Source: Acidihalobacter ferrooxydans (GTDB lineage: Bacteria; Pseudomonadota; Gammaproteobacteria; DSM-5130; Acidihalobacteraceae). Taken from it: 64,000 nucleotides of DNA. The stretch lies in assembly GCF_001975725.1 (NCBI RefSeq), contig NZ_CP019434.1, positions 1,265,041 to 1,329,040 on the forward strand, given 5' to 3'. A program made the position numbers and the translations under genes. Shown in pieces: positions 1-64,000 of this stretch (the first letter of the stretch is position 1; the number at the start of each line of letters is the position of its first letter). The notes under the pieces are model-generated. The model had not been told where the DNA came from, did no database searches, and was given only the letters and a program-made list of their open reading frames with translations.

Positions 1-354
1 GCTGAAATCGTACGCTCGGGCATTCTCTCGGTCAGCCACGGGCAGACCGAGGCGGCACGTTCTCTGGGGCTGCCGAATCAGCGCGTGCTGCAACTCGTGG
101 TGCTGCCGCAGGCCTTGCGCGTAATCATCCCGCCGGTCACCAGCCAGTACCTTAATCTGACCAAAAATTCTTCGCTGGCGACAGCCATCGGTTATCCCGA
201 TCTGGTGTCGGTATTTGCCGGCACTGCGCTGAACCAGACCGGTCAGGCCGTGGTCATCATCGGCATCACCATGGGTGTCTACCTCACTATCAGTCTGAGC
301 ATCTCGCTGTTGATGAATGTGTACAACCAGCGCGTGCGGCTCGTGGAAAGGTAG
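1..354 (+). CDS. aapQ: Polar amino-acid ABC transporter permease, AapQ-like (5' truncated by window)
   Basis: This is the C-terminal end of an inner-membrane permease of the HisM/AapQ family; the reading frame is open from base 1, so the start lies outside the window. The visible part has the cytoplasmic EAA loop (EAARSLGL followed by LPQALRVIIPP), which docks onto the ATPase, and a last hydrophobic segment. It is followed after 9 bp by a second permease and then an ATPase. That order, Q-M-P, is typical of the general L-amino-acid transporter AapJQMP. The binding protein AapJ would be expected upstream, out of view. Family assignment is firm; substrate is inferred from the operon type. Confidence 0.85.
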   Translation, partial: AEIVRSGILSVSHGQTEAARSLGLPNQRVLQLVVLPQALRVIIPPVTSQYLNLTKNSSLATAIGYPDLVSVFAGTALNQTGQAVVIIGITMGVYLTISLSISLLMNVYNQRVRLVER

Positions 355-363
355 GAAATCGAA

Positions 364-1467
364 ATGGCTTACGTGCTCAAGGATAATCACCCGGATCTGC
401 CGCCACCACGTAGCGAGGTGGGCGTGGTCGGCTGGCTCCGCCGCAACCTGTTTTCGACCTGGTACAACTCGCTGTTCACCCTGGTGACGCTGTACCTGCT
501 CTACCGTGCGATTCCGCCCTTTATCGACTGGGCTCTTATCCAGGCGCATTTCAGCGGCACCAGCCGTGCGTCATGCACGGGCGGCGGTGCCTGCTGGGTA
601 TTCATCGGCGACCGCCTGCCGCAGTTTTTTTATGGATTCTATCCTGCCGCGGAGCAGTGGCGGGTCAACATCGGCTTTGCCGTCATTGTGCCGCTGTTGG
701 CTTATCTGCACCTGCCGCGCGCGCCGGGCAAGCTGTGGGTTGGCGTGTTCACGCTGTTTGTCTATCCGATCCTTGCCTTTTTCCTGTTTTCCGGTGGGCT
801 CTTCGGCCTGACGTACGTGCCGACCACGCAGTGGGGCGGTCTGATGCTCACACTGATTCTGGCCTTTGCCGGTATCGTCGCCGCACTGCCGCTCGGCGTG
901 TTGCTGGCGCTGGGTCGGCGCTCAAAGCTGCCTATCCTGCGCAGCGTGTCTGTCGTGTTTATCGAGGTGTGGCGTGGCGTGCCGCTGATCACCGTGCTGT
1001 TCATGTCCTCAGTGTTATTGCCGCTGTTCATGCCGGCCCATGTCGAGGTGGATAAGCTGCTGCGTGCGCTCATTGCCATCGCACTGTTCCAGTCGGCCTA
1101 TATTGCCGAGGTGGTGCGCGGCGGTCTGCAGGCCATTCCCAAGGGGCAATTCGAGGCCGCCGATGCGTTGGGCTTGTCCTACCCCAAATCGATGGCGCTG
1201 ATCGTCATGCCGCAGGCGCTGAAAATCGTGATTCCCGGCATCATCGTGACCTTCATCGAGTTGTTCAAGGACACCAGTCTGGTTGTCATTATCGGCTTGA
1301 TGGACCTGCTCGGCATCACCCAGGCTGCGCTCAACGATCCCAAGTGGCTGGGTTTTGCCATCGAAGGGTATCTGTTCGCCGGCCTGATTTACTGGATTTT
1401 CTGTTTCGGCCTGTCGCGTTACGGGCTGTTCCTGGAAAACCGTTTCCACACCGGCCACCGCCGCTGA
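364..1467 (+). CDS. aapM: Polar amino-acid ABC transporter permease, AapM-like
   Basis: Inner-membrane permease of 367 aa, partner of the preceding AapQ-like protein. Several hydrophobic segments are visible, with a long N-terminal extension before the transport domain, as usual for AapM. The EAA loop ([18 protein letters not shown], about residues 264-281) ends in [11 protein letters not shown], the classical contact with the ATPase. The ATG is preceded by AGGAAATCGAA, an acceptable ribosome binding site. It belongs to the aapQMP operon: 9 bp from aapQ and 25 bp to aapP. Confidence 0.88.
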
Positions 1468-1492
1468 GCCCTCAGTCATCGAGATTACTGCC

Positions 1493-2260
1493 ATGACGCC
1501 AGCATCCACCAGTACCGCCACAGGCGAAACCGTTATCCGCATCCACGAACTGCACAAGTGGTACGGCGAGTTTCATGTGCTCAAGAACATCAATCTCGAA
1601 GTCGCCCGGGGCGAGCGCATTGTCGTCTGCGGACCGTCCGGCTCGGGTAAGTCGACCATGATCCGCTGCGTCAATCGCCTGGAAATTCATCAGCAAGGTA
1701 TCATCGAAGTCGACGGTATCGAACTCGGGGAGAATCTCAAGAACATCGAGACCATCCGTAGCGAGGTCGGCATGGTGTTTCAGCACTTCAACCTGTTTCC
1801 GCATCTGACCGTGCTGGACAATTGTACGCTGGCCCCGATGTGGGTCCGCAAGCAGCCCCGGCGCGAAGCAGTCGAGGCGGCCATGCAATATCTCGAACGC
1901 GTGGGAATCGCGGAGCAGGCGAAAAAATTCCCGGGCCAGTTGTCCGGCGGTCAGCAGCAGCGCGTGGCCATCGCCCGCGCGCTGTGCATGCACCCGAAGG
2001 TGATGCTGTTCGATGAACCAACGTCCGCGCTCGACCCGGAGATGATCAAAGAGGTACTCGATGTCATGGTGGGACTGGCCGAGCAAGGCATGACCATGAT
2101 TGTGGTGACACACGAAATGGGCTTTGCACGCAAGGTTGCCGACCGGGTGATATTCATGGATCGTGGAGAAATCGTCGAAGAGAATGCGCCCGAGCCATTT
2201 TTCACCAACCCGCAGTCCGAGCGAACGAAGCTGTTCTTGAGTCAGATACTGCATCATTGA
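1493..2260 (+). CDS. aapP: Polar amino-acid ABC transporter ATP-binding protein, AapP-like
   Basis: ATPase subunit, 255 aa, driving amino-acid import through the two permeases upstream. Walker A is GPSGSGKST near residue 47, the Q loop lies in [14 protein letters not shown], the ABC signature is LSGGQQQR near 150, and Walker B is [12 protein letters not shown] near 171, followed by the switch histidine in VTHEMGFA. Length and motifs match the GlnQ/AapP class exactly. It is the last gene of the aap operon; the next gene starts about 300 bp away and belongs to methionine synthesis. Confidence 0.92.
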
Positions 2261-2568
2261 GCGCGATGTGCGGCATGGGCCGTTTCGCAGCCGGGAACCT
2301 GCCGGACCTGGAAAGAATCGGCTTTAGCGAGGGGATGTTTGCGCAGAGATTCGGATTCATAGGCAATTATCTAAGTGAGGTCTCTGCTGTGCGGCGTTTG
2401 AACAAGGCGACACTCTGTGGACACAGGGATCGTGCAAGCGCCTTTTTCCTGATGGATGCGCGGAGTTGAATTGCCTACCGGGATCGCTCCCCGGAAACGT
2501 CTGCCAAAACTTGCGCACCCCCGGCGGGCTGATTAGACTCGTCCGCCCGTTCGCAGTATGTCGTTCAG
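2261..2568. other. Intergenic region between aapP and metX
   Basis: About 308 bp without a convincing gene. A 70-codon frame overlaps the aapP stop but has no usual ribosome binding site and a composition unlike the neighbours, so I do not call it. I see no clear SAM riboswitch fold and no rho-independent terminator. The metX promoter presumably lies here. Confidence 0.5.
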
Positions 2569-3717
2569 ATGCCCGAAACCCTTCCTGCTGACTCCGTTGG
2601 TCTGGTGACACCGCATACTCGACGTTTCGATACGCCTCTGAAGCTCGATTGCGGCCGCACACTGCCGGGTTTCGAGTTGATCTACGAGACCTACGGCACG
2701 CTCAATCCGGCACGCGACAACGCGATTCTCATTTGCCATGCCTTGTCCGGGGATCACCACGCGGCGGGCTACCATGCCATGAGCGACCGCAAACCGGGTT
2801 GGTGGGACACGGCCATCGGGCCCGGCAAGCCACTGGATACCGACCGGTTCTTCGTTGTCGCGCCGAACAATCTTGGCGGTTGCAAAGGCTCGACCGGGCC
2901 GAACACGCCGAATCCTGAAACCGGTCGACTGTACGGCGCCGATTTTCCGATTGTGACCGTGCGCGATTGGGTGCGCAGCCAGGCGCTGCTCGCCGATGTG
3001 CTGGGCATTGAGCAATGGGCCGCAGTGGTCGGCGGCAGCCTCGGCGGCATGCAGGTGATGCAATGGGCGATTGACCTGCCGGAGCGCTTGCGCCACGCAG
3101 TGGTCATTGCTGCGGCGCCGCGGCTATCGGCGCAGAACATCGCTTTCAACGAAGTGGCGCGTCAGGCCATTATGTCCGACCCCGATTTCCATCAGGGCCA
3201 TTTCTACGAACATGACACCGTACCGCGCCGGGGGCTGATGCTGGCGCGCATGCTCGGCCATATCACCTATCTCTCGGACGAGGCGTTACGCGACAAATTC
3301 GGCCGCGAGCTGCGCGAGGGCCGGATCAATTTCGGCTTCGACGTGGAATTCCAGGTCGAGAGTTATCTGCGCTATCAGGGGCAGAGTTTCGTCGACCGCT
3401 TTGATGCCAACACCTATCTGCTGATGACCAAGGCGCTGGATTATTTCGACCCGGCGACCGAGCGCGGTCAGGATCTGGCGAGCGTGTTCCGCGATGCGCT
3501 GGCGCGTTTTCTGGTGATTTCCTTCACGACCGACTGGCGTTTCTCGCCACAGCGTTCGCACGAAATCGTGCGCGCATTGCTTGATGCCGATCGCAAGGTG
3601 AGTTATGCCGAAATCGAATCCCAGCAAGGGCATGACGCATTTCTGCTCAATATTCCGCAGTACATGAGCGTGCTTGGAACCTATATGCGGCGCGTCGCGC
3701 GGGAGTGCGCGCAATGA
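2569..3717 (+). CDS. metX: Homoserine O-acyltransferase MetX (acetyl or succinyl)
   Basis: Alpha/beta-hydrolase fold enzyme, 382 aa, acylating the hydroxyl of L-homoserine in the cytoplasm as the first committed step of methionine synthesis. The nucleophile elbow GGSLGGMQ lies near residue 154; the catalytic Asp and His are expected in DWRFSPQRS and GHDAFL near the C-terminus. MetX proteins use either acetyl-CoA or succinyl-CoA; in proteobacteria with metX-metW pairs succinyl-CoA use is known, but I cannot settle it here. The stop overlaps the next start as ATGA, so metX and metW are translationally coupled. Confidence 0.93.
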
Positions 3718-4319
3718 AGCGTCTGCGCCCTGACTTTGCGCTCATCAGCGAATGGATCGCGCAGGGTTCGCGCGTGCTCGATCTGGGCTGCGGCGAGGGT
3801 ACCTTGCTGCGGCATCTGCGCGATACCCGCGGCGTCAGCGGATACGGGCTGGAGATCGACGATGCGAACGTTGTGCGCTGTCTGGAAAATTGTGTCGACG
3901 TGATCCAGAGCGATCTCGACGACGGGCTGGCAGATTTTTTCGACGATGCGTCCTTCGACTACGTGGTGATGACCCAGACCCTGCAGGCCATGCGGCGCCC
4001 GGACCGGCTCCTTGAAGAAATGGTTCGGGTCGGGCGCGAAGGCATCGTGACCTTTCCCAATATGGGGTACTGGAAGAACCGGCTGCAACTGGCCGTAGCG
4101 GGACATATGCCGGTCAGCCGCGCGCTGCCCTATACCTGGTACGACACACCCAACATCCACTTGTGCACCTTGCAGGATTTCGAGCGACTGTGTGACGAAA
4201 AGGGTTTGCGCATTCTGCAGCGTACCGTCGTCGACGCCGGTCATCGCGAGCAGGCGCTCGCCGCTGTGCGACCGAATCTGCTCAGCGAGATTGCCGTCTA
4301 TCGCTTCACTCGGGCCTGA
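3714..4319 (+). CDS. metW: Methionine biosynthesis protein MetW
   Basis: Class I SAM-dependent methyltransferase-fold protein of 201 aa that accompanies MetX in many proteobacteria. The SAM-binding motif I is [15 protein letters not shown] near the N-terminus, followed by an acidic motif (GLEIDDANV). The family is needed for or stimulates MetX activity in several species. I chose ATG 3714, which gives an ATGA overlap with the metX stop, rather than GTG 3705. The 3' end overlaps the convergent VanZ-like gene by 14 bp. Confidence 0.9.
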
Positions 4320-5556
4320 GCGGCACGCGCCAGGCCAGGATCCAGACGACCCAGCCAACCAGCGCATCGGTGATGTCGGGGATGCGTCCCGGCACCCATT
4401 GCTGATGCCATTCCAGGGCGAACCAGCCGAGAAACAGGCACACACCGCCGGCCCAGTCCAGAGTGCGCGACCAGCGTCCGGTTCCGGCCAGCACCCGCGT
4501 CGCCGTGGCCAGCGCCAGCGCAGTCCACACCGTTACCAACAGTCCGTTGAAGCCCGGTAGCGTGCCGATCTGGCGGGCGAACGGCACCCAGTTGAAAGAA
4601 TGAAAACGCGTGCCGTGGCCGTGGCGCAGCTTGTCGATGACCAGCATGCCCGCGACCGCGAGTCCGGCGAGCACCGCGCGCTGACGCGCCGTCTGCCAGC
4701 CGAAGGACGCCAGCAGGAACACGGTCAGCAGCGTTGCCAGCAGGTATTCGGCCGACAGCACCTGATCGACGATCACGACCTTGAGCAGGGCGACCCCGAC
4801 CATCAAGACCGCGATCAATGGCAGCGACGGTGGGCGCAGGGCAATGCGCGCCAGCAACCCGACGCCGAACAGCTCGCAGGCATCGCCGAGGAATTTCCAG
4901 GCGCCGAAGCGTTCCGGCTGCAGGGCCGTTTCCAGCACGGGATGCAGGCCATGCTTGAGGGTGGACATATCCGGCGAGGGCACGTAGGGGAACAGCTCGG
5001 CCGCCATCCACAAGACGGTCGCGAGCAGCGCCAGCATGGGCAGGGTGCCGGGTTCGATCCAGCGGACGTATAGGCGCCGCAGCCAGGTGCCGCTCAGCGT
5101 GTCGCGCGCGACGAATTGGGCCAGCAGTACGCCGGCCAGAGCACCCAGCGTGTTGTGCGTGATGTCGGCAATGGATGTGACCCGCCCGGGCAGCGCTTCT
5201 TGCAGGAGTTCCATGCAAAAACTCAGGCCGAAACCGGCGGCCAGCGCCAGCAGGGCGGAGGGCAGACGCCCGATCCGGCGCCAGGCGAGCGCGAACAAAA
5301 AGCCGAGCGGCACATACGCCAATATATTGACCAGGATGTCCGAGCGCGCGTCATAGCGTGGCCAGGGGTAGCTAAGCGGATCGCGCCAGACCGCCGGCGG
5401 GTGCCAGTCCAGCGGGAACAGGCTGGCATAGGCGATCAGCAGGAGATAGAGCAGGCTGAGCCAGAACAGAATCGAGGGCAGACGCCGGCGCTGCGCCGAT
5501 TTGCGTTCCACCGTCTGCGCCACGCGCTTACGCTCGCCGGTATCCGTGCGCCGCAC
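4306..5556 (-). CDS. VanZ family integral membrane protein
   Basis: Polytopic membrane protein, 416 aa, with roughly nine to ten hydrophobic segments. The N-terminal part has the VanZ hallmarks: YASLFPLDW after the first helix, DILVNILAYVPLGFLFA, and the acidic helix CMELLQEALPGRVTSIADITHNTLGA. The rest is a second membrane region, making it longer than minimal VanZ domains. The molecular role of this family is unclear; some members affect teicoplanin susceptibility or cell-envelope stress. The start is a GTG in a basic N-terminus and is uncertain. It is transcribed with the TerB-like gene upstream (18 bp gap) and converges on metW. Confidence 0.8.
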   Translation of the reverse strand: MRRTDTGERKRVAQTVERKSAQRRRLPSILFWLSLLYLLLIAYASLFPLDWHPPAVWRDPLSYPWPRYDARSDILVNILAYVPLGFLFALAWRRIGRLPSALLALAAGFGLSFCMELLQEALPGRVTSIADITHNTLGALAGVLLAQFVARDTLSGTWLRRLYVRWIEPGTLPMLALLATVLWMAAELFPYVPSPDMSTLKHGLHPVLETALQPERFGAWKFLGDACELFGVGLLARIALRPPSLPLIAVLMVGVALLKVVIVDQVLSAEYLLATLLTVFLLASFGWQTARQRAVLAGLAVAGMLVIDKLRHGHGTRFHSFNWVPFARQIGTLPGFNGLLVTVWTALALATATRVLAGTGRWSRTLDWAGGVCLFLGWFALEWHQQWVPGRIPDITDALVGWVVWILAWRVPLRPE

Positions 5557-5574
5557 GGGGGCGGAGCTGGCGGC

Positions 5575-6027
5575 TCATCCTTCGCCCTGTATGCTGAGCT
5601 TGGCGCGGATGAATTCGGAATGCGGCACATACAGCAGATCGGCAATGCGCCGGATCTGGTATTCCTCGTATTTGTCCAGCCGACCGTCGGCGTAGGCGAC
5701 ACGCCACAGATCACAGACGACGCGGTATTTTTCCTCTGGCGTGCAGGCATCGTTGACGATCTTGAGGAAGGGATAGAGCGAGAGTTCCGAGTCGTCCTGT
5801 TCGCGTGCTTCGGCGATGACTTCTCGTACGGCGGCCTCGTCGAGATCGAAGGCGCGGCGCAGGGCGGCGGCAATGGTTTCGAGTTCCGCTTCGTCGGTTT
5901 CGAAGTCCGCACGGCTGACTTCGAGCAGTATCGCCGCCGTTGCGACCCGCAGCACCTGGCCGCGCTCGGTCGGCGACGCCGTGTGGGCGAGGCGGTCCTT
6001 CAGAAAGGTCTTGATGCTGCCGAGCAT
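5575..6027 (-). CDS. TerB-like (tellurite-resistance type) protein
   Basis: Small cytoplasmic helical protein, 150 aa. It shows the TerB-domain pattern: an N-terminal ILLEVSRADFETDEAE repeat and a C-terminal WRVAYADGRLDKYEEYQIRRI repeat, each with acidic residues that bind divalent metal in characterised TerB proteins. Stand-alone TerB-like proteins of this size occur in many proteobacteria next to membrane proteins, without a tellurite operon. The ATG has an AGGAG ribosome binding site (minus strand). The true role is unknown. Confidence 0.8.
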   Translation of the reverse strand: MLGSIKTFLKDRLAHTASPTERGQVLRVATAAILLEVSRADFETDEAELETIAAALRRAFDLDEAAVREVIAEAREQDDSELSLYPFLKIVNDACTPEEKYRVVCDLWRVAYADGRLDKYEEYQIRRIADLLYVPHSEFIRAKLSIQGEG

Positions 6028-6081
6028 GGGGCTCCTGCCGGTGCGGGCGAGCGCCGATGATAGTACGTCGCCCGTCCCGCG

Positions 6082-7155
6082 TCACCCGCCCGCAGGCGGA
6101 TCTGCGCGTTCCTGAGTGGTGTTGATGGCTCGGATCGGATACGGGATGACGATGCCTTCCTCGGCGTAGCGCCGGTGCAGCGCCTTGATGAATTCCGATT
6201 TGATGAAAAATCGGTTGAAATATTCGCGGGTGCGCAACATCACGGTGAAGTTGATGCTGGAGGAATCGAAGGTGTGGAAAACGACGAAGGTGTTGTATTC
6301 CGGCACTCCCCATTTGTGCGTGCGCAGGATCTCGCGGGCGACTTCCAGGGTAACGCGCTCGACGTGTTCAAGGTCGGAGTTGTAGTGCACCCCGACATCC
6401 ACCGGCACCGACAGCTCGGGTACGGGGTAGTAGTAGTTGATGATCCTGGACTTGGAGAGCGTGCCGTTGGGCATGATCACGATGTTGTTCGGCAGCATCT
6501 TGATCCAGGTGGAGCGCCAGCCGATTTTCTCGACGAAGCCTTGTTCGCCGGATTCGAGTTCGACGAAATCGCCCACCCGGATCGGCTTGTCGATGACCAG
6601 CTGCACGCCGGAGAAGAAGTTCTCCAGCGTCGGCTGTAGGGCCAGCGCGACGGCCCGCGAGGTGATGCCCAGCGAGGCGATGATCGGGGTGAGCGAAATA
6701 CCCAGGGAGCCGAGCACGATGAGCAGGCCAAGGCCGAGCACGACGACGCGAGCCACGCCGGCGAGAATAGCATGGCTGGTGCGCAGGACGTCGGAGCGTG
6801 CCGCGTAGTGTTTGATGAGCCTGAACGCGAGGTTGTCCGCGAACACGATCAGTGCGGCGAGCAGCACGATCTTGGCCGTCACGCCAAGGCCGAGGTGCAG
6901 GCGCGCGGGGGCGTGACCGAACAGGACGAGCAGCTGGTCGAGCAGGAACAGACTGACCGCGAGCGCCAGCAGGGTGAGCGGAAGCCGCAGCGATTCGGCT
7001 AGGGTGGCGCTGAAGCTGCGTGTCCCGCTCCCGCCGGCGCGGCGCAGGTAGGCGAGCAGGGCGTAGCGCAGCAGCAGCATCGTGAGGGCGAAGCCGAGCA
7101 CAATCAGCGCGATCATGGCCCAGGGCGGCAGCGTGTCGAGGCCGGCAAAGTGCAT
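6082..7155 (-). CDS. Small-conductance mechanosensitive channel, MscS family
   Basis: Inner-membrane channel of 357 aa that would open on membrane tension during hypo-osmotic shock. About five hydrophobic segments precede the pore helix and the MscS beta domain (KPIRVGDFVELESGEQGFVE), followed by the conserved VIMPNG segment and an alpha/beta C-terminal vestibule ending PYPIRAINTTQE. It has more N-terminal helices than E. coli MscS and is closer in size to YnaI/YbdG-type channels. The ATG is preceded by a GGAG site. It lies 54 bp upstream of the TerB-like gene on the same strand. Confidence 0.88.
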   Translation of the reverse strand: MHFAGLDTLPPWAMIALIVLGFALTMLLLRYALLAYLRRAGGSGTRSFSATLAESLRLPLTLLALAVSLFLLDQLLVLFGHAPARLHLGLGVTAKIVLLAALIVFADNLAFRLIKHYAARSDVLRTSHAILAGVARVVVLGLGLLIVLGSLGISLTPIIASLGITSRAVALALQPTLENFFSGVQLVIDKPIRVGDFVELESGEQGFVEKIGWRSTWIKMLPNNIVIMPNGTLSKSRIINYYYPVPELSVPVDVGVHYNSDLEHVERVTLEVAREILRTHKWGVPEYNTFVVFHTFDSSSINFTVMLRTREYFNRFFIKSEFIKALHRRYAEEGIVIPYPIRAINTTQERADPPAGG

Positions 7156-7273
7156 GGCGCGAATCTCCGTTGCAATTCAGACCAGGAGGCCATGCAATTG
7201 CCGCACCGCGACAGGGAAGTTCTTGTTCCGATGGCCGGCGCGGTGTTGCGTGCATCAGCCGTAGCGAATGACC

Positions 7274-8143
7274 TCAGCGCCTGCGCCACAACAGTGCGCG
7301 TGCGCCAAGATTGATGACCAGCACCATCAGGGTGATCAGCAGCGCGGCGGCGTAGGCCAGCTTGTGCGCCGAGGCGTAGGGCTCGCCGATGTAGCTCCAG
7401 ATGACATAGGTCAGATAGGCCACCGGCTCATGGGTGAAATGACCATTCCAGCTGTAATTCGACCAGTTGACGGTGTAGATCAGCGGCGCGGTCTCGCCTA
7501 GCGAGATGGCCAGCGCCAGCAGAATGCCGGTGAAAATCGGGCCGCGCGCCGCCGGCAGCAGGGCGCGCAACACTACACGCCTTTCACCGGCGCCGAGCGC
7601 ATAGGCCGCTTCGCGCAGGCTCCACGGCTGGGCGCGCAGCGCCATCTCGCTGGTGCGGGCAATGTACGGCAACATCAGGATCGCGAGCGTGATCGCGCCG
7701 GCGGCCATGGAGAATTGCCAGCCCAGATACAGCACCATGGTGATGTAGCCGAAGTAGCCCAGTACGATGGAGGGCACGCCGACCAGCACGTCCGACATGA
7801 AGCGGGCGATGCGCCCCACCCAGCCACCGCCCCATTCGGAAAGATAGATGCCGGCGCTGACGCCGATCGGGGCCGCCAGAAGCAGGGCAAAACCGGACAA
7901 TTCCAATGAGCCGAGAATGGCGTTGCGCAGTCCCCCGGCGAGGCCCTGGGTGTCGGTGGTGAAGGTTTCAAGGCCGAGACTTTGCACGCCGCGCACGAAC
8001 ACGTAACCGAGAATGTGCAGCAGCACGAAGGCCAGCAGCGTGAAAGCGGCGGCGACGGCAAACCAGTAGGCCAGATCGATGAACCGGCGGCGGCGCAGGC
8101 GGGCGCGGTCGATGCGCCGGCCGGTGGGCGTGACGGCGCTCAT
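7274..8143 (-). CDS. pstA: Phosphate ABC transporter permease PstA (set 1)
   Basis: Inner-membrane permease for phosphate uptake, 289 aa from the chosen start. About six hydrophobic segments; the EAA loop reads REAAYALGAGERRVVLRALLP, and the C-terminus has the PstA pattern ISLGETAPLIYTVNW. I chose ATG 8143, which overlaps the pstC stop as ATGA, over the longer ATG 8164. It is the distal gene of pstS-pstC-pstA set 1. No pstB or phoU follows; the next gene on this strand is mscS. Confidence 0.9.
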   Translation of the reverse strand: MSAVTPTGRRIDRARLRRRRFIDLAYWFAVAAAFTLLAFVLLHILGYVFVRGVQSLGLETFTTDTQGLAGGLRNAILGSLELSGFALLLAAPIGVSAGIYLSEWGGGWVGRIARFMSDVLVGVPSIVLGYFGYITMVLYLGWQFSMAAGAITLAILMLPYIARTSEMALRAQPWSLREAAYALGAGERRVVLRALLPAARGPIFTGILLALAISLGETAPLIYTVNWSNYSWNGHFTHEPVAYLTYVIWSYIGEPYASAHKLAYAAALLITLMVLVINLGARALLWRRR

Positions 8144-9096
8144 GCCCGCCTCCCGGAAAGCCACAGCAGGGTCTGCGCCGCACCGTTGACCAGCACTGAA
8201 ATCGCCATTAACAGCAGCGCGACTTCGGCCAGACTGCGCACCGCCATGCCGGTCGGGTCCTGCATGGCGCTGTCGAGCTGCGAGACGATGAACGCGGCCA
8301 TGGTGGACACCGGGTCGTAAATGTTTTTTGGAAGAATGTTCAGCGCGTTGCCGCTGACCATCAGCACGGCCATGGTCTCGCCCAGCGCGCGGCCCAGTGC
8401 GAGGATGCTGGCGCCGGCGATCACCGTGCGCTGGCCGGGCAGCAGGATGTGGCGCATCACCTCGATGCGCGAGGCGCCAAGCGCTACGCCCGATTCGCGC
8501 AGGGCGCTGTCGGTGGCGTCCAGCGCATCGCGCAGGGTGGCGGCGATCAGGGGCACGATCATGAAGCTGAGCAGGATGCCGGCGGTAAACAGACCGTAGC
8601 CGCTACCGGTCGGCTCGGCGAAGGCCGGGAAGATCCGACCCAGCGTGTCGGCCAGCAGGGGATATAGATGATGACCGAGAAAGGGAATCAGCACCACGTA
8701 GCCCCACAGGCCGTAGACCACGCTGGGCACGGCGGCGAGCAGTTCGACCAGGAAAGACGCGGCGGCGCGCGCCACGCCGCGCAGGCCGGCGCTGAGAAAC
8801 ACGGCGGACAGCACCCCCAGCGGCAGGGCCAGGGCGATGGCAATGAGCGAAGACAGCAGCGTACCGCCAATCAGGAACAGCACGCCGTAGCTGGCGCCTG
8901 GCAGCACGAGTTCGCCGCGCACCGTGACCGGATTGCCGTACATGCGGCCAAGGTTCCAGTCGTTGTTCAGCAAAAATCCCAGGCCGTTGAATTGAATTGC
9001 GGGCCAGGAGTATTGCAGCAGAAACCCGGCGATGACGAGCAGTGACAAAGGCAGCAGTACGGCGATGCCGCCAACGGCCCAACGGAAACGAAACAT
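8140..9096 (-). CDS. pstC: Phosphate ABC transporter permease PstC (set 1)
   Basis: Inner-membrane permease of 318 aa, partner of PstA. It has an N-terminal transmembrane helix, then the permease domain with the EAA loop (RESGVALGASRIEVMRHILLP) and the PstC stretch GRALGETMAVLMVSGNA. Translationally coupled to pstA through ATGA. Upstream, two inverted repeats separate it from pstS, which would allow more binding protein than permease to be made. Confidence 0.92.
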   Translation of the reverse strand: MFRFRWAVGGIAVLLPLSLLVIAGFLLQYSWPAIQFNGLGFLLNNDWNLGRMYGNPVTVRGELVLPGASYGVLFLIGGTLLSSLIAIALALPLGVLSAVFLSAGLRGVARAAASFLVELLAAVPSVVYGLWGYVVLIPFLGHHLYPLLADTLGRIFPAFAEPTGSGYGLFTAGILLSFMIVPLIAATLRDALDATDSALRESGVALGASRIEVMRHILLPGQRTVIAGASILALGRALGETMAVLMVSGNALNILPKNIYDPVSTMAAFIVSQLDSAMQDPTGMAVRSLAEVALLLMAISVLVNGAAQTLLWLSGRRA

Positions 9097-9120
9097 ATCG
9101 TCTTGCCTCCAGATGTAAAA

Positions 9121-9146
9121 GCCTGCGCGGGGATTCCCGCGCAGGC
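9121..9146 (-). terminator. Hairpin in pstS-pstC gap, terminator-like
   Basis: Perfect 11-bp inverted repeat (GCCTGCGCGGG and complement) with a GATT loop. On the minus strand it is followed directly by TTTT, so it can act as a leaky intrinsic terminator between pstS and pstC. Confidence 0.65.
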
Positions 9147-9159
9147 GACGATTCCGGAC

Positions 9160-9190
9160 ATGCTAACGCGCAGCTTCCACGCGTTAGCAT
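9160..9190 (-). promoter_or_regulatory. Second hairpin in pstS-pstC gap
   Basis: Perfect 11-bp inverted repeat (ATGCTAACGCG and complement, 9-nt loop) just downstream of the pstS stop. It lacks a U-run, so it more likely protects the 3' end of the pstS transcript than terminates by itself. Confidence 0.55.
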
Positions 9191-9209
9191 GTTCAGCCGG
9201 GGTGGCTGC

Positions 9210-10289
9210 TTAGTGACTGATTTGAGCCACTTGCGTACCCGACTGCAGTGCCGCGCTGGGCGGCAGTGGCACGAAGTTGACCTTTTTCATGAAATGCAGC
9301 GCATTGCCGCCAGCCGGCGAGATGGCCCAGGTCAGAAAGCGCCGCAGAGTGACGGCCATTTTCTTGGACGGCTGATGGCTGTCGATCAGTGCGTATTCAT
9401 AGTTGATGATCGGGTAGCTGTATTTGCCGGGCGCGAAAATCAGACTGATGCGCTGGTCGGCCGGCGTTTTCGGCACCATCGCGGCGGCGGCGGCCTTGAT
9501 CGTCTTCACCGTCGGCAGCACGAAATTGCCGCTGCGATTCTCCAGCATGGCCTCGCCGATATGGTCTTTCTCGATCTGCGCCTTGTAGCTGATGCCGACG
9601 TAGGCGATGGAATAGGTGTTGTTTTTGAGTGCATCCACCATGCCGGGGTTGCCCACCGCGCCGATGTTGCCTTGTACCGGCGCCCAGCTGATGGTGGTGC
9701 CGTAACCGTACTTGTTCATCCACCACGGGGTGGACTTGCTCAGGTACTGGGTGAAGATGAAGGTGTCGCCGGAGCCGTCGCTGCGGTGCACGGTGACGAT
9801 GGCATGGTCGGGCAAGGAAACGCCGGGGTTGAGCTTTTCGATGGCCGGGGCGTTCCAGCGGGTGATCTTGCCGCTATAAATTTCAGCCAGCACCGGGCCG
9901 CTCAGCTTCAGGTGTTTGCCGTTGAGGCCGGGCACGTTGTAGTTCACCATCTGGCTGGAGATCGCCAACGGGATGTTCAGCATGCTTGGGTGCATTTTCA
10001 TCTGCGCGTCGCTCAGGTAAGCGTCGGAAGCGCCGATCTGCACCAGGCCCTGCATGGACTGCGCCTGGCCGGTGCCGCTGCCGGTGCTGGCCGTGCTCAG
10101 ATGCACCTCGGGATTGGCCTTGGTGTATACCGGCTGCCACAGATTGAACAGCGGATACAGCAGGCTGGAGCCGGTTTCGAGCACGTTAACGGAGGCCATC
10201 GCTGCGCCCGCGCCGAGTAAGGCGACGCTGGCGGTGGCAGTGATCAGGGTGCGGCGCAGGGCGACACGTTTGCCTGTGTTGATGAACAT
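9210..10289 (-). CDS. pstS: Periplasmic phosphate-binding protein PstS (set 1)
   Basis: Secreted binding protein, 359 aa, delivering phosphate to PstCA. The start ATG 10289 has an AGGAG ribosome binding site; upstream in-frame ATGs would add about 50 residues and bury the signal peptide. The signal peptide is basic (GKRVALRR), then hydrophobic, ending GAAMA. Phosphate-binding features are ETGSSLLYPLF, the Thr/Ser/Gly loop near STGSGTG and the HRSDGSGDTFIFTQY segment. The ligand loop ETGSS differs from the GAGSS seen in the second copy, so the two proteins may differ in affinity or specificity. Confidence 0.88.
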   Translation of the reverse strand: MFINTGKRVALRRTLITATASVALLGAGAAMASVNVLETGSSLLYPLFNLWQPVYTKANPEVHLSTASTGSGTGQAQSMQGLVQIGASDAYLSDAQMKMHPSMLNIPLAISSQMVNYNVPGLNGKHLKLSGPVLAEIYSGKITRWNAPAIEKLNPGVSLPDHAIVTVHRSDGSGDTFIFTQYLSKSTPWWMNKYGYGTTISWAPVQGNIGAVGNPGMVDALKNNTYSIAYVGISYKAQIEKDHIGEAMLENRSGNFVLPTVKTIKAAAAAMVPKTPADQRISLIFAPGKYSYPIINYEYALIDSHQPSKKMAVTLRRFLTWAISPAGGNALHFMKKVNFVPLPPSAALQSGTQVAQISH

Positions 10290-10392
10290 GTTTTGAACTC
10301 CTGTGAGTAATGAACTTGAACTTGGCGCCGAATCCCGCAGCGGGTTGGCATACCCTCCGACAGGCGATCCTGGATGGAGTTCGTGAATTTTC

Positions 10393-10410
10393 CGTGACAC
10401 GTGATGTCCG
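10393..10410 (-). promoter_or_regulatory. Weak candidate Pho box facing pstS set 1
   Basis: Read on the minus strand the segment is CGGACATCACGTGTCACG, two imperfect CTGTCAT-like half sites in tandem. It lies about 105 bp upstream of pstS set 1. The match is weaker than the neighbouring candidate. Confidence 0.3.
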
Positions 10411-10448
10411 AGCCGGACACGGCGCAATGAATGACACACGGTATGGCG

Positions 10449-10466
10449 CTGTCATCAAACGGACAT
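10449..10466 (+). promoter_or_regulatory. Candidate Pho box upstream of second pstS
   Basis: CTGTCATCAAACGGACAT: a perfect CTGTCAT half site, a 4-bp spacer and a 5/7 second half site, matching the tandem layout bound by PhoB. It lies about 93 bp before the second pstS and suggests induction by phosphate starvation. Confidence 0.5.
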
Positions 10467-10558
10467 GTTTCGATGTTCAAATGCACCTCGGCAAAAGCGC
10501 CGGATTTGCCACGAGGCGCGGGCTTGAATTCACAACGATGATCCATAAGGGGTTGAAG

Positions 10559-11608
10559 ATGCATTTTTCCAGATTGACCAAATTCGCAACCGGCGCCAGC
10601 CTGGCCTTCATGTTGGGCTCTGTCGCCCACGCTGCCTCGGTGAAACAGATCACCGGCGCCGGTTCGTCATTCGCCTATCCGCTGTATTCGGCCTGGGCGG
10701 ATCAGTACGCCAAGCAGACCGGCGTGCAACTCAACTACCAGTCCATCGGTTCGGGCGGCGGCATTCGCGCCATCAAGTCGCGCACCGTGGATTTCGGCGC
10801 CACCGACGCGCCCTTGAAGGAAAAAGACCTGAAAAAACATTCGCTCGTGCAGTTTCCAACGGCCATGGGCGGCGTCATCCCGACGATCAACGTGCCCGGC
10901 GTCAAGCCCGGTCAGATGGTGCTTTCCGGCCCCGTGCTGGCGGACATCTTCATGGGCAAGATCACCCAATGGAACGCGCCGGCTATCAAACAGCTCAATC
11001 CCGGCCTGAACCTGCCGAATATGCGTATCACCGTGGTGCATCGTTCCGACGGCTCCGGCACCACGTTCATCTTCACCAACTATCTGGCCAAGGTCAGCCC
11101 GGCGTGGAAGAAAGAGGTCGGTTTCGGCAAGGCGGTCAACTGGCCTTCCAGCGGTAATGTCGGCGGCAAGGGTAACGAAGGCGTTGCGGCTTACGTTAAT
11201 CGCATCCGTGGTTCGATCGGTTACAACGAATACGCCTACGTGACCCAGAATCACATGAACTATGCCGACATGATCAATCGCGCCGGCCAGCGCGTGGCGC
11301 CGACCGCAGCCAACTTCGCATCTGCTGCCGCCAACGCCGACTGGAAACACGCGCCCGGCTATTACCTGATGCTGACCGATCAGCCCGGCGCCAAGAGTTG
11401 GCCGATCACCGGTGCGACTTTCCTGCTGGTGCCTGCCAAGCCGGCTCAGCCCGAGCGCACCAAGGCGGTGTTGAAATTCTTCGACTGGGGTTACACCCAG
11501 GGCCGCTCGATCGCCGAGAAGCTGGATTACATTCCCATGCCCGAGAGCGTGGTCAAGATGATCGAGGCCACCTGGCATCAGGATATCCATCCCACGATCT
11601 GGAAGTGA
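10559..11608 (+). CDS. pstS: Periplasmic phosphate-binding protein PstS (set 2)
   Basis: Second phosphate-binding protein, 349 aa, on the opposite strand to the first. The start ATG 10559 is preceded by an AAGGGG site; the open frame extends upstream but without a signal peptide there. The signal peptide is MHFSRLTKF plus a hydrophobic stretch ending SVAHA. Classical PstS motifs are present: TGAGSSFAYPLYSAW, SIGSGGGIRAI, VDFGATDAP and HRSDGSGTTFIFTNY. It is followed by a strong intrinsic terminator and then pstC-pstA set 2. Confidence 0.93.
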   Translation: MHFSRLTKFATGASLAFMLGSVAHAASVKQITGAGSSFAYPLYSAWADQYAKQTGVQLNYQSIGSGGGIRAIKSRTVDFGATDAPLKEKDLKKHSLVQFPTAMGGVIPTINVPGVKPGQMVLSGPVLADIFMGKITQWNAPAIKQLNPGLNLPNMRITVVHRSDGSGTTFIFTNYLAKVSPAWKKEVGFGKAVNWPSSGNVGGKGNEGVAAYVNRIRGSIGYNEYAYVTQNHMNYADMINRAGQRVAPTAANFASAAANADWKHAPGYYLMLTDQPGAKSWPITGATFLLVPAKPAQPERTKAVLKFFDWGYTQGRSIAEKLDYIPMPESVVKMIEATWHQDIHPTIWK

Positions 11609-11641
11609 TCGTTCGGGTGGCGGTAGCCTGATCGGATGACG

Positions 11642-11672
11642 AGACGGCGGAGGGGCACCTCCGCCGTCTTTT
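11642..11672 (+). terminator. Intrinsic terminator after second pstS
   Basis: Perfect 12-bp stem (AGACGGCGGAGG and complement) with a GGCA loop, followed by a T-run. It sits between pstS and pstC of set 2, the usual place to keep permease expression below that of the binding protein. Confidence 0.85.
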
Positions 11673-11703
11673 ATTGCTGCGCGGTTTCCGGGAAAATGAA
11701 CGC

Positions 11704-12690
11704 ATGAGTGCAAACAGTCTATTCGCCAGCGCAGCAGCGCTGCGCGCCAGGCGCCTGGCCCAGGGGCGCCGCATGGATCGCCTGTTCCGGCTGGCCACCG
11801 TGCTGTTCGCCTGGGGCGTGCTGCTGGTGCTCGGCGCCATCATCGTCGTGTTGCTGGTGCAGGCCTGGCCGGCCTTCAGCCGCTTCGGCTTCGGTTTTTT
11901 CACCTCCACAGCGTGGAATCCGGTCACCGAAAACTATGGCGCGGCCTCGTCCATTCTGGGCACGCTGGTCACCGCTTTTATTGCCATCGCCCTGGCCGTG
12001 CCGATCAGTTTCGGCATCGCGCTGTTTCTCACCGAGCTCTCGCCGCGCTGGCTGCGTCGGCCGATCGGCATCGCGGTGGAACTGCTCGCCGGTATTCCAT
12101 CGATTATTTATGGTATCTGGGGTTTGTTCATCTTCGCGCCCTGGTTTGCCGACAATGTGCAATGGCGCATCAGCGACACGCTCGGCAATCTGCCCGCGAT
12201 CGGCCCGTTATTCCAGGGGCCGCCGATCGGGCTGGGCTGGCTGGTGGCGGGCCTGGTGCTGACCATCATGATCATCCCGTTCATCGCCGCGGTCATGCGC
12301 GACGTGTTCGATGTGGTGCCGACCACGCTCAAGGAATCCGCCTACGCCATGGGCTCGACCCGCTGGGAAGTGATGCGCCACATCGTGCTGCCCTACACCA
12401 GCGTCGGCGTGATCGGCGGCATCATGCTCGGCCTGGGGCGCGCGCTGGGCGAGACCATGGCGGTCACCTTCGTGGTCGGTAACGCGCATGACATCCACGC
12501 CTCGCTGTTCATGCCGGGCAACACCATCGCTTCCACCATCGCCAACGAGTTCACCGAGGCCACCACGGTGCCGCATCGCTCGGCGCTGATCGCGCTGGGA
12601 CTGATCCTGTTCATCATCACTTTCGTCGTGCTGGCGCTGGCGAAATTCCTGTTGCTGCAGGTCGAGCGCGGTCAGGGGCAAAAAGCATGA
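11704..12690 (+). CDS. pstC: Phosphate ABC transporter permease PstC (set 2)
   Basis: Permease of 328 aa. It carries the PstC features GFGFFTSTAWNPV, AVELLAGIPSIIYGIWG, the EAA loop KESAYAMGSTRWEVMRHIVLP and GRALGETMAVTFVVGNA. The start ATG 11704 (MSANSLF) has a GGAAAA site; an upstream in-frame ATG would run through the terminator hairpin region and is unlikely. The stop overlaps the pstA start as ATGA. Confidence 0.93.
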   Translation: MSANSLFASAAALRARRLAQGRRMDRLFRLATVLFAWGVLLVLGAIIVVLLVQAWPAFSRFGFGFFTSTAWNPVTENYGAASSILGTLVTAFIAIALAVPISFGIALFLTELSPRWLRRPIGIAVELLAGIPSIIYGIWGLFIFAPWFADNVQWRISDTLGNLPAIGPLFQGPPIGLGWLVAGLVLTIMIIPFIAAVMRDVFDVVPTTLKESAYAMGSTRWEVMRHIVLPYTSVGVIGGIMLGLGRALGETMAVTFVVGNAHDIHASLFMPGNTIASTIANEFTEATTVPHRSALIALGLILFIITFVVLALAKFLLLQVERGQGQKA

Positions 12691-13532
12691 GCAACCCCAA
12701 ATATCTGCGCCGGCGCGTGATCAATCTGTTCAATATGGCAGTGGCCATCGCGCTGACCGGGCTGGCTTTGTTCTTCCTTGGCTGGATCCTGTATGTGCTC
12801 GTCGTCCGTGGCATCGGCTACATCAATCCGGCGCTGTTCCTGCAAAGCACGCCGGGCGCCGGCATCCCCGGCGGCGGGCTCGGCAACGCTTTCGTCGGCA
12901 GCCTGATCATGAGCGGTCTAGGGATTGCGCTGGCCACGCCGATCGGTATTCTCGCCGCCACGTATCTGGCCGAGTTCGGCCAGCGCAGCCGCATTGCCAC
13001 CGTCGTGCGTTTCATCAACGACGTGCTGCTGTCGGCGCCGTCCATCGTCATTGGCGTATTCGTATATGGTGTCGTCGTTGAGCCGAGCGGGCACTTTTCC
13101 GCCTGGGCCGGCGCCATTGCCCTGGCCATCATCGCCTTGCCGGTGACCGTACGCACCACCGACACCATGCTGCAACTGATCCCGGACCAGATGCGCGAGG
13201 CGGCCATCGCGCTGGGCACGCCGCGCTGGAAGGTCACGGTGTGGATCGTCTATCGCTCCAGTCTGGCCGGTATCGTCACCGGCGTGCTGCTCGCCTTCGC
13301 GCGCATCGTCGGCGAGGCCGCGCCCCTGCTGTTCACCTCGCTGGGCAATCAATTCTTCACCGGCGACCCGAATCAGCCGATGGCCGCGGTGCCACAGGTG
13401 CTGTTCAACTTCGCCATGGGACCGTACGAGAACTGGCATCAGATCGCCTGGGCCGGCGCGCTGGTCAGCACGCTGTTCGTGCTTGTGCTGATGATCGTGG
13501 CGCGCCTGCTTTCCGCCAGCAGCAAGCGTTGA
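12687..13532 (+). CDS. pstA: Phosphate ABC transporter permease PstA (set 2)
   Basis: Permease of 281 aa, coupled to pstC by an ATGA overlap. About six hydrophobic segments; EAA loop REAAIALGTPRWKVTVWIVY, and the PstA signature ARIVGEAAPLLFTSLGNQF with FTGDPNQPMAAVP. The family normally continues with pstB and phoU, but here the next gene is queC, whose TTG start overlaps the pstA stop. The ATPase for this set must be elsewhere. Confidence 0.93.
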   Translation: MSNPKYLRRRVINLFNMAVAIALTGLALFFLGWILYVLVVRGIGYINPALFLQSTPGAGIPGGGLGNAFVGSLIMSGLGIALATPIGILAATYLAEFGQRSRIATVVRFINDVLLSAPSIVIGVFVYGVVVEPSGHFSAWAGAIALAIIALPVTVRTTDTMLQLIPDQMREAAIALGTPRWKVTVWIVYRSSLAGIVTGVLLAFARIVGEAAPLLFTSLGNQFFTGDPNQPMAAVPQVLFNFAMGPYENWHQIAWAGALVSTLFVLVLMIVARLLSASSKR

Positions 13533-14200
13533 GTCGGTCGGGGCCAGACGCCGCGGCACCGCTCGCCAAAGCGGGCCGCCTCGGGCCGAGCCACGCGCCG
13601 ACGCTGGTGCTGCTCAGTGGCGGCATCGACAGCGCCACGGCGCTACATCTGGAATATCGCCGCGGCGCGGTTTTGCCTTTGTATATCGACTACGGGCAGC
13701 GCGCCGCCGCTTGCGAACGGGCTGCGGCCGAAGCGCTGTGCGCGGATCTGGGGCTGAGTCTGGACGCGCTCGAACTCGGCGCGCTGGGCACGGCGTTCCG
13801 GCGCGGCCATGAATGGCAGGCGCATGTGCCGTTGCCGCATCGCAATCTTGCCGTGCTCGGGCTGGCCTTCAGTTACGCCGCCGACCGCCACGCGCGACGG
13901 CTGTGTGTGGCCTTGAACCGTGACGATACGACGGCCTATGCCAGCGCGGCGACACCGTTTCTCGATGCGTTTCGCCGCCTGGCGGCGACGCTCGACGATA
14001 TTGAAATCGCCACGCCACTGATCGCGTGGGACAAGGCCGAAGTCATCCGTCAGGGCCGGTCGCTCGGGGTAAACTATGCCCACACCTACAGCTGCCTGCT
14101 TGGTCGGTCGTTGCCCTGTGGGGGCTGCCCGCAATGCGCAAAGCGTCGGGCCGGCTTTGCAGAGGCAGGCCATACCGATCCCGCGCTTGCCGGAGAATGA
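13529..14200 (+). CDS. queC: 7-cyano-7-deazaguanine synthase QueC
   Basis: Cytoplasmic enzyme, 223 aa, making preQ0 from 7-carboxy-7-deazaguanine, ammonia and ATP in the queuosine pathway. The PP-loop motif is LLSGGIDSATAL near residue 28. The zinc site near the C-terminus is SCLLGRSLPCGGCPQC, four cysteines as in the family. The only start that keeps the PP loop and normal length is TTG 13529, overlapping the pstA stop, so the start is less certain than the gene. No other queuosine genes are adjacent and I saw no preQ1 riboswitch. Confidence 0.88.
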   Translation: MSRSGPDAAAPLAKAGRLGPSHAPTLVLLSGGIDSATALHLEYRRGAVLPLYIDYGQRAAACERAAAEALCADLGLSLDALELGALGTAFRRGHEWQAHVPLPHRNLAVLGLAFSYAADRHARRLCVALNRDDTTAYASAATPFLDAFRRLAATLDDIEIATPLIAWDKAEVIRQGRSLGVNYAHTYSCLLGRSLPCGGCPQCAKRRAGFAEAGHTDPALAGE

Positions 14201-14204
14201 ACCG

Positions 14205-14450
14205 ATGAAACCGTATCAGCCTGTTGCCTCGCATGTGCGCGAGCGCCTGGAAATCGCCGCACTTGTCGCCGAGCGGCTCGACCTGCAATGGGCGGACGAA
14301 GTGTCCGACCAGGCCTATATGGCGCGCGTTGAGCCGCGGGAGGTCGTCGAGCAGGACGGCCGCGTCTATCTGCTGGCCCGCGATGCGCAGGGGGCAGAAC
14401 TGCGTATCCGTCTCGATTTGATTCGCAATCTGCCGATGCCGGTCAAATAA
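14205..14450 (+). CDS. Small Rof/YaeO-like protein (possible Rho-binding antiterminator)
   Basis: An 81-residue protein starting MKPYQPVASHVRERLEIAAL. The YQP start, the following DxLE-like helix and an all-beta remainder with basic and acidic alternation recall the Rof (YaeO) family, which binds Rho and inhibits termination. Similarity is by eye and the Cys/Asp positions of E. coli Rof are not conserved, so this is tentative. It lies 4 bp after queC on the same strand, suggesting co-transcription. An alternative is an uncharacterised small RNA-binding protein. Confidence 0.6.
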   Translation: MKPYQPVASHVRERLEIAALVAERLDLQWADEVSDQAYMARVEPREVVEQDGRVYLLARDAQGAELRIRLDLIRNLPMPVK

Positions 14451-14456
14451 CCGTGC

Positions 14457-14780
14457 TCAGGACGCGTTCGGCACAGCCTTGACCGAGTAGAACAGGTCCT
14501 GTTCGATGATCTGGAACAGGCGGTCGATGTTGGGGTGGGCGCCGGGGTTGGCGCGGGCCTCGGTGGCCTTTTCGGCGAACAGTTCGAGTGCTTCCTGGGC
14601 GGCCTTTGGCGTGATGCCACCGTGCTGCACGGCGACGTGGTAATACACCGCCAGCGAACCCTGGCTGCCGGGTGCGTTCTCTATGACCACGTCGGCCTCG
14701 TAGCCGTCGCCGTAGAGTTCCAGCGCCTGGATGTCGGTGACGGAGGGCAGTTTGGCGAGGTTCTCGGCGAAGCTGGGCAT
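14457..14780 (-). CDS. DUF2322-like conserved protein
   Basis: Cytoplasmic protein of 107 aa. The pattern FAENLAKLPSVTDIQALEL, then ENAPGSQGSLAVYYHV, then HGGITPKAAQEALELFAE and ANPGAHPNIDRLFQIIE resembles the DUF2322 family, whose function is unknown. The ATG is preceded by AGGAG on the minus strand. It converges with the Rof-like gene, 6 bp apart. Confidence 0.7.
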   Translation of the reverse strand: MPSFAENLAKLPSVTDIQALELYGDGYEADVVIENAPGSQGSLAVYYHVAVQHGGITPKAAQEALELFAEKATEARANPGAHPNIDRLFQIIEQDLFYSVKAVPNAS

Positions 14781-14898
14781 GCGGGGTTCTCCTGCGGGTA
14801 CGGGTGGCGCGCCAGTGTAGTGGGGCCTGCGCGAAGGCTCAAGCGCGGGTAGAATGAGCGGATAGGATCATTCTCGAACCACCCGTGTCGGAGCTGCA

Positions 14899-15669
14899 AT
14901 GTCCACCAGCCAATATCTCGAAACGGCACTCGCCGCCGCGCGCGCGGCTGAAGTCGTGATCCGCCGCTACTGGGAGCAGGGCGTCAACGTGACGCTCAAG
15001 GCCGATGCCAGCCCGGTGACCCAGGCCGATGTGGAAGCCGAGCAGGCGATTCGCAAGGTCATCCTGGGGCGCTTCCCCGAACACGGTTTTTACGGCGAGG
15101 AGACCGGCACGACCCGCGCCGATGCCGAGTTCATCTGGCTGATCGATCCGATTGACGGCACCAAGAGCTTTATCCGCCGCACGCCGTTTTTTTCCACGCA
15201 GATCGCGTTGCTGCACCGTGGCAAGCTGATCGTGGGTGTGTCCAACGCGCCGATGTACGGTGAACTGGCCTGGGCCGAGCGGGGGCAGGGTGCGTACGTG
15301 AACGAACGCCGCGTGCAGGTGGGCGGTATCGAAGCTCTGGCCGATGCCGCGATTTCGCTGGGCAACATCAAGACCTTGGCCGGCACGCCCGGTTGGGCGG
15401 CGCTGGGTGAGATCGTCGGTAGCGTGAACCGCACGCGCGGGTATGGCGATTTTTGTCATTATCATATGCTAGCCGCCGGACAGCTCGATCTGGTGATCGA
15501 GTCGGATCTGAACATCCTCGATGTGGCAGCGTTGTCGGTCATCGTCGAAGAGGCCGGCGGCACGTTTACCCAGCTCGACGGCGCGCCGATTGATCTTGCG
15601 ACCACGTCGGTGCTGGCGGCAGGCAGTGCCGTGCTGCACGCCGAGGTATTGGGACGCTTGGGCTCCTGA
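14899..15669 (+). CDS. Inositol monophosphatase family phosphatase (HisN-type histidinol-phosphatase candidate)
   Basis: Mg-dependent phosphatase, 256 aa. The metal-binding motifs are all present: the GEETG motif (near residue 67), the IDPIDGTKSFIRR motif (near 82) and the C-terminal ESDLNILDVAALSVIVEEAGG. The GTKSF form, instead of GTxNF of inositol phosphatases, is common in histidinol-phosphatases of the HisN group; CysQ-type nucleotidase is a less likely alternative. The ATG has a GGAG site 5 bp upstream. It converges with the AidB-like gene. Confidence 0.85.
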   Translation: MSTSQYLETALAAARAAEVVIRRYWEQGVNVTLKADASPVTQADVEAEQAIRKVILGRFPEHGFYGEETGTTRADAEFIWLIDPIDGTKSFIRRTPFFSTQIALLHRGKLIVGVSNAPMYGELAWAERGQGAYVNERRVQVGGIEALADAAISLGNIKTLAGTPGWAALGEIVGSVNRTRGYGDFCHYHMLAAGQLDLVIESDLNILDVAALSVIVEEAGGTFTQLDGAPIDLATTSVLAAGSAVLHAEVLGRLGS

Positions 15670-15674
15670 TCCGG

Positions 15675-17360
15675 TCATCGGGGCATGGCGCGTTCGAGCA
15701 GTTCCGCGATGCGCAAGCCGTCAGGCAGCGTTCCGAAGGCGCGCCCGTCCGCGCCATCGAGCCGGCTGGCGACGAAGGCTTCGGCCACGGCGCTGGGAGC
15801 GGCCTGGATTAACAGGCTGGCCTGTAGGGCAATGGCCATGCGCCCGGCGGTGCGCCGTGCGGCATATTCCTGATCCGGGGCGGTTTTCAGGTCTTGAACG
15901 AGGGCATGCAGATGGCGGTCGAGGCGCGGTTCGGCCTCGCGCGCGGTTGCGCATTCGGTCAGCAGTGCGTCGAGCGCGGCGGGCGTCTTGTGCAGGGCGC
16001 GGAGGATGTCGAGGCACTGGATGTTGCCCGAGCCTTCCCATAGCCCGTTGAGCGGCGCCTGACGGTAGAGGCGGGCGAGCAGAAAGTCTTCCACATAGCC
16101 GTCGCCACCAAGACATTCCTGCGCTTCGTTGACCAGCGGCACGGCACGCTTGCAGACCCAGTATTTGCCGATCGGCGTGGCCAGGCGCTTGAGCAAGGCT
16201 TCGGACTCGGATTGTTGCGCTGCGGCAAACGCTCGCGCGACTCGCAGCGCAAGCCAGAGTGCCGCCTCTGCCTCCAATGCCAGATCGGCCAGCACGTTGC
16301 GCATCAGTGGCTGTTCGAGCAGGGTTTTGCCGAAGGCCATGCGCTGGCGGCAATGGTTCAGCGCCTGGCTGACCGCCTGACGCATCAGCGCGGCCGAGCC
16401 GAGCAGGCAGTCGAGGCGGGTTTCGGCAACCATCTGAATGATGGTTGCCACGCCGCGTCCTTCCGAACCGAGGCGCAGCGCCCAGGCATCGTGAAATTCG
16501 ACTTCGCTTGAAGCATTGGAGTGGTCGCCCAGTTTGTTCTTGAGCCGCTGCAACGCGAGCGTGTTACGCGTGCCGTCCGGTCGCCAGCGCGGCAGCAGAA
16601 AGCAGGTCAGGCCCCCCGGCGCCTGGGCGAGCACGAGAAAGGCATCGGACATCGGCGCCGAGAAAAACCACTTGTGCCCGTTGATGGCATACGCCTCGCC
16701 GGAGGCATCGCTGCCCAGCGGCACGGCGCGCGTCGTATTGGCGCGCACGTCTGAACCACCCTGTTTCTCGGTCATGCCCATGCCGATGGTGAGCCCGCGC
16801 TTGTCCTGCGCCGGGCGGTCTGCCGGGTCGTAGGCGGGCGCCAGAATGGCGGGTTCCCAGATGGCGGCTACCGCCGGCGTTTCGCGCAGCGCCGGGATGG
16901 CGGCGTGGGTCATGGTGAGCGGGCAGAGCGTGCCGGACTCGAACGGATAGTGCAGATAGAACAACAGGCTGCGCACAAGGCGCGCCTCCGCTGTTGGCGT
17001 GGTCCAGGTCAGGCTGTGTAGGCCATGCTCTTTGGCCAGGGACATGATGCGGTGGTAGGCCGGATGAAAGTCTACGGTGTTGGTACGCCGGCCCTGCGGG
17101 TCGAAAAAGACGGGTTCCGGCGGATGGTCGTTGGCGGCGAATCCGAGCGCATATAGCTCACTGCCGGCGATGGCGCCGTACGCGGTCAGGCGCGAATCTG
17201 CGGCGTCCAGTCCGGCCCATACGGCTGCCTCGCACAGTGCCAGGTCGCTCGTGTAGGCGTTATAGCCGCTCAGCGCCGTGGGCTGATTGTCGGGCGCCGG
17301 GAGGTTCTGTGTGTGAGCGGATTGCAGTTCGGTGTCGGGTGCTCGCGACAGGGTGCGCAT
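15675..17360 (-). CDS. AidB-like acyl-CoA dehydrogenase family flavoprotein
   Basis: Predicted cytoplasmic FAD protein, 561 aa. Longer than ordinary acyl-CoA dehydrogenases (about 380) and close to AidB (541). Features: an N-terminal extension with DPQGRRTNTVDFHPAYHRIM, the FAD-binding GMGMTEKQGGSDVRANTT segment, GHKWFFSAPMSDAFLVLAQ, and a C-terminal domain with CLGGDGYVEDF and GLWEGSGNIQCLD. E. coli AidB is induced by alkylation and binds DNA; whether this copy does so is unknown. I chose ATG 17360 because it has an AGGAGG site; an upstream ATG at 17402 is less likely. Confidence 0.88.
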   Translation of the reverse strand: MRTLSRAPDTELQSAHTQNLPAPDNQPTALSGYNAYTSDLALCEAAVWAGLDAADSRLTAYGAIAGSELYALGFAANDHPPEPVFFDPQGRRTNTVDFHPAYHRIMSLAKEHGLHSLTWTTPTAEARLVRSLLFYLHYPFESGTLCPLTMTHAAIPALRETPAVAAIWEPAILAPAYDPADRPAQDKRGLTIGMGMTEKQGGSDVRANTTRAVPLGSDASGEAYAINGHKWFFSAPMSDAFLVLAQAPGGLTCFLLPRWRPDGTRNTLALQRLKNKLGDHSNASSEVEFHDAWALRLGSEGRGVATIIQMVAETRLDCLLGSAALMRQAVSQALNHCRQRMAFGKTLLEQPLMRNVLADLALEAEAALWLALRVARAFAAAQQSESEALLKRLATPIGKYWVCKRAVPLVNEAQECLGGDGYVEDFLLARLYRQAPLNGLWEGSGNIQCLDILRALHKTPAALDALLTECATAREAEPRLDRHLHALVQDLKTAPDQEYAARRTAGRMAIALQASLLIQAAPSAVAEAFVASRLDGADGRAFGTLPDGLRIAELLERAMPR

Positions 17361-17772
17361 GGCTGATGCCTCCTGGATGGGGCGGCAAAAACGTTGCCGC
17401 ACACCAAAACTGTAGCCGACGCATGCGGCGCTCGCTCGGCATGCGTACGCGAATGCCTGTGCTGGCGTTGCCGGTATCGCGCGGCGCCGGAATGACGGAT
17501 CAGTTGGCGATCTGCCCCGAAGGTTTCACAACGACCGCCGATCTCGCGGGTCTCTTGATTCCACGAGGGATATTTCCTCGGTCAGCCGGAATCACCGATA
17601 CGCCGCTCCTGCTGAAATCCCCTTGTGAAACCAATATCCGATGCGATACCAGCACGGGTTATGAAACATCCGGGATCAGTCGATGTAACCGAATATTCAC
17701 CGACGCACCCTTCTGGGCAGGGAGCGCATCCGCTAGACTTCGCCACTTTCGTTCGTTGGGAGAGTACCGATC
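17361..17772. other. Divergent intergenic region aidB-like / uppP
   Basis: About 410 bp between divergently transcribed genes. Weak frames cross it but none has a credible start or composition. It should hold the promoters of both genes; I could not identify clear -35/-10 pairs or operators. Confidence 0.4.
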
Positions 17773-18609
17773 ATGGCCGAACCGTCCAGCCTGCATTTGC
17801 TTCTGATGGCCGTCCTGCAAGGGGTGACTGAACTGTTTCCGATCAGCAGCCTGGGCCACAGTGTGCTTGTGCCGGGGTTGCTGCATTGGCCGATGAACCG
17901 CGATGCGCCCTGGTTCCTGCCCTTTATCGTGGTGTTGCATCTGGGCACAGCGACCGCGTTGCTGCTGTATTTCTGGCGTGACTGGGCCAAGTTGTTCGGC
18001 GGTTTCATCCGGGCCCGCGGCGCAGTGAGCGATCCCGATGCGCGCCTGCTGTGGATGCTGGCGGTGGGCACCGTGCCGGCCGGGCTGATCGGCCTGGCAC
18101 TGGAGCATCAGATTCGCCACCTGTTCGCCGCTTTTCAGATTGTCGCTGTGATGCTGATGGTCAACGGCCTGATGTTGCTGCTCGGTGACTGGCTCAAGCG
18201 ACGCACGCCCAACGGCGACCTCGGTACGCTGACCTGGGGCAAGGCCTTCGGCATCGGCATCGCACAGTCGCTGGCGTTGATTCCCGGCATGTCGCGTTCC
18301 GGCGCGACCTTGACCGCAGGGCTGGGCGCGGGGCTGGACTACGCCTCCTCCGCACGGTTTTCCTTCCTGCTGGCCACGCCGATAATCGCCGCCGCCGGCG
18401 TGCTGGAAGTGCCCAAGCTGCTACACCACGGCGCTGCGCTGCATGGCCTGCTGCACTGGATCGTCATTTCTGGGATTGTCGCGGGCGTGCTGGCCTGGCT
18501 CTCGACCTGGTTCCTGATGCGTTGGTTCAAGGGGCATGATGTCAGCGCATTGCGGCCGTTTGCCGCGTATTGCCTGTTGTTTGGAGGCTTGGCGCTGTTT
18601 CTGGGTTGA
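17773..18609 (+). CDS. uppP: Undecaprenyl-diphosphatase UppP/BacA
   Basis: Integral membrane phosphatase, 278 aa, recycling the lipid carrier undecaprenyl diphosphate for peptidoglycan synthesis; gives bacitracin tolerance when overproduced. The catalytic glutamate region is LQGVTELFPISSLGHS near residue 16, and the conserved arginine loop is PGMSRSGATLTAG. About eight hydrophobic segments. ATG preceded by GGGAG. It stands alone, with about 200 bp to the next gene. Confidence 0.93.
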   Translation: MAEPSSLHLLLMAVLQGVTELFPISSLGHSVLVPGLLHWPMNRDAPWFLPFIVVLHLGTATALLLYFWRDWAKLFGGFIRARGAVSDPDARLLWMLAVGTVPAGLIGLALEHQIRHLFAAFQIVAVMLMVNGLMLLLGDWLKRRTPNGDLGTLTWGKAFGIGIAQSLALIPGMSRSGATLTAGLGAGLDYASSARFSFLLATPIIAAAGVLEVPKLLHHGAALHGLLHWIVISGIVAGVLAWLSTWFLMRWFKGHDVSALRPFAAYCLLFGGLALFLG

Positions 18610-18815
18610 GTGCTATCGCGCGAATGACGTATGTCCCGTAGGTCTTCCGGCGTCGCGCAAGGTTGCACAATCGGAACGTATTCATGCTTGCGGGTGTTGG
18701 GTTCCGTCCCTCCATCGGTCAAATTCTGCGGTTCTCGTCAGGAATTGACAGTCATGTGCAGGCTGGACACGATCGCTTATTTGGCAACTATGCCTTCCAT
18801 TGAGAGACTCCAGCG

Positions 18816-19397
18816 ATGAGCCATGAATTACATACCCACGCCCCTCATGAAGAAGCTGTTCATGAGGCTGCGCATACGCCAGGCCCCGGCCATTCGTTGG
18901 CCCAGTGGGTCGCCATATTCACCGCCCTCATCGCTGCCTTTGGCGCTATGGTCAGTTATGAGGGTACGAATATGATGACCGAAGTTCTCTTGTACAAGAA
19001 CGAAGCCGTATTGAGCACAGCCAAAGCAACCGATCAATGGAATTACTACCAGGCTGTGAGTACCAAGGCGAATCTGATGGCCCTGGGGCTCACGCTCGCT
19101 CCCTCAACTCGCAGCCAGGACTTCAAAGACAAGCTGGCCAAATACGAGGCGCAGAAAATTGCCATTCGCAAGGAAGCGGAACGCCTGGATCATGAGGCCG
19201 CGATGGCAAATGCCAAGTCGGCAAAGCTAAACCGACCCCATCACAATCTGGAGATCGCCATGATTTTTCTTCAAATCGCGATCTCGTTAGCTTCAATCAC
19301 CGCTCTGACACGGCGTAAATGGCTGTTCGCGGCTGGCATCGTTTCATCTGGCATTGGCATCTGGTTGTGGGCCGCCGCGCTTCTCGCCATGCACTGA
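18816..19397 (+). CDS. DUF4337 family membrane protein
   Basis: Protein of 193 aa with an N-terminal His-rich segment (HELHTHAPHEEAVHEAAH), one hydrophobic helix (VAIFTALIAAFGAMV), a long soluble helical middle and two C-terminal hydrophobic helices. The layout EAVLSTAKATDQWNYYQAVSTK matches DUF4337, function unknown. The His-rich tail might bind metal, but that is speculation. No clear ribosome binding site is seen. Confidence 0.75.
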   Translation: MSHELHTHAPHEEAVHEAAHTPGPGHSLAQWVAIFTALIAAFGAMVSYEGTNMMTEVLLYKNEAVLSTAKATDQWNYYQAVSTKANLMALGLTLAPSTRSQDFKDKLAKYEAQKIAIRKEAERLDHEAAMANAKSAKLNRPHHNLEIAMIFLQIAISLASITALTRRKWLFAAGIVSSGIGIWLWAAALLAMH

Positions 19398-19651
19398 AGA
19401 ATGGGCAAAATTAAAGAGAGCAGCCGAGTTGATCACGGCTTGGCTTATGGACATGACGAAAAGTCGACACTCGAATAGACCGCGTTGGGCGCTTGAAGTA
19501 CTGCATACTCGTTCGCGCCTTGTCTATATCGACTTGCCTGTTGATTAGACAGGTCTTGCGGCTCACTGCGCGGTTCCTTGCATTCGAAGAGGCATGTGGC
19601 GGTTTTTTGAGCCGCCTACGGGTCTCGCGCTGTATGTCAGCCAGGGGAAAA

Positions 19652-19741
19652 TGGCGGTGGGTCAGGGATTCGAACCCTGGAAGGACTTGCATCCTTGCTA
19701 GTTTTCAAGACTAGTGCATTCAACCGCTCTGCCAACCCACC
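19652..19741 (-). tRNA. tRNA-Ser (anticodon UGA)
   Basis: Read on the minus strand: a 7-bp acceptor stem GGTGGGT/ACCCACC, a D arm, an anticodon stem CTAGT/ACTAG around TTGAAAA with anticodon TGA, a long class II variable arm, a T arm with GGTTCGAATCC, discriminator G and encoded CCA. The 90-nt length with a long variable arm fits serine. Reads UCA codons (and possibly other UCN). Confidence 0.95.
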
Positions 19742-20007
19742 TGAATTCGTAGTGCGTTTAAAATTCGTTCCACAACTCTAACATCAGATTTGCCCGTATG
19801 CTTTCAATATATTGTTTTTGAATTATTTTTTACTTAACGGCTTCACTGTCGGTTTTCAACATCCGGCTATGTTAAGCATTATGGCCGTCGACGCCAGGCC
19901 TGTATCTGATCACCCTTGCAGCGAATGGTGAATTGCGCGGCGTCGGGGTGCGTAGAATACCCGAACCAACCCATTATGTCCCACCGCAGATTTGCGCACA
20001 CATTGCC

Positions 20008-20787
20008 ATGCCTCTAGCCGCGAACACTCCCAGCGTTACGGCCCTACGACTCGCTGTGCGTGTAGACGATGGCTGCGATGTGGAATTGGCCCGGCAGGTT
20101 GCCACGCGCTTGAACGTGCCTCTGTTGACCCCAAACGACTGCCCACAAGGTTACGTTCTGGCCTTGGGTGACACCGGCTGGCGACTCGAAACGCCGCCCG
20201 CACTCAATCTTGGCGTGTTACAACTCGATTTCGCGCGGGGGGCGACCGCCTGGAGGCTGCGCCAGGCAGGGCGTCGGCAACCTCTGGGCCGCGCCTTGGG
20301 GTTGCAATCCAGTCAGTCACCGCGCATCGTCGATGCCACCGCCGGACTCGGCCGCGATGGCATGGTATTGGCCCATCTTGGCTGCCGTATGACGCTGCTC
20401 GAACGCAGCCCAGTAATCGCGTTCCTGCTGTGCGATGCATTGCAGCGTTTGGCGCCAGACAGCTTGCGGGGATTCGTTGAAGTCGTCAACGCCGATGCCA
20501 ACGCGTGGCTGCGGGCATGCACCTCGCCACCTGATGCGGTCTATCTCGATCCGATGTATCCCGAGCGCGTCAAGTCGGCGCTGGTCAAGAAAGAAATGCG
20601 GATACTTCGCGAAGTGGTCGGCCCGGACTCGGACGCAACCATCTTACTGGACGCCGCGCTTCACAGCGGCGCACGCCGGGTCGTGGTAAAGCGTCCGCAC
20701 GGAGCCCCGTGCCTTGAGGGTCCGGATCCAACCCACAAAATCGATGCCCCCAACACACGCTACGACGTGTATCTGTGCGCACCCTGA
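20008..20787 (+). CDS. rsmJ: 16S rRNA m2G1516 methyltransferase RsmJ
   Basis: Cytoplasmic SAM-dependent methyltransferase of 259 aa. The SAM motif is IVDATAGLGRDGMVLAHLG, followed by LERSPVIAFLL; the catalytic motif is DPMYPER and a basic region near VVVKRPHGAP completes the RsmJ pattern. In E. coli RsmJ methylates G1516 of 16S rRNA. I chose ATG 20008 (MPLAANTPS); upstream in-frame starts such as TTG 19933 add a non-conserved stretch. Confidence 0.88.
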   Translation: MPLAANTPSVTALRLAVRVDDGCDVELARQVATRLNVPLLTPNDCPQGYVLALGDTGWRLETPPALNLGVLQLDFARGATAWRLRQAGRRQPLGRALGLQSSQSPRIVDATAGLGRDGMVLAHLGCRMTLLERSPVIAFLLCDALQRLAPDSLRGFVEVVNADANAWLRACTSPPDAVYLDPMYPERVKSALVKKEMRILREVVGPDSDATILLDAALHSGARRVVVKRPHGAPCLEGPDPTHKIDAPNTRYDVYLCAP

Positions 20788-20965
20788 TGTTCAGCCCGAC
20801 TATCGGTCATCACCGGGATCGGTAGCACACAAAGGAAATGCAAGAATACGGGGCTGATCTAAAATCCATGCTCTCACGAGCTAATCAGAGCGCAGCACCA
20901 CAGGCTGCTCGGTGCATGATAAATCCCGTATCTTCAGTTCATACGCCAGTGGAAAGCGCTAGTCC

Positions 20966-20994
20966 TTGACCGACACCAAGCTCTTCATTATGAT
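20966..20994 (+). promoter_or_regulatory. Sigma-70 promoter of tRNA-Asn
   Basis: TTGACC (-35) and TATGAT (-10) separated by exactly 17 bp, with the mature tRNA start 15 bp after the -10 box. A near-consensus promoter in the right position. Confidence 0.75.
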
Positions 20995-21008
20995 CGCTGC
21001 CCTACTGA

Positions 21009-21084
21009 TCCCCAGTAGCTCAGTTGGTAGAGCAGGTGACTGTTAATCACCGGGTCCGTGGTTCGAGTCCGCGCTGGGGAGCCA
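21009..21084 (+). tRNA. tRNA-Asn (anticodon GUU); integration site of the island
   Basis: A 76-nt tRNA including the encoded CCA: acceptor TCCCCAG pairing with CTGGGGA, D arm AGCTCAGTTGGTAGAGC, anticodon stem GGTGA/TCACC around CTGTTAA (anticodon GTT), and T arm with GGTTCGAGTCC. The last 21 bases plus one further base are repeated exactly at 49990-50011, so the 3' end was used and rebuilt by an integrating element. Confidence 0.97.
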
Positions 21085-21085
21085 T
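21064..21085 (+). repeat. attL: direct repeat within tRNA-Asn 3' end
   Basis: Twenty-two bases starting CGAGTCCGCGCTGGGG and running one base past the tRNA CCA; identical to 49990-50011 in the same orientation. Marks the left boundary of the island. Confidence 0.88.
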
Positions 21086-21874
21086 CTTCTAAAAATCAAT
21101 AACTTACACATTTCCCAACATTATGCCATATTTTATCGATGTGACAACAAGTTAAGAATCATGTGTCGCAACTTCTTACCACTTTCTACAGCTTCTTTTG
21201 GTTTGCTGGTACGCCATAAATACGCCGTGGCGTAAATCAGGTCTTGCACGGGCATCAGGCGCTAACCAGTCTCTTTTCCACCATCGCACCGGTCAACTGA
21301 ATCACACCAGTCGGATCCAAATCATTCAGAAACAGGGATTGGCTCTGGAACAGGAAGCGATTTGGCTTTGGCTTTGATCCAGGGCATCGAACCGCGAACG
21401 CAGCCGCTCGATGGCGGTCATTTCGCTCTCGGGCAGCAGGATACGGACACCGCTTAAGAACGTCAGCGGCATCCTTTCAAAAGCTTCTGTGGTGGCCATC
21501 CAGCCCCCTGCCTCGACCGTCTTCGGGCGAAGGAGAGACGGGGTGGGGTCGGGCGCTGTCACTGCATCTGGGTCCCGCTCGGGCTGAGGCGCCCAGGAGC
21601 CTTGATATCAAGGCAAAAATGCTAAACCGCTGGGTGTGCGCACATCAACAAACGGATGAGAGTCAAACGCATTGAGATGGAGGGGGGCATCCAAAAAAAG
21701 TGGCGGCCTCTTTGCAGCACAAACGGAGTGGAATACGCGTTCAAGAATGCCAATCAGCGGCAACCAAGCGGCGGACCACCTCCGGAAGGCCCGCCGGATA
21801 CTTTCAAAACCGTTCATGGGTGGACAATGACAACCGGCCGACTGAATACGCGCACACTTATTCTTCAGGCGCAT
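21086..21874. other. Left end of the island, no intact gene; decayed coding remnant
   Basis: Almost 790 bp without an intact gene. On the minus strand two frames look like pieces of one protein separated by a frameshift: MTAIERLRSRFDALDQSQSQ (around 21345-21425) and SLFLNDLDPTGVIQLTGAMV followed by EKRLVSA and a stop (around 21250-21335). I do not recognise the family. The rest holds the left TACGCC repeats and low-quality frames. Probably debris left by island rearrangement. Confidence 0.4.
21209..21226 (+). repeat. Left copy of a TACGCC-type repeat (possible integrase arm site)
   Basis: GTACGCCATAAATACGCC, matching 17 of 18 bases with 49939-49956 in the same orientation, 124 bp inside attL. 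An inverted TACGCC copy follows at once (GGCGTAAAT). Short repeats like this near both ends are typical of tyrosine-integrase arm-type or excisionase sites, though they could also be remnants of a duplicated end. Confidence 0.55.
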
Positions 21875-23173
21875 TTATGAATTGGGAAGTACATGCGCCA
21901 ACCCTTCAGGCGCACCCTCGAAGATGAATTCATTCAGGAAAAGGCGTTGCTCAAACAGGTTGCGCTCGACCTCGGTCAGGTCGGCCTCTTGGCAGATGTC
22001 ATTCCACCCAGTCCAGATGACATCAATCTGCTGCGCGATGATGGCCTGTGCGGCTTTCCCGCTGAGATGAAAATTTGGTGCGGCCTCGAGGCAGGTTGCA
22101 AGTGTGCTTGTCCGATTGTCACCGACGATCAGCATAGCCTGGCTGGCGACAGTACCTGAACGGTTTTGTGGGCAGATGTCGTAGGCCGGCGTCAGGGTCA
22201 AGCGTTTGCCGTCCCAGAAGGCTGCATGATTGCGTGCGTGATCGTCCGTATTGCCGCACAGGATGTTGAACACCAGCCGCCCGTACAATTCGTGCAGCGC
22301 CGCCTTGGGGGCGGTGAAACGAAGCCGGATGATTTCCGCGAGGTCTTCATAACTGGCGTAGCGCGCCATCAATTCATCGATACCGAACAGCGTCAGCGCC
22401 GAAATCATCGCCTTGCGTATCCACTGGTTATCTTTTCTTATACGGTCGAAGCGTTCGACCAGCAGCACATCCTTCCCGGCGACCCGCTTCAGGCTGACCG
22501 GGGCCACAGAAAGGCCCGCCTTGGCGGCAAGGCGCATGGCGACATATTCCGCCTTCACGACGTTGTAGGTGTCGGTTGAGGCTGAGAACTTGGCGATTAG
22601 TTTCGTGTCGCCGTCCTGGACCATCGCTTTCGGGCGTGCGCCGCCGAGCGACGTGCCATGAAACAGCGCTTGATCGAGGTCAGGTGTCAACGGCACGCCG
22701 TTCTGAACTTTATCGGCGCTGCTGAGTAGCTCATCGAGCGTTGCTGTCTGAGCCGCACGCGGTATGTACGTGGAAGGCGATCGCTGGAAATCCAATGCGC
22801 CGATGCGGTCGGAACCGGACTCCAGCAGATAGGTCAGCTCATCAAGCACGGCAGTATCCGCATCCTTGCCCCTGTGACCGAACATCCGGTTCAGGATGAC
22901 GCGGCGCCCCCATGCATCCGGCGCGGCGTCGCGCAGACAACCGGCCATGCTCAGACCGGTTGCAGGAAGGAGAGCTCCACTCTGCAGCGGCAGTTCTGGT
23001 TCGTAGATCGGTATGGCGTCGGACCGATCCAGAAAGCTTTGACCGTAGTTGAAGATCAGCCGTCCACTGTCGCGCGCGATGCGGCCCGCGACGACCGGTT
23101 CCGTCGCGCCGGGAAGCCATATCCAGACGTAGGCTTCTTCCGGCGTTTGCGGGCCGTAACGCTCAGAAATCAT
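21875..23173 (-). CDS. hipA: HipA-family serine/threonine kinase toxin
   Basis: Cytoplasmic kinase of 432 aa, normally the toxin of a HipBA module; the E. coli protein phosphorylates glutamyl-tRNA synthetase and induces persistence. Visible features: an N-terminal HipA subdomain (AGRIARDSGRLIFNYGQSFL), the nucleotide-binding region HGTSLGGARPKAM, a beta strand LIAKFSA, the catalytic loop NILCGNTDDHARNHAAF and the metal-binding AYDICP. All key elements are intact, so activity is plausible. The start overlaps the antitoxin stop by 11 bp. Confidence 0.9.
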   Translation of the reverse strand: MISERYGPQTPEEAYVWIWLPGATEPVVAGRIARDSGRLIFNYGQSFLDRSDAIPIYEPELPLQSGALLPATGLSMAGCLRDAAPDAWGRRVILNRMFGHRGKDADTAVLDELTYLLESGSDRIGALDFQRSPSTYIPRAAQTATLDELLSSADKVQNGVPLTPDLDQALFHGTSLGGARPKAMVQDGDTKLIAKFSASTDTYNVVKAEYVAMRLAAKAGLSVAPVSLKRVAGKDVLLVERFDRIRKDNQWIRKAMISALTLFGIDELMARYASYEDLAEIIRLRFTAPKAALHELYGRLVFNILCGNTDDHARNHAAFWDGKRLTLTPAYDICPQNRSGTVASQAMLIVGDNRTSTLATCLEAAPNFHLSGKAAQAIIAQQIDVIWTGWNDICQEADLTEVERNLFEQRLFLNEFIFEGAPEGLAHVLPNS

Positions 23174-23501
23174 CTTTCACCTTCAGCGTTCTCGATCGGA
23201 CGGATTGCGGCAATAGGGTGAGTCTGTCGCGTTCCATCGCCAGATGACGCGCCAAGGTCGTTGGTTCGGCCTCGAACAGGCGCAGACCAACGATGGCGGC
23301 AACTTCGAAGGTTGCGCCGATGGAGGATCCCATTTCGCCTTTTTCGATTCGGTGGACGAGGCCGCGTGAAACCCCGGCGCGCTCGGCAACCTCGGCAACC
23401 GTGAGGCCGGCTCCGACGCGCGTGTGACGGATCAGCAGCCCAAGAAGCTCTGCAGCTTCACGAGCATAGCGGGAATAACTTCTGTGCGCAGGTTTGGGCA
23501 T
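23163..23501 (-). CDS. hipB: HipB-like XRE-family antitoxin
   Basis: DNA-binding protein of 112 aa with a helix-turn-helix: GLTVAEVAERAGVSRGLVHR, followed by IEKGEMGSSIGATFEVAAIVG. It sits directly upstream of hipA with overlapping ends, as expected for an antitoxin that binds the kinase and represses the operon. A palindrome upstream is a candidate operator. Confidence 0.88.
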   Translation of the reverse strand: MPKPAHRSYSRYAREAAELLGLLIRHTRVGAGLTVAEVAERAGVSRGLVHRIEKGEMGSSIGATFEVAAIVGLRLFEAEPTTLARHLAMERDRLTLLPQSVRSRTLKVKDDF

Positions 23502-23517
23502 TGATATGAGTGACCCA

Positions 23518-23540
23518 TTAACAGGTCTTTAATGTGTTAA
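23518..23540. promoter_or_regulatory. Candidate operator of hipBA
   Basis: Inverted repeat TTAACA-N11-TGTTAA, 17 bp upstream of the hipB start on its promoter side. Spacing of about two helical turns fits an XRE dimer. No experimental support; assigned by position and symmetry. Confidence 0.4.
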
Positions 23541-23627
23541 GTGACTTGTTTATAGATCATCCTAGCACAATCCGAATTGAACCGCCCCGGGTTTCCCGGA
23601 GACTCTATTTCTTGAGAGGATAGAGTC

Positions 23628-24847
<1,220 letters not shown>

Positions 24848-24887
24848 CTCAAACAAAACAGTCTCCGGAATACCCGGGGCGGTTCAT

Positions 24888-25802
24888 CATGCGGTTAGCT
24901 CTAAGCTTGTCACACTCACGCATGTGGCCTACTCAGAGCATAGCGTGCCTCCAACTCTGAGCGCATTTATCTCAACGGTCGCGCTATTTATGTTTGCTTA
25001 CGGTGGATTGACTGCAGCAACATCACTGGGTGGTGAGACTTTCAATCCCGAGAAGAATATGCCAAGAGGGATTGTCGCTGGTTGGGCTATCGCGCTAGTA
25101 GTGTACACGTTGATAGCTTTTGCATTGTTCAACGCGGTGCCCTACCAACTCGCGATAAATTTGGCGAATACGCATCATGCCTATTTGTTGACCGCCCCTG
25201 CACTGGTTGGTTTGATGCAGAGCAAAGGGGTTGCCGTTTTCCTTAATGTGTTAGTGACCTTAATCGTGATCAAAACACTTGCTCCGGTATTATTGGATGC
25301 CAGCCGTTACCTGTATGCGTGGTCGGAAGATGGGCTTGTCACGGACAAGATTAGAGCAGTGAACAGTCGCCATGTTCCGGTGGTTGCGTTGGTCATAACA
25401 GCGGGCATCGGTAGCTTATTTTTGTTGGACGCCGTTTATGCAGGATGGGCTATCGCAGTGGTCATTCGTGCGACTAGCGTGGCTGCAACATTCGCGACGC
25501 TTGGACTAGGTACGCTGATGCTGAGCTGGTGGCCACAGTGGCGAGAATCGCGTCCTTGGGCGACCCGTGTTACAGAGGGCGGGTTGATTAAATGGCTTTC
25601 CGTCCTTGCGATTATCATCGGGTTCCTGCTGATCGCCTCTGTCATCAATTCACCCGGTAAGCCTTGGTATTATCAACCGTGGTTTCAGGTTAGTGTGTCG
25701 TGGTTGATCGCATTAAGCTTACTAGGTTACGCGATGGTTAGCAGACGTGTGCAAGCGGGCGGGAGTTTGACGGAAAGATTTAGAGCCCCCCCTGAAGACT
25801 GA
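24888..25802 (+). pseudogene. 5'-truncated amino-acid permease (APC superfamily)
   Basis: Immediately after the IS3 right end an open frame continues with about 300 residues of an APC transporter: FMFAYGGLTAATSLGGETFN and PEKNMPRGIVAGW are the conserved helix 6-7 region, followed by several hydrophobic segments. The first five or so helices and the start codon are missing. The frame reads through from an antisense-like frame of orfB, but that fusion is accidental. Base composition is lower in GC than the backbone. The truncation coincides with the IS boundary. Confidence 0.82.
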
Positions 25803-25823
25803 AACACTGGTCACCGTTTTTGA

Positions 25824-26510
25824 CTAGTGTAGTGCGTCATTCTGTTTGGAGCTTAACTTTCGATTAGCCCGAACCACCTTTTCCAGAATGTCTTTGGTCT
25901 TGGCCGTCCATATGAACGGCTTCGGGTTTTGATTGTGCTGTTCGATGTAAGTATTGATGCTTTCGATCAGTTCGGGGACGCTGCTAAACACGCCTCGACG
26001 CAACCGTTGAGTCGTCAGATCGCGGAAAAAACGCTCCACCCTATTCAGCCACGAGGCCGAGGTCGGCGTGAAATGCATGTGGAATCGAGGATGCTTTTCC
26101 AGCCACTCACGCACTTTCGGGTGTTTGTGAGTTGCATAGTTATCGCAGATCAGGTGTAAGTCCTTCTTTTTTGGGGTCTCCCGATCAATTTGACGCAAGA
26201 ACTTTAGCCATTGCGCATGAGTGTGGCGCTGTTGGCACTGCCCGATCACCTGACCATTCAGCACGTTTAACGCCGCAAACAGGGTTGTCGTGCCATGGCG
26301 TTTGTAGTCGTGGGTCATGGTCTGGGCGCGACCTTTTTTTAATGGCAAACCCGGTTGTGTGCGATCCAGTGCCTGGACTTGGCTTTTCTCATCACAACAC
26401 AGGACCAGAGCATGCTCTGGGGGACTGAGATACAGCCCCACAATGTCTTTGAACCGCCCCGTGCGGCCAATATCGGTGGACGACGTAAACGGAATCCAGA
26501 CGGCCGTCAT
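25824..26510 (-). pseudogene. IS630-family transposase, N-terminal part lost
   Basis: About 225 residues of a DDE transposase: [20 protein letters not shown] and [12 protein letters not shown] (first Asp), [20 protein letters not shown] (second Asp), and [20 protein letters not shown] (Glu). The first residues ([18 protein letters not shown]) do not belong to the family and the upstream helix-turn-helix half is absent, so this is a remnant. I found no terminal inverted repeats. Confidence 0.82.
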
Positions 26511-26804
26511 GGTTTTTCGCGCGCCGATTCAGTTCGCCAGGGGGATCCCGACGGCGATAGGGTCCCTCTATCACATTAATCTCGTCGAGCACTGTCATCC
26601 AGTTTCAGTTCGTCGGCTCGATTCAACCGCATCTATGAGCGCTTTCTGCTTTACGACTATGGCTCGGAGTGCATCAATAAGCCAATGCCTTCCTGCTATT
26701 TCTGAAAAATTGTAAGAATCCAGGCGTTTTCTCGACAGTAGGTATGAGAGCGGCATGTTCTGCGCTCTGAACCATGACTTAAATCACTGCCAGGAGGAAT
26801 CGCC

Positions 26805-27281
26805 ATGTCTACTACAACAAATCTGTATCGAATGGGCCGCCAGCTCGCCGCAGTCGGCTTGCTCACAACTGTTGCCACCACCACGGCATTCGCCGCGGGA
26901 ACGGCATTTGTCAGTCAGGCTTCGCACCAAGGGTTCAACGCGACGGTCTCGGCGCTCAAGCGTTCTGTGGCCAGCAATGGACTTATGGTCATGGGCAAAA
27001 TCAACCAGCAACGGATTCTGAGCATGACCGGATTGCAACTCAAAGGGGCTGAAAGCTTTCTGGTCGGGAATCCCACCGTGGGTAAAAAACTGTTCGCCAT
27101 GGACCCGGCTGTAGGAGCCGTGATTCCTGCCCGCATGTATGTTTGGGTAAAGGGCGGAACGACCTACGTCGGTTACTTCGAGCCCTCGCACTTGATGGGG
27201 AGCATCAATCCCAAGCTGACCATGCCGGGCAAGATGATGGACAAGAAATTTGCCGCCATTGCACACGACGCGACCCGGTAA
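26805..27281 (+). CDS. Secreted DUF302-domain protein
   Basis: A 158-residue protein with a signal peptide (basic start, hydrophobic core ending TTTAFA), so probably periplasmic. The mature part has the DUF302 pattern: FNATVSALKRSVASNGLMVM, GNPTVGKKLFAMDPAVGAVI and PARMYVWVKGG. The function of DUF302 is not known; such proteins are often near heme or sulfur-metabolism genes. A strong AGGAGG site precedes the ATG. It heads a co-directional run that includes the ergothioneine genes. Confidence 0.78.
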   Translation: MSTTTNLYRMGRQLAAVGLLTTVATTTAFAAGTAFVSQASHQGFNATVSALKRSVASNGLMVMGKINQQRILSMTGLQLKGAESFLVGNPTVGKKLFAMDPAVGAVIPARMYVWVKGGTTYVGYFEPSHLMGSINPKLTMPGKMMDKKFAAIAHDATR

Positions 27282-27358
27282 CACCCACCAGCACGCAGGT
27301 CGCGGTTTCACGAAATACTGTCATACCGTGAAGCTGCGCGCTGCAGGAGGATAGTCCC

Positions 27359-28093
27359 ATGGCGAATTTACATTTAGCGCGACGTGGCGAGTTTGTGGCG
27401 ACCTTGTTCGTGCTGGCTGCGGTTTCGATTTCACCCCTGATGTTCGTGGCCGCCTCCGGCGGTTATTGGCCCATGCAGTTTCTGGCGATCTACGCCTTGT
27501 TGCCGGCGCTTGCGGTTTGGGTCGGCATTGGCATCGCGGCGCCATTGATGGGTTGGCACCGTCTTTCGCGCGCCATGTTGACGGGCGTGATGGGTGGAAT
27601 TATCGGAACGGCAGCGCTGGAAATCGTGCGGCTTATCGGTTTTCGTGTATTCCACACCATGCCAGGGTCCATGCCTGAACTCATCGGCGTGCTCATGACC
27701 AACCGTTTCATGTATGGCCCGGATCTGTATTCGAACATGCTCGGCTGGGCGGATCATTTCTTCAACGGCGTAGGCTTTGTGACGATCTATGTGCTGGTAT
27801 TCGGCCGCACGCGTTGGTGGTTGGCCATTCCCTATGCATTGGGAATTGCCACGATTTTTATGATCAGTCCGGCGACGACCTCAACCGGCATCGGGTATTT
27901 CGGTCTGGCTTCGGGGATTGGCTTCATGATCACGGTGTATCTGGCGCATATCGCGTTCGCCACCGGATTCGGCAACGTGGTCTCGCGCAGCCCGGCGTTG
28001 CCTGAAACACTATGGCACTATCATTTGGCACATTCTCAAGGAATCGAGGTCGATGAGGAATTGGCTCGGACACAGTCGCCTCAGACACGTTGA
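27359..28093 (+). CDS. Polytopic membrane protein of unknown function
   Basis: Protein of 244 aa with about six to seven hydrophobic segments and a soluble C-terminal tail. Recurrent His and Met positions (FNGVGF preceded by WADHF; RVFHTMPGSMPELIGVLM) could bind metal or heme, but no known motif is seen. A strong AGGAGG site precedes the ATG, 77 bp after the DUF302 gene and 97 bp before egtD, so it is probably in the same transcript. I do not recognise the family. Confidence 0.7.
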   Translation: MANLHLARRGEFVATLFVLAAVSISPLMFVAASGGYWPMQFLAIYALLPALAVWVGIGIAAPLMGWHRLSRAMLTGVMGGIIGTAALEIVRLIGFRVFHTMPGSMPELIGVLMTNRFMYGPDLYSNMLGWADHFFNGVGFVTIYVLVFGRTRWWLAIPYALGIATIFMISPATTSTGIGYFGLASGIGFMITVYLAHIAFATGFGNVVSRSPALPETLWHYHLAHSQGIEVDEELARTQSPQTR

Positions 28094-28190
28094 CGTCTGA
28101 GAAACGAAGGGAGAGATGATAAGGGATGCCTAATATCATTTCGCCAGATGTGCCATTGTAGTGATATTCAACAGTAAATAAGGAAAGGGC

Positions 28191-29117
28191 ATGCCTTTTG
28201 ATCCAACTCCAGAATTCATGTCGATCATCTGCGATTTGAACCGAAACCCCGCACGCATCGATCCAAAATACTTCTATGACGATCATGGGAGCGCTCTGTT
28301 CGAACAAATCACCCGTTTGCCGGAATATTACTTGACACGTACAGAACTGACCATCCTCGACAAATATGGTTCACAGATCAATCATGTCATAGGACAAGGC
28401 GTTTCACTTATCGAGCTCGGTGCAGGCAATTGTGAAAAATCCAGGGCACTGTGCAAACACATCCGCCCCGTTCATTTTGTGGCTATCGATGTCGCCGAGG
28501 AATTTGTATCTGAAGGTGTCAGGAGTCTGGAATCACTGCATCCTCGACTGGTCTGTCATGCGGTGGCTGCCGACTTGGCCAAACCCATCGAGCTACCAGC
28601 GGGCATACCGTCTTCGAAACGCATCGTGTTTTATCCCGGCTCATCCATCGGCAACTTCGATCCGGAAAGTAGCCGTGCTTTGTTAGAAAGGTGTCATGCC
28701 TTGCTAGGTGCGGAAGATTGGTTGCTCCTTGGTGTGGATTTGGTCAAGGATCCGGAAATCCTGGAGGCTGCATACAACGACAAGAAAGGTGTTACGGCAC
28801 AATTCAACAAGAATGTATTAATTCATATAAATCGCTTGATCGGGAGTGATTTTGATCCAGACCAGTGGCGTCATGTCGCCTTCTACAATGCTGTGGATTC
28901 ACGTATGGAAATGCATCTGGAGGCCAAATCCGATACGGTTGTGAGTTGGCCTAGCGGGAAACGTAAATTCCACATGGGCGAGGGAATTCACACAGAGAAC
29001 AGTTACAAGTTCACGCTCAAGACCCTGAAAGACCGTTTACGACAGGCTGGGTTCCAGCACACGAACGTCTGGATGGATGAACACCAATGGTATGCCCTCA
29101 CCTTGAGCAGGGCCTGA
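28191..29117 (+). CDS. egtD: L-histidine N-alpha-methyltransferase EgtD
   Basis: Cytoplasmic SAM-dependent enzyme, 308 aa, trimethylating the amino group of histidine to hercynine, the first step of ergothioneine synthesis. Motifs: YDDHGSALFEQITRLPEYYL and TRTELTIL at the N-terminus, the SAM loop LIELGAGNCEKSRAL, then FYPGSSIGNF, and the C-terminal IHTENSYKFTLKTL typical of EgtD. Length is close to the usual 320. An AAGGAAAGGG site precedes the ATG. EgtB follows after 18 bp. Confidence 0.93.
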   Translation: MPFDPTPEFMSIICDLNRNPARIDPKYFYDDHGSALFEQITRLPEYYLTRTELTILDKYGSQINHVIGQGVSLIELGAGNCEKSRALCKHIRPVHFVAIDVAEEFVSEGVRSLESLHPRLVCHAVAADLAKPIELPAGIPSSKRIVFYPGSSIGNFDPESSRALLERCHALLGAEDWLLLGVDLVKDPEILEAAYNDKKGVTAQFNKNVLIHINRLIGSDFDPDQWRHVAFYNAVDSRMEMHLEAKSDTVVSWPSGKRKFHMGEGIHTENSYKFTLKTLKDRLRQAGFQHTNVWMDEHQWYALTLSRA

Positions 29118-29135
29118 TGGATAGAGATTTGTTGC

Positions 29136-30380
29136 ATGGATAATTCCTCATTACATCTTCGTTATCAATCGATTCGTGATCGTTCTGTTGCGTTGACCCA
29201 TCCCTTGTCACCGGAAGACTGTTGTGCGCAGTCCATGATGGAAGCCAGCCCTGCAAAGTGGCATTTGGCCCATACCACTTGGTTTTTTGAGACCTTCGTT
29301 CTGGAGCCTAGCGAGAAACGATTCAAGCCCTACAATCGCGCATATAGGGAGCTTTTCAATTCTTATTACAATGGGGTCGGGGATCAATATCCCAGGCCGA
29401 ATCGTGGCTTGCTGACCCGGCCAAGCATGGAAGAGGTCCTTGCCTATCGCTCCGTAGTCGATCAGTGCGTCCTGGATTTAATCGACAAAGATGCCCTTGA
29501 TGCAAAGCAGCGCGCACTGATGACACTGGGATTGAATCATGAACAACAGCACCAGGAGCTTTTGCTGACCGATATCAAGCACTTGTTTTCATTCAATCCG
29601 CTGGATCCCGTCTATGACGATAGTCAGCACAGTGTCGGTCAAAATCCACCTCCTCCTATGACATGGATGTCCTACTCTGGAGGACTTACCAAGATTGGTT
29701 ATGATGGCGATGAATTCTGCTTCGATAATGAGCTGCCCCTTCATCTTTCATATCTGCACGATTACCAACTGGCTTCTCGTCTGATCACCAATGGTGAGTA
29801 TCTGGATTTCATGGAGGATGGTGGATATGAAAATCCTTTGTTATGGCTGGCCGAAGGATGGGACTGGCGGCAACGACATGCCCTCACTCATCCTCTGTAT
29901 TGGTGCTGGAAGGATGGAGCGTGGTTTGAGTTCACCTTGCACGGCCTGATTCCTTTGGACATGTTTTCTCCGGTAGTGCATGTGTCCTATTACGAAGCCG
30001 ATGCCTATACCCGGTGGTCGGAAGCCCGATTGCCGACCGAGATAGAGTGGGAACATGCCGCAAAATATCATCCCGTCGAAGGCCATCTCGCCGAATCTGG
30101 CCTCTTCCATCCCAGAACAGTCCAGGACAGTGGTTCACATCAGTTTTTCGGCGACACATGGGAATGGACGCAGTCTAGTTACTCTCCCTACCCGGGTTAC
30201 CGTATAGGCATTGGTGCCGTGGGCGAATACAACGGCAAGTTCATGGTCAACCAATATGTGCTCCGCGGCGGTTCTTGTGTGACGCCATCCAGCCACATTC
30301 GGCCCAGTTACCGAAATTTCTTTCCTGCCGACGCACGTTGGCAGTTCTCCGGAATACGTTTGGCGAAAATGCCGGACTGA
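29136..30380 (+). CDS. egtB: EgtB-type sulfoxide synthase (ergothioneine biosynthesis)
   Basis: Non-heme iron enzyme of 414 aa, joining hercynine to a thiol (gamma-glutamylcysteine or cysteine) with O2. The DinB-like N-terminal domain supplies the iron ligands: one His in HLAHTTWFF near residue 46 and the HX3HXE motif in LNHEQQHQELLL near 135. The C-terminal FGE-sulfatase domain has LPTEIEWEHAAKY, WEWTQSSYSPYPGY and ending VLRGGSCVTPSSHIRPSYRN. No fused methyltransferase, so not OvoA. No egtA, egtC or egtE is nearby, so the thiol donor cannot be deduced. Confidence 0.9.
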   Translation: MDNSSLHLRYQSIRDRSVALTHPLSPEDCCAQSMMEASPAKWHLAHTTWFFETFVLEPSEKRFKPYNRAYRELFNSYYNGVGDQYPRPNRGLLTRPSMEEVLAYRSVVDQCVLDLIDKDALDAKQRALMTLGLNHEQQHQELLLTDIKHLFSFNPLDPVYDDSQHSVGQNPPPPMTWMSYSGGLTKIGYDGDEFCFDNELPLHLSYLHDYQLASRLITNGEYLDFMEDGGYENPLLWLAEGWDWRQRHALTHPLYWCWKDGAWFEFTLHGLIPLDMFSPVVHVSYYEADAYTRWSEARLPTEIEWEHAAKYHPVEGHLAESGLFHPRTVQDSGSHQFFGDTWEWTQSSYSPYPGYRIGIGAVGEYNGKFMVNQYVLRGGSCVTPSSHIRPSYRNFFPADARWQFSGIRLAKMPD

Positions 30381-30567
30381 GCCCTTCATAGCGGCAAACA
30401 TTTTATAGCTAGATTGGCTCACTCAGCGCTATTGAGGCCACTATTGTAAGAATCGGGATGATTTTACGACTATCAGATTACGTATCCAATAACGCTGTGC
30501 TGAAAATCGAAAGAGTGGATTTTGATCCGCACATAGCGATCTGTTATTTCACTGCATGGAGGTCAAC

Positions 30568-31731
30568 ATGTGCGTCGCAAAACTTTGGATAATCTCTGGT
30601 GTCACGGTTGTTTTCGCATTGCTGGCATCCAGTGCGCCATTTGCAACTGCATTCGCGGAATCGCGCCCGATAAGCAATCATACCGGTCGGGTCAATATCG
30701 ATACTCATGAGATATCGGGCCGATGGGAAATCGGAGCCTATTCATCACCGCCAAAAGGTCCTGGGCCAGGGAAACTGGTTGCCTGGAAGATAGGTACCAA
30801 CCAAACCCGCACAATAGTTTTTGGCAAACCATCCACGCTTTCTGGCAATAGTTTTTACATCGCACATGATGCAATAAACCAACGACTATATGTGCCCACA
30901 CTGGCCGGCAAAGTGTTCACCATTAATGCCAGAACCTTTTCTCATCAGGATTGGATTGTTGCGCCTAAAGGCAGCCGCGTCGCTCGTATTTCTCCTGATG
31001 GAAAACAGCTTCTTGTTATGTCGGCAACCACGACATTCGCCTACTCTTTACCAAAACTGACGTTGCTCTATGAGCGGAAATATGGCGGCAATGCCGTTGT
31101 ATTCAGCCCCCACGGCCAATATGCGTATATTGGGGGCAACATGAACGAATCACTGCTTAAAATCGAGACAAAAACCGGGAAAGTAATACATGTCTATCCA
31201 ATTTCTCACTCGGGTGATCTGGCCTATGCGGACGGCAAGGTTTTCTCTGCCAATATGCGCACGGGCATCATGACAGTGCTTTATGTCCATAGTGGGAAAA
31301 TAGTGAATATATCCACGCCTGAGGTCGATCCCCACTTTAGTTACCACCACATTCCGGAAGCGACGGCAGGATTCATGCAGTTGGCGGTCGATCCGTCACA
31401 TCATCGACTTTACGCTGCAGGTTTTTCTGGGCACATTTTGAAGTTTTCCACTTCCAAACCCGCTTATCTTGGAGAGATCAGTGTGTCAGCCGCGCCGCGC
31501 GGTGCGCCTGATAAATTGAGTGGCATTTCCATACTTGACGGTGGTCGAGATGCTTTTGTTACCGTGGAGAACATCAAAACCTCTGTGGTTGTGAAATTAT
31601 CGACCGGCCGAATTATCCGCAAATTACCGGGCATAGCGAGTAACCGATGGGTGACCGTTGTCATACCGGCTGCAGGATCTTCTTACAGAGGTCAAGATAC
31701 TCATGTTGAATACAATTCACCATACCAATGA
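30568..31731 (+). CDS. Secreted beta-propeller protein of unknown function
   Basis: Protein of 387 aa. The start ATG 30568 is placed 5 bp after GGAGG; an ATG at 30556 overlaps that site and is less likely. A signal peptide (hydrophobic, ending FATAFA) implies periplasmic location. The rest is all-beta with repeats of about 40-45 residues resembling a YVTN/PQQ-type propeller: RVARISPDGKQLLVMSA, AVVFSPHGQYAYIGGN, LAVDPSHHRLYAAGFSG, LSGISILDGGRDAFVTVEN. No catalytic motif recognised. It may bind a partner or cofactor. Confidence 0.7.
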   Translation: MCVAKLWIISGVTVVFALLASSAPFATAFAESRPISNHTGRVNIDTHEISGRWEIGAYSSPPKGPGPGKLVAWKIGTNQTRTIVFGKPSTLSGNSFYIAHDAINQRLYVPTLAGKVFTINARTFSHQDWIVAPKGSRVARISPDGKQLLVMSATTTFAYSLPKLTLLYERKYGGNAVVFSPHGQYAYIGGNMNESLLKIETKTGKVIHVYPISHSGDLAYADGKVFSANMRTGIMTVLYVHSGKIVNISTPEVDPHFSYHHIPEATAGFMQLAVDPSHHRLYAAGFSGHILKFSTSKPAYLGEISVSAAPRGAPDKLSGISILDGGRDAFVTVENIKTSVVVKLSTGRIIRKLPGIASNRWVTVVIPAAGSSYRGQDTHVEYNSPYQ

Positions 31732-31794
31732 CACAGTCATTCGGTATCCATTCAAATCCTGAACCAGGGAAAAAGCAAAGCACTGGGAGGTTAC

Positions 31795-32526
31795 ATGAAT
31801 ACATTTACCGGATTGAGAGCGCTTTACGTCAACACGTCACTGGAGAAAAACCGCGAAAGCAGTCATACCAGGTTTCTGATGGAGGCATCCTCTTCCATCA
31901 TGCAGAAAAAAGGAGTCGACGTCGACTATTTGCATTTTACTGAACACAAAGTGCCGCCGGGCGTTTATCCCGACATGACAGAACATGGCTGGGATACCGA
32001 TGAGTGGCCATCCTTGTGGGATAAATTCACGGCTGCCGATATCCTCATCATCGGCACACCGCTTTGGTTGGGTGAGGAAAGTTCAGTCTGCAGACTTCTG
32101 ATAGAGCGCCTGTATGCCATGTCAGGAAATCTCAATGAAAAGGGCCAATCCATCTATTACGGCAAAGTCGGGGGATGCATCATCACGGGAAATGAGGACG
32201 GAATCAAACACACGGCGATGACTCTCGGGTTCGCGCTGAACCATCTGGGTTACACCATTCCACCACAAGCCGATTGCGGCTGGATCGGAGAAGCGGGGCC
32301 TGGACCTTCATATGGGGATATTCTTGAAGATGGCTCTCGGGCCGGTTTCGATAACGATTTTACGCAACGCAATACCACCATTATGACTTGGAATTGCATG
32401 CATCTGGCGCGTATGTTCAAAGACCAGTGCGGGATTTCAAACCAGGGTAATGACCGAAATGCCTGGAAAGCTGGCGAACGGTTTGATTATGAAAATCCTC
32501 TTCTAGAGGGAGGTAGACACTCATAG
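31795..32526 (+). CDS. Flavodoxin/NADPH-dependent FMN reductase family protein
   Basis: Cytoplasmic flavodoxin-fold protein, 243 aa. It begins with a beta strand and FMN phosphate loop (RALYVNTSLEKNRESSHTRF), then DILIIGTPLWLGEESSVCRL (the second FMN loop) and KVGGCIITGNEDGIKHTAMT (the third). Such proteins reduce quinones or other electron acceptors with NAD(P)H or carry electrons. A GGGAGG site precedes the ATG. It ends the co-directional run from 26805; the role beside ergothioneine genes is unknown. Confidence 0.82.
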   Translation: MNTFTGLRALYVNTSLEKNRESSHTRFLMEASSSIMQKKGVDVDYLHFTEHKVPPGVYPDMTEHGWDTDEWPSLWDKFTAADILIIGTPLWLGEESSVCRLLIERLYAMSGNLNEKGQSIYYGKVGGCIITGNEDGIKHTAMTLGFALNHLGYTIPPQADCGWIGEAGPGPSYGDILEDGSRAGFDNDFTQRNTTIMTWNCMHLARMFKDQCGISNQGNDRNAWKAGERFDYENPLLEGGRHS

Positions 32527-32813
32527 ACACCAAGCGCGTGGCAGCGCGTGGTTTAAGGTCTAAGTCAATGACTGCTTGCTTACGATTCTCCCACCAGCAG
32601 TCACAACGAACCACAAAGGCGATCCGTCAGTTCGTTACAAGTCGTCGGTGCTTTCCGTCCACAAAGGACGTCCGTTCACGCCATCAGAGCCAGTCTTTAC
32701 TGCCCCGGCATCAAAGAGTGAGCAGTAGAGATAAAATAATGAACCATGGCGCGTCTCCCCTTGGAATAACCAAGAATTTTCTTGCGTTGACATCGAATTC
32801 ATGGAGGTTGAGT

Positions 32814-33326
32814 TCATGCTAAAGCCAGCAAGTCATCGGAAGCCCGTAATTGCTGAGTCATCTTCATCCGGAGAACAGCCGCGCAGCGTTCATGTTCGAC
32901 CGCCAACCGTGCAAGCAAATCCGCACTTTTGGCTAATTCGGATTGATGCAGGGCCTTGAGCGCTAGCGCCATGCCTTCAAGGCGATTCGCGCATACACTC
33001 CATTCCCCGGTTTCGTGGCGAGCTTTCTTCCAATCCGACTGGAAGGTCCGCTCGACCGTCTGTTGTATTCTTTCTTGAGGAGTCAGAGGTGTCTGCATTG
33101 CGCTAAGCCGTGGCTGTCTGGTTTGGAAGAGTTCCTCCATCCAATAGTGTCCTGCAAGCGCAGCTAGCAGATCAATATTCTTGTGATCCACACCGGCTAC
33201 GGCCAACCCCAAAGACAGACCGTACAACGTGCTGTGCGCCACGCACCAACCAGACACATCGGCATCTTGCCATAGCTCAACAAAAAAGGATTCCAGTGCC
33301 TGGTGTTCTTTAGTCGTCTCCATCAT
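32814..33326 (-). CDS. Conserved-looking helical protein, unknown function
   Basis: About 170 residues, mostly helical and soluble, with no signal peptide. Repeated acidic and hydrophobic heptads (LESFFVELWQDADVSGWCVA; LEGMALALKALHQSELAKSA) suggest a helical bundle. The start is one of two adjacent ATGs (33326 or 33323) after a strong AGGAGGAG site, which argues for a real gene. It follows the cytochrome b genes by about 160 bp on the same strand but could be separate. Family not recognised. Confidence 0.6.
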   Translation of the reverse strand: MMETTKEHQALESFFVELWQDADVSGWCVAHSTLYGLSLGLAVAGVDHKNIDLLAALAGHYWMEELFQTRQPRLSAMQTPLTPQERIQQTVERTFQSDWKKARHETGEWSVCANRLEGMALALKALHQSELAKSADLLARLAVEHERCAAVLRMKMTQQLRASDDLLALA

Positions 33327-33486
33327 CTTCTCCTCCTGTGGGGTAGATAACAAGCGATCCGGTTCGTAGTTCTTGGGCGGTTGTATCGGGGTTCCGATAC
33401 CGGTCAGGGTGCGAGCCTTCTATCCATTTGATGAAAGCATGTAGAATTATCCAAATTAAATCGGCGCAATAAACGTGACATTTCGT

Positions 33487-34482
33487 TCATCTTTCGGCGG
33501 TACTCCGTACCGGGTGGCTGGGATCTCCGCTGGGATAACGCGCATACCAATCCCGCCAAATAATGCGGTACACCGGAATCAAATAGGGGATGCGCCGCAG
33601 TAGAGGATTGAAAGGCACGGTGATGCCGAGTAACAGTAGGCCAGCAAAAATGAGAAAGGCAATGAGGTCTGCGTTCGGTGAATTGGCGATGGGGCCGAGT
33701 TGGTACCAGAACGAGTAGGACCACAACCACCAGGCACCAGGCCAGGGGCCAGCCATGTGCGTCATGCCCCATTGATAACCTTGCTCGTGAAAATGAGTTG
33801 CCACTGTACCCATAATATTCCCGCCTAGATACAGCAAGGCGCGAGTGTAGTCCGTCTCATAAGGTGCGAGTTTTGGATTCGTGTTGTAAGTCAGGGCGGC
33901 TTCCAGCAAACCGGCACGGGCGAATTTCAGCATGCCGTCCATCAGTACCGGAACCGGGCCGTAATCCCCCGTAGGCAGAATCAATCGTCCGTTTTGCACT
34001 TTGGTCTTGTGCAGCGCGGCGGTGTAGCTCGTGTCCCAGGCCATTTGTTGTTTTGGGCTGGCTTTTTGATAGGCTTCCAGTGCAGTCGCTACGGCTGAAT
34101 TCAGCTGTGCAATTTGGTGTAGCGGTTGCATCACCAGATCCACTTTAGCGTTGAGAGGGAATGTCACACCGGACCAGCAGGCCAAACAAAGGGCACCAAT
34201 GTGCTGAGCATTGGCGTAGTTGTCGGTGAAGGGAGGGCCGTAGGTCTGCAGACTGCTAGTGCCGTCGAAATACGATACTGTCCTCTTCAGGAAGGCCAAT
34301 GGCGCTTTATTCGCCACCTCCTTGATCGTCAGAGGCCAGTAATTCTGTCCTGGAAATCCCCAGAACGCCGCCAGAAAGACTACTACGGCCAAGATCCCGG
34401 CCATAACCATCAGGCCCTCGCGCACCATGTCGTAGGGCTTCATTGGGATTCCCTGAAGATTTTTATCAGAAAGCTCGCTCAT
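33487..34482 (-). CDS. Cytochrome b C-terminal-like membrane subunit with large insert
   Basis: Membrane protein of 331 aa. A first hydrophobic helix (VMAGILAVVVFLAAFWGFPG) is followed by a soluble insert of about 170 residues (probably periplasmic) containing LCLACWSGVTFP, then two or three C-terminal helices and PFNPLLRRIPYLIPVYRII. This resembles the cytochrome b/b6 C-terminal half (subunit IV-like) as seen in some chemolithotrophs. I see no PEWY quinol-site motif; PWPGAWW may occupy that place. The start overlaps the preceding stop as ATGA, giving a three-gene coupled unit. Confidence 0.65.
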   Translation of the reverse strand: MSELSDKNLQGIPMKPYDMVREGLMVMAGILAVVVFLAAFWGFPGQNYWPLTIKEVANKAPLAFLKRTVSYFDGTSSLQTYGPPFTDNYANAQHIGALCLACWSGVTFPLNAKVDLVMQPLHQIAQLNSAVATALEAYQKASPKQQMAWDTSYTAALHKTKVQNGRLILPTGDYGPVPVLMDGMLKFARAGLLEAALTYNTNPKLAPYETDYTRALLYLGGNIMGTVATHFHEQGYQWGMTHMAGPWPGAWWLWSYSFWYQLGPIANSPNADLIAFLIFAGLLLLGITVPFNPLLRRIPYLIPVYRIIWRDWYARYPSGDPSHPVRSTAER

Positions 34483-35105
34483 GATGATTGACTCGTGTTG
34501 TTTTTGGTTTCTTTTTTCTTGTCTATTACAATCGGGCGTACCGGGCTTTCACTACACACAAAGGTAATGTGCGCCATGACAAGGATCAGAATCAACGCGG
34601 CGAAAAACACGATGTGCAGAGTCAATACGGTGGTGTAATTCAACCAGCCCAGCCAGCCCAGACCGATTGCACTGAACGCGTCTTTGCCTTGCTGGGAGTT
34701 CCACTGTGCATCCCAGTTTCCCTGCAGCAATGGGCCTGTAATACCTGAAAAGATGCTGACCGCGAACATGGCCCAGCCGTTCATCCAGGTACGCGCGCGT
34801 CCATCGCGCCATGCGGCTTTAAAGAACTTGAAAGTCATGTGCAACATGACCGACAGATAGAACACCTCAACTGACCAGAAATGCATGGCATTGACAAACT
34901 CCCCTAACGCCGTGAAATGCCACCAATCAGGCCCGAATATTGTCAGAACAACGCCCGTAACGAAGATCACGGCGAGCGAGGATATGGTCATCGTGCCAAA
35001 AAAGTACGCGAATGAATTGACATAAGCGGGCATTTGCGTGGGCAGCAAATCCTCCAGGGTCATGTGTTTTTTGATGGTGTTCTGAAGAAATTTATCGATA
35101 TTCAT
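34479..35105 (-). CDS. Cytochrome b N-terminal-like subunit, diheme (b6-type)
   Basis: Membrane protein of 208 aa with four hydrophobic helices, the size of cytochrome b6. Two histidine pairs for two b-type hemes are visible: MHFWSVEVFYLSVMLHMTF (H-x13-H) and LHIVFFAALILILVMAHITF (H-x14-H), the latter spacing as in b6f-type proteins. The ATG at 35105 has a GGAGGAT site and overlaps the stop of the small gene upstream as ATGA; the open frame extends further upstream but without homology. Probably a quinol-linked electron-transfer subunit. Confidence 0.85.
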   Translation of the reverse strand: MNIDKFLQNTIKKHMTLEDLLPTQMPAYVNSFAYFFGTMTISSLAVIFVTGVVLTIFGPDWWHFTALGEFVNAMHFWSVEVFYLSVMLHMTFKFFKAAWRDGRARTWMNGWAMFAVSIFSGITGPLLQGNWDAQWNSQQGKDAFSAIGLGWLGWLNYTTVLTLHIVFFAALILILVMAHITFVCSESPVRPIVIDKKKETKNNTSQSS

Positions 35106-35317
35106 CTCTGATCCTCCTGATCTTCCACAGAGTGATATTGACGCCGGGTTTCGGCATCCATTTCCATGAACTCGGGAATGCGCGCATAGATGCCAGCGCA
35201 TAAAATGAGCAGCCAGATCCCCCAAAACGCCACGTTGGGCCAGACCCAATAAATGATGCCGACATGAACCGCCGGCGCGGCGGCCTGATGCATCAGTGAA
35301 AGCGAATCCAAAGCCAT
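35102..35317 (-). CDS. Small single-helix membrane protein of the cytochrome b module
   Basis: A 71-residue protein with one transmembrane helix (VWPNVAFWGIWLLILCAGIY), a short N-terminal segment with a His (APAVHVGIIYW) and a charged, probably cytoplasmic tail. An AAAGGAG site precedes the ATG. Coupled by ATGA to the cytochrome b subunit, so likely a structural or heme-ligating accessory of the complex. No family recognised. Confidence 0.7.
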   Translation of the reverse strand: MALDSLSLMHQAAAPAVHVGIIYWVWPNVAFWGIWLLILCAGIYARIPEFMEMDAETRRQYHSVEDQEDQR

Positions 35318-35376
35318 GATCAGCTCCTTTGATTGGTGAGTGGATTACTCGGTCGGGCGAATTGAATAAATTCAGC

Positions 35377-36072
35377 CTATCGCGACATCGGGACCTCTCC
35401 CGCCGCGGGGTTGGCCAAAAGTGAGACTTCAACGCCTGCCGTAAGCAGGCAGCCAACGGCGTACGCTTGCGCCTTCCGGAACAGTGTCTCGCCCCAAACT
35501 AACCAGATGACGCGTTCACCACGATGGATGGATTCGATGACGTCCTGCAAAACTGCATCCGGCAGTCGCCAGGCGTCATCAACACCAGGAAGGGGCAGGC
35601 GCCTGGCGTGCAAAGAGACCTCCCTCAGCCATGCGTCGGGGAGGCCGGCCTCATACAGCACGCAGTCGGCGCGCCTGATCCGGTGTCGCAGCTTCGGTAC
35701 GATGAGCGCATCTGGAGAAAGAGACATCTGAATCAGAGTCAAGGGTGAAGTCTCTGGAAAGCTTCGTGCATCCGAACGGGGCCATACCAACGGTAGCCAG
35801 CGACCATCTATCTGTGCCAGTTCTGCTCCGCCGAGCAGACTGTTCCAGAAGTTCCGCCGCGCATGAGTCATTCTCCGACGACAGTTGATTGCTGCACGGG
35901 ATTTCTGTGTCAAAAGAACCGTGCGGCATGCTTCAAGTCTGTGCGCCCAATGCAGAGAAAAGCGGGTAAGGGACGGTTGAAATTCAGCCACTGCAGACAG
36001 CGGGAACAGGCGGCGACCGGTTACCGGTGATAAGGAATCTGTAGATATTGAAATTTCGTGTCTCCAGCCCAT
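35377..36072 (-). CDS. Degenerate SUMT/CysG-like (tetrapyrrole methylase fold) protein
   Basis: Protein of 231 aa. The central and C-terminal parts follow the uroporphyrinogen-III methyltransferase plan: LRHRIRRADCVLYEAGLPDA in place of the ALRLLQQADVVLYD motif, and ESIHRGERVIWLVWGETLF in place of the VRLKGGDPFIFGRG motif. The glycine-rich SAM motifs VGAGPGDP and GGDP are missing, and the protein is short, so SAM binding is doubtful. It lies 60 bp before the cytochrome b module on the same strand and diverges from a CysB-like regulator, a sulfur-assimilation context. Function not assigned. Confidence 0.5.
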   Translation of the reverse strand: MGWRHEISISTDSLSPVTGRRLFPLSAVAEFQPSLTRFSLHWAHRLEACRTVLLTQKSRAAINCRRRMTHARRNFWNSLLGGAELAQIDGRWLPLVWPRSDARSFPETSPLTLIQMSLSPDALIVPKLRHRIRRADCVLYEAGLPDAWLREVSLHARRLPLPGVDDAWRLPDAVLQDVIESIHRGERVIWLVWGETLFRKAQAYAVGCLLTAGVEVSLLANPAAGEVPMSR

Positions 36073-36199
36073 GCGTTTGGCCTCATTGATGGATTGACCT
36101 CGATCCTAGTTGACCTTGCTGAGATTTCAAAAGAATTATTATCAATATTGTTATATTATTTTGGAATAAAGCCTGTGCCCCTCTATGGATTTTTGCCCC

Positions 36200-37180
36200 A
36201 TGAATCTGCGTCAAGTTCAGTATGTGTGCGCCGTAGTCGAACATGGCTTCAGTGTTACTGCTGCCGCCACGGCCCTGTTCACGTCGCAACCAGGGATTAG
36301 TAAACAGATACGCTTACTGGAAGAGGAGCTTGGTGGTCAGATTTTTGAGCGCTATGGCAGACAGTTGCTCCGCTTGACCGAGTTCGGTCAGGCGCTTCTT
36401 CCCTTTTTTCGGCGCTGCCGCACGGAAGCGGAAAACATTCGCCGCGCCGCCAAAGATCTTACAAATCCAGAAACGGGAGATTTGTCGATCGCTACCGCAC
36501 ATAATCAGGCGCGCTACGCGTTGCCTCCAGTGATCGCAGCGTTCCGTCGGCGTCATCCCAGCACGCGTCTACATCTGCACCAGGGCGAACCTGACCAGAT
36601 TGCTGAGCTGGCCGCCGAAGGTAGGGTCGATTTTGTTATCGCCACCGAAGGTCTGGATCATTTCTCTGACTTGGTTCTCTTGCCATGTTATCGGTGGGGG
36701 CGGGCGGTAGTGGTGCCTCGGGGACATCCGCTGGAGGCCGCTTCTCCATTTACCCTGGCTACCCTGGCACGCTACCCCCTAGTCAGTTACACCTTCGGCT
36801 TCGGCAGCCAATCCGGGATCTATGCGACCTTTGCTCGTCGTCAGCTTTCACCGGAGCTGGCGCTTACCGCTCCGGACACCGAGGTCATTAAAACCTATGT
36901 TCGTCAAGGCCTCGGAGTCGGCTTGATTGCCAAAATGGCTTATGATCCCGACCGCGATTCCGATTTGAGTTGTCTGGATGCCGGGCATCTGTTCCCCTTG
37001 GAGACGACTAGCATCGGCTTGCGCCATGGGTTGGCGCTGCGCGGGTACATGTATGATTTCATCCACCTGTTCGCCCCGCATTTCGATCGCGTGGGTATCG
37101 AGGTTTTCCTGCAGGCCCATGAACCTCAGAAACAGCAACGCTTGTTTCGGGCGCACCTGGCCTATCTGAGTGTGCGCTAA
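36200..37180 (+). CDS. cysB: LysR-family regulator, CysB/Cbl type
   Basis: Transcription factor, 326 aa (CysB is 324). The helix-turn-helix is FSVTAAATALFTSQPGISKQ near the N-terminus, followed by the CysB pattern IATAHNQARYALPPVIAAF, EGRVDFVIATEGL, LVLLPCYRW and VIKTYVRQGLGVGLIAKMA. In E. coli CysB senses O-acetylserine/N-acetylserine and controls sulfur assimilation. I chose ATG 36200 (MNLRQVQYV, like MKLQQLRY of CysB). It diverges from the SUMT-like/cytochrome b genes, which it may regulate; this is inference. Confidence 0.88.
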   Translation: MNLRQVQYVCAVVEHGFSVTAAATALFTSQPGISKQIRLLEEELGGQIFERYGRQLLRLTEFGQALLPFFRRCRTEAENIRRAAKDLTNPETGDLSIATAHNQARYALPPVIAAFRRRHPSTRLHLHQGEPDQIAELAAEGRVDFVIATEGLDHFSDLVLLPCYRWGRAVVVPRGHPLEAASPFTLATLARYPLVSYTFGFGSQSGIYATFARRQLSPELALTAPDTEVIKTYVRQGLGVGLIAKMAYDPDRDSDLSCLDAGHLFPLETTSIGLRHGLALRGYMYDFIHLFAPHFDRVGIEVFLQAHEPQKQQRLFRAHLAYLSVR

Positions 37181-37306
37181 GGATGCATTGGTTGGCGGAG
37201 TCGAGCCGTAGAACACCGCGGCATGTGTCGCGCCGTTTCGCGGCGCAAACACGCCTCAAAGGAACCCACGTCCACACCCCTCAGGGGGCATCACGTCCTG
37301 GGCCCG

Positions 37307-38077
37307 TCACTGTACTTCAAGCCGCCGCGTGCGCTGCAGGATGAAGCTGGCTTCGAACCGGTCGTCGTGACGAATCAGGCATAGTGTGGAACGGTGCCGG
37401 CTGAGGATGTAGTTCGACAGAGACAAGTCTAGAGTCATACCGTCGTTGGCAGGTGGCTTCTGCGGGCAGCGGTTACAGATGCAGAGCTTGACCTGTTTGC
37501 GCTGCAGTTGCACCTCCAGCTCAATATCGCCCACGCCGTGGTGCGAAGCATTGAGCAGCAGGTTCCATAGCACTTGCTGGATCAGTTCGGCGTCGCCTCG
37601 TACCGGCAGAGGACCTTCCGAGCTTCGAATGAGGAGTTGACGTTCTCCGCGCAAACCGGGTTCGAGCCGCGCCAGGAGCAGTAGGTCGTTCAACACATCG
37701 GTCAAGTCGAAATTTGCGTGTTCCACATTCTGGTGGCGGCACAGCATGCCCATGGTGTCAGCCAGATGATGGATGCGCCTGGCCTCGCCGCGTAGGGTCT
37801 GGGCAAACTGGCGCCTTTCCGGGGTGGCGCCCGCCTGTTCGCTGAGTGCGAAGGCGGCGTTAACCAGCGTGCTGAGGGGGTTATTGATTTCATGGATCAA
37901 GGCTGCGATGGCGTCCCGGTTGTCGAAGGAGTGGGCACTGGGTACCGGGGGAGGGCGCTGAAGCAGGGGTTTGATCCAGCTCCACACAGCATCTGGCCGC
38001 CAGGATGACACGGCATACACGGACTGTAGGATCCGCGATACCAACCTGTTTGTCGAGACCAAGAGAGAGTCTCCCAT
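37307..38077 (-). CDS. Histidine-kinase-like protein with degenerate ATP site
   Basis: Protein of 256 aa without transmembrane or sensor domain. It has an H box (LIHEINNPLSTLVNAAFAL, near residue 62) and an N box (ELIQQVLWNLLLNASHHGVG). The glycine-rich G1/G2 boxes (DxGxG, GxGxG) are not present: that region reads NRCPQKPPANDGMTLDL. It may therefore be an inactive kinase or a phosphotransfer/phosphatase partner. No response regulator lies next to it. An AGGAG site sits 8 bp before the ATG. Confidence 0.65.
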   Translation of the reverse strand: MGDSLLVSTNRLVSRILQSVYAVSSWRPDAVWSWIKPLLQRPPPVPSAHSFDNRDAIAALIHEINNPLSTLVNAAFALSEQAGATPERRQFAQTLRGEARRIHHLADTMGMLCRHQNVEHANFDLTDVLNDLLLLARLEPGLRGERQLLIRSSEGPLPVRGDAELIQQVLWNLLLNASHHGVGDIELEVQLQRKQVKLCICNRCPQKPPANDGMTLDLSLSNYILSRHRSTLCLIRHDDRFEASFILQRTRRLEVQ

Positions 38078-38375
38078 GATAATAGGACTCCTGAGTTTGG
38101 AGGATTTCCGAAAGGATCAGAGGGTGGTTCTTTTGATTAAGTTGGATTGGATTGACGTCCTGTGTGTTATGCACGACGCCGCTTTAGATGCTTATGTTTC
38201 ATGGCGGTTTCCCACCCAATAATAGAAGTTATTGATGCTTGTTAAGTATTATCTATCCATGCATCCTTCGTCGGCCCATCTTGAGCCGGCCGTCTGTTTG
38301 CTTCATTTCCCTCCGCTGGACTTGGCGCGGCGATACCGCGCCCTTTCTTGACTTCCGGAAAGCAGCCGCTCAGGC

Positions 38376-39305
38376 TCAAAACCGCCATTGCAACACCACG
38401 GCAGTGGTGATCAGTAATGCCATGATCTGGTGGAACACGACCATGATACCGGGAGTCTTGGGTTTGAGATTGACGGCATAGAACAGAAAAAACCCCACTG
38501 CCGCCTGCAACAAGGCTAAGGCGAAGGCGATTGGGTAGAGGGGGCTGAGCCAGCCAAGTGTACCAACGACGATCAGAGCCGCTAGCCCGTGAACGACGAA
38601 AATCCATTGCGAGGGTTTTTGAGGATGCAGGAAGGGCTCGATGGGGATGCCGAAACCTCGCCCGCCTGTGACCATGCCGCCCATGAAAATGGCAAACAGA
38701 ATAGAGTGCAGCGCCACCGTCACTTCGATGTAGGTGAACAGGCCGATGCCGGGGTGGGATAGCAGCAGCAGGTAGTTTAAAAACACCGAATAGGCCAGTA
38801 GGCCGTGGGTGCCATGAACGAAGGCCGGCGCCTTGCCGGCCAGCACATACAGAGTGCCCATGCCGAACAGGGCGGTAGTCACGATCAGGCCAACGCCAAG
38901 AAAAGTTTCGTACCGCGGGTCGAGGATAGCCAGCGCCACTGCACACAGCCCGACGGCCGTGGCGAGTACGCGATGGGCGGCTTCCGGGTCCCCGCGCAGG
39001 GTCAGGAGCAAAATGTTGCGGGTATAGGGCCATTGGGTGCCGAGTGCGAGCCCGAAGCCGAACCCTTCGACGATGCTGCCTAACATGATGAGGGCGGCGG
39101 CGAAGATCACCTCGGAGAGAACCAGGCCGGCCACGACCGCCCCCGAACCCGTCTCCGAAGTGGTCAGGCTTCGCCACACCCCCAGGGCCACCGCCAGCAG
39201 AAGAAGTCCCCCAATCAGCAAGCCGATGAGGCGTACGGTACGGTTGATTTCGCCTTCAACGACGTGCTTGGTCTCAGCGGCATTGGGGGGCAGGTTCGGG
39301 TTCAC
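38376..39305 (-). CDS. Polytopic membrane protein, CtaA/COX15-like (heme A synthase) candidate
   Basis: Membrane protein of 309 aa with about eight hydrophobic helices. Histidines occur near the helix ends in a pattern reminiscent of heme A synthase: AHRVLATAVGL, VHGTHGLLAYSVFLNYL, VTVALHSILFAIF, FVVHGLAALIVV and FHQIMALLITT. The overall similarity is weak by eye, and a cytochrome-oxidase-like accessory is another option. The start is a GTG at 39305 after GGAGGAT. It is near, but not coupled to, the kinase-like gene. Confidence 0.5.
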   Translation of the reverse strand: MNPNLPPNAAETKHVVEGEINRTVRLIGLLIGGLLLLAVALGVWRSLTTSETGSGAVVAGLVLSEVIFAAALIMLGSIVEGFGFGLALGTQWPYTRNILLLTLRGDPEAAHRVLATAVGLCAVALAILDPRYETFLGVGLIVTTALFGMGTLYVLAGKAPAFVHGTHGLLAYSVFLNYLLLLSHPGIGLFTYIEVTVALHSILFAIFMGGMVTGGRGFGIPIEPFLHPQKPSQWIFVVHGLAALIVVGTLGWLSPLYPIAFALALLQAAVGFFLFYAVNLKPKTPGIMVVFHQIMALLITTAVVLQWRF

Positions 39306-39973
39306 TTATTTATCCTCCATGAGATGGGATTTGTGCGAAGGAGTATAGCGGCCTCCCTGCCTCCCTGCCTCCGCGCCTCCCGAAAGGCTCGGCCAATGGC
39401 GGGGCCAGAAGAGAACTTGATTAAGGGGGCATATTCCGCGGATGTTTCCTGGCTAAATGCCGGTGTTTACCCATCGAGTACGGGAGTGACGATTTCAGGC
39501 GACGCCGATCTCTCCGGTGCCCACCTTCCTTAATCGAGTAATGGATTGATTTCATCGTAGATCAGACCGCTGTCGTTATGGGCGGTATGAAAGGGGCTCG
39601 AAGAGAAAGCGAAGGTCGCACGCAGGGCGATCAGTCATGGCAAAAAGTGCGCTTGCTCATGAGTGGTATGTGTCTCTTGCCCGTCTCCCCCTGGTGAAAT
39701 CAGCGGCATTCTTGCCGTACCAGGGAAGCGGCGCTGATCCCCGCCTGCTATCGACTCGACCTCAGACCGCAAGGCTGGTTCGCGAGCCTTGAAAGTAATG
39801 ACATCTTCCATTCGGGCCGAGCCCCTGGGTGCTCGGTTGCACCCTGCCTGGTGGCAGAAAGACGGGCTGAACGTCATCCGAATTTGCCTGCTCAAAAGGC
39901 TTCCGGATTAATCCGCAAAAGCACCCGCGCCGCCGCCTACACGGTCAGCGGGCGTTTCGGGTTTAAGCCGTGC
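39306..39973. other. Region without a recognisable gene
   Basis: About 670 bp. Frames here have atypical composition and no ribosome binding site. A short purine/pyrimidine-biased tandem run of CCTCCCTG units occurs near 39352-39372. I found no tRNA, terminator or IS end. Confidence 0.4.
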
Positions 39974-40513
39974 TCAGGCGGAAGCGTCTTCTCGTGATCG
40001 GTCAACGAGCAGGGCTTTTGTGGGGCTGCTGCTGTCGCCGTCCGGCCTGAATTCGTTCAGTGCGATCAACTCAGCGGTTCCAGTTTGCGATCGCCCGGGG
40101 CGAGCAGGCCGACGTTTCATCGATTCCATCGCCACGTCGAAGGCTTCGGCGGCGGCCGCCAGGGCTCGGGCCCGTTTGACATCGAATCCGAGCTTGAACG
40201 TGTCGACGAATTTGGCTTGCGCTGCGCTGAATCGGGTAACATTCTCGGCCAATTCGACCGTCTCTGGATCCGCCATCAGCAGAACGGCCTTATTCAGCAG
40301 GTCCCCAACCCGGCAGCCGCTGCGCCGATACCAGAGCGAGCCGTTGTCCATGGCGACGCGGACTTCGTTGATCGCCGTGACCGCGACCCGTGTGTACTCG
40401 GGGAGTCGATGGGGAAGCAGGCTGTCCTTCTCTATGATGAATTCGTCTCCGATGTCGAGTTCACCACTGCGTAGATAAGCTTTGGTCTGCTCGATTTGCG
40501 TTTTGAGAGCCAT
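39974..40513 (-). CDS. Hypothetical protein
   Basis: A soluble protein of 179 aa from ATG 40513, preceded by TGAGGATG; the longer frame to 40555 is less likely. It contains a predicted beta-rich start (ELDIGDEFIIEKDSLLPH) and a long central helix rich in Ala and charged residues (RARALAAAAEAFDVAMESMK). No recognised motif or signal peptide. Isolated by gaps on both sides, so only moderate confidence that it is expressed. Confidence 0.5.
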   Translation of the reverse strand: MALKTQIEQTKAYLRSGELDIGDEFIIEKDSLLPHRLPEYTRVAVTAINEVRVAMDNGSLWYRRSGCRVGDLLNKAVLLMADPETVELAENVTRFSAAQAKFVDTFKLGFDVKRARALAAAAEAFDVAMESMKRRPARPGRSQTGTAELIALNEFRPDGDSSSPTKALLVDRSREDASA

Positions 40514-40857
40514 CTGTTCATCCTCAGCATTTTGGTGGTTTTTGAAGCGTAGCACCCGTTTTGGGTGACCTCAAGCGGATGGGCTGGTTCACGACAGCTG
40601 AGATAACCGGATGTTGACACGAACGTCCGGGGCCTCGTACCCGAGGGCGCGAAGGACTCTGCAAGCGTTTGCTGCCTGATCGAACCGTACACTGTTATCG
40701 ACCTGTCACCGCCGTTGCACCAGCGGCCTCAGTGTCGACGGGCGCCCCTGACCGCGGAGTTGGCATTGATCAGGATGACCTGGAGAGGCGGGGCGGGCAC
40801 CATTCAGAGTTGCCTAGGCGAGCCGGAAAGGATCTCAAGCCGTGGCCGACAACCGGC
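40514..40857. other. Region without a recognisable gene
   Basis: About 340 bp with GC-rich low-quality frames only. No clear terminator, promoter or repeat was identified. It separates two minus-strand hypothetical genes. Confidence 0.4.
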
Positions 40858-41244
40858 TCACCACCACAGATAGACAGGTTTCTGGCCGGTGTGTACGGTC
40901 ACCCGTCGCATGACGCCGTCGTGGCGGGCCTCGATTTCATAACGGCCTGGCGGGGCCTTGGCCCAGCACAGAGGGCCTCCGGCGGTAAACGCGGCCACCG
41001 TCTTGCCCTGATGCAGTATCCGCACCGGCACATCGGCCAGATAGGCGCCATAGTGGCCTTCCACCATCCAGAACCCGAGATTGTAGTGCGGCGCCTGGGC
41101 GAGCAGCGCCTTGAGCTTGCTCTCTCCGACCCCGCCGCAGCGATGAGTGATCTGTGCCGCCTGCGCCGCGGGCAGTGCGACGAACGCCAGGCTCAATGTC
41201 AGCAGCCAGGCGGGTGCCCGGCGCAAATGCCGTCTTACGTGCAT
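40858..41244 (-). CDS. Small secreted protein with carboxypeptidase-regulatory-like domain
   Basis: A 128-residue protein with a signal peptide (RRHLRRAPAWLLTLSLAFVA, cleavage near AQA), so periplasmic or secreted. The mature part has the pattern THRCGGVGESKLKALLAQAP, HYNLGFWMVEGHYGAYLADV, PVRILHQGKTVAAFTAGGP and PPGRYEIEARHDG, seen in a family of small beta-sandwich proteins of gammaproteobacteria. Function unknown. ATG 41244 has AGGAGG 6 bp upstream. Confidence 0.7.
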   Translation of the reverse strand: MHVRRHLRRAPAWLLTLSLAFVALPAAQAAQITHRCGGVGESKLKALLAQAPHYNLGFWMVEGHYGAYLADVPVRILHQGKTVAAFTAGGPLCWAKAPPGRYEIEARHDGVMRRVTVHTGQKPVYLWW

Positions 41245-41502
41245 ATCGACCTCCTTGCAATGCGTGATTGGAAGCAAAGCGGGCGCTCTGACCCGCCGGT
41301 CAAGGACGGATGAAGCCGTCCGCCGAAGTCAGGTCAGGACGCATTATACCCGAGCGCTGTATTACGGTGACTGCTCCCCGCCCGGACGGGCGAGGCTTCC
41401 AGCTTCTTAGGTTGTTGCCGGTGCGTGACCGGGCTTACGCACGCTTCCATTGGCAGGAACCGGCCGTCCTTCGGCGCATAGTTTGATAATAAATACCCGA
41501 TG

Positions 41503-42777
41503 TCACTGCTGTCCCGTTAACTTTCACAGCAGAGTTAACTGGTTAATATGAAATGGATGATTGCGTACGGAATCGCCACGTAGCAAGGCCATAAGGTCTC
41601 GCTTCTCGAATAAATTGAGCTGCAATAGACGCAGGATCTGTTGCATGCTTTTCTTCAGTTTCGACTGGAACTTGAGAAATGCCAGCAGCAGATAAATACA
41701 TAGGGCGATCCAGATCTGTGTTATTACGGCATTCTTACTGGTACCCAGGAAGGATTTGATCTTCAGGTTCTGTTTGATCCATTTGAAGAACAGTTCCACC
41801 TGCCAGCGGGCCTTATAGATATCGGCAATGGTCTTGGCAGCGAGTTTGAAGTTGTTGGTCAGAAAGACGTAATGCTTGCCTGTCTCGGGATCCCGGTAAC
41901 CGATCCGGCGTAATTGAATGGGCATTTCCTTGCTGTCTGCGGGCCGGTGAATTCGATGCGCTGATCACGGGTCAACCCCTTCTCGGTCAAGACGGGGCGG
42001 CGTGCAACAACACGATAGGTGGCATTGGACTTGAGCCGGGTGACAAAGAAAATGCTTTTTTCTGTCAATTGCTTATACCAAGCATAGTCGTTATAACCCC
42101 GGTCAATCGCCACGATGCTGCCCCTGGGGAACTTCAGGGTACGGCCAATCGTGACATCACCGGTCTTGCCCTCAGTAAGGGTGACGAATTCAGGTAGATA
42201 GCCTGCATGGTTCAACCCGACATGGAGTTTGATAGCCCCCTTGGTGGTACGAAAATCCGCCCAGGGGAATACGGACAGACACAGGTCGATGGTCGAGGCA
42301 TCCAGGGAGTACAGTGGATTCTTGAATCGGAAATCATGTCCGGGAGCCAGCGCCTGGCAGCGACTCAATAGCTTGCCAAACAGGGCTTCGTAGAGCGTGT
42401 AAGGTTTGTCTTCATTGATACGCGACAGGTTGGAACGGGAGAGCCTGGCGCTGCCCAGGTGATAGAGGCGATGCATCTGTGCGGTAAGAGTATCCACAAT
42501 ATCCCGCAGACTGTTGCGGCTAGAGAGCTGCCCCATGGCAAGCGTCACAAACTGTGACCAGCGGGATGCCGAGCGAAAAGAACGGCCCGAGTGGTGCTGC
42601 TTGGCCAAGGTCTCGAATTCATGTCTCGGTACCAATTTTAGTATTTGAGCAAGAATCGTATTACAATGAGCCATGGCCTGATTCTCCTCTTTGATTCAAT
42701 AGGTTATCGACAAACACATTGTATCAATTATGGCAGAATCAGGCCTCTTTTATCGCAAGTTAACGGGACAGCAGTGA
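41503..42777 (-). mobile_element. IS4-family insertion sequence with perfect 21-bp inverted repeats
   Basis: A 1275-bp element. The left end 41503-41523 (TCACTGCTGTCCCGTTAACT plus one base) and right end 42757-42777 are exact inverted repeats. It is flanked on both sides by GATG, a possible 4-bp target duplication. The transposase inside is broken by a frameshift. The right end sits next to a decayed methyltransferase gene. Confidence 0.88.
41524..42674 (-). pseudogene. IS4-family transposase, frameshifted
   Basis: Two overlapping frames (42674 to 41859 and 41925 to 41524) give one transposase. The first half carries the N-terminal domain (MAHCNTILAQILKLVP) and two catalytic Asp motifs (YSLDASTIDLCL and IVAIDRGYNDYAW). 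The second carries the YREK/Glu motif YKARWQVELFFKWIKQNLK. The correct join is in the segment reading RKC then PIQLRRIGY, near 41905-41925, and the shift fits a single-base deletion. No slippery heptamer is visible there, so I treat it as inactivated rather than programmed. Confidence 0.85.
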
Positions 42778-42780
42778 GAT

Positions 42781-43136
42781 GATCCAGGGGTGAAAACAGG
42801 GTTTGCAGCCAGGCTTAGGGTATGAAGCTGGCCACGCGCAGGTGGTGGTCGACCTCCGGCACGGTGAAAAAGGTGGCTTCGCGGTAGAACACGTTCCCCG
42901 ACTGGTGAGTGAGGTAGTGTCGACCCAGCGCATGCCATGGTCGATGAAGCCGAGCACGAGCACGCCTTCCGACTTGACACACGTTCCGGTGAAGCGGCCC
43001 GTCCCCACCTCGATGGAAAGCCCACTGCCCGCCCACGGCAGCACCGCGCGGCACGCCAGCAATTCCGTATGACAGGCCACCGCATGGCGCTCGAACCAGG
43101 CCTCATAACGGCGTGCATGCCGCTCGAAAGGCTATA
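42781..43136 (-). pseudogene. Decayed class I SAM methyltransferase with internal deletion
   Basis: Read on the minus strand the segment gives PFERHARRYEAWFERHAVAC and the glycine motif GLSIEVGTGRFTG, the N-terminus of a small SAM methyltransferase. It then jumps directly to GVLVLGFIDHG, normally about 60-70 residues later, and continues in shifted frames with NVFYREATFFTVPEV and AWLQTLFSPLDHL. Thus motifs II-III are deleted and the frame is broken more than once. The start codon is lost and the IS4 element lies at the 3' end. Confidence 0.72.
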
Positions 43137-43148
43137 TGCGCGGACGGC

Positions 43149-44273
43149 TCATTTGGCCTTGGATACCGCGGTCACACGCGCGGACAAGGGCGCCTCGCCG
43201 TGGCTAAGCAGCCTCATCAGCCGGAACAAGGCCAGCAGGGCGTTGGCGCTGCCGGGAAAATCGCCGTAACTGACATGCCCGCAGCCATCGAAATACAGCG
43301 TCGCCCTAGCGTCATGGATGGCGTGCCACTGGCCGAGGGCGCTGCCCGCCACGGCTTCCGACTTCACACCCAGGCAGGAGAGGGCTGCATCGACGAAGGC
43401 CGGCGCCGGTTCTGCATACAGTACCCGCAGTTTTTGCCGGGCCGCGAGCCGCTCTTCTGCCAGGAGCACGCCGAGGACATAAGGATTGACGCACCGGCCG
43501 CGCTCATCGATGACGACGAGGCGAGTGCCGCATGCATCCAGCACCGCGCCATTCCCGCAACCTGTCTTCTGGATGCGCGGGATCACCCGGGCCTGCGCCT
43601 TGGCCGACAGAGGATCAGGTGCGCGTCGTGAATGTGACGGATCGGAATCGGAGCCGATCTGTTCCACATACAGATCGGGGAAATGGGGCAGGATCTCTTT
43701 CAGTTCGGCCGCCGCCGCGCCATGGCCGACATCTACCACTATTTTCATTCTCCGCCCCAGCCCTCGCAGGCTCTGGCGCAGCCAGGCCGCATAGGCGGGC
43801 AGGGGATGAGCGTAGTGAAGCGCGGAGACGCATGGATCGAGAAACAGCGCCTCCACCGAATCCAGCCGAATCGCCGCGAGTACATCGGCGGCGGATAGCG
43901 GCTCGGCGCCGGGCCCGTAGAAGTAGATCCCGTTGTGGGCAGGGAGGCCGCAGCCGCCGCTGATCATGAGGCCGCCGTCGAATTCTTCATGATCGACGGT
44001 CCACTCCAGCAGGGGTGTGGTACAGGCGCCGAGGTGAGTGACGTGGTGGCCGCCCGATCGTAACCCCAGGCTGGCCGCCTCGGCCAACGAGGGAGAAGAG
44101 ACGCGCAGGTCATGGCCGATGGCGAACGAGCCGTCACCGGGTTCCCGCCAATCGCCAAAGGCGCGCGCCAGGATCATCATCTGCCGGCAGTCCAGGGGGT
44201 GGCCGGGCCGTTCGTGGATCACCTGCCCCTTGAGCAGGCCGTTGAGGGCGGTGGGTGTGAGGGGTTGGTTCAT
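43149..44273 (-). CDS. Phosphohexomutase-like protein lacking catalytic motifs
   Basis: Protein of 374 aa with the fold-order of alpha-D-phosphohexomutases: an N-terminal domain with GHDLRVSSPSLAEAASLGLR and CTTPLLEWTV, a middle domain with KIVVDVGHGAAAAELKEIL, and a C-terminal part with YFDGCGHVSYGDFPGSANAL resembling the EMSGH segment. The active-site serine loop TASHNP is replaced by SGGCGLPAHNG, and the metal-binding DGDGDR by DACGTR. It is shorter than true enzymes (about 450). The reading frame is intact with a GAGGAGG site, so a non-catalytic role is possible. The decayed methyltransferase lies just downstream. Confidence 0.75.
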   Translation of the reverse strand: MNQPLTPTALNGLLKGQVIHERPGHPLDCRQMMILARAFGDWREPGDGSFAIGHDLRVSSPSLAEAASLGLRSGGHHVTHLGACTTPLLEWTVDHEEFDGGLMISGGCGLPAHNGIYFYGPGAEPLSAADVLAAIRLDSVEALFLDPCVSALHYAHPLPAYAAWLRQSLRGLGRRMKIVVDVGHGAAAAELKEILPHFPDLYVEQIGSDSDPSHSRRAPDPLSAKAQARVIPRIQKTGCGNGAVLDACGTRLVVIDERGRCVNPYVLGVLLAEERLAARQKLRVLYAEPAPAFVDAALSCLGVKSEAVAGSALGQWHAIHDARATLYFDGCGHVSYGDFPGSANALLALFRLMRLLSHGEAPLSARVTAVSKAK

Positions 44274-44459
44274 TCGTATTCCTCCTCTATGAAGCGCGCG
44301 GTCAGGCGGCCCTTTCATCGGAGATCAGAACCCTGCTTGCGATCCGTCCCGAACGGTCATCCAGCCGTCGCAGAGCAGACAAGAAAACAAATGCATACAT
44401 TGCCCTTAATATTATAGGGGTAAAGTGGACCCCATAGTCAAGACAAAATCCACCAGAGT

Positions 44460-45401
44460 TTAAGCTGCGGATACTGTCTCACCCACAGCTGTGCGGCGCT
44501 GCCCCGGTGCTTCATGTGTTTCTGCTTGATCTCCTTCCCCGGAGAATTTATCTACGATCTTGGCTCCACCTCCATGGCCCGTACGGTAGACCCGATCCGG
44601 TGTCTGGTAAGCAAGTGACTGGTGGGGGCGCTCTGCGTTGTAGAACATGAAGTAATCGGTCAGCCCGAGCGTCAGCTCTCCCAAGACGTCGTATCCCTTG
44701 AGATAGATGTCCTCATGCTTGACGCTGCGCCAGAGCCGCTCCACGAAGATATTGTCCAGCGCACGGCCCCGGCCATCCATGCTGATACGGATCCCTTCGC
44801 GCTTGAGGACATCGGTGAAAGCTGTGCTGGTGAACTGCGCTCCCTGGTCGCTGTTGAATATCTCTGGTTTGCCATCGCATCGCAGGGCTTCCTCGAGACA
44901 GTCGATGCAGAAGCCTGTGTCCAGGGTGTTGCTCACTCGCCAGCTCAATACCCTGCGGCTGTACCAGTCAATAACCGCGACCAGATAGGCAAAGCCGTGT
45001 GCCAGGCGAACATAGGTGATGTCGGTGCTCCAGACCTGATTGGGGCGCGTGATGGCAAGACCCCTTAGCCGATAAGGATAGACCTTGTGCTGCGGATGTG
45101 GCTGACTGGTGTGAGGGCCTGGCGCCATTGCGGCCAGCCCCATCAAGCGCATGAGGCGTTGTACCCGCTTGCGATTGACCGGGTGGCCTTCTCCCTTCAG
45201 GAAGACCACCATCCGGCGGCTGCCGTAGAAGGGGTGGCGGGTGTATTCCTCGTCGAGGAGACGACACAAACGTTGCTCTGCCTCGTCCACCTCCTTGGGT
45301 TCGTGCTGGGCATAGACCGTTGACCGGGTGACGCTGGCCAATTCGCATTGGCGGGTCAGCGCGATCGCTGTGTTGGGTTCTATCCAGTGCCGGCGCTTCA
45401 T
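44460..45401 (-). CDS. IS3-family transposase OrfB (copy 2)
   Basis: Integrase-core protein of 313 aa from ATG 45401. HTH_21-like start, then the rve core: first Asp in VWSTDITYVRLAHGFAYL, second in EIFNSDQGAQFTSTAF, Glu in ALDNIFVERLWRSVKHE. All catalytic residues are present. It overlaps orfA by 4 bp (ATGA), and an A8 run within orfA (45420-45427, minus strand) is a classical -1 frameshift site for making OrfAB, so the element may be functional. Confidence 0.92.
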   Translation of the reverse strand: MKRRHWIEPNTAIALTRQCELASVTRSTVYAQHEPKEVDEAEQRLCRLLDEEYTRHPFYGSRRMVVFLKGEGHPVNRKRVQRLMRLMGLAAMAPGPHTSQPHPQHKVYPYRLRGLAITRPNQVWSTDITYVRLAHGFAYLVAVIDWYSRRVLSWRVSNTLDTGFCIDCLEEALRCDGKPEIFNSDQGAQFTSTAFTDVLKREGIRISMDGRGRALDNIFVERLWRSVKHEDIYLKGYDVLGELTLGLTDYFMFYNAERPHQSLAYQTPDRVYRTGHGGGAKIVDKFSGEGDQAETHEAPGQRRTAVGETVSAA

Positions 45402-45697
45402 GGCAGGCTGATTCCGGACTTTTTTTTCAGCCAGTCCAATTCCATTTTCAGCTTGCCGATCTCGCTGTAGAGCTTGTCCGGCTGTTGATGCTCCACCACA
45501 GGCTTCGGACCACGTTTGCCCTCGAACAGGCGCGACGCCTGCTCCTGGATCGCTTTCTTCCATTGGCCCACCTGAACCGGGTGAACCCCGTATTCCTGAC
45601 CGATCTCGTTGACTGTCTTGATGCCTTTCAGGGCCTCGATGCCTACCTTGGCTTTGAATTCCGGGCTGTAGACCTTTCGCTTCTTTCTCTCACTCAT
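45398..45697 (-). CDS. IS3-family transposase OrfA (copy 2)
   Basis: DNA-binding protein of 99 aa: RKVYSPEFKAKVGIEALKG, then GVHPVQVGQWKKAIQEQASR as the helix-turn-helix, and a coiled-coil tail DKLYSEIGKLKMELDWLKKK. The lysine run is encoded by the eight-A stretch that probably causes -1 frameshifting into orfB. Confidence 0.9.
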   Translation of the reverse strand: MSERKKRKVYSPEFKAKVGIEALKGIKTVNEIGQEYGVHPVQVGQWKKAIQEQASRLFEGKRGPKPVVEHQQPDKLYSEIGKLKMELDWLKKKSGISLP

Positions 45698-45897
45698 TCC
45701 TCAATCCTCAGATCCTTGCCGGACAGCTTAAACTGCTGTCCGAAATCTGGGGTCCACTTTAGGGTATCGGTAAGATCGTGTTGATTTGAAATGAGTCTGC
45801 GGGCTGTCTCTCGACTCTATAAACCGGAATATTGTGTGTATTGGGTTAGCCAAAAAATAATTTAGATTATTTCAATAATTGTTGTAATATTGAATAC

Positions 45898-46251
45898 ATG
45901 GATGAAGATACGTACATAGCTCAGAAGCTCGCAGCACTTAGCCATCCAGCCCGACTGAAGATGATCCGATTGCTGGTGCAGGCCGGGCCTGATGGCATCG
46001 CGGCTGGAAAATTGGGCGAGGCCTGCGGGCTTGCCGCCAACGCAGTGACCTTTCATCTGCAGAAATTAAGCCATGCGGGGTTGATCAAGAGTCGACGCGA
46101 GGGACAGTTCATCTTGTACAGCGCCCAGTTCGACGCCCTACTGGATATGACCCAAGCGCTGACCGGGGCTTGCTGTGCGGATTCGAAAGACAAATGCGGC
46201 GAACGCTGTCCCACTAGGAATGCGGCGGCGAGCCAAGCGATCGCGCACTGA
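45898..46251 (+). CDS. ArsR/SmtB-family regulator with Cys-rich C-terminus
   Basis: Winged-helix regulator, 117 aa. N-terminal KLAALSHPARLKMIRLLVQA and the recognition region CGLAANAVTFHLQKLSHAGL are typical ArsR. The C-terminal TGACCADSKDKCGERCPTR carries four cysteines that could bind arsenic, other metal(loid)s or sense sulfur redox state; the ELCVC motif of ArsR is absent. It heads four co-directional genes (to 47519) and may control them. Confidence 0.88.
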   Translation: MDEDTYIAQKLAALSHPARLKMIRLLVQAGPDGIAAGKLGEACGLAANAVTFHLQKLSHAGLIKSRREGQFILYSAQFDALLDMTQALTGACCADSKDKCGERCPTRNAAASQAIAH

Positions 46252-46321
46252 ACGGGAGACGGCATCACTGGCTTTTAGGAACCGGCAGGATCGCATCAAC
46301 GCAATACAAACGGAGATAAAC

Positions 46322-46792
46322 ATGCAATCACCGCGCACGATGTCCACTATCGATTGGGGCAAAGCGATTGCCGTTGGTCTGATCAACGGGATCGTACTGG
46401 CCATCATCCTCGTATCAACCCTGAAAAGCGGTGTTTCACCAATGCCAGCCCCGTTGGGCCTGCTCTTCGCCGACACGCTCTTTGGCCGGCATCTCCCGGT
46501 CCCTGTCGGCATCGCGTTCCATCTGGCCTATGTCACCTTCTGGTCTGTCGTCTTTATAGTGTTTTTCAGGCCCAGGCTGGCGTTCTCCAGTGTGGTGCTC
46601 TTGGCCGCTGGATTGTGGATTTTCGCACTCCTCGTTTTCGTGCCATTCGTCGGCTGGGGGTTCTTTGGCATGGCCGTCGGACCCCGCATCGCTATTGGCC
46701 TTCTGATCAATCATGCCCTGTTTGCGTTATTCCTCTGGGGCTTGAGCAAAGCCTTTTTTCGAGATGAGCGCCGTCCTGCCGAAAATGTTTGA
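46322..46792 (+). CDS. Small polytopic membrane protein
   Basis: Protein of 156 aa from ATG 46322, preceded by GGAGAT. Four hydrophobic segments (for example AIAVGLINGIVLAIILVSTL; SSVVLLAAGLWIFALLVFVP) and a short basic tail. No family recognised. Between an ArsR regulator and a rhodanese, it may be a transporter or sulfur-related membrane protein, but this is guesswork. Confidence 0.65.
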   Translation: MQSPRTMSTIDWGKAIAVGLINGIVLAIILVSTLKSGVSPMPAPLGLLFADTLFGRHLPVPVGIAFHLAYVTFWSVVFIVFFRPRLAFSSVVLLAAGLWIFALLVFVPFVGWGFFGMAVGPRIAIGLLINHALFALFLWGLSKAFFRDERRPAENV

Positions 46793-46812
46793 AGCCTGTT
46801 ATGGAGGGTGTC

Positions 46813-47142
46813 ATGACTAAAAAGATATCGCCTGATGAACTCGCTGAGCTTATCGATAACGCCCAGAATTTTGTCTTGATTGATACGTTACCGCGTACGG
46901 CCTACGATGAAGGTCATTTGCCGGGCGCCATCAGCATCGTATCGGATGAGATCCTGATACGGGCGCCACGTGAAGTTCCGGACCGCGGTAAGATGATTGT
47001 GGTCTATTGCGCGAGCGCGGTCTGCCAGCGTGCCGGCTTGGCGGCCGAGCGGCTGGAGTCACTGGGGTATACGAACGTCCTCCATTACGTCGATGGCAAG
47101 CGCGGCTGGCTCGACAGCGGGCGAGAACTGGAGGCTTCCTGA
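46813..47142 (+). CDS. Single-domain rhodanese
   Basis: Sulfurtransferase-fold protein of 109 aa. It has the rhodanese plan: [20 protein letters not shown] and the active-site loop [12 protein letters not shown], with the catalytic Cys in CASAVC and a second Cys five residues on. No signal peptide, so cytoplasmic. ATG 46813 has GGAGGG upstream; a start at 46789/46801 would overlap the previous gene. Likely co-transcribed with the ArsR regulator and YnfA-like protein. Confidence 0.85.
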
Positions 47143-47144
47143 TA

Positions 47145-47519
47145 GTGCCTCTCGTAGAAAGTGGCGGACTCACCGTCGTTGGTTCGGCTCTGGCCTTGCT
47201 GCGCATCGTGCTCCTGTTTGTCGTCACGGCGGTCGCCGAGATCGTCGGCTGCTATCTGCCCTGGCTCGTGATCAAGCAGGGCAAGCCGCTTTGGCTGCTG
47301 TTGCCCGCGGCGGTTTCGCTGGCCGCATTCGCGTGGTTATTGACCCTGCATCCCACGGCGGCTGGACGCACTTATGCCGCGTATGGCGGCGTATATATCG
47401 CCGTGGCAATCGGCTGGCTATGGATGGTCGAAGGGATACGTCCCAGTCTGTGGGATGTTATCGGCGCCCTCGTCGCTCTCACCGGGATGGCCATTATCAT
47501 GTTTGCGCCCAGGCAGTAG
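47145..47519 (+). CDS. YnfA family (UPF0060) membrane protein
   Basis: A 124-aa integral membrane protein with four helices. Strongly matching pattern: [60 protein letters not shown]. Related to small multidrug-resistance-type transporters; YnfA of Shigella/E. coli has been reported as an efflux protein. The start GTG 47145 (GGAGG 10 bp upstream) adds about 18 residues relative to typical members; an internal start is possible. Confidence 0.88.
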
Positions 47520-47709
47520 GCTCGTTTGGGTCAAATGGCAGCCTGCATTGTGCTAATCAGGAAACATCGTGTCTAGAACGTCCCGAACGCCAGCATTGCA
47601 GCACCGTACCAACCAGGCCAAAGCTGACAGATGGTTGAGTTAAGCAAGCCCAGTGTCGCGTTGTATTATTGAGGTGACTGCAGACCGGAAAGAGCTAAGG
47701 AGCTGTGGG

Positions 47710-48450
47710 ATGGAATTCATAGACGAGGCGGTGATGAGCACCCTGCAGGCGGATGCGGACGCTTTTCGTAAACGTAAACCGTATCCGCACCAGTCGATTC
47801 AGGGATTTCTCAAACAGTCGGCGTTTGATCGCCTGTGCAGGGAGGCGCCGGCGCCCGAGACAATGACCCGAGAACGCCATCGGCGTGCGTACGGGCAGAA
47901 GCCGCATGAACGGCTCAGCCTGCAGGTCGTGCCACGCAGCGAGGATCAGATTTCTGAACCATGGCGCCGGTTCATTGGCGAATTGCGCGGGCCCGCGTAC
48001 CAGAATTTCTGGAGAACGCTGCTGGGCCTGCCCGCCTGGGCGCCGGTCATTTTCAGCATGCACTGGCATTATGCGCCGGCGGGCGCATCGGTTTCGCCGC
48101 ATACCGATGCCCGGCGCAAGATCGGCTCGCACATCTTTTATCTGAATACGCCCGAAGACTGGGACGAAGACTGGGGCGGTCAGACACTGGTACTGGACGA
48201 CGCAGGCCGTTTCAAACGCCACTCGGCGCCGGATTTCGATGATTTCGAGGTGGCGGCGGCATCGAAGGTGCTGGGCAACTCCAGTTTTCTGTTCGCCCAG
48301 ACCACGCGCTCCTGGCATGCGGTGCGCGAATTACGCAATCCGCCGGGGCACTTGCGCAAGGTGTTTATCGTCGTGCCCAACCGCCTGTCTTTTCAGGTGT
48401 TGTCGCGCCGTTTGCGCGGCAAGGATCCGGATGGCTTCAAATTGTATTGA
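47710..48450 (+). CDS. 2-oxoglutarate/Fe(II)-dependent dioxygenase-like protein
   Basis: Predicted double-stranded beta-helix oxygenase, 246 aa. The metal triad is visible: H-x-D in VSPHTDARRKIGSHIFYLN and the distal His in TTRSWHAVRELRNPP, with the 2OG-binding Arg probably in LRKVFIVVPN. A conserved EDWGGQTLVLDD-type strand (WDEDWGGQTLVLDD) is also seen. Substrate unknown; similar proteins hydroxylate proteins or small molecules. ATG 47710 lies after AAGGAG. It converges with the phosphatase gene. Confidence 0.82.
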   Translation: MEFIDEAVMSTLQADADAFRKRKPYPHQSIQGFLKQSAFDRLCREAPAPETMTRERHRRAYGQKPHERLSLQVVPRSEDQISEPWRRFIGELRGPAYQNFWRTLLGLPAWAPVIFSMHWHYAPAGASVSPHTDARRKIGSHIFYLNTPEDWDEDWGGQTLVLDDAGRFKRHSAPDFDDFEVAAASKVLGNSSFLFAQTTRSWHAVRELRNPPGHLRKVFIVVPNRLSFQVLSRRLRGKDPDGFKLY

Positions 48451-48465
48451 TTGGACCCCGATGGC

Positions 48466-49134
48466 TCATTCGCGGCGCAGAACCCGGTCGACCAGGCGAT
48501 CCAGCCAGGGATAGCTTCGGAAACTACCGCGGACAGCCTCCTGCCGGTATCCATGTCGGATCCATTGCTCAAGGCTGATGTCGTGCTCCCTTGTCGCGGC
48601 CAGATAACAGTCGAAGAAATGATCAAGCAAGCCCGTTTTGGCATAGCGGTAATGCCAGAAGGGCCAGAACCGCAGCTGCCGCGTTCGCTCGATCGGCACG
48701 CCTTCCACCCAATGCAGATACAAGGTGGCCATGAACCCGGCCCGGTCGGCGCCGGACATGCAATGAAACAGGGCCGGATACTCGAGGGTCTCCAGCAACG
48801 CCTTGATTTCGAGCAATAACGCGGGTCTATGAGTGTCGCGCGAACACAGCCGGATATCCAGGTGCGCCACGCCCGCCTTGGCGCAGACCTCGCGCTCCAG
48901 AATCAGCGCGGGCGTGTCGAGCGGTCCGCGCAGGTTGACGATCGTGCGCAAGTTGTGTCGACGTATTTGTCTGGCAAGCATCCAGGGCGGCAATTGGCCG
49001 GAGCGGAAGGCCTGGCGTCCGACGGCATGAAAATTATGCGTCAGTAACAGCCTGACCCAACCGTGTTCTTGAACGAGGGCCCGATAGTGTGTAACCACCC
49101 GGCGCCAGGGGCGCATGGTCGTGGGAGTGTGCAT
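48466..49134 (-). CDS. Tyrosine/dual-specificity phosphatase-like protein (CX5R)
   Basis: Phosphatase-fold protein of about 222 aa. It contains LRTIVNLRGPLDTP and the P-loop LFHCMSGADRAGFMATLYL, i.e. the CX5R signature HCMSGADR, plus a preceding general region with Asp candidates. Such proteins dephosphorylate proteins, inositides or act in exopolysaccharide control. The start is uncertain: ATG 49134 (MHTPTT) is taken; an open frame continues to 49275 with non-conserved residues. It converges with the 2OG oxygenase. Confidence 0.78.
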   Translation of the reverse strand: MHTPTTMRPWRRVVTHYRALVQEHGWVRLLLTHNFHAVGRQAFRSGQLPPWMLARQIRRHNLRTIVNLRGPLDTPALILEREVCAKAGVAHLDIRLCSRDTHRPALLLEIKALLETLEYPALFHCMSGADRAGFMATLYLHWVEGVPIERTRQLRFWPFWHYRYAKTGLLDHFFDCYLAATREHDISLEQWIRHGYRQEAVRGSFRSYPWLDRLVDRVLRRE

Positions 49135-49368
49135 CAGAACGTTCGACGCGCATTGGAAGAAAGATCGATAGCTTAACCCATCTTTATCCTCCCCTCGGTA
49201 CGTGTCGTTCGGCGCATGTTCGCAGAGAACCGGGCCGAGTGGCGCTCTGGCGAGGATTCTGTGTCTTTGTGCCACGGAAGTGTCCGTGGATGCGCTTTGG
49301 CTGTCCTCCCGATCACGGCTCGATACCCCAGCCTGTGCAATGGCGAAATCCTTGCTCGCGTCATCGCC

Positions 49369-49902
49369 TCACGCATCCGCGACCGGCGCATAGCCGCGCC
49401 TGCGCTCGATTTCTTCCTCAGTCGGGCGCCGTGTGCGGGCCTGGGGAGACGCGGGCCGGCGCACGTCGGCCATCGGGTTGGTGTTGAGCCATCCCCATTC
49501 CCGCCGGGCAATCGAGCAGGCGTGGGAGAGAAGAACCATTTCTCGTATAACGGTACCAGCGGAAACCGTTTTGAGTCGTTCATCACGCCATTGAGCGAAG
49601 CAGGCTGGATCTAATTCACATAAAGGGGTATCAGCCAGCGTAGTGCGACACATCTGCCGAATCATGTTCGTTTCACGCTTGAGCGAGCGTTTGGTGGGGG
49701 TGACCGTGTCCAAATAACGTTCAAGCAATTCCCTGAAGCGAAGGTTGGGCACGGCGCCAGGCTGAGCGTTTCGTAAACGGCTTTCTTCGTGAGCTGCCCA
49801 GGCCTGGGCTTCTCGTTTTGTGGCGAAGGTCGCCGAGCGCCGTTGACCTTGGACGAACAGTTCAACGCGCCAGCGCGCGCCCCGTTTGCGGAAGGTTGCC
49901 AT
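49369..49902 (-). pseudogene. Tyrosine recombinase (island integrase), C-terminally truncated
   Basis: Only 177 aa. It has the N-terminal arm-binding domain (GARWRVELFVQGQRRSATFA and TKREAQAWAAHEESRL) and the SAM-like core-binding domain (FRELLERYLDTVTPTKRSLK; LSHACSIARREWGWLNTNPM). Homology stops at RRPTEEEIERRRG, just where the catalytic domain should begin, so the Arg-His-Arg-Tyr residues are missing. The start is 88 bp inside the right att copy, the usual location. The truncation makes the island unable to excise on its own. Confidence 0.85.
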
Positions 49903-49938
49903 GGATCTTCCTCAATGCTTGTTACGCCAGTACTAATC

Positions 49939-49956
49939 GTACGCCATAATTACGCC
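49939..49956 (+). repeat. Right copy of the TACGCC-type repeat
   Basis: GTACGCCATAATTACGCC, matching the left copy at 21209-21226 in 17 of 18 bases and same orientation; another TTACGCCAG lies 18 bp upstream. It is 34 bp inside attR, just before the integrase start, consistent with arm-type binding sites. Confidence 0.55.
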
Positions 49957-49989
49957 ATAGACGTGTAAGTATCTGTTTTAAGTAGACTG

Positions 49990-50011
49990 CGAGTCCGCGC
50001 TGGGGAGCCAT
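49990..50011 (+). repeat. attR: duplicate of tRNA-Asn 3' end
   Basis: Exact 22-bp copy of 21064-21085. Upstream of it the tRNA body is absent, so this is the displaced original 3' end and marks the right boundary of the island. Confidence 0.88.
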
Positions 50012-50026
50012 ATTTATCGGACACTT

Positions 50027-50054
50027 AGCCCATCCTTAATGGTTGGGCTTTTTT
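50027..50054 (+). terminator. Displaced tRNA-Asn terminator
   Basis: AGCCCATCC, loop TTAAT, GGTTGGGCT, then TTTTTT: a stem with a single mismatch and a good U-run, 16 bp beyond attR. It lies where the tRNA-Asn terminator would be before integration. Confidence 0.75.
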
Positions 50055-50470
50055 GTTTCCATGAGCCAGTCATATTTTGGCCGGAATTCGCTGTGGCGAT
50101 GGAATCATGGGAGCACTTCTCTGCCTTTTTCGTCGGACAGTGTCGCTATCACCCTAAAAATTCCATTCCTCATTCGACTCTCTACGCCACAAGGCTAACA
50201 GGCTTCTGGCCCTGAATGGTTCGTTCGGTCTTTATAAACGGCGGTCGCTGACGAATGATATTTCTCGTGTAATAGCGGGTCACGAAATGCCGCCGGGCTG
50301 GTGCTGAGTGCACCTTCGTACCGAGCTTGCCGCCCTCAAGCGGGCGTGTCTTTCGCATCGATAGGCCAGAATTGACACGCGCGCAAAATCGCTTGAGAAC
50401 GTCCATTCCGGCGCGACCATCGCGCGCCGGATGAACTCTTCGGGCAGGACAGGTGCCTGCGCTGATCGTG
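50055..50470. other. Gap between island end and leuA
   Basis: About 415 bp. A minus-strand frame of about 75 codons (50182-50406, starting MDVLKRFCARVNSGLSMRK) has basic composition but no clear ribosome binding site, and I do not call it a gene. No other feature recognised. Confidence 0.4.
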
Positions 50471-52165
50471 TTAGCCGTTGCTGGCAGCGAATGGCTGGCG
50501 CGTCTGCATCGGGATGACTTGCCCGGCAGCGGACAGTACCGCCTGGAGCGCGGCCGCGGTGGTGTCCTCGCCGAAGGCGACGGCGGTCGCTGTTTCATGG
50601 CCGAAGCGGATGCGCACGCTGGCCATCGCATTGGCCTCAGTGCCGGCGCTCAGGGCGTGCTGGTCGAATTGCTCGACGGCCAGACCGATGCCATAGCGCT
50701 GGTTCAATGCGTCGACCAGTGCTTCGACCACGCCATGCCCCTGGCCGCTCAGATGCGCGATTTGCTGGCCGGCGCCGACCCCGACTGCTGCCTTGACCTC
50801 ATTGCCGGCGCGCGAGAGCGCGTAGCTGTCGAGTTCCCAGCCGGCCGGCGTCGCGCCGAATTGCTGCGAGAAGATTTCGTGAATACGCGCCGGGGCCACT
50901 TCACCGCCGCTGCGCTCGGACTCGGCCTGTACCGCGCGGCTGACTTCCTGTGCCAGCCAGCGCGGCAGGCTGATGGCATAGTCGCGCTCCAGCACGTGCG
51001 CCACGCCGCCCTTGCCGGACTGGCTGTTGATGCGTACGACTTCCTCGTAGCGCCGGCCAAGGTCGGCCGGATCGATCGGCAGATAGGGCACGCTCCAGCC
51101 TGCGGCGGGGTGTTCGCGGTAGTGCGCCATGCCCTTGCGGATCGCGTCCTGATGGCTGCCGGAGAAGGCGGTGTAGACCAGTTCGCCGACCCACGGGTGG
51201 CGCGGGTGAACGGGCATGCCGGTGCATTCGGTGTAGCTCTCGGCCATCTCGCGCGCGGCGGACAGATCGAGTTCGGGATCGACGCCCTGCGAGTAGAGGT
51301 TCATGGCCATGGTGACGATATCCATGTTGCCGGTACGCTCGCCGTTGCCCATGAGCGTGCCCTCGACGCGGTCGGCGCCGGCCAGCACGGCCAGTTCAGC
51401 GGCAGCAATGCCGCAGCCGCGGTCGTTGTGTGTGTGTACGCTGATGCTGACGTGCTCGCGCCCGGGCAGGTGGTCACAAAACCACTCGACCTGGTCGGCG
51501 AACACGTTCGGCGTGGACGATTCGACGGTGGCCGGCAGGTTGTGAATCACCGCCTGGCCGTGCTCGGGGCGCCAGACGTCGTTGACTGCCGTGCAGACCT
51601 CGACGGCGAAGTCGGGTTCGGTCTGCGAGAAGCTTTCCGGCGAATACTGGAAGGTCCACTCGGTGCCGGGATACCGGGCGGCGTAGTCCTTCACCCATTG
51701 CGCGCCGCGCACGGCAATGGCCTTGACGCCGGCGCGGTCGAGGCGGAACACCTGCTCGCGTTGTGCGGGGTTGGTCGAGTTGTAGACATGCACAATGGCG
51801 CGCTTGACACCACGCAGCGCCTCGTAAGTGCGTGCGATGAGTTCCTCTCGCGCCTGGGTCAGCACCTGGATGGCGACATCGTCCGGCACGCGACCTTCGT
51901 CGATGATGCGGCGCACGAAGTCGAAATCCGGCTGCGAGGCGGCCGGGAAGCCGACCTCGATTTCCTTGAAGCCCATGCTCACCAGCAGTTCGAACAGCTT
52001 GAGCTTCTGTTCCACATTCATCGGTTGCACCAGCGCCTGATTGCCGTCGCGCAGATCGACGCTGGCCCAGCGCGGGGCGCGGTCGATGGTACGGTCGGGC
52101 CAGCGACGGTCGCGCTTGGCCAGCGGAGGGAAGGGGCGGTACTTGCGATGATCGAAACCTGACAT
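50471..52165 (-). CDS. leuA: 2-isopropylmalate synthase LeuA
   Basis: Cytoplasmic enzyme, 564 aa, condensing 2-ketoisovalerate and acetyl-CoA in the first step of leucine synthesis. It starts with the long N-terminus (KYRPFPPLAKRDRRWPDRTI) of the LeuA2-type, then the DRE-TIM catalytic motif LRDGNQALVQPM, the conserved VESSTPNVFADQ and the metal-binding HTHNDRGCG, ending with an allosteric LeuA dimer domain (VEQFDQHALSAGTEANAMAS). Probably feedback-inhibited by leucine as in the family. Its leader contains several hairpins, and it diverges from an Lrp-type gene. Confidence 0.95.
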   Translation of the reverse strand: MSGFDHRKYRPFPPLAKRDRRWPDRTIDRAPRWASVDLRDGNQALVQPMNVEQKLKLFELLVSMGFKEIEVGFPAASQPDFDFVRRIIDEGRVPDDVAIQVLTQAREELIARTYEALRGVKRAIVHVYNSTNPAQREQVFRLDRAGVKAIAVRGAQWVKDYAARYPGTEWTFQYSPESFSQTEPDFAVEVCTAVNDVWRPEHGQAVIHNLPATVESSTPNVFADQVEWFCDHLPGREHVSISVHTHNDRGCGIAAAELAVLAGADRVEGTLMGNGERTGNMDIVTMAMNLYSQGVDPELDLSAAREMAESYTECTGMPVHPRHPWVGELVYTAFSGSHQDAIRKGMAHYREHPAAGWSVPYLPIDPADLGRRYEEVVRINSQSGKGGVAHVLERDYAISLPRWLAQEVSRAVQAESERSGGEVAPARIHEIFSQQFGATPAGWELDSYALSRAGNEVKAAVGVGAGQQIAHLSGQGHGVVEALVDALNQRYGIGLAVEQFDQHALSAGTEANAMASVRIRFGHETATAVAFGEDTTAAALQAVLSAAGQVIPMQTRQPFAASNG

Positions 52166-52224
52166 GACTCACCTGTGGGGTTTGGGCTGGCGCGGGGTCA
52201 CCGCGACGATGGGTTGGGCGAAAG

Positions 52225-52325
52225 CGCCGGACCGTGCGATCCGGCGGTTTCCTGCGGGTCGAAGGCCCGCACTCTCAGGAGGGATCGCCTCCCGTCGGCT
52301 ACGGCGCGAAAGGTAGTGCGCCGTA
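52225..52325 (-). promoter_or_regulatory. Structured leuA leader with four stem-loops
   Basis: Within 101 bp upstream of leuA lie four inverted repeats: 52225-52246 (CGCCGGA/TCCGGCG), 52254-52270 (GCGGG/CCCGC), 52278-52292 (GGAGG/CCTCC) and 52300-52325 (TACGGCGC/GCGCCGTA). No leucine-rich leader peptide, T-box or terminator U-run was recognised, so a regulatory role is possible but unproved. Confidence 0.45.
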
Positions 52326-52446
52326 ACCTGAGTGATCATTCTAGGCGAGACGGACGGATGTTTTTTTGCTAATTTGCCGTTATATTCGGTTTTTAAGATG
52401 AAAGTTTGCGCAAAATTCTGATCATTTGGTGAATTCTGTCTCAGTT

Positions 52447-52938
52447 ATGAATGAAACCGCAAATCCACATAAATTCGACCGCTTCGACCGCCGGATTCTG
52501 GAAGAGCTGCAACGCGACGGCGGCCTGAGCAATCAGACGCTGGCCGAGCGCGTCGGGCTGTCCGCCTCGCCCTGCTCGCGGCGGGTCCGCGCACTGGAGA
52601 AGGCCGGCATCATCCTGCGCCGCGTCACCTTGCTCGACCGGCGCAAGCTGGGTTTGTCGCTTACCGTGCTGGTGCACATCAGCATGGACCGGCACACGCC
52701 CGACCGGTTCGACAACTTCGAACAGAAAGTGCGGGGTTTTCCGCAGGTGCAGGAGTGCTACATCATCACCGGGCAGGAGGCCGACTATCAGCTCAAGGTG
52801 GTGGTGCCGGACATGGACCACTATCAGGAGTTCCTGCTCAATCGACTGACCCGCATCGAGGGCGTGACGGGTGTGCATTCGAGTTTTGTGCTGCGTCGGG
52901 TGCTGGACAGCACAGAGTTGCCTTTGGGTTATTTGTGA
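52447..52938 (+). CDS. Lrp/AsnC-family transcription regulator
   Basis: DNA-binding protein of 163 aa from ATG 52447. The helix-turn-helix is LSNQTLAERVGLSASPCSRR near residue 31, followed by the RAM/AsnC_trans_reg domain (VRGFPQVQECYIITGQEADY, LNRLTRIEGVTGVHSSFVLR). It probably senses an amino acid, perhaps leucine, and its divergent position suggests control of leuA and itself. Alternative upstream TTG/GTG starts exist. Confidence 0.9.
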   Translation: MNETANPHKFDRFDRRILEELQRDGGLSNQTLAERVGLSASPCSRRVRALEKAGIILRRVTLLDRRKLGLSLTVLVHISMDRHTPDRFDNFEQKVRGFPQVQECYIITGQEADYQLKVVVPDMDHYQEFLLNRLTRIEGVTGVHSSFVLRRVLDSTELPLGYL

Positions 52939-52987
52939 GGGCGGTGGTCGTTGTGAAACATTCGGGTTTAACCGGGTATTGAGCGCC

Positions 52988-54208
52988 GTGTTTTTCGACG
53001 TCATCATCCTCGGTGCCGGCGCTGCCGGTCTGTTTTGCGCGGCCGAGGCTGGCGCGCGCGGGCGACGCGTGCTGTTGCTCGATCACGCGTCCAGGCTGGG
53101 CGAACGCATCCGTATCTCCGGTGGTGGACGCTGCAATTTCAGTAACCGTGACGTGAGTGCGGAGAACTATCTGTCGCAGAATCCGCATTTTTGCCGCTCT
53201 GCGCTGGCGCGCTTCACGCCCGCCGATTTCATTGCGCGGCTGGAGCGCCGTGGCATCCCTTGGCGCGAGCGCGAGCACGGACGGCTTTTCTGTGAACGCA
53301 CCGCGCAGGATGTGACCGATATGCTGCTCGACGCCTGCGAGACGGCAGGCGTCGAGCGTATCCATCCGTGCGTGGTCGATTCGGTCGCGCGCCGGTCCGG
53401 GGCCGCTGGCGTGCGCTTCGAAGTCGTTACGGATCGCGGCCGCTGGCGTTGCGCGGCGCTGGTGGTGGCGACCGGGGGCGTGGCGGTGCCCAAGCTGGGT
53501 GCGAGCCCGTTCGGTTACCGCTTGGCCGAACAGTTCGGCATTGCCGTCGTGCCACCCAAGGCGGCGCTGGTGCCGCTGGCATTGCCGCCCGACGTGCTGA
53601 GCGCGCTCAAGCCTTTGTCCGGGGTGTCGGTGGCGGCGGAAACGCATCTGCAGGGTCATCGCCGGGTGCCCGGCGGGCGATTCCGCGAGGACGTGCTGGT
53701 GACGCACCGTGGCCTGTCGGGGCCAGCGATCCTGCAAATTTCGAGTTACTGGCAGATGCAGGATTACGCCGCTGGGCCGCGCAGACCGCTGCGTATCGAT
53801 CTGCTGCCCGACACGGATGCGCATGAATGGCTTCAGGCGCAGGTGCGCAGCAAGGCACTGCTGGCGAATGTACTGGCTGAACGGCTGCCGCGGCGTTTCG
53901 CGCATGAATGGTGCGCGCTGCACGGGTTCACGAAACCACTCAACGAACTCGCCAGACGTGATCTGATCGCGGTGGCGCAGGCGCTGAACGGTTGGGAAAT
54001 CATGCCATCGGGAACCTTGGGCTATGCCAAGGCGGAAGTCACGCTCGGCGGGGTGGACACGCGCGCACTGTCCTCGCAGAACCTGGAGGCGAAAGCGGTG
54101 CCGGGGCTGTTTTTCATCGGCGAAGTGGTGGACGTGACCGGCTGGCTCGGCGGCTACAACTTTCAGTGGGCCTGGGCCTCGGGCTGGGCGGCGGGGCAGG
54201 CCGTGTAA
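52988..54208 (+). CDS. BaiN/YhiN-like NAD(P)/FAD-dependent oxidoreductase (HI0933 family)
   Basis: Flavoprotein of 406 aa from GTG 52988. The FAD-binding Rossmann motif is DVIILGAGAAGLFCAAEAGA, followed by the family motif RIRISGGGRCNFSN and TGGVAVPKLGASPFGYRLA, and the end GEVVDVTGWLGGYNFQWAWA. The YhiN/HI0933 family has no agreed general function; BaiN reduces bile-acid intermediates in clostridia. The upstream part of the open frame lacks homology, so GTG is preferred. Confidence 0.88.
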   Translation: MFFDVIILGAGAAGLFCAAEAGARGRRVLLLDHASRLGERIRISGGGRCNFSNRDVSAENYLSQNPHFCRSALARFTPADFIARLERRGIPWREREHGRLFCERTAQDVTDMLLDACETAGVERIHPCVVDSVARRSGAAGVRFEVVTDRGRWRCAALVVATGGVAVPKLGASPFGYRLAEQFGIAVVPPKAALVPLALPPDVLSALKPLSGVSVAAETHLQGHRRVPGGRFREDVLVTHRGLSGPAILQISSYWQMQDYAAGPRRPLRIDLLPDTDAHEWLQAQVRSKALLANVLAERLPRRFAHEWCALHGFTKPLNELARRDLIAVAQALNGWEIMPSGTLGYAKAEVTLGGVDTRALSSQNLEAKAVPGLFFIGEVVDVTGWLGGYNFQWAWASGWAAGQAV

Positions 54209-54481
54209 GACCACTCTGTGCGCCTGCGGCAAATGCCCCGCCAGCGCCGGCAACGCGTTACACTTCGTTCATTTGTTCAATCCAGCTGTTCCATTAGGCG
54301 AGGCGATGATTGGGCTGAGAGTTGGATTCACCGGGGAGTTTCATGCAATGAACGGCGTCGCCAGGAGTCTGTCGGATAGGGTCAGAATTGATCGCGGCGC
54401 TGGGATATCGGGCCGGTTTCCCCATTCTTTGAGCGACTGTCCAATGGATGAGCGATGCTCAATGCCTCCGGCACGAATCGG

Positions 54482-54811
54482 ATGACGATTGAGGCACTCG
54501 CGCACGACGATCTGCATGAACGGCTCGCGCGCGCACGCGGAGTCGTGCTGCTTCTGTTCACTGCGGTGGGTTGTGGCGTCTGTCGGCAGATGCGTGCGGC
54601 GCTGACCCAGTGTCAGGCTCTGCGCGTCATCGAGGTCGATGCCGGCCTCGACCCGGCGTTGGCCAATGAATTCGACGTCTTCCATCTGCCTGCACTGTTC
54701 GTGTATCGCGACGGTCGCTATCACGGCCCGCTGGCGGTGGAACCGCTGCCCGCGCGCATTGAGGCCGGACTGTCAGCACTGCTGGCCGCCCCGGCACAGG
54801 ACCCACCATGA
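54482..54811 (+). CDS. Thioredoxin-like protein
   Basis: Small protein of 109 aa with a thioredoxin fold: LLLFTAVGCGVCRQMRAAL contains a CGVC redox site, and the cis-proline region is FHLPALFVYRDGRYHG. No signal peptide. It is therefore a cytoplasmic disulfide reductase or substrate-specific thioredoxin-like protein. Start uncertain (ATG 54482 or 54455). It overlaps ampD by 4 bp (ATGA) and leads a four-gene cluster to the phosphatase. Confidence 0.8.
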   Translation: MTIEALAHDDLHERLARARGVVLLLFTAVGCGVCRQMRAALTQCQALRVIEVDAGLDPALANEFDVFHLPALFVYRDGRYHGPLAVEPLPARIEAGLSALLAAPAQDPP

Positions 54812-55410
54812 AGATCGATGCGGCCGGATGGCTGGATGCCGCGCGGGCACGCCCCTCGCCGAACGCCGACGAGCGGCCGGCAGGCTGTGTGCCGGAACTG
54901 ATCGTGGTGCATAACATCAGTCTGCCGCCGGGGGAGTTCGGCGGCCCCTGGATCGACGCCTTGTTCGATAATGCGCTGCCAGCCGATGCACATCCGTATT
55001 TCGCCGACATTGCCGCGTTGCGCGTTTCCGCGCACCTGCTGATTCGCCGCGACGGCGCTCTGGCGCAATATGTGTCGTTCCTGCGCCGCGCCTGGCATGC
55101 GGGCGTGTCGTTCTATGGGCGGCGTGCGCGCTGCAACGATTTCTCCATCGGGATCGAACTGGAAGGCGCCGACGAGGTACCGTACACGGATGCGCAGTAC
55201 GCGTGCCTGGCGGCGGTGGTCGCGGCCTTGCTGCACACGTATCCGACGCTTGCGCGGGAGCGGATCAGCGGCCACGCGGATATCGCGCCGGGCCGCAAGA
55301 CCGACCCCGGCCCGAGCTTCGATTGGGGGCGTTTGCGCCGTGAACTCGGCCGTTCCCTTGCCAGTCAGCCTTCGAGTCTGGAAACTTCGCCCATCGGGCC
55401 AAACCAATAA
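54808..55410 (+). CDS. ampD: 1,6-anhydro-N-acetylmuramyl-L-alanine amidase AmpD
   Basis: Cytoplasmic zinc amidase of 200 aa in peptidoglycan recycling; loss of AmpD derepresses AmpC beta-lactamases in species with AmpR. Zinc ligands: first His in VVHNISLPPGE (residue 34) and the C-terminal ISGHADIAPGRKTDPG with the second His and Asp. The conserved HAGVSFYGRRARCNDFSIGI is also present. Coupled to the thioredoxin-like gene and followed by ampE after 9 bp. Confidence 0.93.
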   Translation: MKIDAAGWLDAARARPSPNADERPAGCVPELIVVHNISLPPGEFGGPWIDALFDNALPADAHPYFADIAALRVSAHLLIRRDGALAQYVSFLRRAWHAGVSFYGRRARCNDFSIGIELEGADEVPYTDAQYACLAAVVAALLHTYPTLARERISGHADIAPGRKTDPGPSFDWGRLRRELGRSLASQPSSLETSPIGPNQ

Positions 55411-55419
55411 GGACATCGC

Positions 55420-56340
55420 ATGACGCTCATTTCTCTGCTGATCGCTCTGGTGCTGGAGCGGCTGGTCGGCTCTATGACCGATTTCCGCCGTCCGGCGCTC
55501 TGGCTGCGCTACGCGGATGGTTTAGACGCGCTGTTACGCCGCATCGGGCTGCGCTGGGGCACGCTGCGTCTGTTGCTCGTGCTGGTCGTGCCGGTGCTGC
55601 TGGTCGGGTGGTTCGGCGAGGTGCTCGGTTCGGTGCTGTTCGGCCTGCTGTGGATCGTTTACGGTATCGGCGTATTGCTGGTCTGCCTGGGGCCCGATGA
55701 CCTGGAGGATGACGTGAACGCGTACACCGAGGCGGTCGCCATGGACGATCCATCGCGGCAGTGGCGCGTCGCGGCGCACTTCATGCCGGCGGCAGACGTG
55801 CCCGAAGACGCGGTCGAGCGTGCGCGCAGCGTCGCGGGCGCGGCCTTCGTCGAATCCAACCGGCGTATTTTCGCCGTGATGTTCTGGTTCGTCGTGCTGG
55901 GCCCGGCGGGCGCGGTGCTGTACCCCCTCGTGTCCATTCTCGCCCGGTCGCTGCCTGCCGAGGACGAGGACTCAGATGCTCCCCTGGACGAAGCGCGAGC
56001 GGATGGCGTGCGCCTCGCCGCGGGGCTGTGTGCCCTGCTGGAATGGCCATCGGCGCGGCTGGCAGCGCTCGGCTATGCGATTACCGGCAGTTTCGATCAC
56101 GCCTTCGAGAGCCTGCGGCGCCTGTTCTGGGGCGAGACGAAAACGATGGACCAGAACACGCGTGAGTTGCTGATGCAGAGCGGCGCCGGCGCGGTGCGTC
56201 TCGACGAAATGCTCGACGACGAGGCTGACGCCTCCACGCTGAGCGCAATGTTCGCCACGGTCATCAATCACGTACACCGCAACATCATCGTGTGGATGAC
56301 CTTCGTGGCGCTGTTCACCCTGGGCGGGTGGCTGGGATGA
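55420..56340 (+). CDS. ampE: AmpE-like membrane protein
   Basis: Inner-membrane protein of 306 aa with several hydrophobic helices. AmpE lies downstream of ampD in many gammaproteobacteria and is thought to modulate beta-lactamase induction or act as a sensory transducer. Family features: N-terminal LLIALVLERLVG, the FVESNRRIFAVMFWFVVLGP segment, and a C-terminal helix WMTFVALFTLGGWLG. Stop and next start overlap (ATGA). Confidence 0.88.
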   Translation: MTLISLLIALVLERLVGSMTDFRRPALWLRYADGLDALLRRIGLRWGTLRLLLVLVVPVLLVGWFGEVLGSVLFGLLWIVYGIGVLLVCLGPDDLEDDVNAYTEAVAMDDPSRQWRVAAHFMPAADVPEDAVERARSVAGAAFVESNRRIFAVMFWFVVLGPAGAVLYPLVSILARSLPAEDEDSDAPLDEARADGVRLAAGLCALLEWPSARLAALGYAITGSFDHAFESLRRLFWGETKTMDQNTRELLMQSGAGAVRLDEMLDDEADASTLSAMFATVINHVHRNIIVWMTFVALFTLGGWLG

Positions 56341-56939
56341 GCCCGCAGGCGGGCGTCACCGAGGTGCTGGAGGTCGATCTGCTGCGCCACGGCGAGCCGG
56401 TGGGTGGTCTGCGCTATCGTGGCGATGGGGTCGACGATCCGTTGAGCGAAACCGGCTGGCGGCAGATGTGGGCGGCGGTCGAAGGCGCGCCGGGCTGGGT
56501 CCGCATCGTAAGTTCGCCCATGCGGCGCGCGCATGCCTTTGCCGCTGCGTTGGCCGAACGGCTGGGGATTGCCTGCACCACCGATCCGCGTTTGCGCGAG
56601 GTCGGCATGGGCGCCTGGGAGGGGCTGACGCGCGAGCAGGTGCAGGCCGCCGACGCGCAGGCCTTCGCCGCCTATTACGCCAACCCGGTCGTCGGGCGTC
56701 CACCCGGCGCCGAATCGCTGGAGTCTTTGTGCCTCCGGGTCAACGCGGCGCTGGACGATCTGCGTGGTGACGGGCCGCTGCTGGTGGTGGCGCATGCGGG
56801 CGTGATGCGTGCGGCTATTGCGCGGGCGGTCGAAGGCTCGGCGGCGGCGATGATGCGAATCCCGGTGCCGTACGCGGGCATGACGCGCCTGCGGCGAGAC
56901 GCACGTGGCTGGGCGCTGGTGGGGCATTCAATCGGATAA
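56337..56939 (+). CDS. Histidine phosphatase family protein
   Basis: Phosphoglycerate-mutase-like phosphatase, 200 aa. The catalytic motif is LLRHGEPVGG (RHG) near residue 17; the second His is in LLVVAHAGVMRAAIARA. Possible role in alpha-ribazole phosphate or other dephosphorylation (CobC-like), not determined. ATG 56337 overlaps the ampE stop (ATGA). The stop lies inside a 20-bp perfect hairpin. Confidence 0.88.
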   Translation: MSPQAGVTEVLEVDLLRHGEPVGGLRYRGDGVDDPLSETGWRQMWAAVEGAPGWVRIVSSPMRRAHAFAAALAERLGIACTTDPRLREVGMGAWEGLTREQVQAADAQAFAAYYANPVVGRPPGAESLESLCLRVNAALDDLRGDGPLLVVAHAGVMRAAIARAVEGSAAAMMRIPVPYAGMTRLRRDARGWALVGHSIG

Positions 56940-56977
56940 CCCATCAGGCGAGAGCGCCTCGCCTGATGGGTTATCCG
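56933..56977 (+). terminator. Long perfect hairpin at phosphatase stop
   Basis: Arms 56933-56952 and 56958-56977 are perfectly complementary over 20 bp, around the loop AGCGC; the left arm contains the stop codon. No U-run follows, so it is either a rho-independent-like terminator of weak type, a 3' stability element or an uncharacterised repeat. Confidence 0.6.
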
Positions 56978-57203
56978 GGTTCAATCGTGTGATGCGCGTT
57001 CCGCGTGTGGTGGCAACGGGGCGTCTTGCGCGTATGATTGCACGCACTGACATCATTCATTCGCCGTCGGATTAACGATGCACTCGGCGCCGGGTCTATG
57101 TCCTGCGTCGTGCCTGGGCGCGATACGCCGAGAGTGTTCCGGTGCGCGTCTCGAAACGGTGATCTGCCGCGTGTCAGTCAGTTGATCGATAAATGAGATC
57201 GTT

Positions 57204-59771
57204 ATGTCGCAACACCCCGCCGATAAACTGTCACTTACGCAACTTCTGGTTGCGCTGATTCGCGGTGCGGAACGCTTACCCATGCCGGTTCTGGTCAAGG
57301 ATGACAGCCTGCGCTGGCGCTATGCGAATCGGGCGGCATGCGAGGCGTTTGGCATACCGCGGACAGGTTATCAACAGCGCAGCGATTTCGATCTGCTCGA
57401 TTCCGAACTGGCGGCGCGGATGACCGAAGGCGCCCGCGCCGCGCTGGGTACGCGGGGCGTGACGGAATCGATCGAGCACATCGGCGAGCGCAGCCTGCGC
57501 ATCTTCCGTTACCCGCTGTGTGTTGGCAGCCGGCCGGTCGGTCTGGTGACTGTCGCCCAGGAGATCACCGACCTGGAAGAGACGCGCATCGCCTTCGAAC
57601 GTCAGCGCGATTTCTACATGGCGCTGTCCGATGTCAATCAGTCGATCATTCGCGCAGAAGCGGACCAGGCGGCCGTGGATGTCTACGACACCGTCTGCGA
57701 CGTTATCGTGCAGCGCACGTCGGCGTTAATGGCGGTCATTGCCCGCGTCGATTATCGGCGCGGTATCGCCACGTTCGTCCAGCAGCGCGAAAAATCTACG
57801 GCTTTGCCAACGCTGCGCGGGATGGAAATTTCCCTGGACCCGACGCATCCACGCGGCGCCGGGCCGACGGCGCGCGCGATCCGCGAGAAGCGAATCGTGG
57901 TGGTCAACGATGTCGAACAGGACCCCGGCATGGCACCGTGGCGCAATCTTCATCGCGCGCACGGCGTGAAGTCCGCGATTGCGCTGCCGGTCACAGTGGA
58001 TGGGCAGCAGGAACTGGCGCTGATCGTATATGCCGGCGCGCGCGGATTTTTCAGCCCCGAACTGATCAACCTGCTGCGTGAGATGGTGGACGACATCGGC
58101 TTCGCGCTGCGCTATCAACGCCAGGGCGAACGCCTGCGGCACATGGCATTGATGGACCCGCCGACCGGCCTGCCCAATCGCGCGCATTTTTTCGAGTGCG
58201 TGGATCGGATCGTGCGCGCCCCGAAGGCCGGGGCTTGCGCATTGATCCTGTTGGATGTCAATGATTTCAAGTTTTATAACAACCTGTTTGGCCACGAAAC
58301 CGGTGACAGTCTGCTGGCGCTGACGGCCAATCGGGTCGCTGGGCTGGGAGACGACGCAGGCGTGGTCGGCCGCCTGGGGTCGAATGAGTTCGGACTGTTT
58401 TTCCCATACGACGGTGACTTCGATCCGGCGGCACAGTCGCGCCGCGTGCTCGGCGCGCTCGGTACGCCGTGCGACGTGGGCTGGGGTTCGCCGATCACGT
58501 TGAGCGTGGCGGGTGGTTATGCGCTATGCCCGCTACACGGTGTCAACGCCGACGCGCTGATGCGCCGTGCGAGCATGGCGTTGCGCGCCGTCAAGCAGGA
58601 AGGCGGCCATCAGCTGCGCAGTTATGTGCCGGAACTGGAAGAGAAACTGGATCACCGGCGCGAAGTACACGCGGAAATCGAACAGGCTCTTGACGAGGGG
58701 CGGATCGAACCCTGGTTTCAGCCGCAGGTCGATCTGCTGACCGGCGAGGTCGTCGGGCTGGAGGCCCTGGCGCGGCTGCGCACGGTAGACGGCCGCGTGA
58801 TCGCGCCGGGCTGGTTCATCGATGTGATCGAGGCCGATGCGACGCTGATCCGCCGTCTGGGCTTGGCGATGCTTAACGGCGTCGGTATCCGCCTGCCGCA
58901 GCTCGACGCGATCGGGCTGAAGGTGCCCGTCGCCGTCAACATCGGCGCGCGTCATCTGCTGGCGCCAGGGTTCCAGGCCGATTTTGAGGGTCTGCTGGCG
59001 CGTCACCCGCAGTTGACTGGCCGGATCGAGATTGAAATTACCGAGGCGCAGAGCCTGCACGATCTGCCGCGCGCGAAGGATGTCTTGCAGCGGGTGCGCG
59101 AGCACGGCGTAGGCGTGGCGCTGGATGATTTCGGCACCGGTTATTCGTCCGTGGCGAATATGCGCAATCTGCCGTTGACTCTGGTCAAGCTCGACCAGGA
59201 TTTTGTGCGAGACCTGCCGGCTTCGGTGGAGGATCAGGCCATCGTCAGCTCGGTCGTGGTCGCGGCCCGGGGGCTTGGCATGCGTCTGGTCGCGGAAGGC
59301 GTGGAGACGGACGAGCACGCCGAACTGCTGGGTGCGCTTGGCGTGACCCTGGTGCAGGGTTATGCGATCAGCCGTCCGCTGCCGCTGGCCGAACTCGGGC
59401 GCTGGGTCAGCGATTGGCAGCAGCCGGCGAATTGGTGCTCGTGGGCGCGCCCGATATCGCCGCAGGGCGATGCACTGCAATACCTGGGCGCCTGGTTCGG
59501 TTTGCGGCGCTGGCTGGCGCGCCCCGATCTCGGCGAGCCGCAATCGGTCAGTCTTTTTCGCGCACACCTGCACGAGGCTTCGAGTCCGGATTGCGCGCCG
59601 CCGCTGTCCGAGTTTCGCAGGCTGTTCGCTGATCTCAGCGCGCGGATTGCGGATGCGGTCGCCACGCGAGGCACCGAAGGCGTGCATCGGCGCGAACAGC
59701 TGCTGGCCGAAGTCGAGGCGATGGGGCGCATGATGCGACGCGCGGCCGGTCGCAACAGCCTCGTCGGCTGA
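57204..59771 (+). CDS. PAS-GAF-GGDEF-EAL cyclic-di-GMP signalling protein (GGDEF degenerate)
   Basis: A cytoplasmic signalling protein of 855 aa. Layout: PAS-like sensor region (about 20-125), GAF domain (150-300), GGDEF domain (310-470), EAL domain (490-735), and a 120-residue C-terminal segment of unknown type. The GGDEF site reads GRLGSNEFGLFFP, that is GSNEF, so cyclase activity is doubtful. The EAL site is intact-looking (GLEALARL near 517, IEIEITEAQSLHD, DDFGTGYSSVANM near 640), so it is probably a phosphodiesterase, with the GGDEF part possibly binding GTP as activator. No transmembrane segment. Confidence 0.9.
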   Translation: MSQHPADKLSLTQLLVALIRGAERLPMPVLVKDDSLRWRYANRAACEAFGIPRTGYQQRSDFDLLDSELAARMTEGARAALGTRGVTESIEHIGERSLRIFRYPLCVGSRPVGLVTVAQEITDLEETRIAFERQRDFYMALSDVNQSIIRAEADQAAVDVYDTVCDVIVQRTSALMAVIARVDYRRGIATFVQQREKSTALPTLRGMEISLDPTHPRGAGPTARAIREKRIVVVNDVEQDPGMAPWRNLHRAHGVKSAIALPVTVDGQQELALIVYAGARGFFSPELINLLREMVDDIGFALRYQRQGERLRHMALMDPPTGLPNRAHFFECVDRIVRAPKAGACALILLDVNDFKFYNNLFGHETGDSLLALTANRVAGLGDDAGVVGRLGSNEFGLFFPYDGDFDPAAQSRRVLGALGTPCDVGWGSPITLSVAGGYALCPLHGVNADALMRRASMALRAVKQEGGHQLRSYVPELEEKLDHRREVHAEIEQALDEGRIEPWFQPQVDLLTGEVVGLEALARLRTVDGRVIAPGWFIDVIEADATLIRRLGLAMLNGVGIRLPQLDAIGLKVPVAVNIGARHLLAPGFQADFEGLLARHPQLTGRIEIEITEAQSLHDLPRAKDVLQRVREHGVGVALDDFGTGYSSVANMRNLPLTLVKLDQDFVRDLPASVEDQAIVSSVVVAARGLGMRLVAEGVETDEHAELLGALGVTLVQGYAISRPLPLAELGRWVSDWQQPANWCSWARPISPQGDALQYLGAWFGLRRWLARPDLGEPQSVSLFRAHLHEASSPDCAPPLSEFRRLFADLSARIADAVATRGTEGVHRREQLLAEVEAMGRMMRRAAGRNSLVG

Positions 59772-59872
59772 GCCGCCGGTGTTCGCGCCCGGTCTATGCG
59801 GCAGATCGACTTCGTGCTGTGCTGGCGTCACGTGGCTGGCGGTTGGCACGGATTGATCGCACGCAGCCAGGG

Positions 59873-59908
59873 ATCAATCGCCTTGATTAATCGCCTTTAT
59901 CAATCGCC
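59873..59908 (+). repeat. Three tandem 13-bp repeats upstream of argS
   Basis: ATCAATCGCC, ATTAATCGCC and ATCAATCGCC begin at 59873, 59886 and 59899, a strict 13-bp period. They lie in the 302-bp gap between the GGDEF-EAL gene and argS, where I saw no other feature. Possible regulator-binding sites. Confidence 0.6.
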
Positions 59909-60073
59909 ACCGGCATTCTGTCCGGAGCAGGGTGTCTCGGTCTCGTCCAGGTGTGATCCTCGGCGTCTGCCGCGGTACGGGCGCCGTGGCAAAATTTCCT
60001 GCTGATGCGGGCAGACGCCAAAGCTCCGATTCCGTAGAATGTGCGCTCCTTGTCACACCCACCACAGACATCC

Positions 60074-61834
60074 GTGAAAATCGAGATCCAGGCCCTGCTA
60101 CAGTCCGCCGTCGATGCGCTTGCCGCACAGGGCATGATTCCTGCCGACGCCGTAATCACCGCGCCCCTGACCCGCACCAAGGACGCCAGCCATGGTGATT
60201 TTGCCTCCAGCGTCGCCCTGCAGCTCGCCAAGCCGGCGCGACGCAAGCCGCGCGAGCTGGCCGAGGCCATCGTCGCACGCCTCGGCAGCGATGCGCGCAT
60301 CGCTCGGGTAGAGATTGCCGGACCCGGTTTCATCAATGTGTACCTGAGCGCCGCCGCGCGCCATGCTGCAATCGACGCGGTGCTGGAAGCGGGCGCGGCC
60401 TATGGCCGCAGTGCTATGGGCGCAGGCAAGCGCGTGCAGGTTGAGTTCGTTTCGGCCAACCCGACCGGTCCGCTGCACGTCGGCCACGGGCGCGGCGCGG
60501 CCTACGGCGCCGCCGTGGCCGATCTGCTCGCCGCAGCCGGTTATGACGTGCACCGCGAATATTACGTCAACGACGCCGGCCGGCAGATGAATATCCTCGC
60601 CGCCAGCGTCTGGCTGCGCTATCTGCAACGCTGCGGCGTCGAGTTGCCGTTCCCGGTCAATGGCTACAAGGGCGAGTACGTGCGCGACTACGCCGAGGCG
60701 CTGTTCGTGCAGGAAGGCGATGCCTGGGCCAGCACCCGCGCCGAAGTCCTCGATGGCCTGCCGCCCGACGAGCCCGCCGGCGGCGACAAGGAAGCACATA
60801 TCGACGCACTCATCGGGCGCGCTCGCACCCTGCTTGGTGACAACCGCTACCGTTTTGTATTCGAGCTGGGCCTGAACCGCACCCTCGACGACATCCGCGC
60901 GGACCTGCGCGAATTCGGTGTCGAGTACGACGAATGGTATTCGGAGCACACGCTGTCCGAACGCGGGCTGGTGAACAAAGGCATCGAACGCCTGCGCGAG
61001 GCCGGCCACCTGTATGAGCACAACGGCGCGCTGTGGTTCCGCTCCACCACCTTTGGTGACGAGAAAGACCGCGTGATTCAGCGCGATAACGGTCAGACGA
61101 CCTACTTTGCCTCCGACATCGCCTACCATCTCGACAAATTCGAGCGCGGTTTCGAGCGCGTGATCGACGTCTGGGGCGCCGATCACCACGGCTACATCCC
61201 ACGGGTGAAGGCCGCGCTGAGCGCCATGGACCTCGACCCCGCCAGGCTCGACGTGCTGCTGGTGCAGTTCGCGATTCTCTATCGCGGTGGCGAGCGCGTG
61301 CAGATGTCCACGCGCTCCGGTTCCTTCGTCACGCTGCGCGAGTTGCGCGAGGAAGTTGGCAACGACGCTGCGCGCTTCTTCTACGTCATGCGCGCGTCCT
61401 CCCAGCATCTCGATTTCGACCTCGATCTCGCCAAGTCGCAGTCTTCCGACAACCCGGTGTACTACATCCAGTACGCGTACGCTCGTGTGTCCAGCGTCAT
61501 GCGCCAGCTTGCCGAACGCGGGCTGAAACACGATCCGGCCAACGGCGCCATGCATCTGGAGCGCCTCGACACGGCGCACGAAGAGGCGTTGATCAACGCG
61601 CTGTCGCGCTATCCCGAATTAATCGAAACCGCCGCACAGGCCGCCGAACCGCATCAGGTTGCACAATTTCTGCGCGATCTCGCGCAGAATTTTCACACGT
61701 GGTACAACGCCGCACAGTTCATCGTCGAGGATGCAGATCTGCGCGACGCCCGTCTGAACCTGTGTCTTGCCACGCAACAGGTTCTGCGTAACGGCCTCAC
61801 GCTGCTTGGCGTGAGCGCGCCCGAGACGATGTGA
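60074..61834 (+). CDS. argS: Arginyl-tRNA synthetase ArgS
   Basis: Cytoplasmic class I aminoacyl-tRNA synthetase, 586 aa. HIGH motif is [13 protein letters not shown] near residue 130; the KMSKS counterpart is [13 protein letters not shown] near 410, with the [15 protein letters not shown] motif. The C-terminal DALR anticodon-binding domain includes [14 protein letters not shown] chose GTG 60074 (MKIEIQALL), typical N-terminus for ArgS; upstream frame is non-conserved. Likely co-transcribed with the SPOR gene (7-bp gap). Confidence 0.95.
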
Positions 61835-61841
61835 GCCGCCG

Positions 61842-62480
61842 ATGCCCCGAGATTACAAGAAGCGCGCGCCGGCGAAGCGCAAAAAACCCGCTGCCAAAAC
61901 CGGCATGCCCGGCTGGGCCTGGCTGAGCCTGGGTCTGGCGATCGGCCTGTTCGCCGGTTTTCTGTTCTATCTGAGCGAGCGTCCTGCACCGCCGACCCCG
62001 TCGTTGACGCTGCCGATCCAGAAGCCTGTCGTCAGGTCGGCGGAAAAGGCGGCGACGCCCAAACCAGCCCGTCCGCAGGGCGGCGGAACCGAGACCGCCA
62101 AGGACGCTGCGCCACCAAAGTTCGATTTTTACACCCTGCTGCCCAAGCTCGAAGTCGTGGTGCCGACAGGCAAGCCGCAGCCGGCCAAACCGATTCAGAA
62201 CGCGCAACCGAAACCCTCCGCGCCGCCGCAGAAAATCGAAATTCCCGGCAGCTACATGCTGCAGACCGGCTCGTTCGGCACTTACGCCCAGGCCAACCGC
62301 ATGAAGGCCAGCCTCGCGCTGTTGGGTTTCGTGGCGAACATTTCCCAGGTCGAGGTGGGTCTGGATACCTGGTATCGCGTACAGATCGGCCCGTTCCATG
62401 ACCTCAAGAAACTCAACGCCGTGCGTGATGCGTTGAGCAGGCACAAGATCGACAGTCTGGCGCTGAAAATCAGCGGCTGA
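61842..62480 (+). CDS. SPOR-domain cell-envelope protein
   Basis: Single-pass membrane protein of 212 aa: a basic N-terminus (RDYKKRAPAKRKKPAAKTG), one transmembrane helix (about 25-48), a Pro/Lys-rich linker and a C-terminal SPOR domain (SYMLQTGSFGTYAQANRMKA with WYRVQIGPFHDLKKLNAV). SPOR domains bind denuded peptidoglycan at the division septum. It resembles FtsN/DedD-like proteins in layout, and a gene of this type after argS is common in gammaproteobacteria. Confidence 0.88.
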   Translation: MPRDYKKRAPAKRKKPAAKTGMPGWAWLSLGLAIGLFAGFLFYLSERPAPPTPSLTLPIQKPVVRSAEKAATPKPARPQGGGTETAKDAAPPKFDFYTLLPKLEVVVPTGKPQPAKPIQNAQPKPSAPPQKIEIPGSYMLQTGSFGTYAQANRMKASLALLGFVANISQVEVGLDTWYRVQIGPFHDLKKLNAVRDALSRHKIDSLALKISG

Positions 62481-62537
62481 GGGGCTGTTGCAATCGGCAT
62501 GGATCGGCAAACGCGTCCGACTGCATCAGGAGCAAGT

Positions 62538-63143
62538 ATGAACGCAACGATACCAGGGCCGGATGGCAAGCCGCGCTGCCAATGGTGCAAAGCCGCACCG
62601 GAATTTTTCGCCTACCACGACGCCGAGTGGGGCTATCCGGTGGGCGACGACAGGCGCCTGTTCGAGAAAATCTGCCTGGAAGGATTTCAGTCGGGGCTGA
62701 GCTGGTGCACGATACTGGCCAAGCGCGAGAACTTCCGCGCGGTGTTTCACGGCTTCGATTTCAACAAGGTCGCGCTGTTCACCGAGCGCGATGTCGAACA
62801 CCTGCTCAAGAATGCCGGCATCATCCGCCACCGCGGCAAGATCGAGGCGGTCGTCAACAATGCCCGACGTGCGCAGGAGATGGTTGCCAGGGAAGGTTCG
62901 CTGGCAGCGTTCTTCTGGCGCTACGAACCCGATCCGGCGCAGCTGCCCGTACCGCAGACCGTAACCACCTCGCCGGAATCCGTCGCCCTGTCCAAGGCAT
63001 TGAAAAAGCTGGGCTGGAAGTTCGTCGGCCCGACGACGGCTTACGCCTTCATGCAGGCGATGGGGCTGATCAACGATCACGCCGAAGGCTGTGTGATTCG
63101 TGCGGAAGTCGAGAAGGCGCGAAGCGGATTCAAGCGGCCGTGA
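62538..63143 (+). CDS. tag: DNA-3-methyladenine glycosylase I (Tag)
   Basis: Cytoplasmic base-excision enzyme, 201 aa, removing 3-methyladenine from alkylated DNA. Zinc ligands: Cys in RCQWCKAAPEF, His in YHDAEWGYPV, and His/Cys in NDHAEGC near the C-terminus. The active-site region is CLEGFQSGLSWCTIL with the conserved Glu and Trp. ATG 62538 is preceded by AGGAG; the longer frame from 62499 is not needed. Confidence 0.93.
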   Translation: MNATIPGPDGKPRCQWCKAAPEFFAYHDAEWGYPVGDDRRLFEKICLEGFQSGLSWCTILAKRENFRAVFHGFDFNKVALFTERDVEHLLKNAGIIRHRGKIEAVVNNARRAQEMVAREGSLAAFFWRYEPDPAQLPVPQTVTTSPESVALSKALKKLGWKFVGPTTAYAFMQAMGLINDHAEGCVIRAEVEKARSGFKRP

Positions 63144-63202
63144 TCGAAAGCTGCAGCCAATGCAGGTAGGCTTGCTCGTTTTCTGACAGACAAAACGCCC
63201 GC

Positions 63203-64000
63203 GTGCAGGACTCCGAACTTCTCCAACAGCTGCAAAGCCGCCTCGACGGGGTGCGTCCGCGCGAGCGCGTCGAGTTCGCCAGGCGTCTGGCGGGTCTGGA
63301 GCGTCGCGTGCGCGGCGGGCAGCCGATCGACCGTGGGCTGGCGAAACTGGCACCCGAGATCGAAGCCGCCTGCGAGCGCGTGGCGGCGCGGCGGGCCGCG
63401 CTGCCGGTGCCGGAGTATCCCGACGAGTTGCCGGTGGTCGCGCGGCGCGAGGACATTGCCCGCGCCATCGCCGACAACCAAGTCGTCATCGTCTGCGGCG
63501 ACACCGGCTCGGGCAAGACCACCCAGCTGCCCAAGATCTGCCTGGAGCTGGGGCGCGGCGTCGCCGGGCTGATCGGCCACACCCAGCCGCGGCGCATCGC
63601 CGCGCGCAGCGTCGCCGCGCGCATCGCCGAGGAACTCAAGACCGAAGTCGGGCGCGGGGTCGGCTTCAAGGTGCGCTTCTCGGACCACGTCAGCCCCGAG
63701 AGCTACTTGAAGCTCATGACCGACGGCATCCTGCTCGCCGAGATGCAGCAGGACCGCATGCTTACCCAGTACGACACGCTGATCATCGACGAGGCCCACG
63801 AGCGCAGCCTCAACATCGATTTCCTGCTCGGCTACCTCAAGCGCCTGCTGCCGCAGCGGCCCGACCTCAAGCTCATCATTACCTCGGCGACCATCGACCC
63901 GGAGCGCTTCTCGCGCCACTTCGGCGACGCGCCCATTCTCATGGTTGAGGGCCGCACTTATCCCGTCGAGGTGCGCTACCGTCCGCTGGTAACGCTGGAG
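63203..64000 (+). CDS. hrpA: ATP-dependent RNA helicase HrpA (3' truncated by window)
   Basis: N-terminal 266 codons of a large DEAH-box helicase; the frame is open to the last base. Motif I is [13 protein letters not shown] near residue 95, motif Ia [11 protein letters not shown], motif [11 protein letters not shown] and motif [14 protein letters not shown]. HrpA acts on mRNA and ribosomes. The start is GTG 63203, about 60 bp after tag, giving the usual N-terminal helical extension. No ATG start fits better. Confidence 0.88.

Follow-up and report, generated by a model that had tools for sequence, protein, structure and literature searches.

The three genes analyzed here form a real, conserved and unclassified module, a relative of cytochrome b6 and subunit IV which, judged from sequence, lacks those hallmarks of complex III that were tested. 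The module lies in Acidihalobacter ferrooxydans, within a stretch of 64,000 nucleotides (the window, to which unprefixed positions refer) corresponding to bases 1,265,041-1,329,040 of a genome made up of a single contig of 3,448,835 bases (G000). The reading preferred, with moderate confidence, is that the three genes encode a quinone-linked diheme cytochrome b complex free of both Rieske protein and cytochrome c1. The subunits would assemble into a b6/subunit-IV-like core, through the two b haems of which the quinone pool would exchange electrons with a partner or substrate outside the cytoplasm. A domain predicted to reside in the ef loop, carrying a C-x-x-C-W motif and residues H230, M240 and H242, would take the place of Rieske and c1, serving as a docking platform or as a redox site of dithiol or metal type.

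The genes reside on the minus strand between 33487 and 35317, and are joined by 4-base overlaps at both junctions, the ATGA coupling given in the preliminary description. The first gene (35102-35317) encodes a 71-aa one-helix subunit, which features a single hydrophobic stretch near residues 16-47 according to hydropathy, and had no convincing family match in a Pfam scan. It is followed by the genes for a b6-like diheme cytochrome b subunit (34479-35105, 208 aa) and for a subunit-IV-like protein with a large extracytoplasmic domain (33487-34482, 331 aa). None of the ORFs of the unit encodes a Rieske protein or c1, as originally noticed, and CxxCH motifs are missing from both larger subunits as well as from the selected window ORFs. 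The preliminary description had proposed to look for homologues with conserved gene order; seven copies were found in five genomes, the small subunit gene being located 5' of the b6-like gene, and the latter 5' of the third, in all seven.

The assignment of the second protein as a b6-like diheme subunit holds. The protein scores 39.3 bits against the Pfam family Cytochrom_B_N_2 (PF13631; cut-off 27 bits), a profile of the seven sequences matches cytochrome b6/QcrB proteins of solved structure in a PDB sequence search (best E 6e-9), and 95.8% of its length aligns with canonical cytochromes b when profiles are compared with each other (E 7e-9). Residues H75/H89 and H164/H179 are invariant in the seven copies, align to the canonical ligands, and are spaced by 14 and 15 residues, respectively, the spacings of b6-type proteins. 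Two bis-histidine haem b sites, on helices B and D, are accordingly predicted. The gap between the two ligand pairs measures 75 residues; the same gap spans about 86-87 residues in bc1 and b6f. As the inter-pair region is short, and the invariant polar stretch around Q128-K141 unusual, a canonical Qo pocket is unlikely.

The third subunit is more divergent. It had no match in a PDB sequence search, in a search of plasmid, phage and viral-contig records, or against PF00032 (Cytochrome_B_C), and none of the seven sequences gave a convincing match when scanned with Pfam and NCBIfam. Its residues 7-22 (KNLQGIPMKPYDMVRE) nonetheless align with the segment preceding helix E in canonical cytochrome b (GIPFHPYYTVKD). 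The profile of the third subunit was run against 204 ORFs, among which canonical cytochromes b gave higher scores than did other membrane proteins (Mann-Whitney p 0.0007); in all five alignments inspected, residues 4-44 pair with this "GIPFHPYxxVKD" segment together with helix E. Since individual helix-E scores are weak (no HMM score above 8.2 bits; E 0.01 with hhalign), homology to the C-terminal part of cytochrome b (pre-helix-E segment plus helix E) is probable, not proven.

Hydropathy places membrane helices near residues 23-41 and 273-291, with about 230 residues between them. By position, this stretch would correspond to the ef loop on the outer side, which in bc complexes is the docking region of Rieske and c1. 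The inserted domain extends in the alignments from about residue 44 to residue 247 (33742-34353), between helix E and the PGAWW motif; it is thus nearer to 200 residues than to the 170 or so originally given, the LCLACWSGV motif with its C99/C102 pair being where described. The CLACW core (residues 99-103, 34174-34188) is replaced by CPACW or CPNCW in other copies, C-x-x-C-W being invariant. Cysteine, histidine and methionine residues conserved in all seven inserts are C99, C102, M181, M184, M224, H230, M240 and H242. PGAWW (residues 248-252, 33727-33741; P248, A250, W251 and W252 invariant in the seven copies) is found where PEWY or PPWY is expected in cytochrome b, and is plausibly their equivalent. 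The absence of PEWY had been pointed out in the preliminary description. The motif is indeed missing, but its absence has no diagnostic value, as PPWY replaces PEWY in 15 of 19 canonical cytochromes b from related genomes.

AlphaFold models of the full third subunit and of the insert alone are of low confidence (pLDDT 54 and 57). Foldseek detected no significant match with these models, and the best Z obtained with VIA was 4.2. The C-x-x-C pair may also be structural, because the same C-x-x-C-W-x-G pattern is found in a TPR family. A TPR protein with CxxCWxG was met in genome G1004 as a match of 18.9 bits, a strength expected about once per roughly 1000 genomes scanned, and is kept as a lead only; several TPR relatives scored above most of 1400 shuffles. 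One such TPR protein, at L127:1174-2934, contains DPNCAMCWWGVAFALGPNIN, and its plasmid relatives have as neighbours genes for a cation-efflux protein and a putative sulfate exporter. A single weak profile match in G065 was discarded as a chance match within another gene.

Peptide patterns of the b6-like subunit, which catch close relatives only, were used to scan 84,980 species genomes; profile searches with the third subunit covered roughly a thousand genomes. The seven copies represent at most four independent lineages. Two copies each are found in the window genome and in an Acidihalobacter MAG (G398, 99% complete), one each in Acidithiobacillus sulfurivorans (G450, a draft), in the Acidithiobacillus-like G455 (one contig of 3.416 Mb) and in Oricola nitratireducens (G451), the G455 copy being nearly identical to that of G450. 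The Acidihalobacter paralogues form orthologous pairs, the two large subunits being 81-84% identical within pairs and 69-75% between pairs, and the duplication is therefore placed, by sequence comparison, before the split of the two genomes. dN/dS values for the two large subunits range from about 0.04 to 0.24 in diverged copies where computable, at synonymous sites saturated or nearly so, and indicate strong purifying selection. The scattered distribution and the presence of transposase genes nearby suggest horizontal transfer.

Upstream of the module, a divergent CysB-type LysR regulator (36185-37180, plus strand; NF009326 CysB, E 3.9e-120, 401 bits, below the equivalog cut-off of 436) is also found beside the module in the MAG loci L004 and L020. 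A sensor histidine kinase gene follows (37307-38077, minus strand; HisKA match). In L020, a response regulator and a rhodanese (PF00581) adjoin the kinase homologue, and both are missing beside the kinase gene of the window, between which and the regulator lies only 37180-37307. The downstream 179-aa gene (32814-33353, minus strand) has no family match, and is considered outside the conserved core because a homologue lies downstream in L004 and L020 only. Between regulator and module, a 231-aa ORF (35377-36072, minus strand) matches the sirohaem synthase dimerisation region weakly and below threshold. As no space is left for such an ORF beside the copy in the MAG (L004/L020), it has the look of an insertion or a gene remnant. 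Further away, the ergothioneine genes egtD and egtB (28191-30380) are found about 3 kb downstream of the module, and the ovothiol gene ovoA (L004:12460-14574) about 5 kb downstream of the module copy in the MAG, both copies having genes for thiol-histidines in their surroundings. An amino-acid permease at 23948-25802 looks truncated by insertion: its PF00324 match starts at profile position 180, and the C-terminal part that is left directly adjoins a transposase ORF.

Ordinary bc1 parts, the Rieske and c1 genes for which reside elsewhere, had been named at the outset as the finding that would undo a distinct complex; such parts could have been split by gene fission. Split b6/subunit IV genes do accompany Rieske genes in many other bacteria (PMC3578206), and Rieske genes are present elsewhere in the window genome. 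Yet the sole canonical cytochrome b operon of this genome, an unusual one at C1:965-968 kb, encodes a Rieske protein and a fused cytochrome b of its own, no further PF00032 match being found. This operon (L030:5108-7840) begins with an SDR gene, and a 245-aa membrane protein devoid of CxxCH or family match is encoded at the place expected for c1. Moreover, the Acidithiobacillus-type genomes G450 and G455 carry the module and gave no PF00032 match, third subunit included, and no bc-type Rieske match at E<=10, an absence which rests on homology thresholds; the sole Rieske-domain matches in the two are, by inspection, a NifU-like/Rieske fusion and a NirD-like protein. These searches largely refute the reading of the module as ordinary bc1 parts, which we regard as very improbable. 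The claim of a distinct complex is borne out to the extent that the module occurs in genomes in which neither a canonical cytochrome b C-terminal domain nor a bc-type Rieske was detected; the module is thus kept under selection in genomes apparently lacking Rieske and bc1. The lack of bc1 and Rieske in G450 and G455 agrees with the bc1 loss published for sulfur-only acidithiobacilli, bc1 (pet-I, pet-II) being confined to the iron/sulfur-oxidising Acidithiobacillus clade and having disappeared from the rest of the genus (PMC8528912). If Acidithiobacillus is considered by itself, the anti-correlation between module and bc1 is uninformative, many bc1-less genomes of the genus being also devoid of the module.

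In Acidihalobacter, the main rival partner of the module could be an orphan Rieske protein: the b6/IV-like core would pass electrons to an unlinked, Tat-exported, soluble Rieske in a rebuilt bc-type complex replacing the standard bc1 operons. In three genomes of the sister genus (G399-G401), the module is missing and 2-3 canonical cytochromes b are found; the standard bc1 operons of these genomes are absent from Acidihalobacter. An orphan Rieske gene with ligands kept is found in the window genome at C1:1514264 (TIGR01416, 144 bits vs. a cut-off of 97.4); the MAG G398 has two modules, two intact orphan bc-type Rieske genes and no PF00032 match. The N-termini of the Acidihalobacter orphan Rieske proteins read as Tat-like signals. 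On the other hand, Rieske genes never adjoin the module, bc-type Rieske proteins are undetected in the module-bearing G450 and G455, and the inserted domain is predicted to fill the ef loop, the Rieske docking place. A second orphan Rieske of the window genome (C1:872275-872802; L029:6267-6809) also exceeds the TIGR01416 cut-off; its ligand histidines are changed (CTF, CPCCG) and ligand residues thereby lost, so that it probably lacks a normal [2Fe-2S] cluster. On balance, a rebuilt bc-type complex seems unlikely. The Rieske- and c1-free complex that we prefer could run as a quinone reductase fed by periplasmic sulfur oxidation, electrons moving from the inserted domain to b_L, b_H and then quinone on the cytoplasmic side. 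This is one direction of the preferred reading, and taken by itself it is somewhat unlikely. The Acidithiobacillus hosts are sulfur oxidisers relying on quinol oxidases, A. thiooxidans A01 having quinol oxidases of the bd and bo3 types and lacking genes for an aa3 cytochrome oxidase (PMC4109375), and both the CysB-type regulator and the rhodanese near the MAG copy fit this direction; yet the module has no conserved enzyme gene as neighbour, its surroundings in Oricola are unrelated, and sequence does not tell direction. A reduced-sulfur or thiol/disulfide couple is tentatively put forward as partner, because the hosts are mostly acidophilic sulfur oxidisers, the divergent regulator is of CysB type, and rhodanese and two-component genes are found by the MAG copy.

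Complex III-type cytochrome b is normally described with the Rieske protein as functional core. The preferred complex, if real, would add another route wiring quinones to the periplasm, may explain how one acidophile lineage does without its standard bc1 operons, and would bring a further, uncharacterised member into the electron chains of sulfur oxidisers used in bioleaching. The broader proposal is more doubtful, namely that the module stands for a new class of cytochrome b complex, whose ef-loop domain, part of a single subunit and equipped with a C-x-x-C/His/Met site, replaced both Rieske and cytochrome c1, and which displaced the standard bc1 complexes in one Acidihalobacter lineage.

Among known systems, actinobacterial plasmid proteins annotated as "cytochrome b N-terminal domain" (e.g. 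WP_286404904.1) are 22-25% identical over the b6 part, which in them is fused to a short C-terminal part; they have no inserted domain and other neighbours. The idea of actinobacterial relatives was not confirmed, as plasmid records gave the b6 part only. ExtP (NF040969), encoded with ExtQ in the Geobacter ext (selenite/tellurite) cluster, is the best NCBIfam match of the b6-like subunit, and both are small, split cytochromes b; the score is nonetheless far below the equivalog cut-off (41 vs. 290 bits). Unlike the module, the ext cluster includes genes for multihaem cytochromes and for a Rieske protein, ExtO (PMC5877670). The module shares with proteobacterial and acidithiobacillal bc1 complexes (petABC, pet-I, pet-II) the haem-ligand pattern and the GIPxxPYxxV(K/R)(D/E) segment preceding helix E, whereas petABC complexes have a fused cytochrome b, the PF00032 domain that the module lacks, and genes for Rieske and c1. 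The likeness extends to cytochrome b6f and the split bc complexes, composed of b6, subunit IV, Rieske and cytochrome c or f: in the module too, cytochrome b is split after helix D, the b6-like subunit has four haem-ligand histidines with a 15-residue spacing in the second pair, a small one-helix subunit is present, and the protein corresponding to the second part starts with the pre-helix-E segment. Unlike these complexes, the module has no gene for a Rieske or c-type subunit in its unit, and features a predicted ef-loop insertion of about 200 residues, a shortened cd region, PGAWW in place of P-x-WY, and a third subunit with two predicted membrane helices only.
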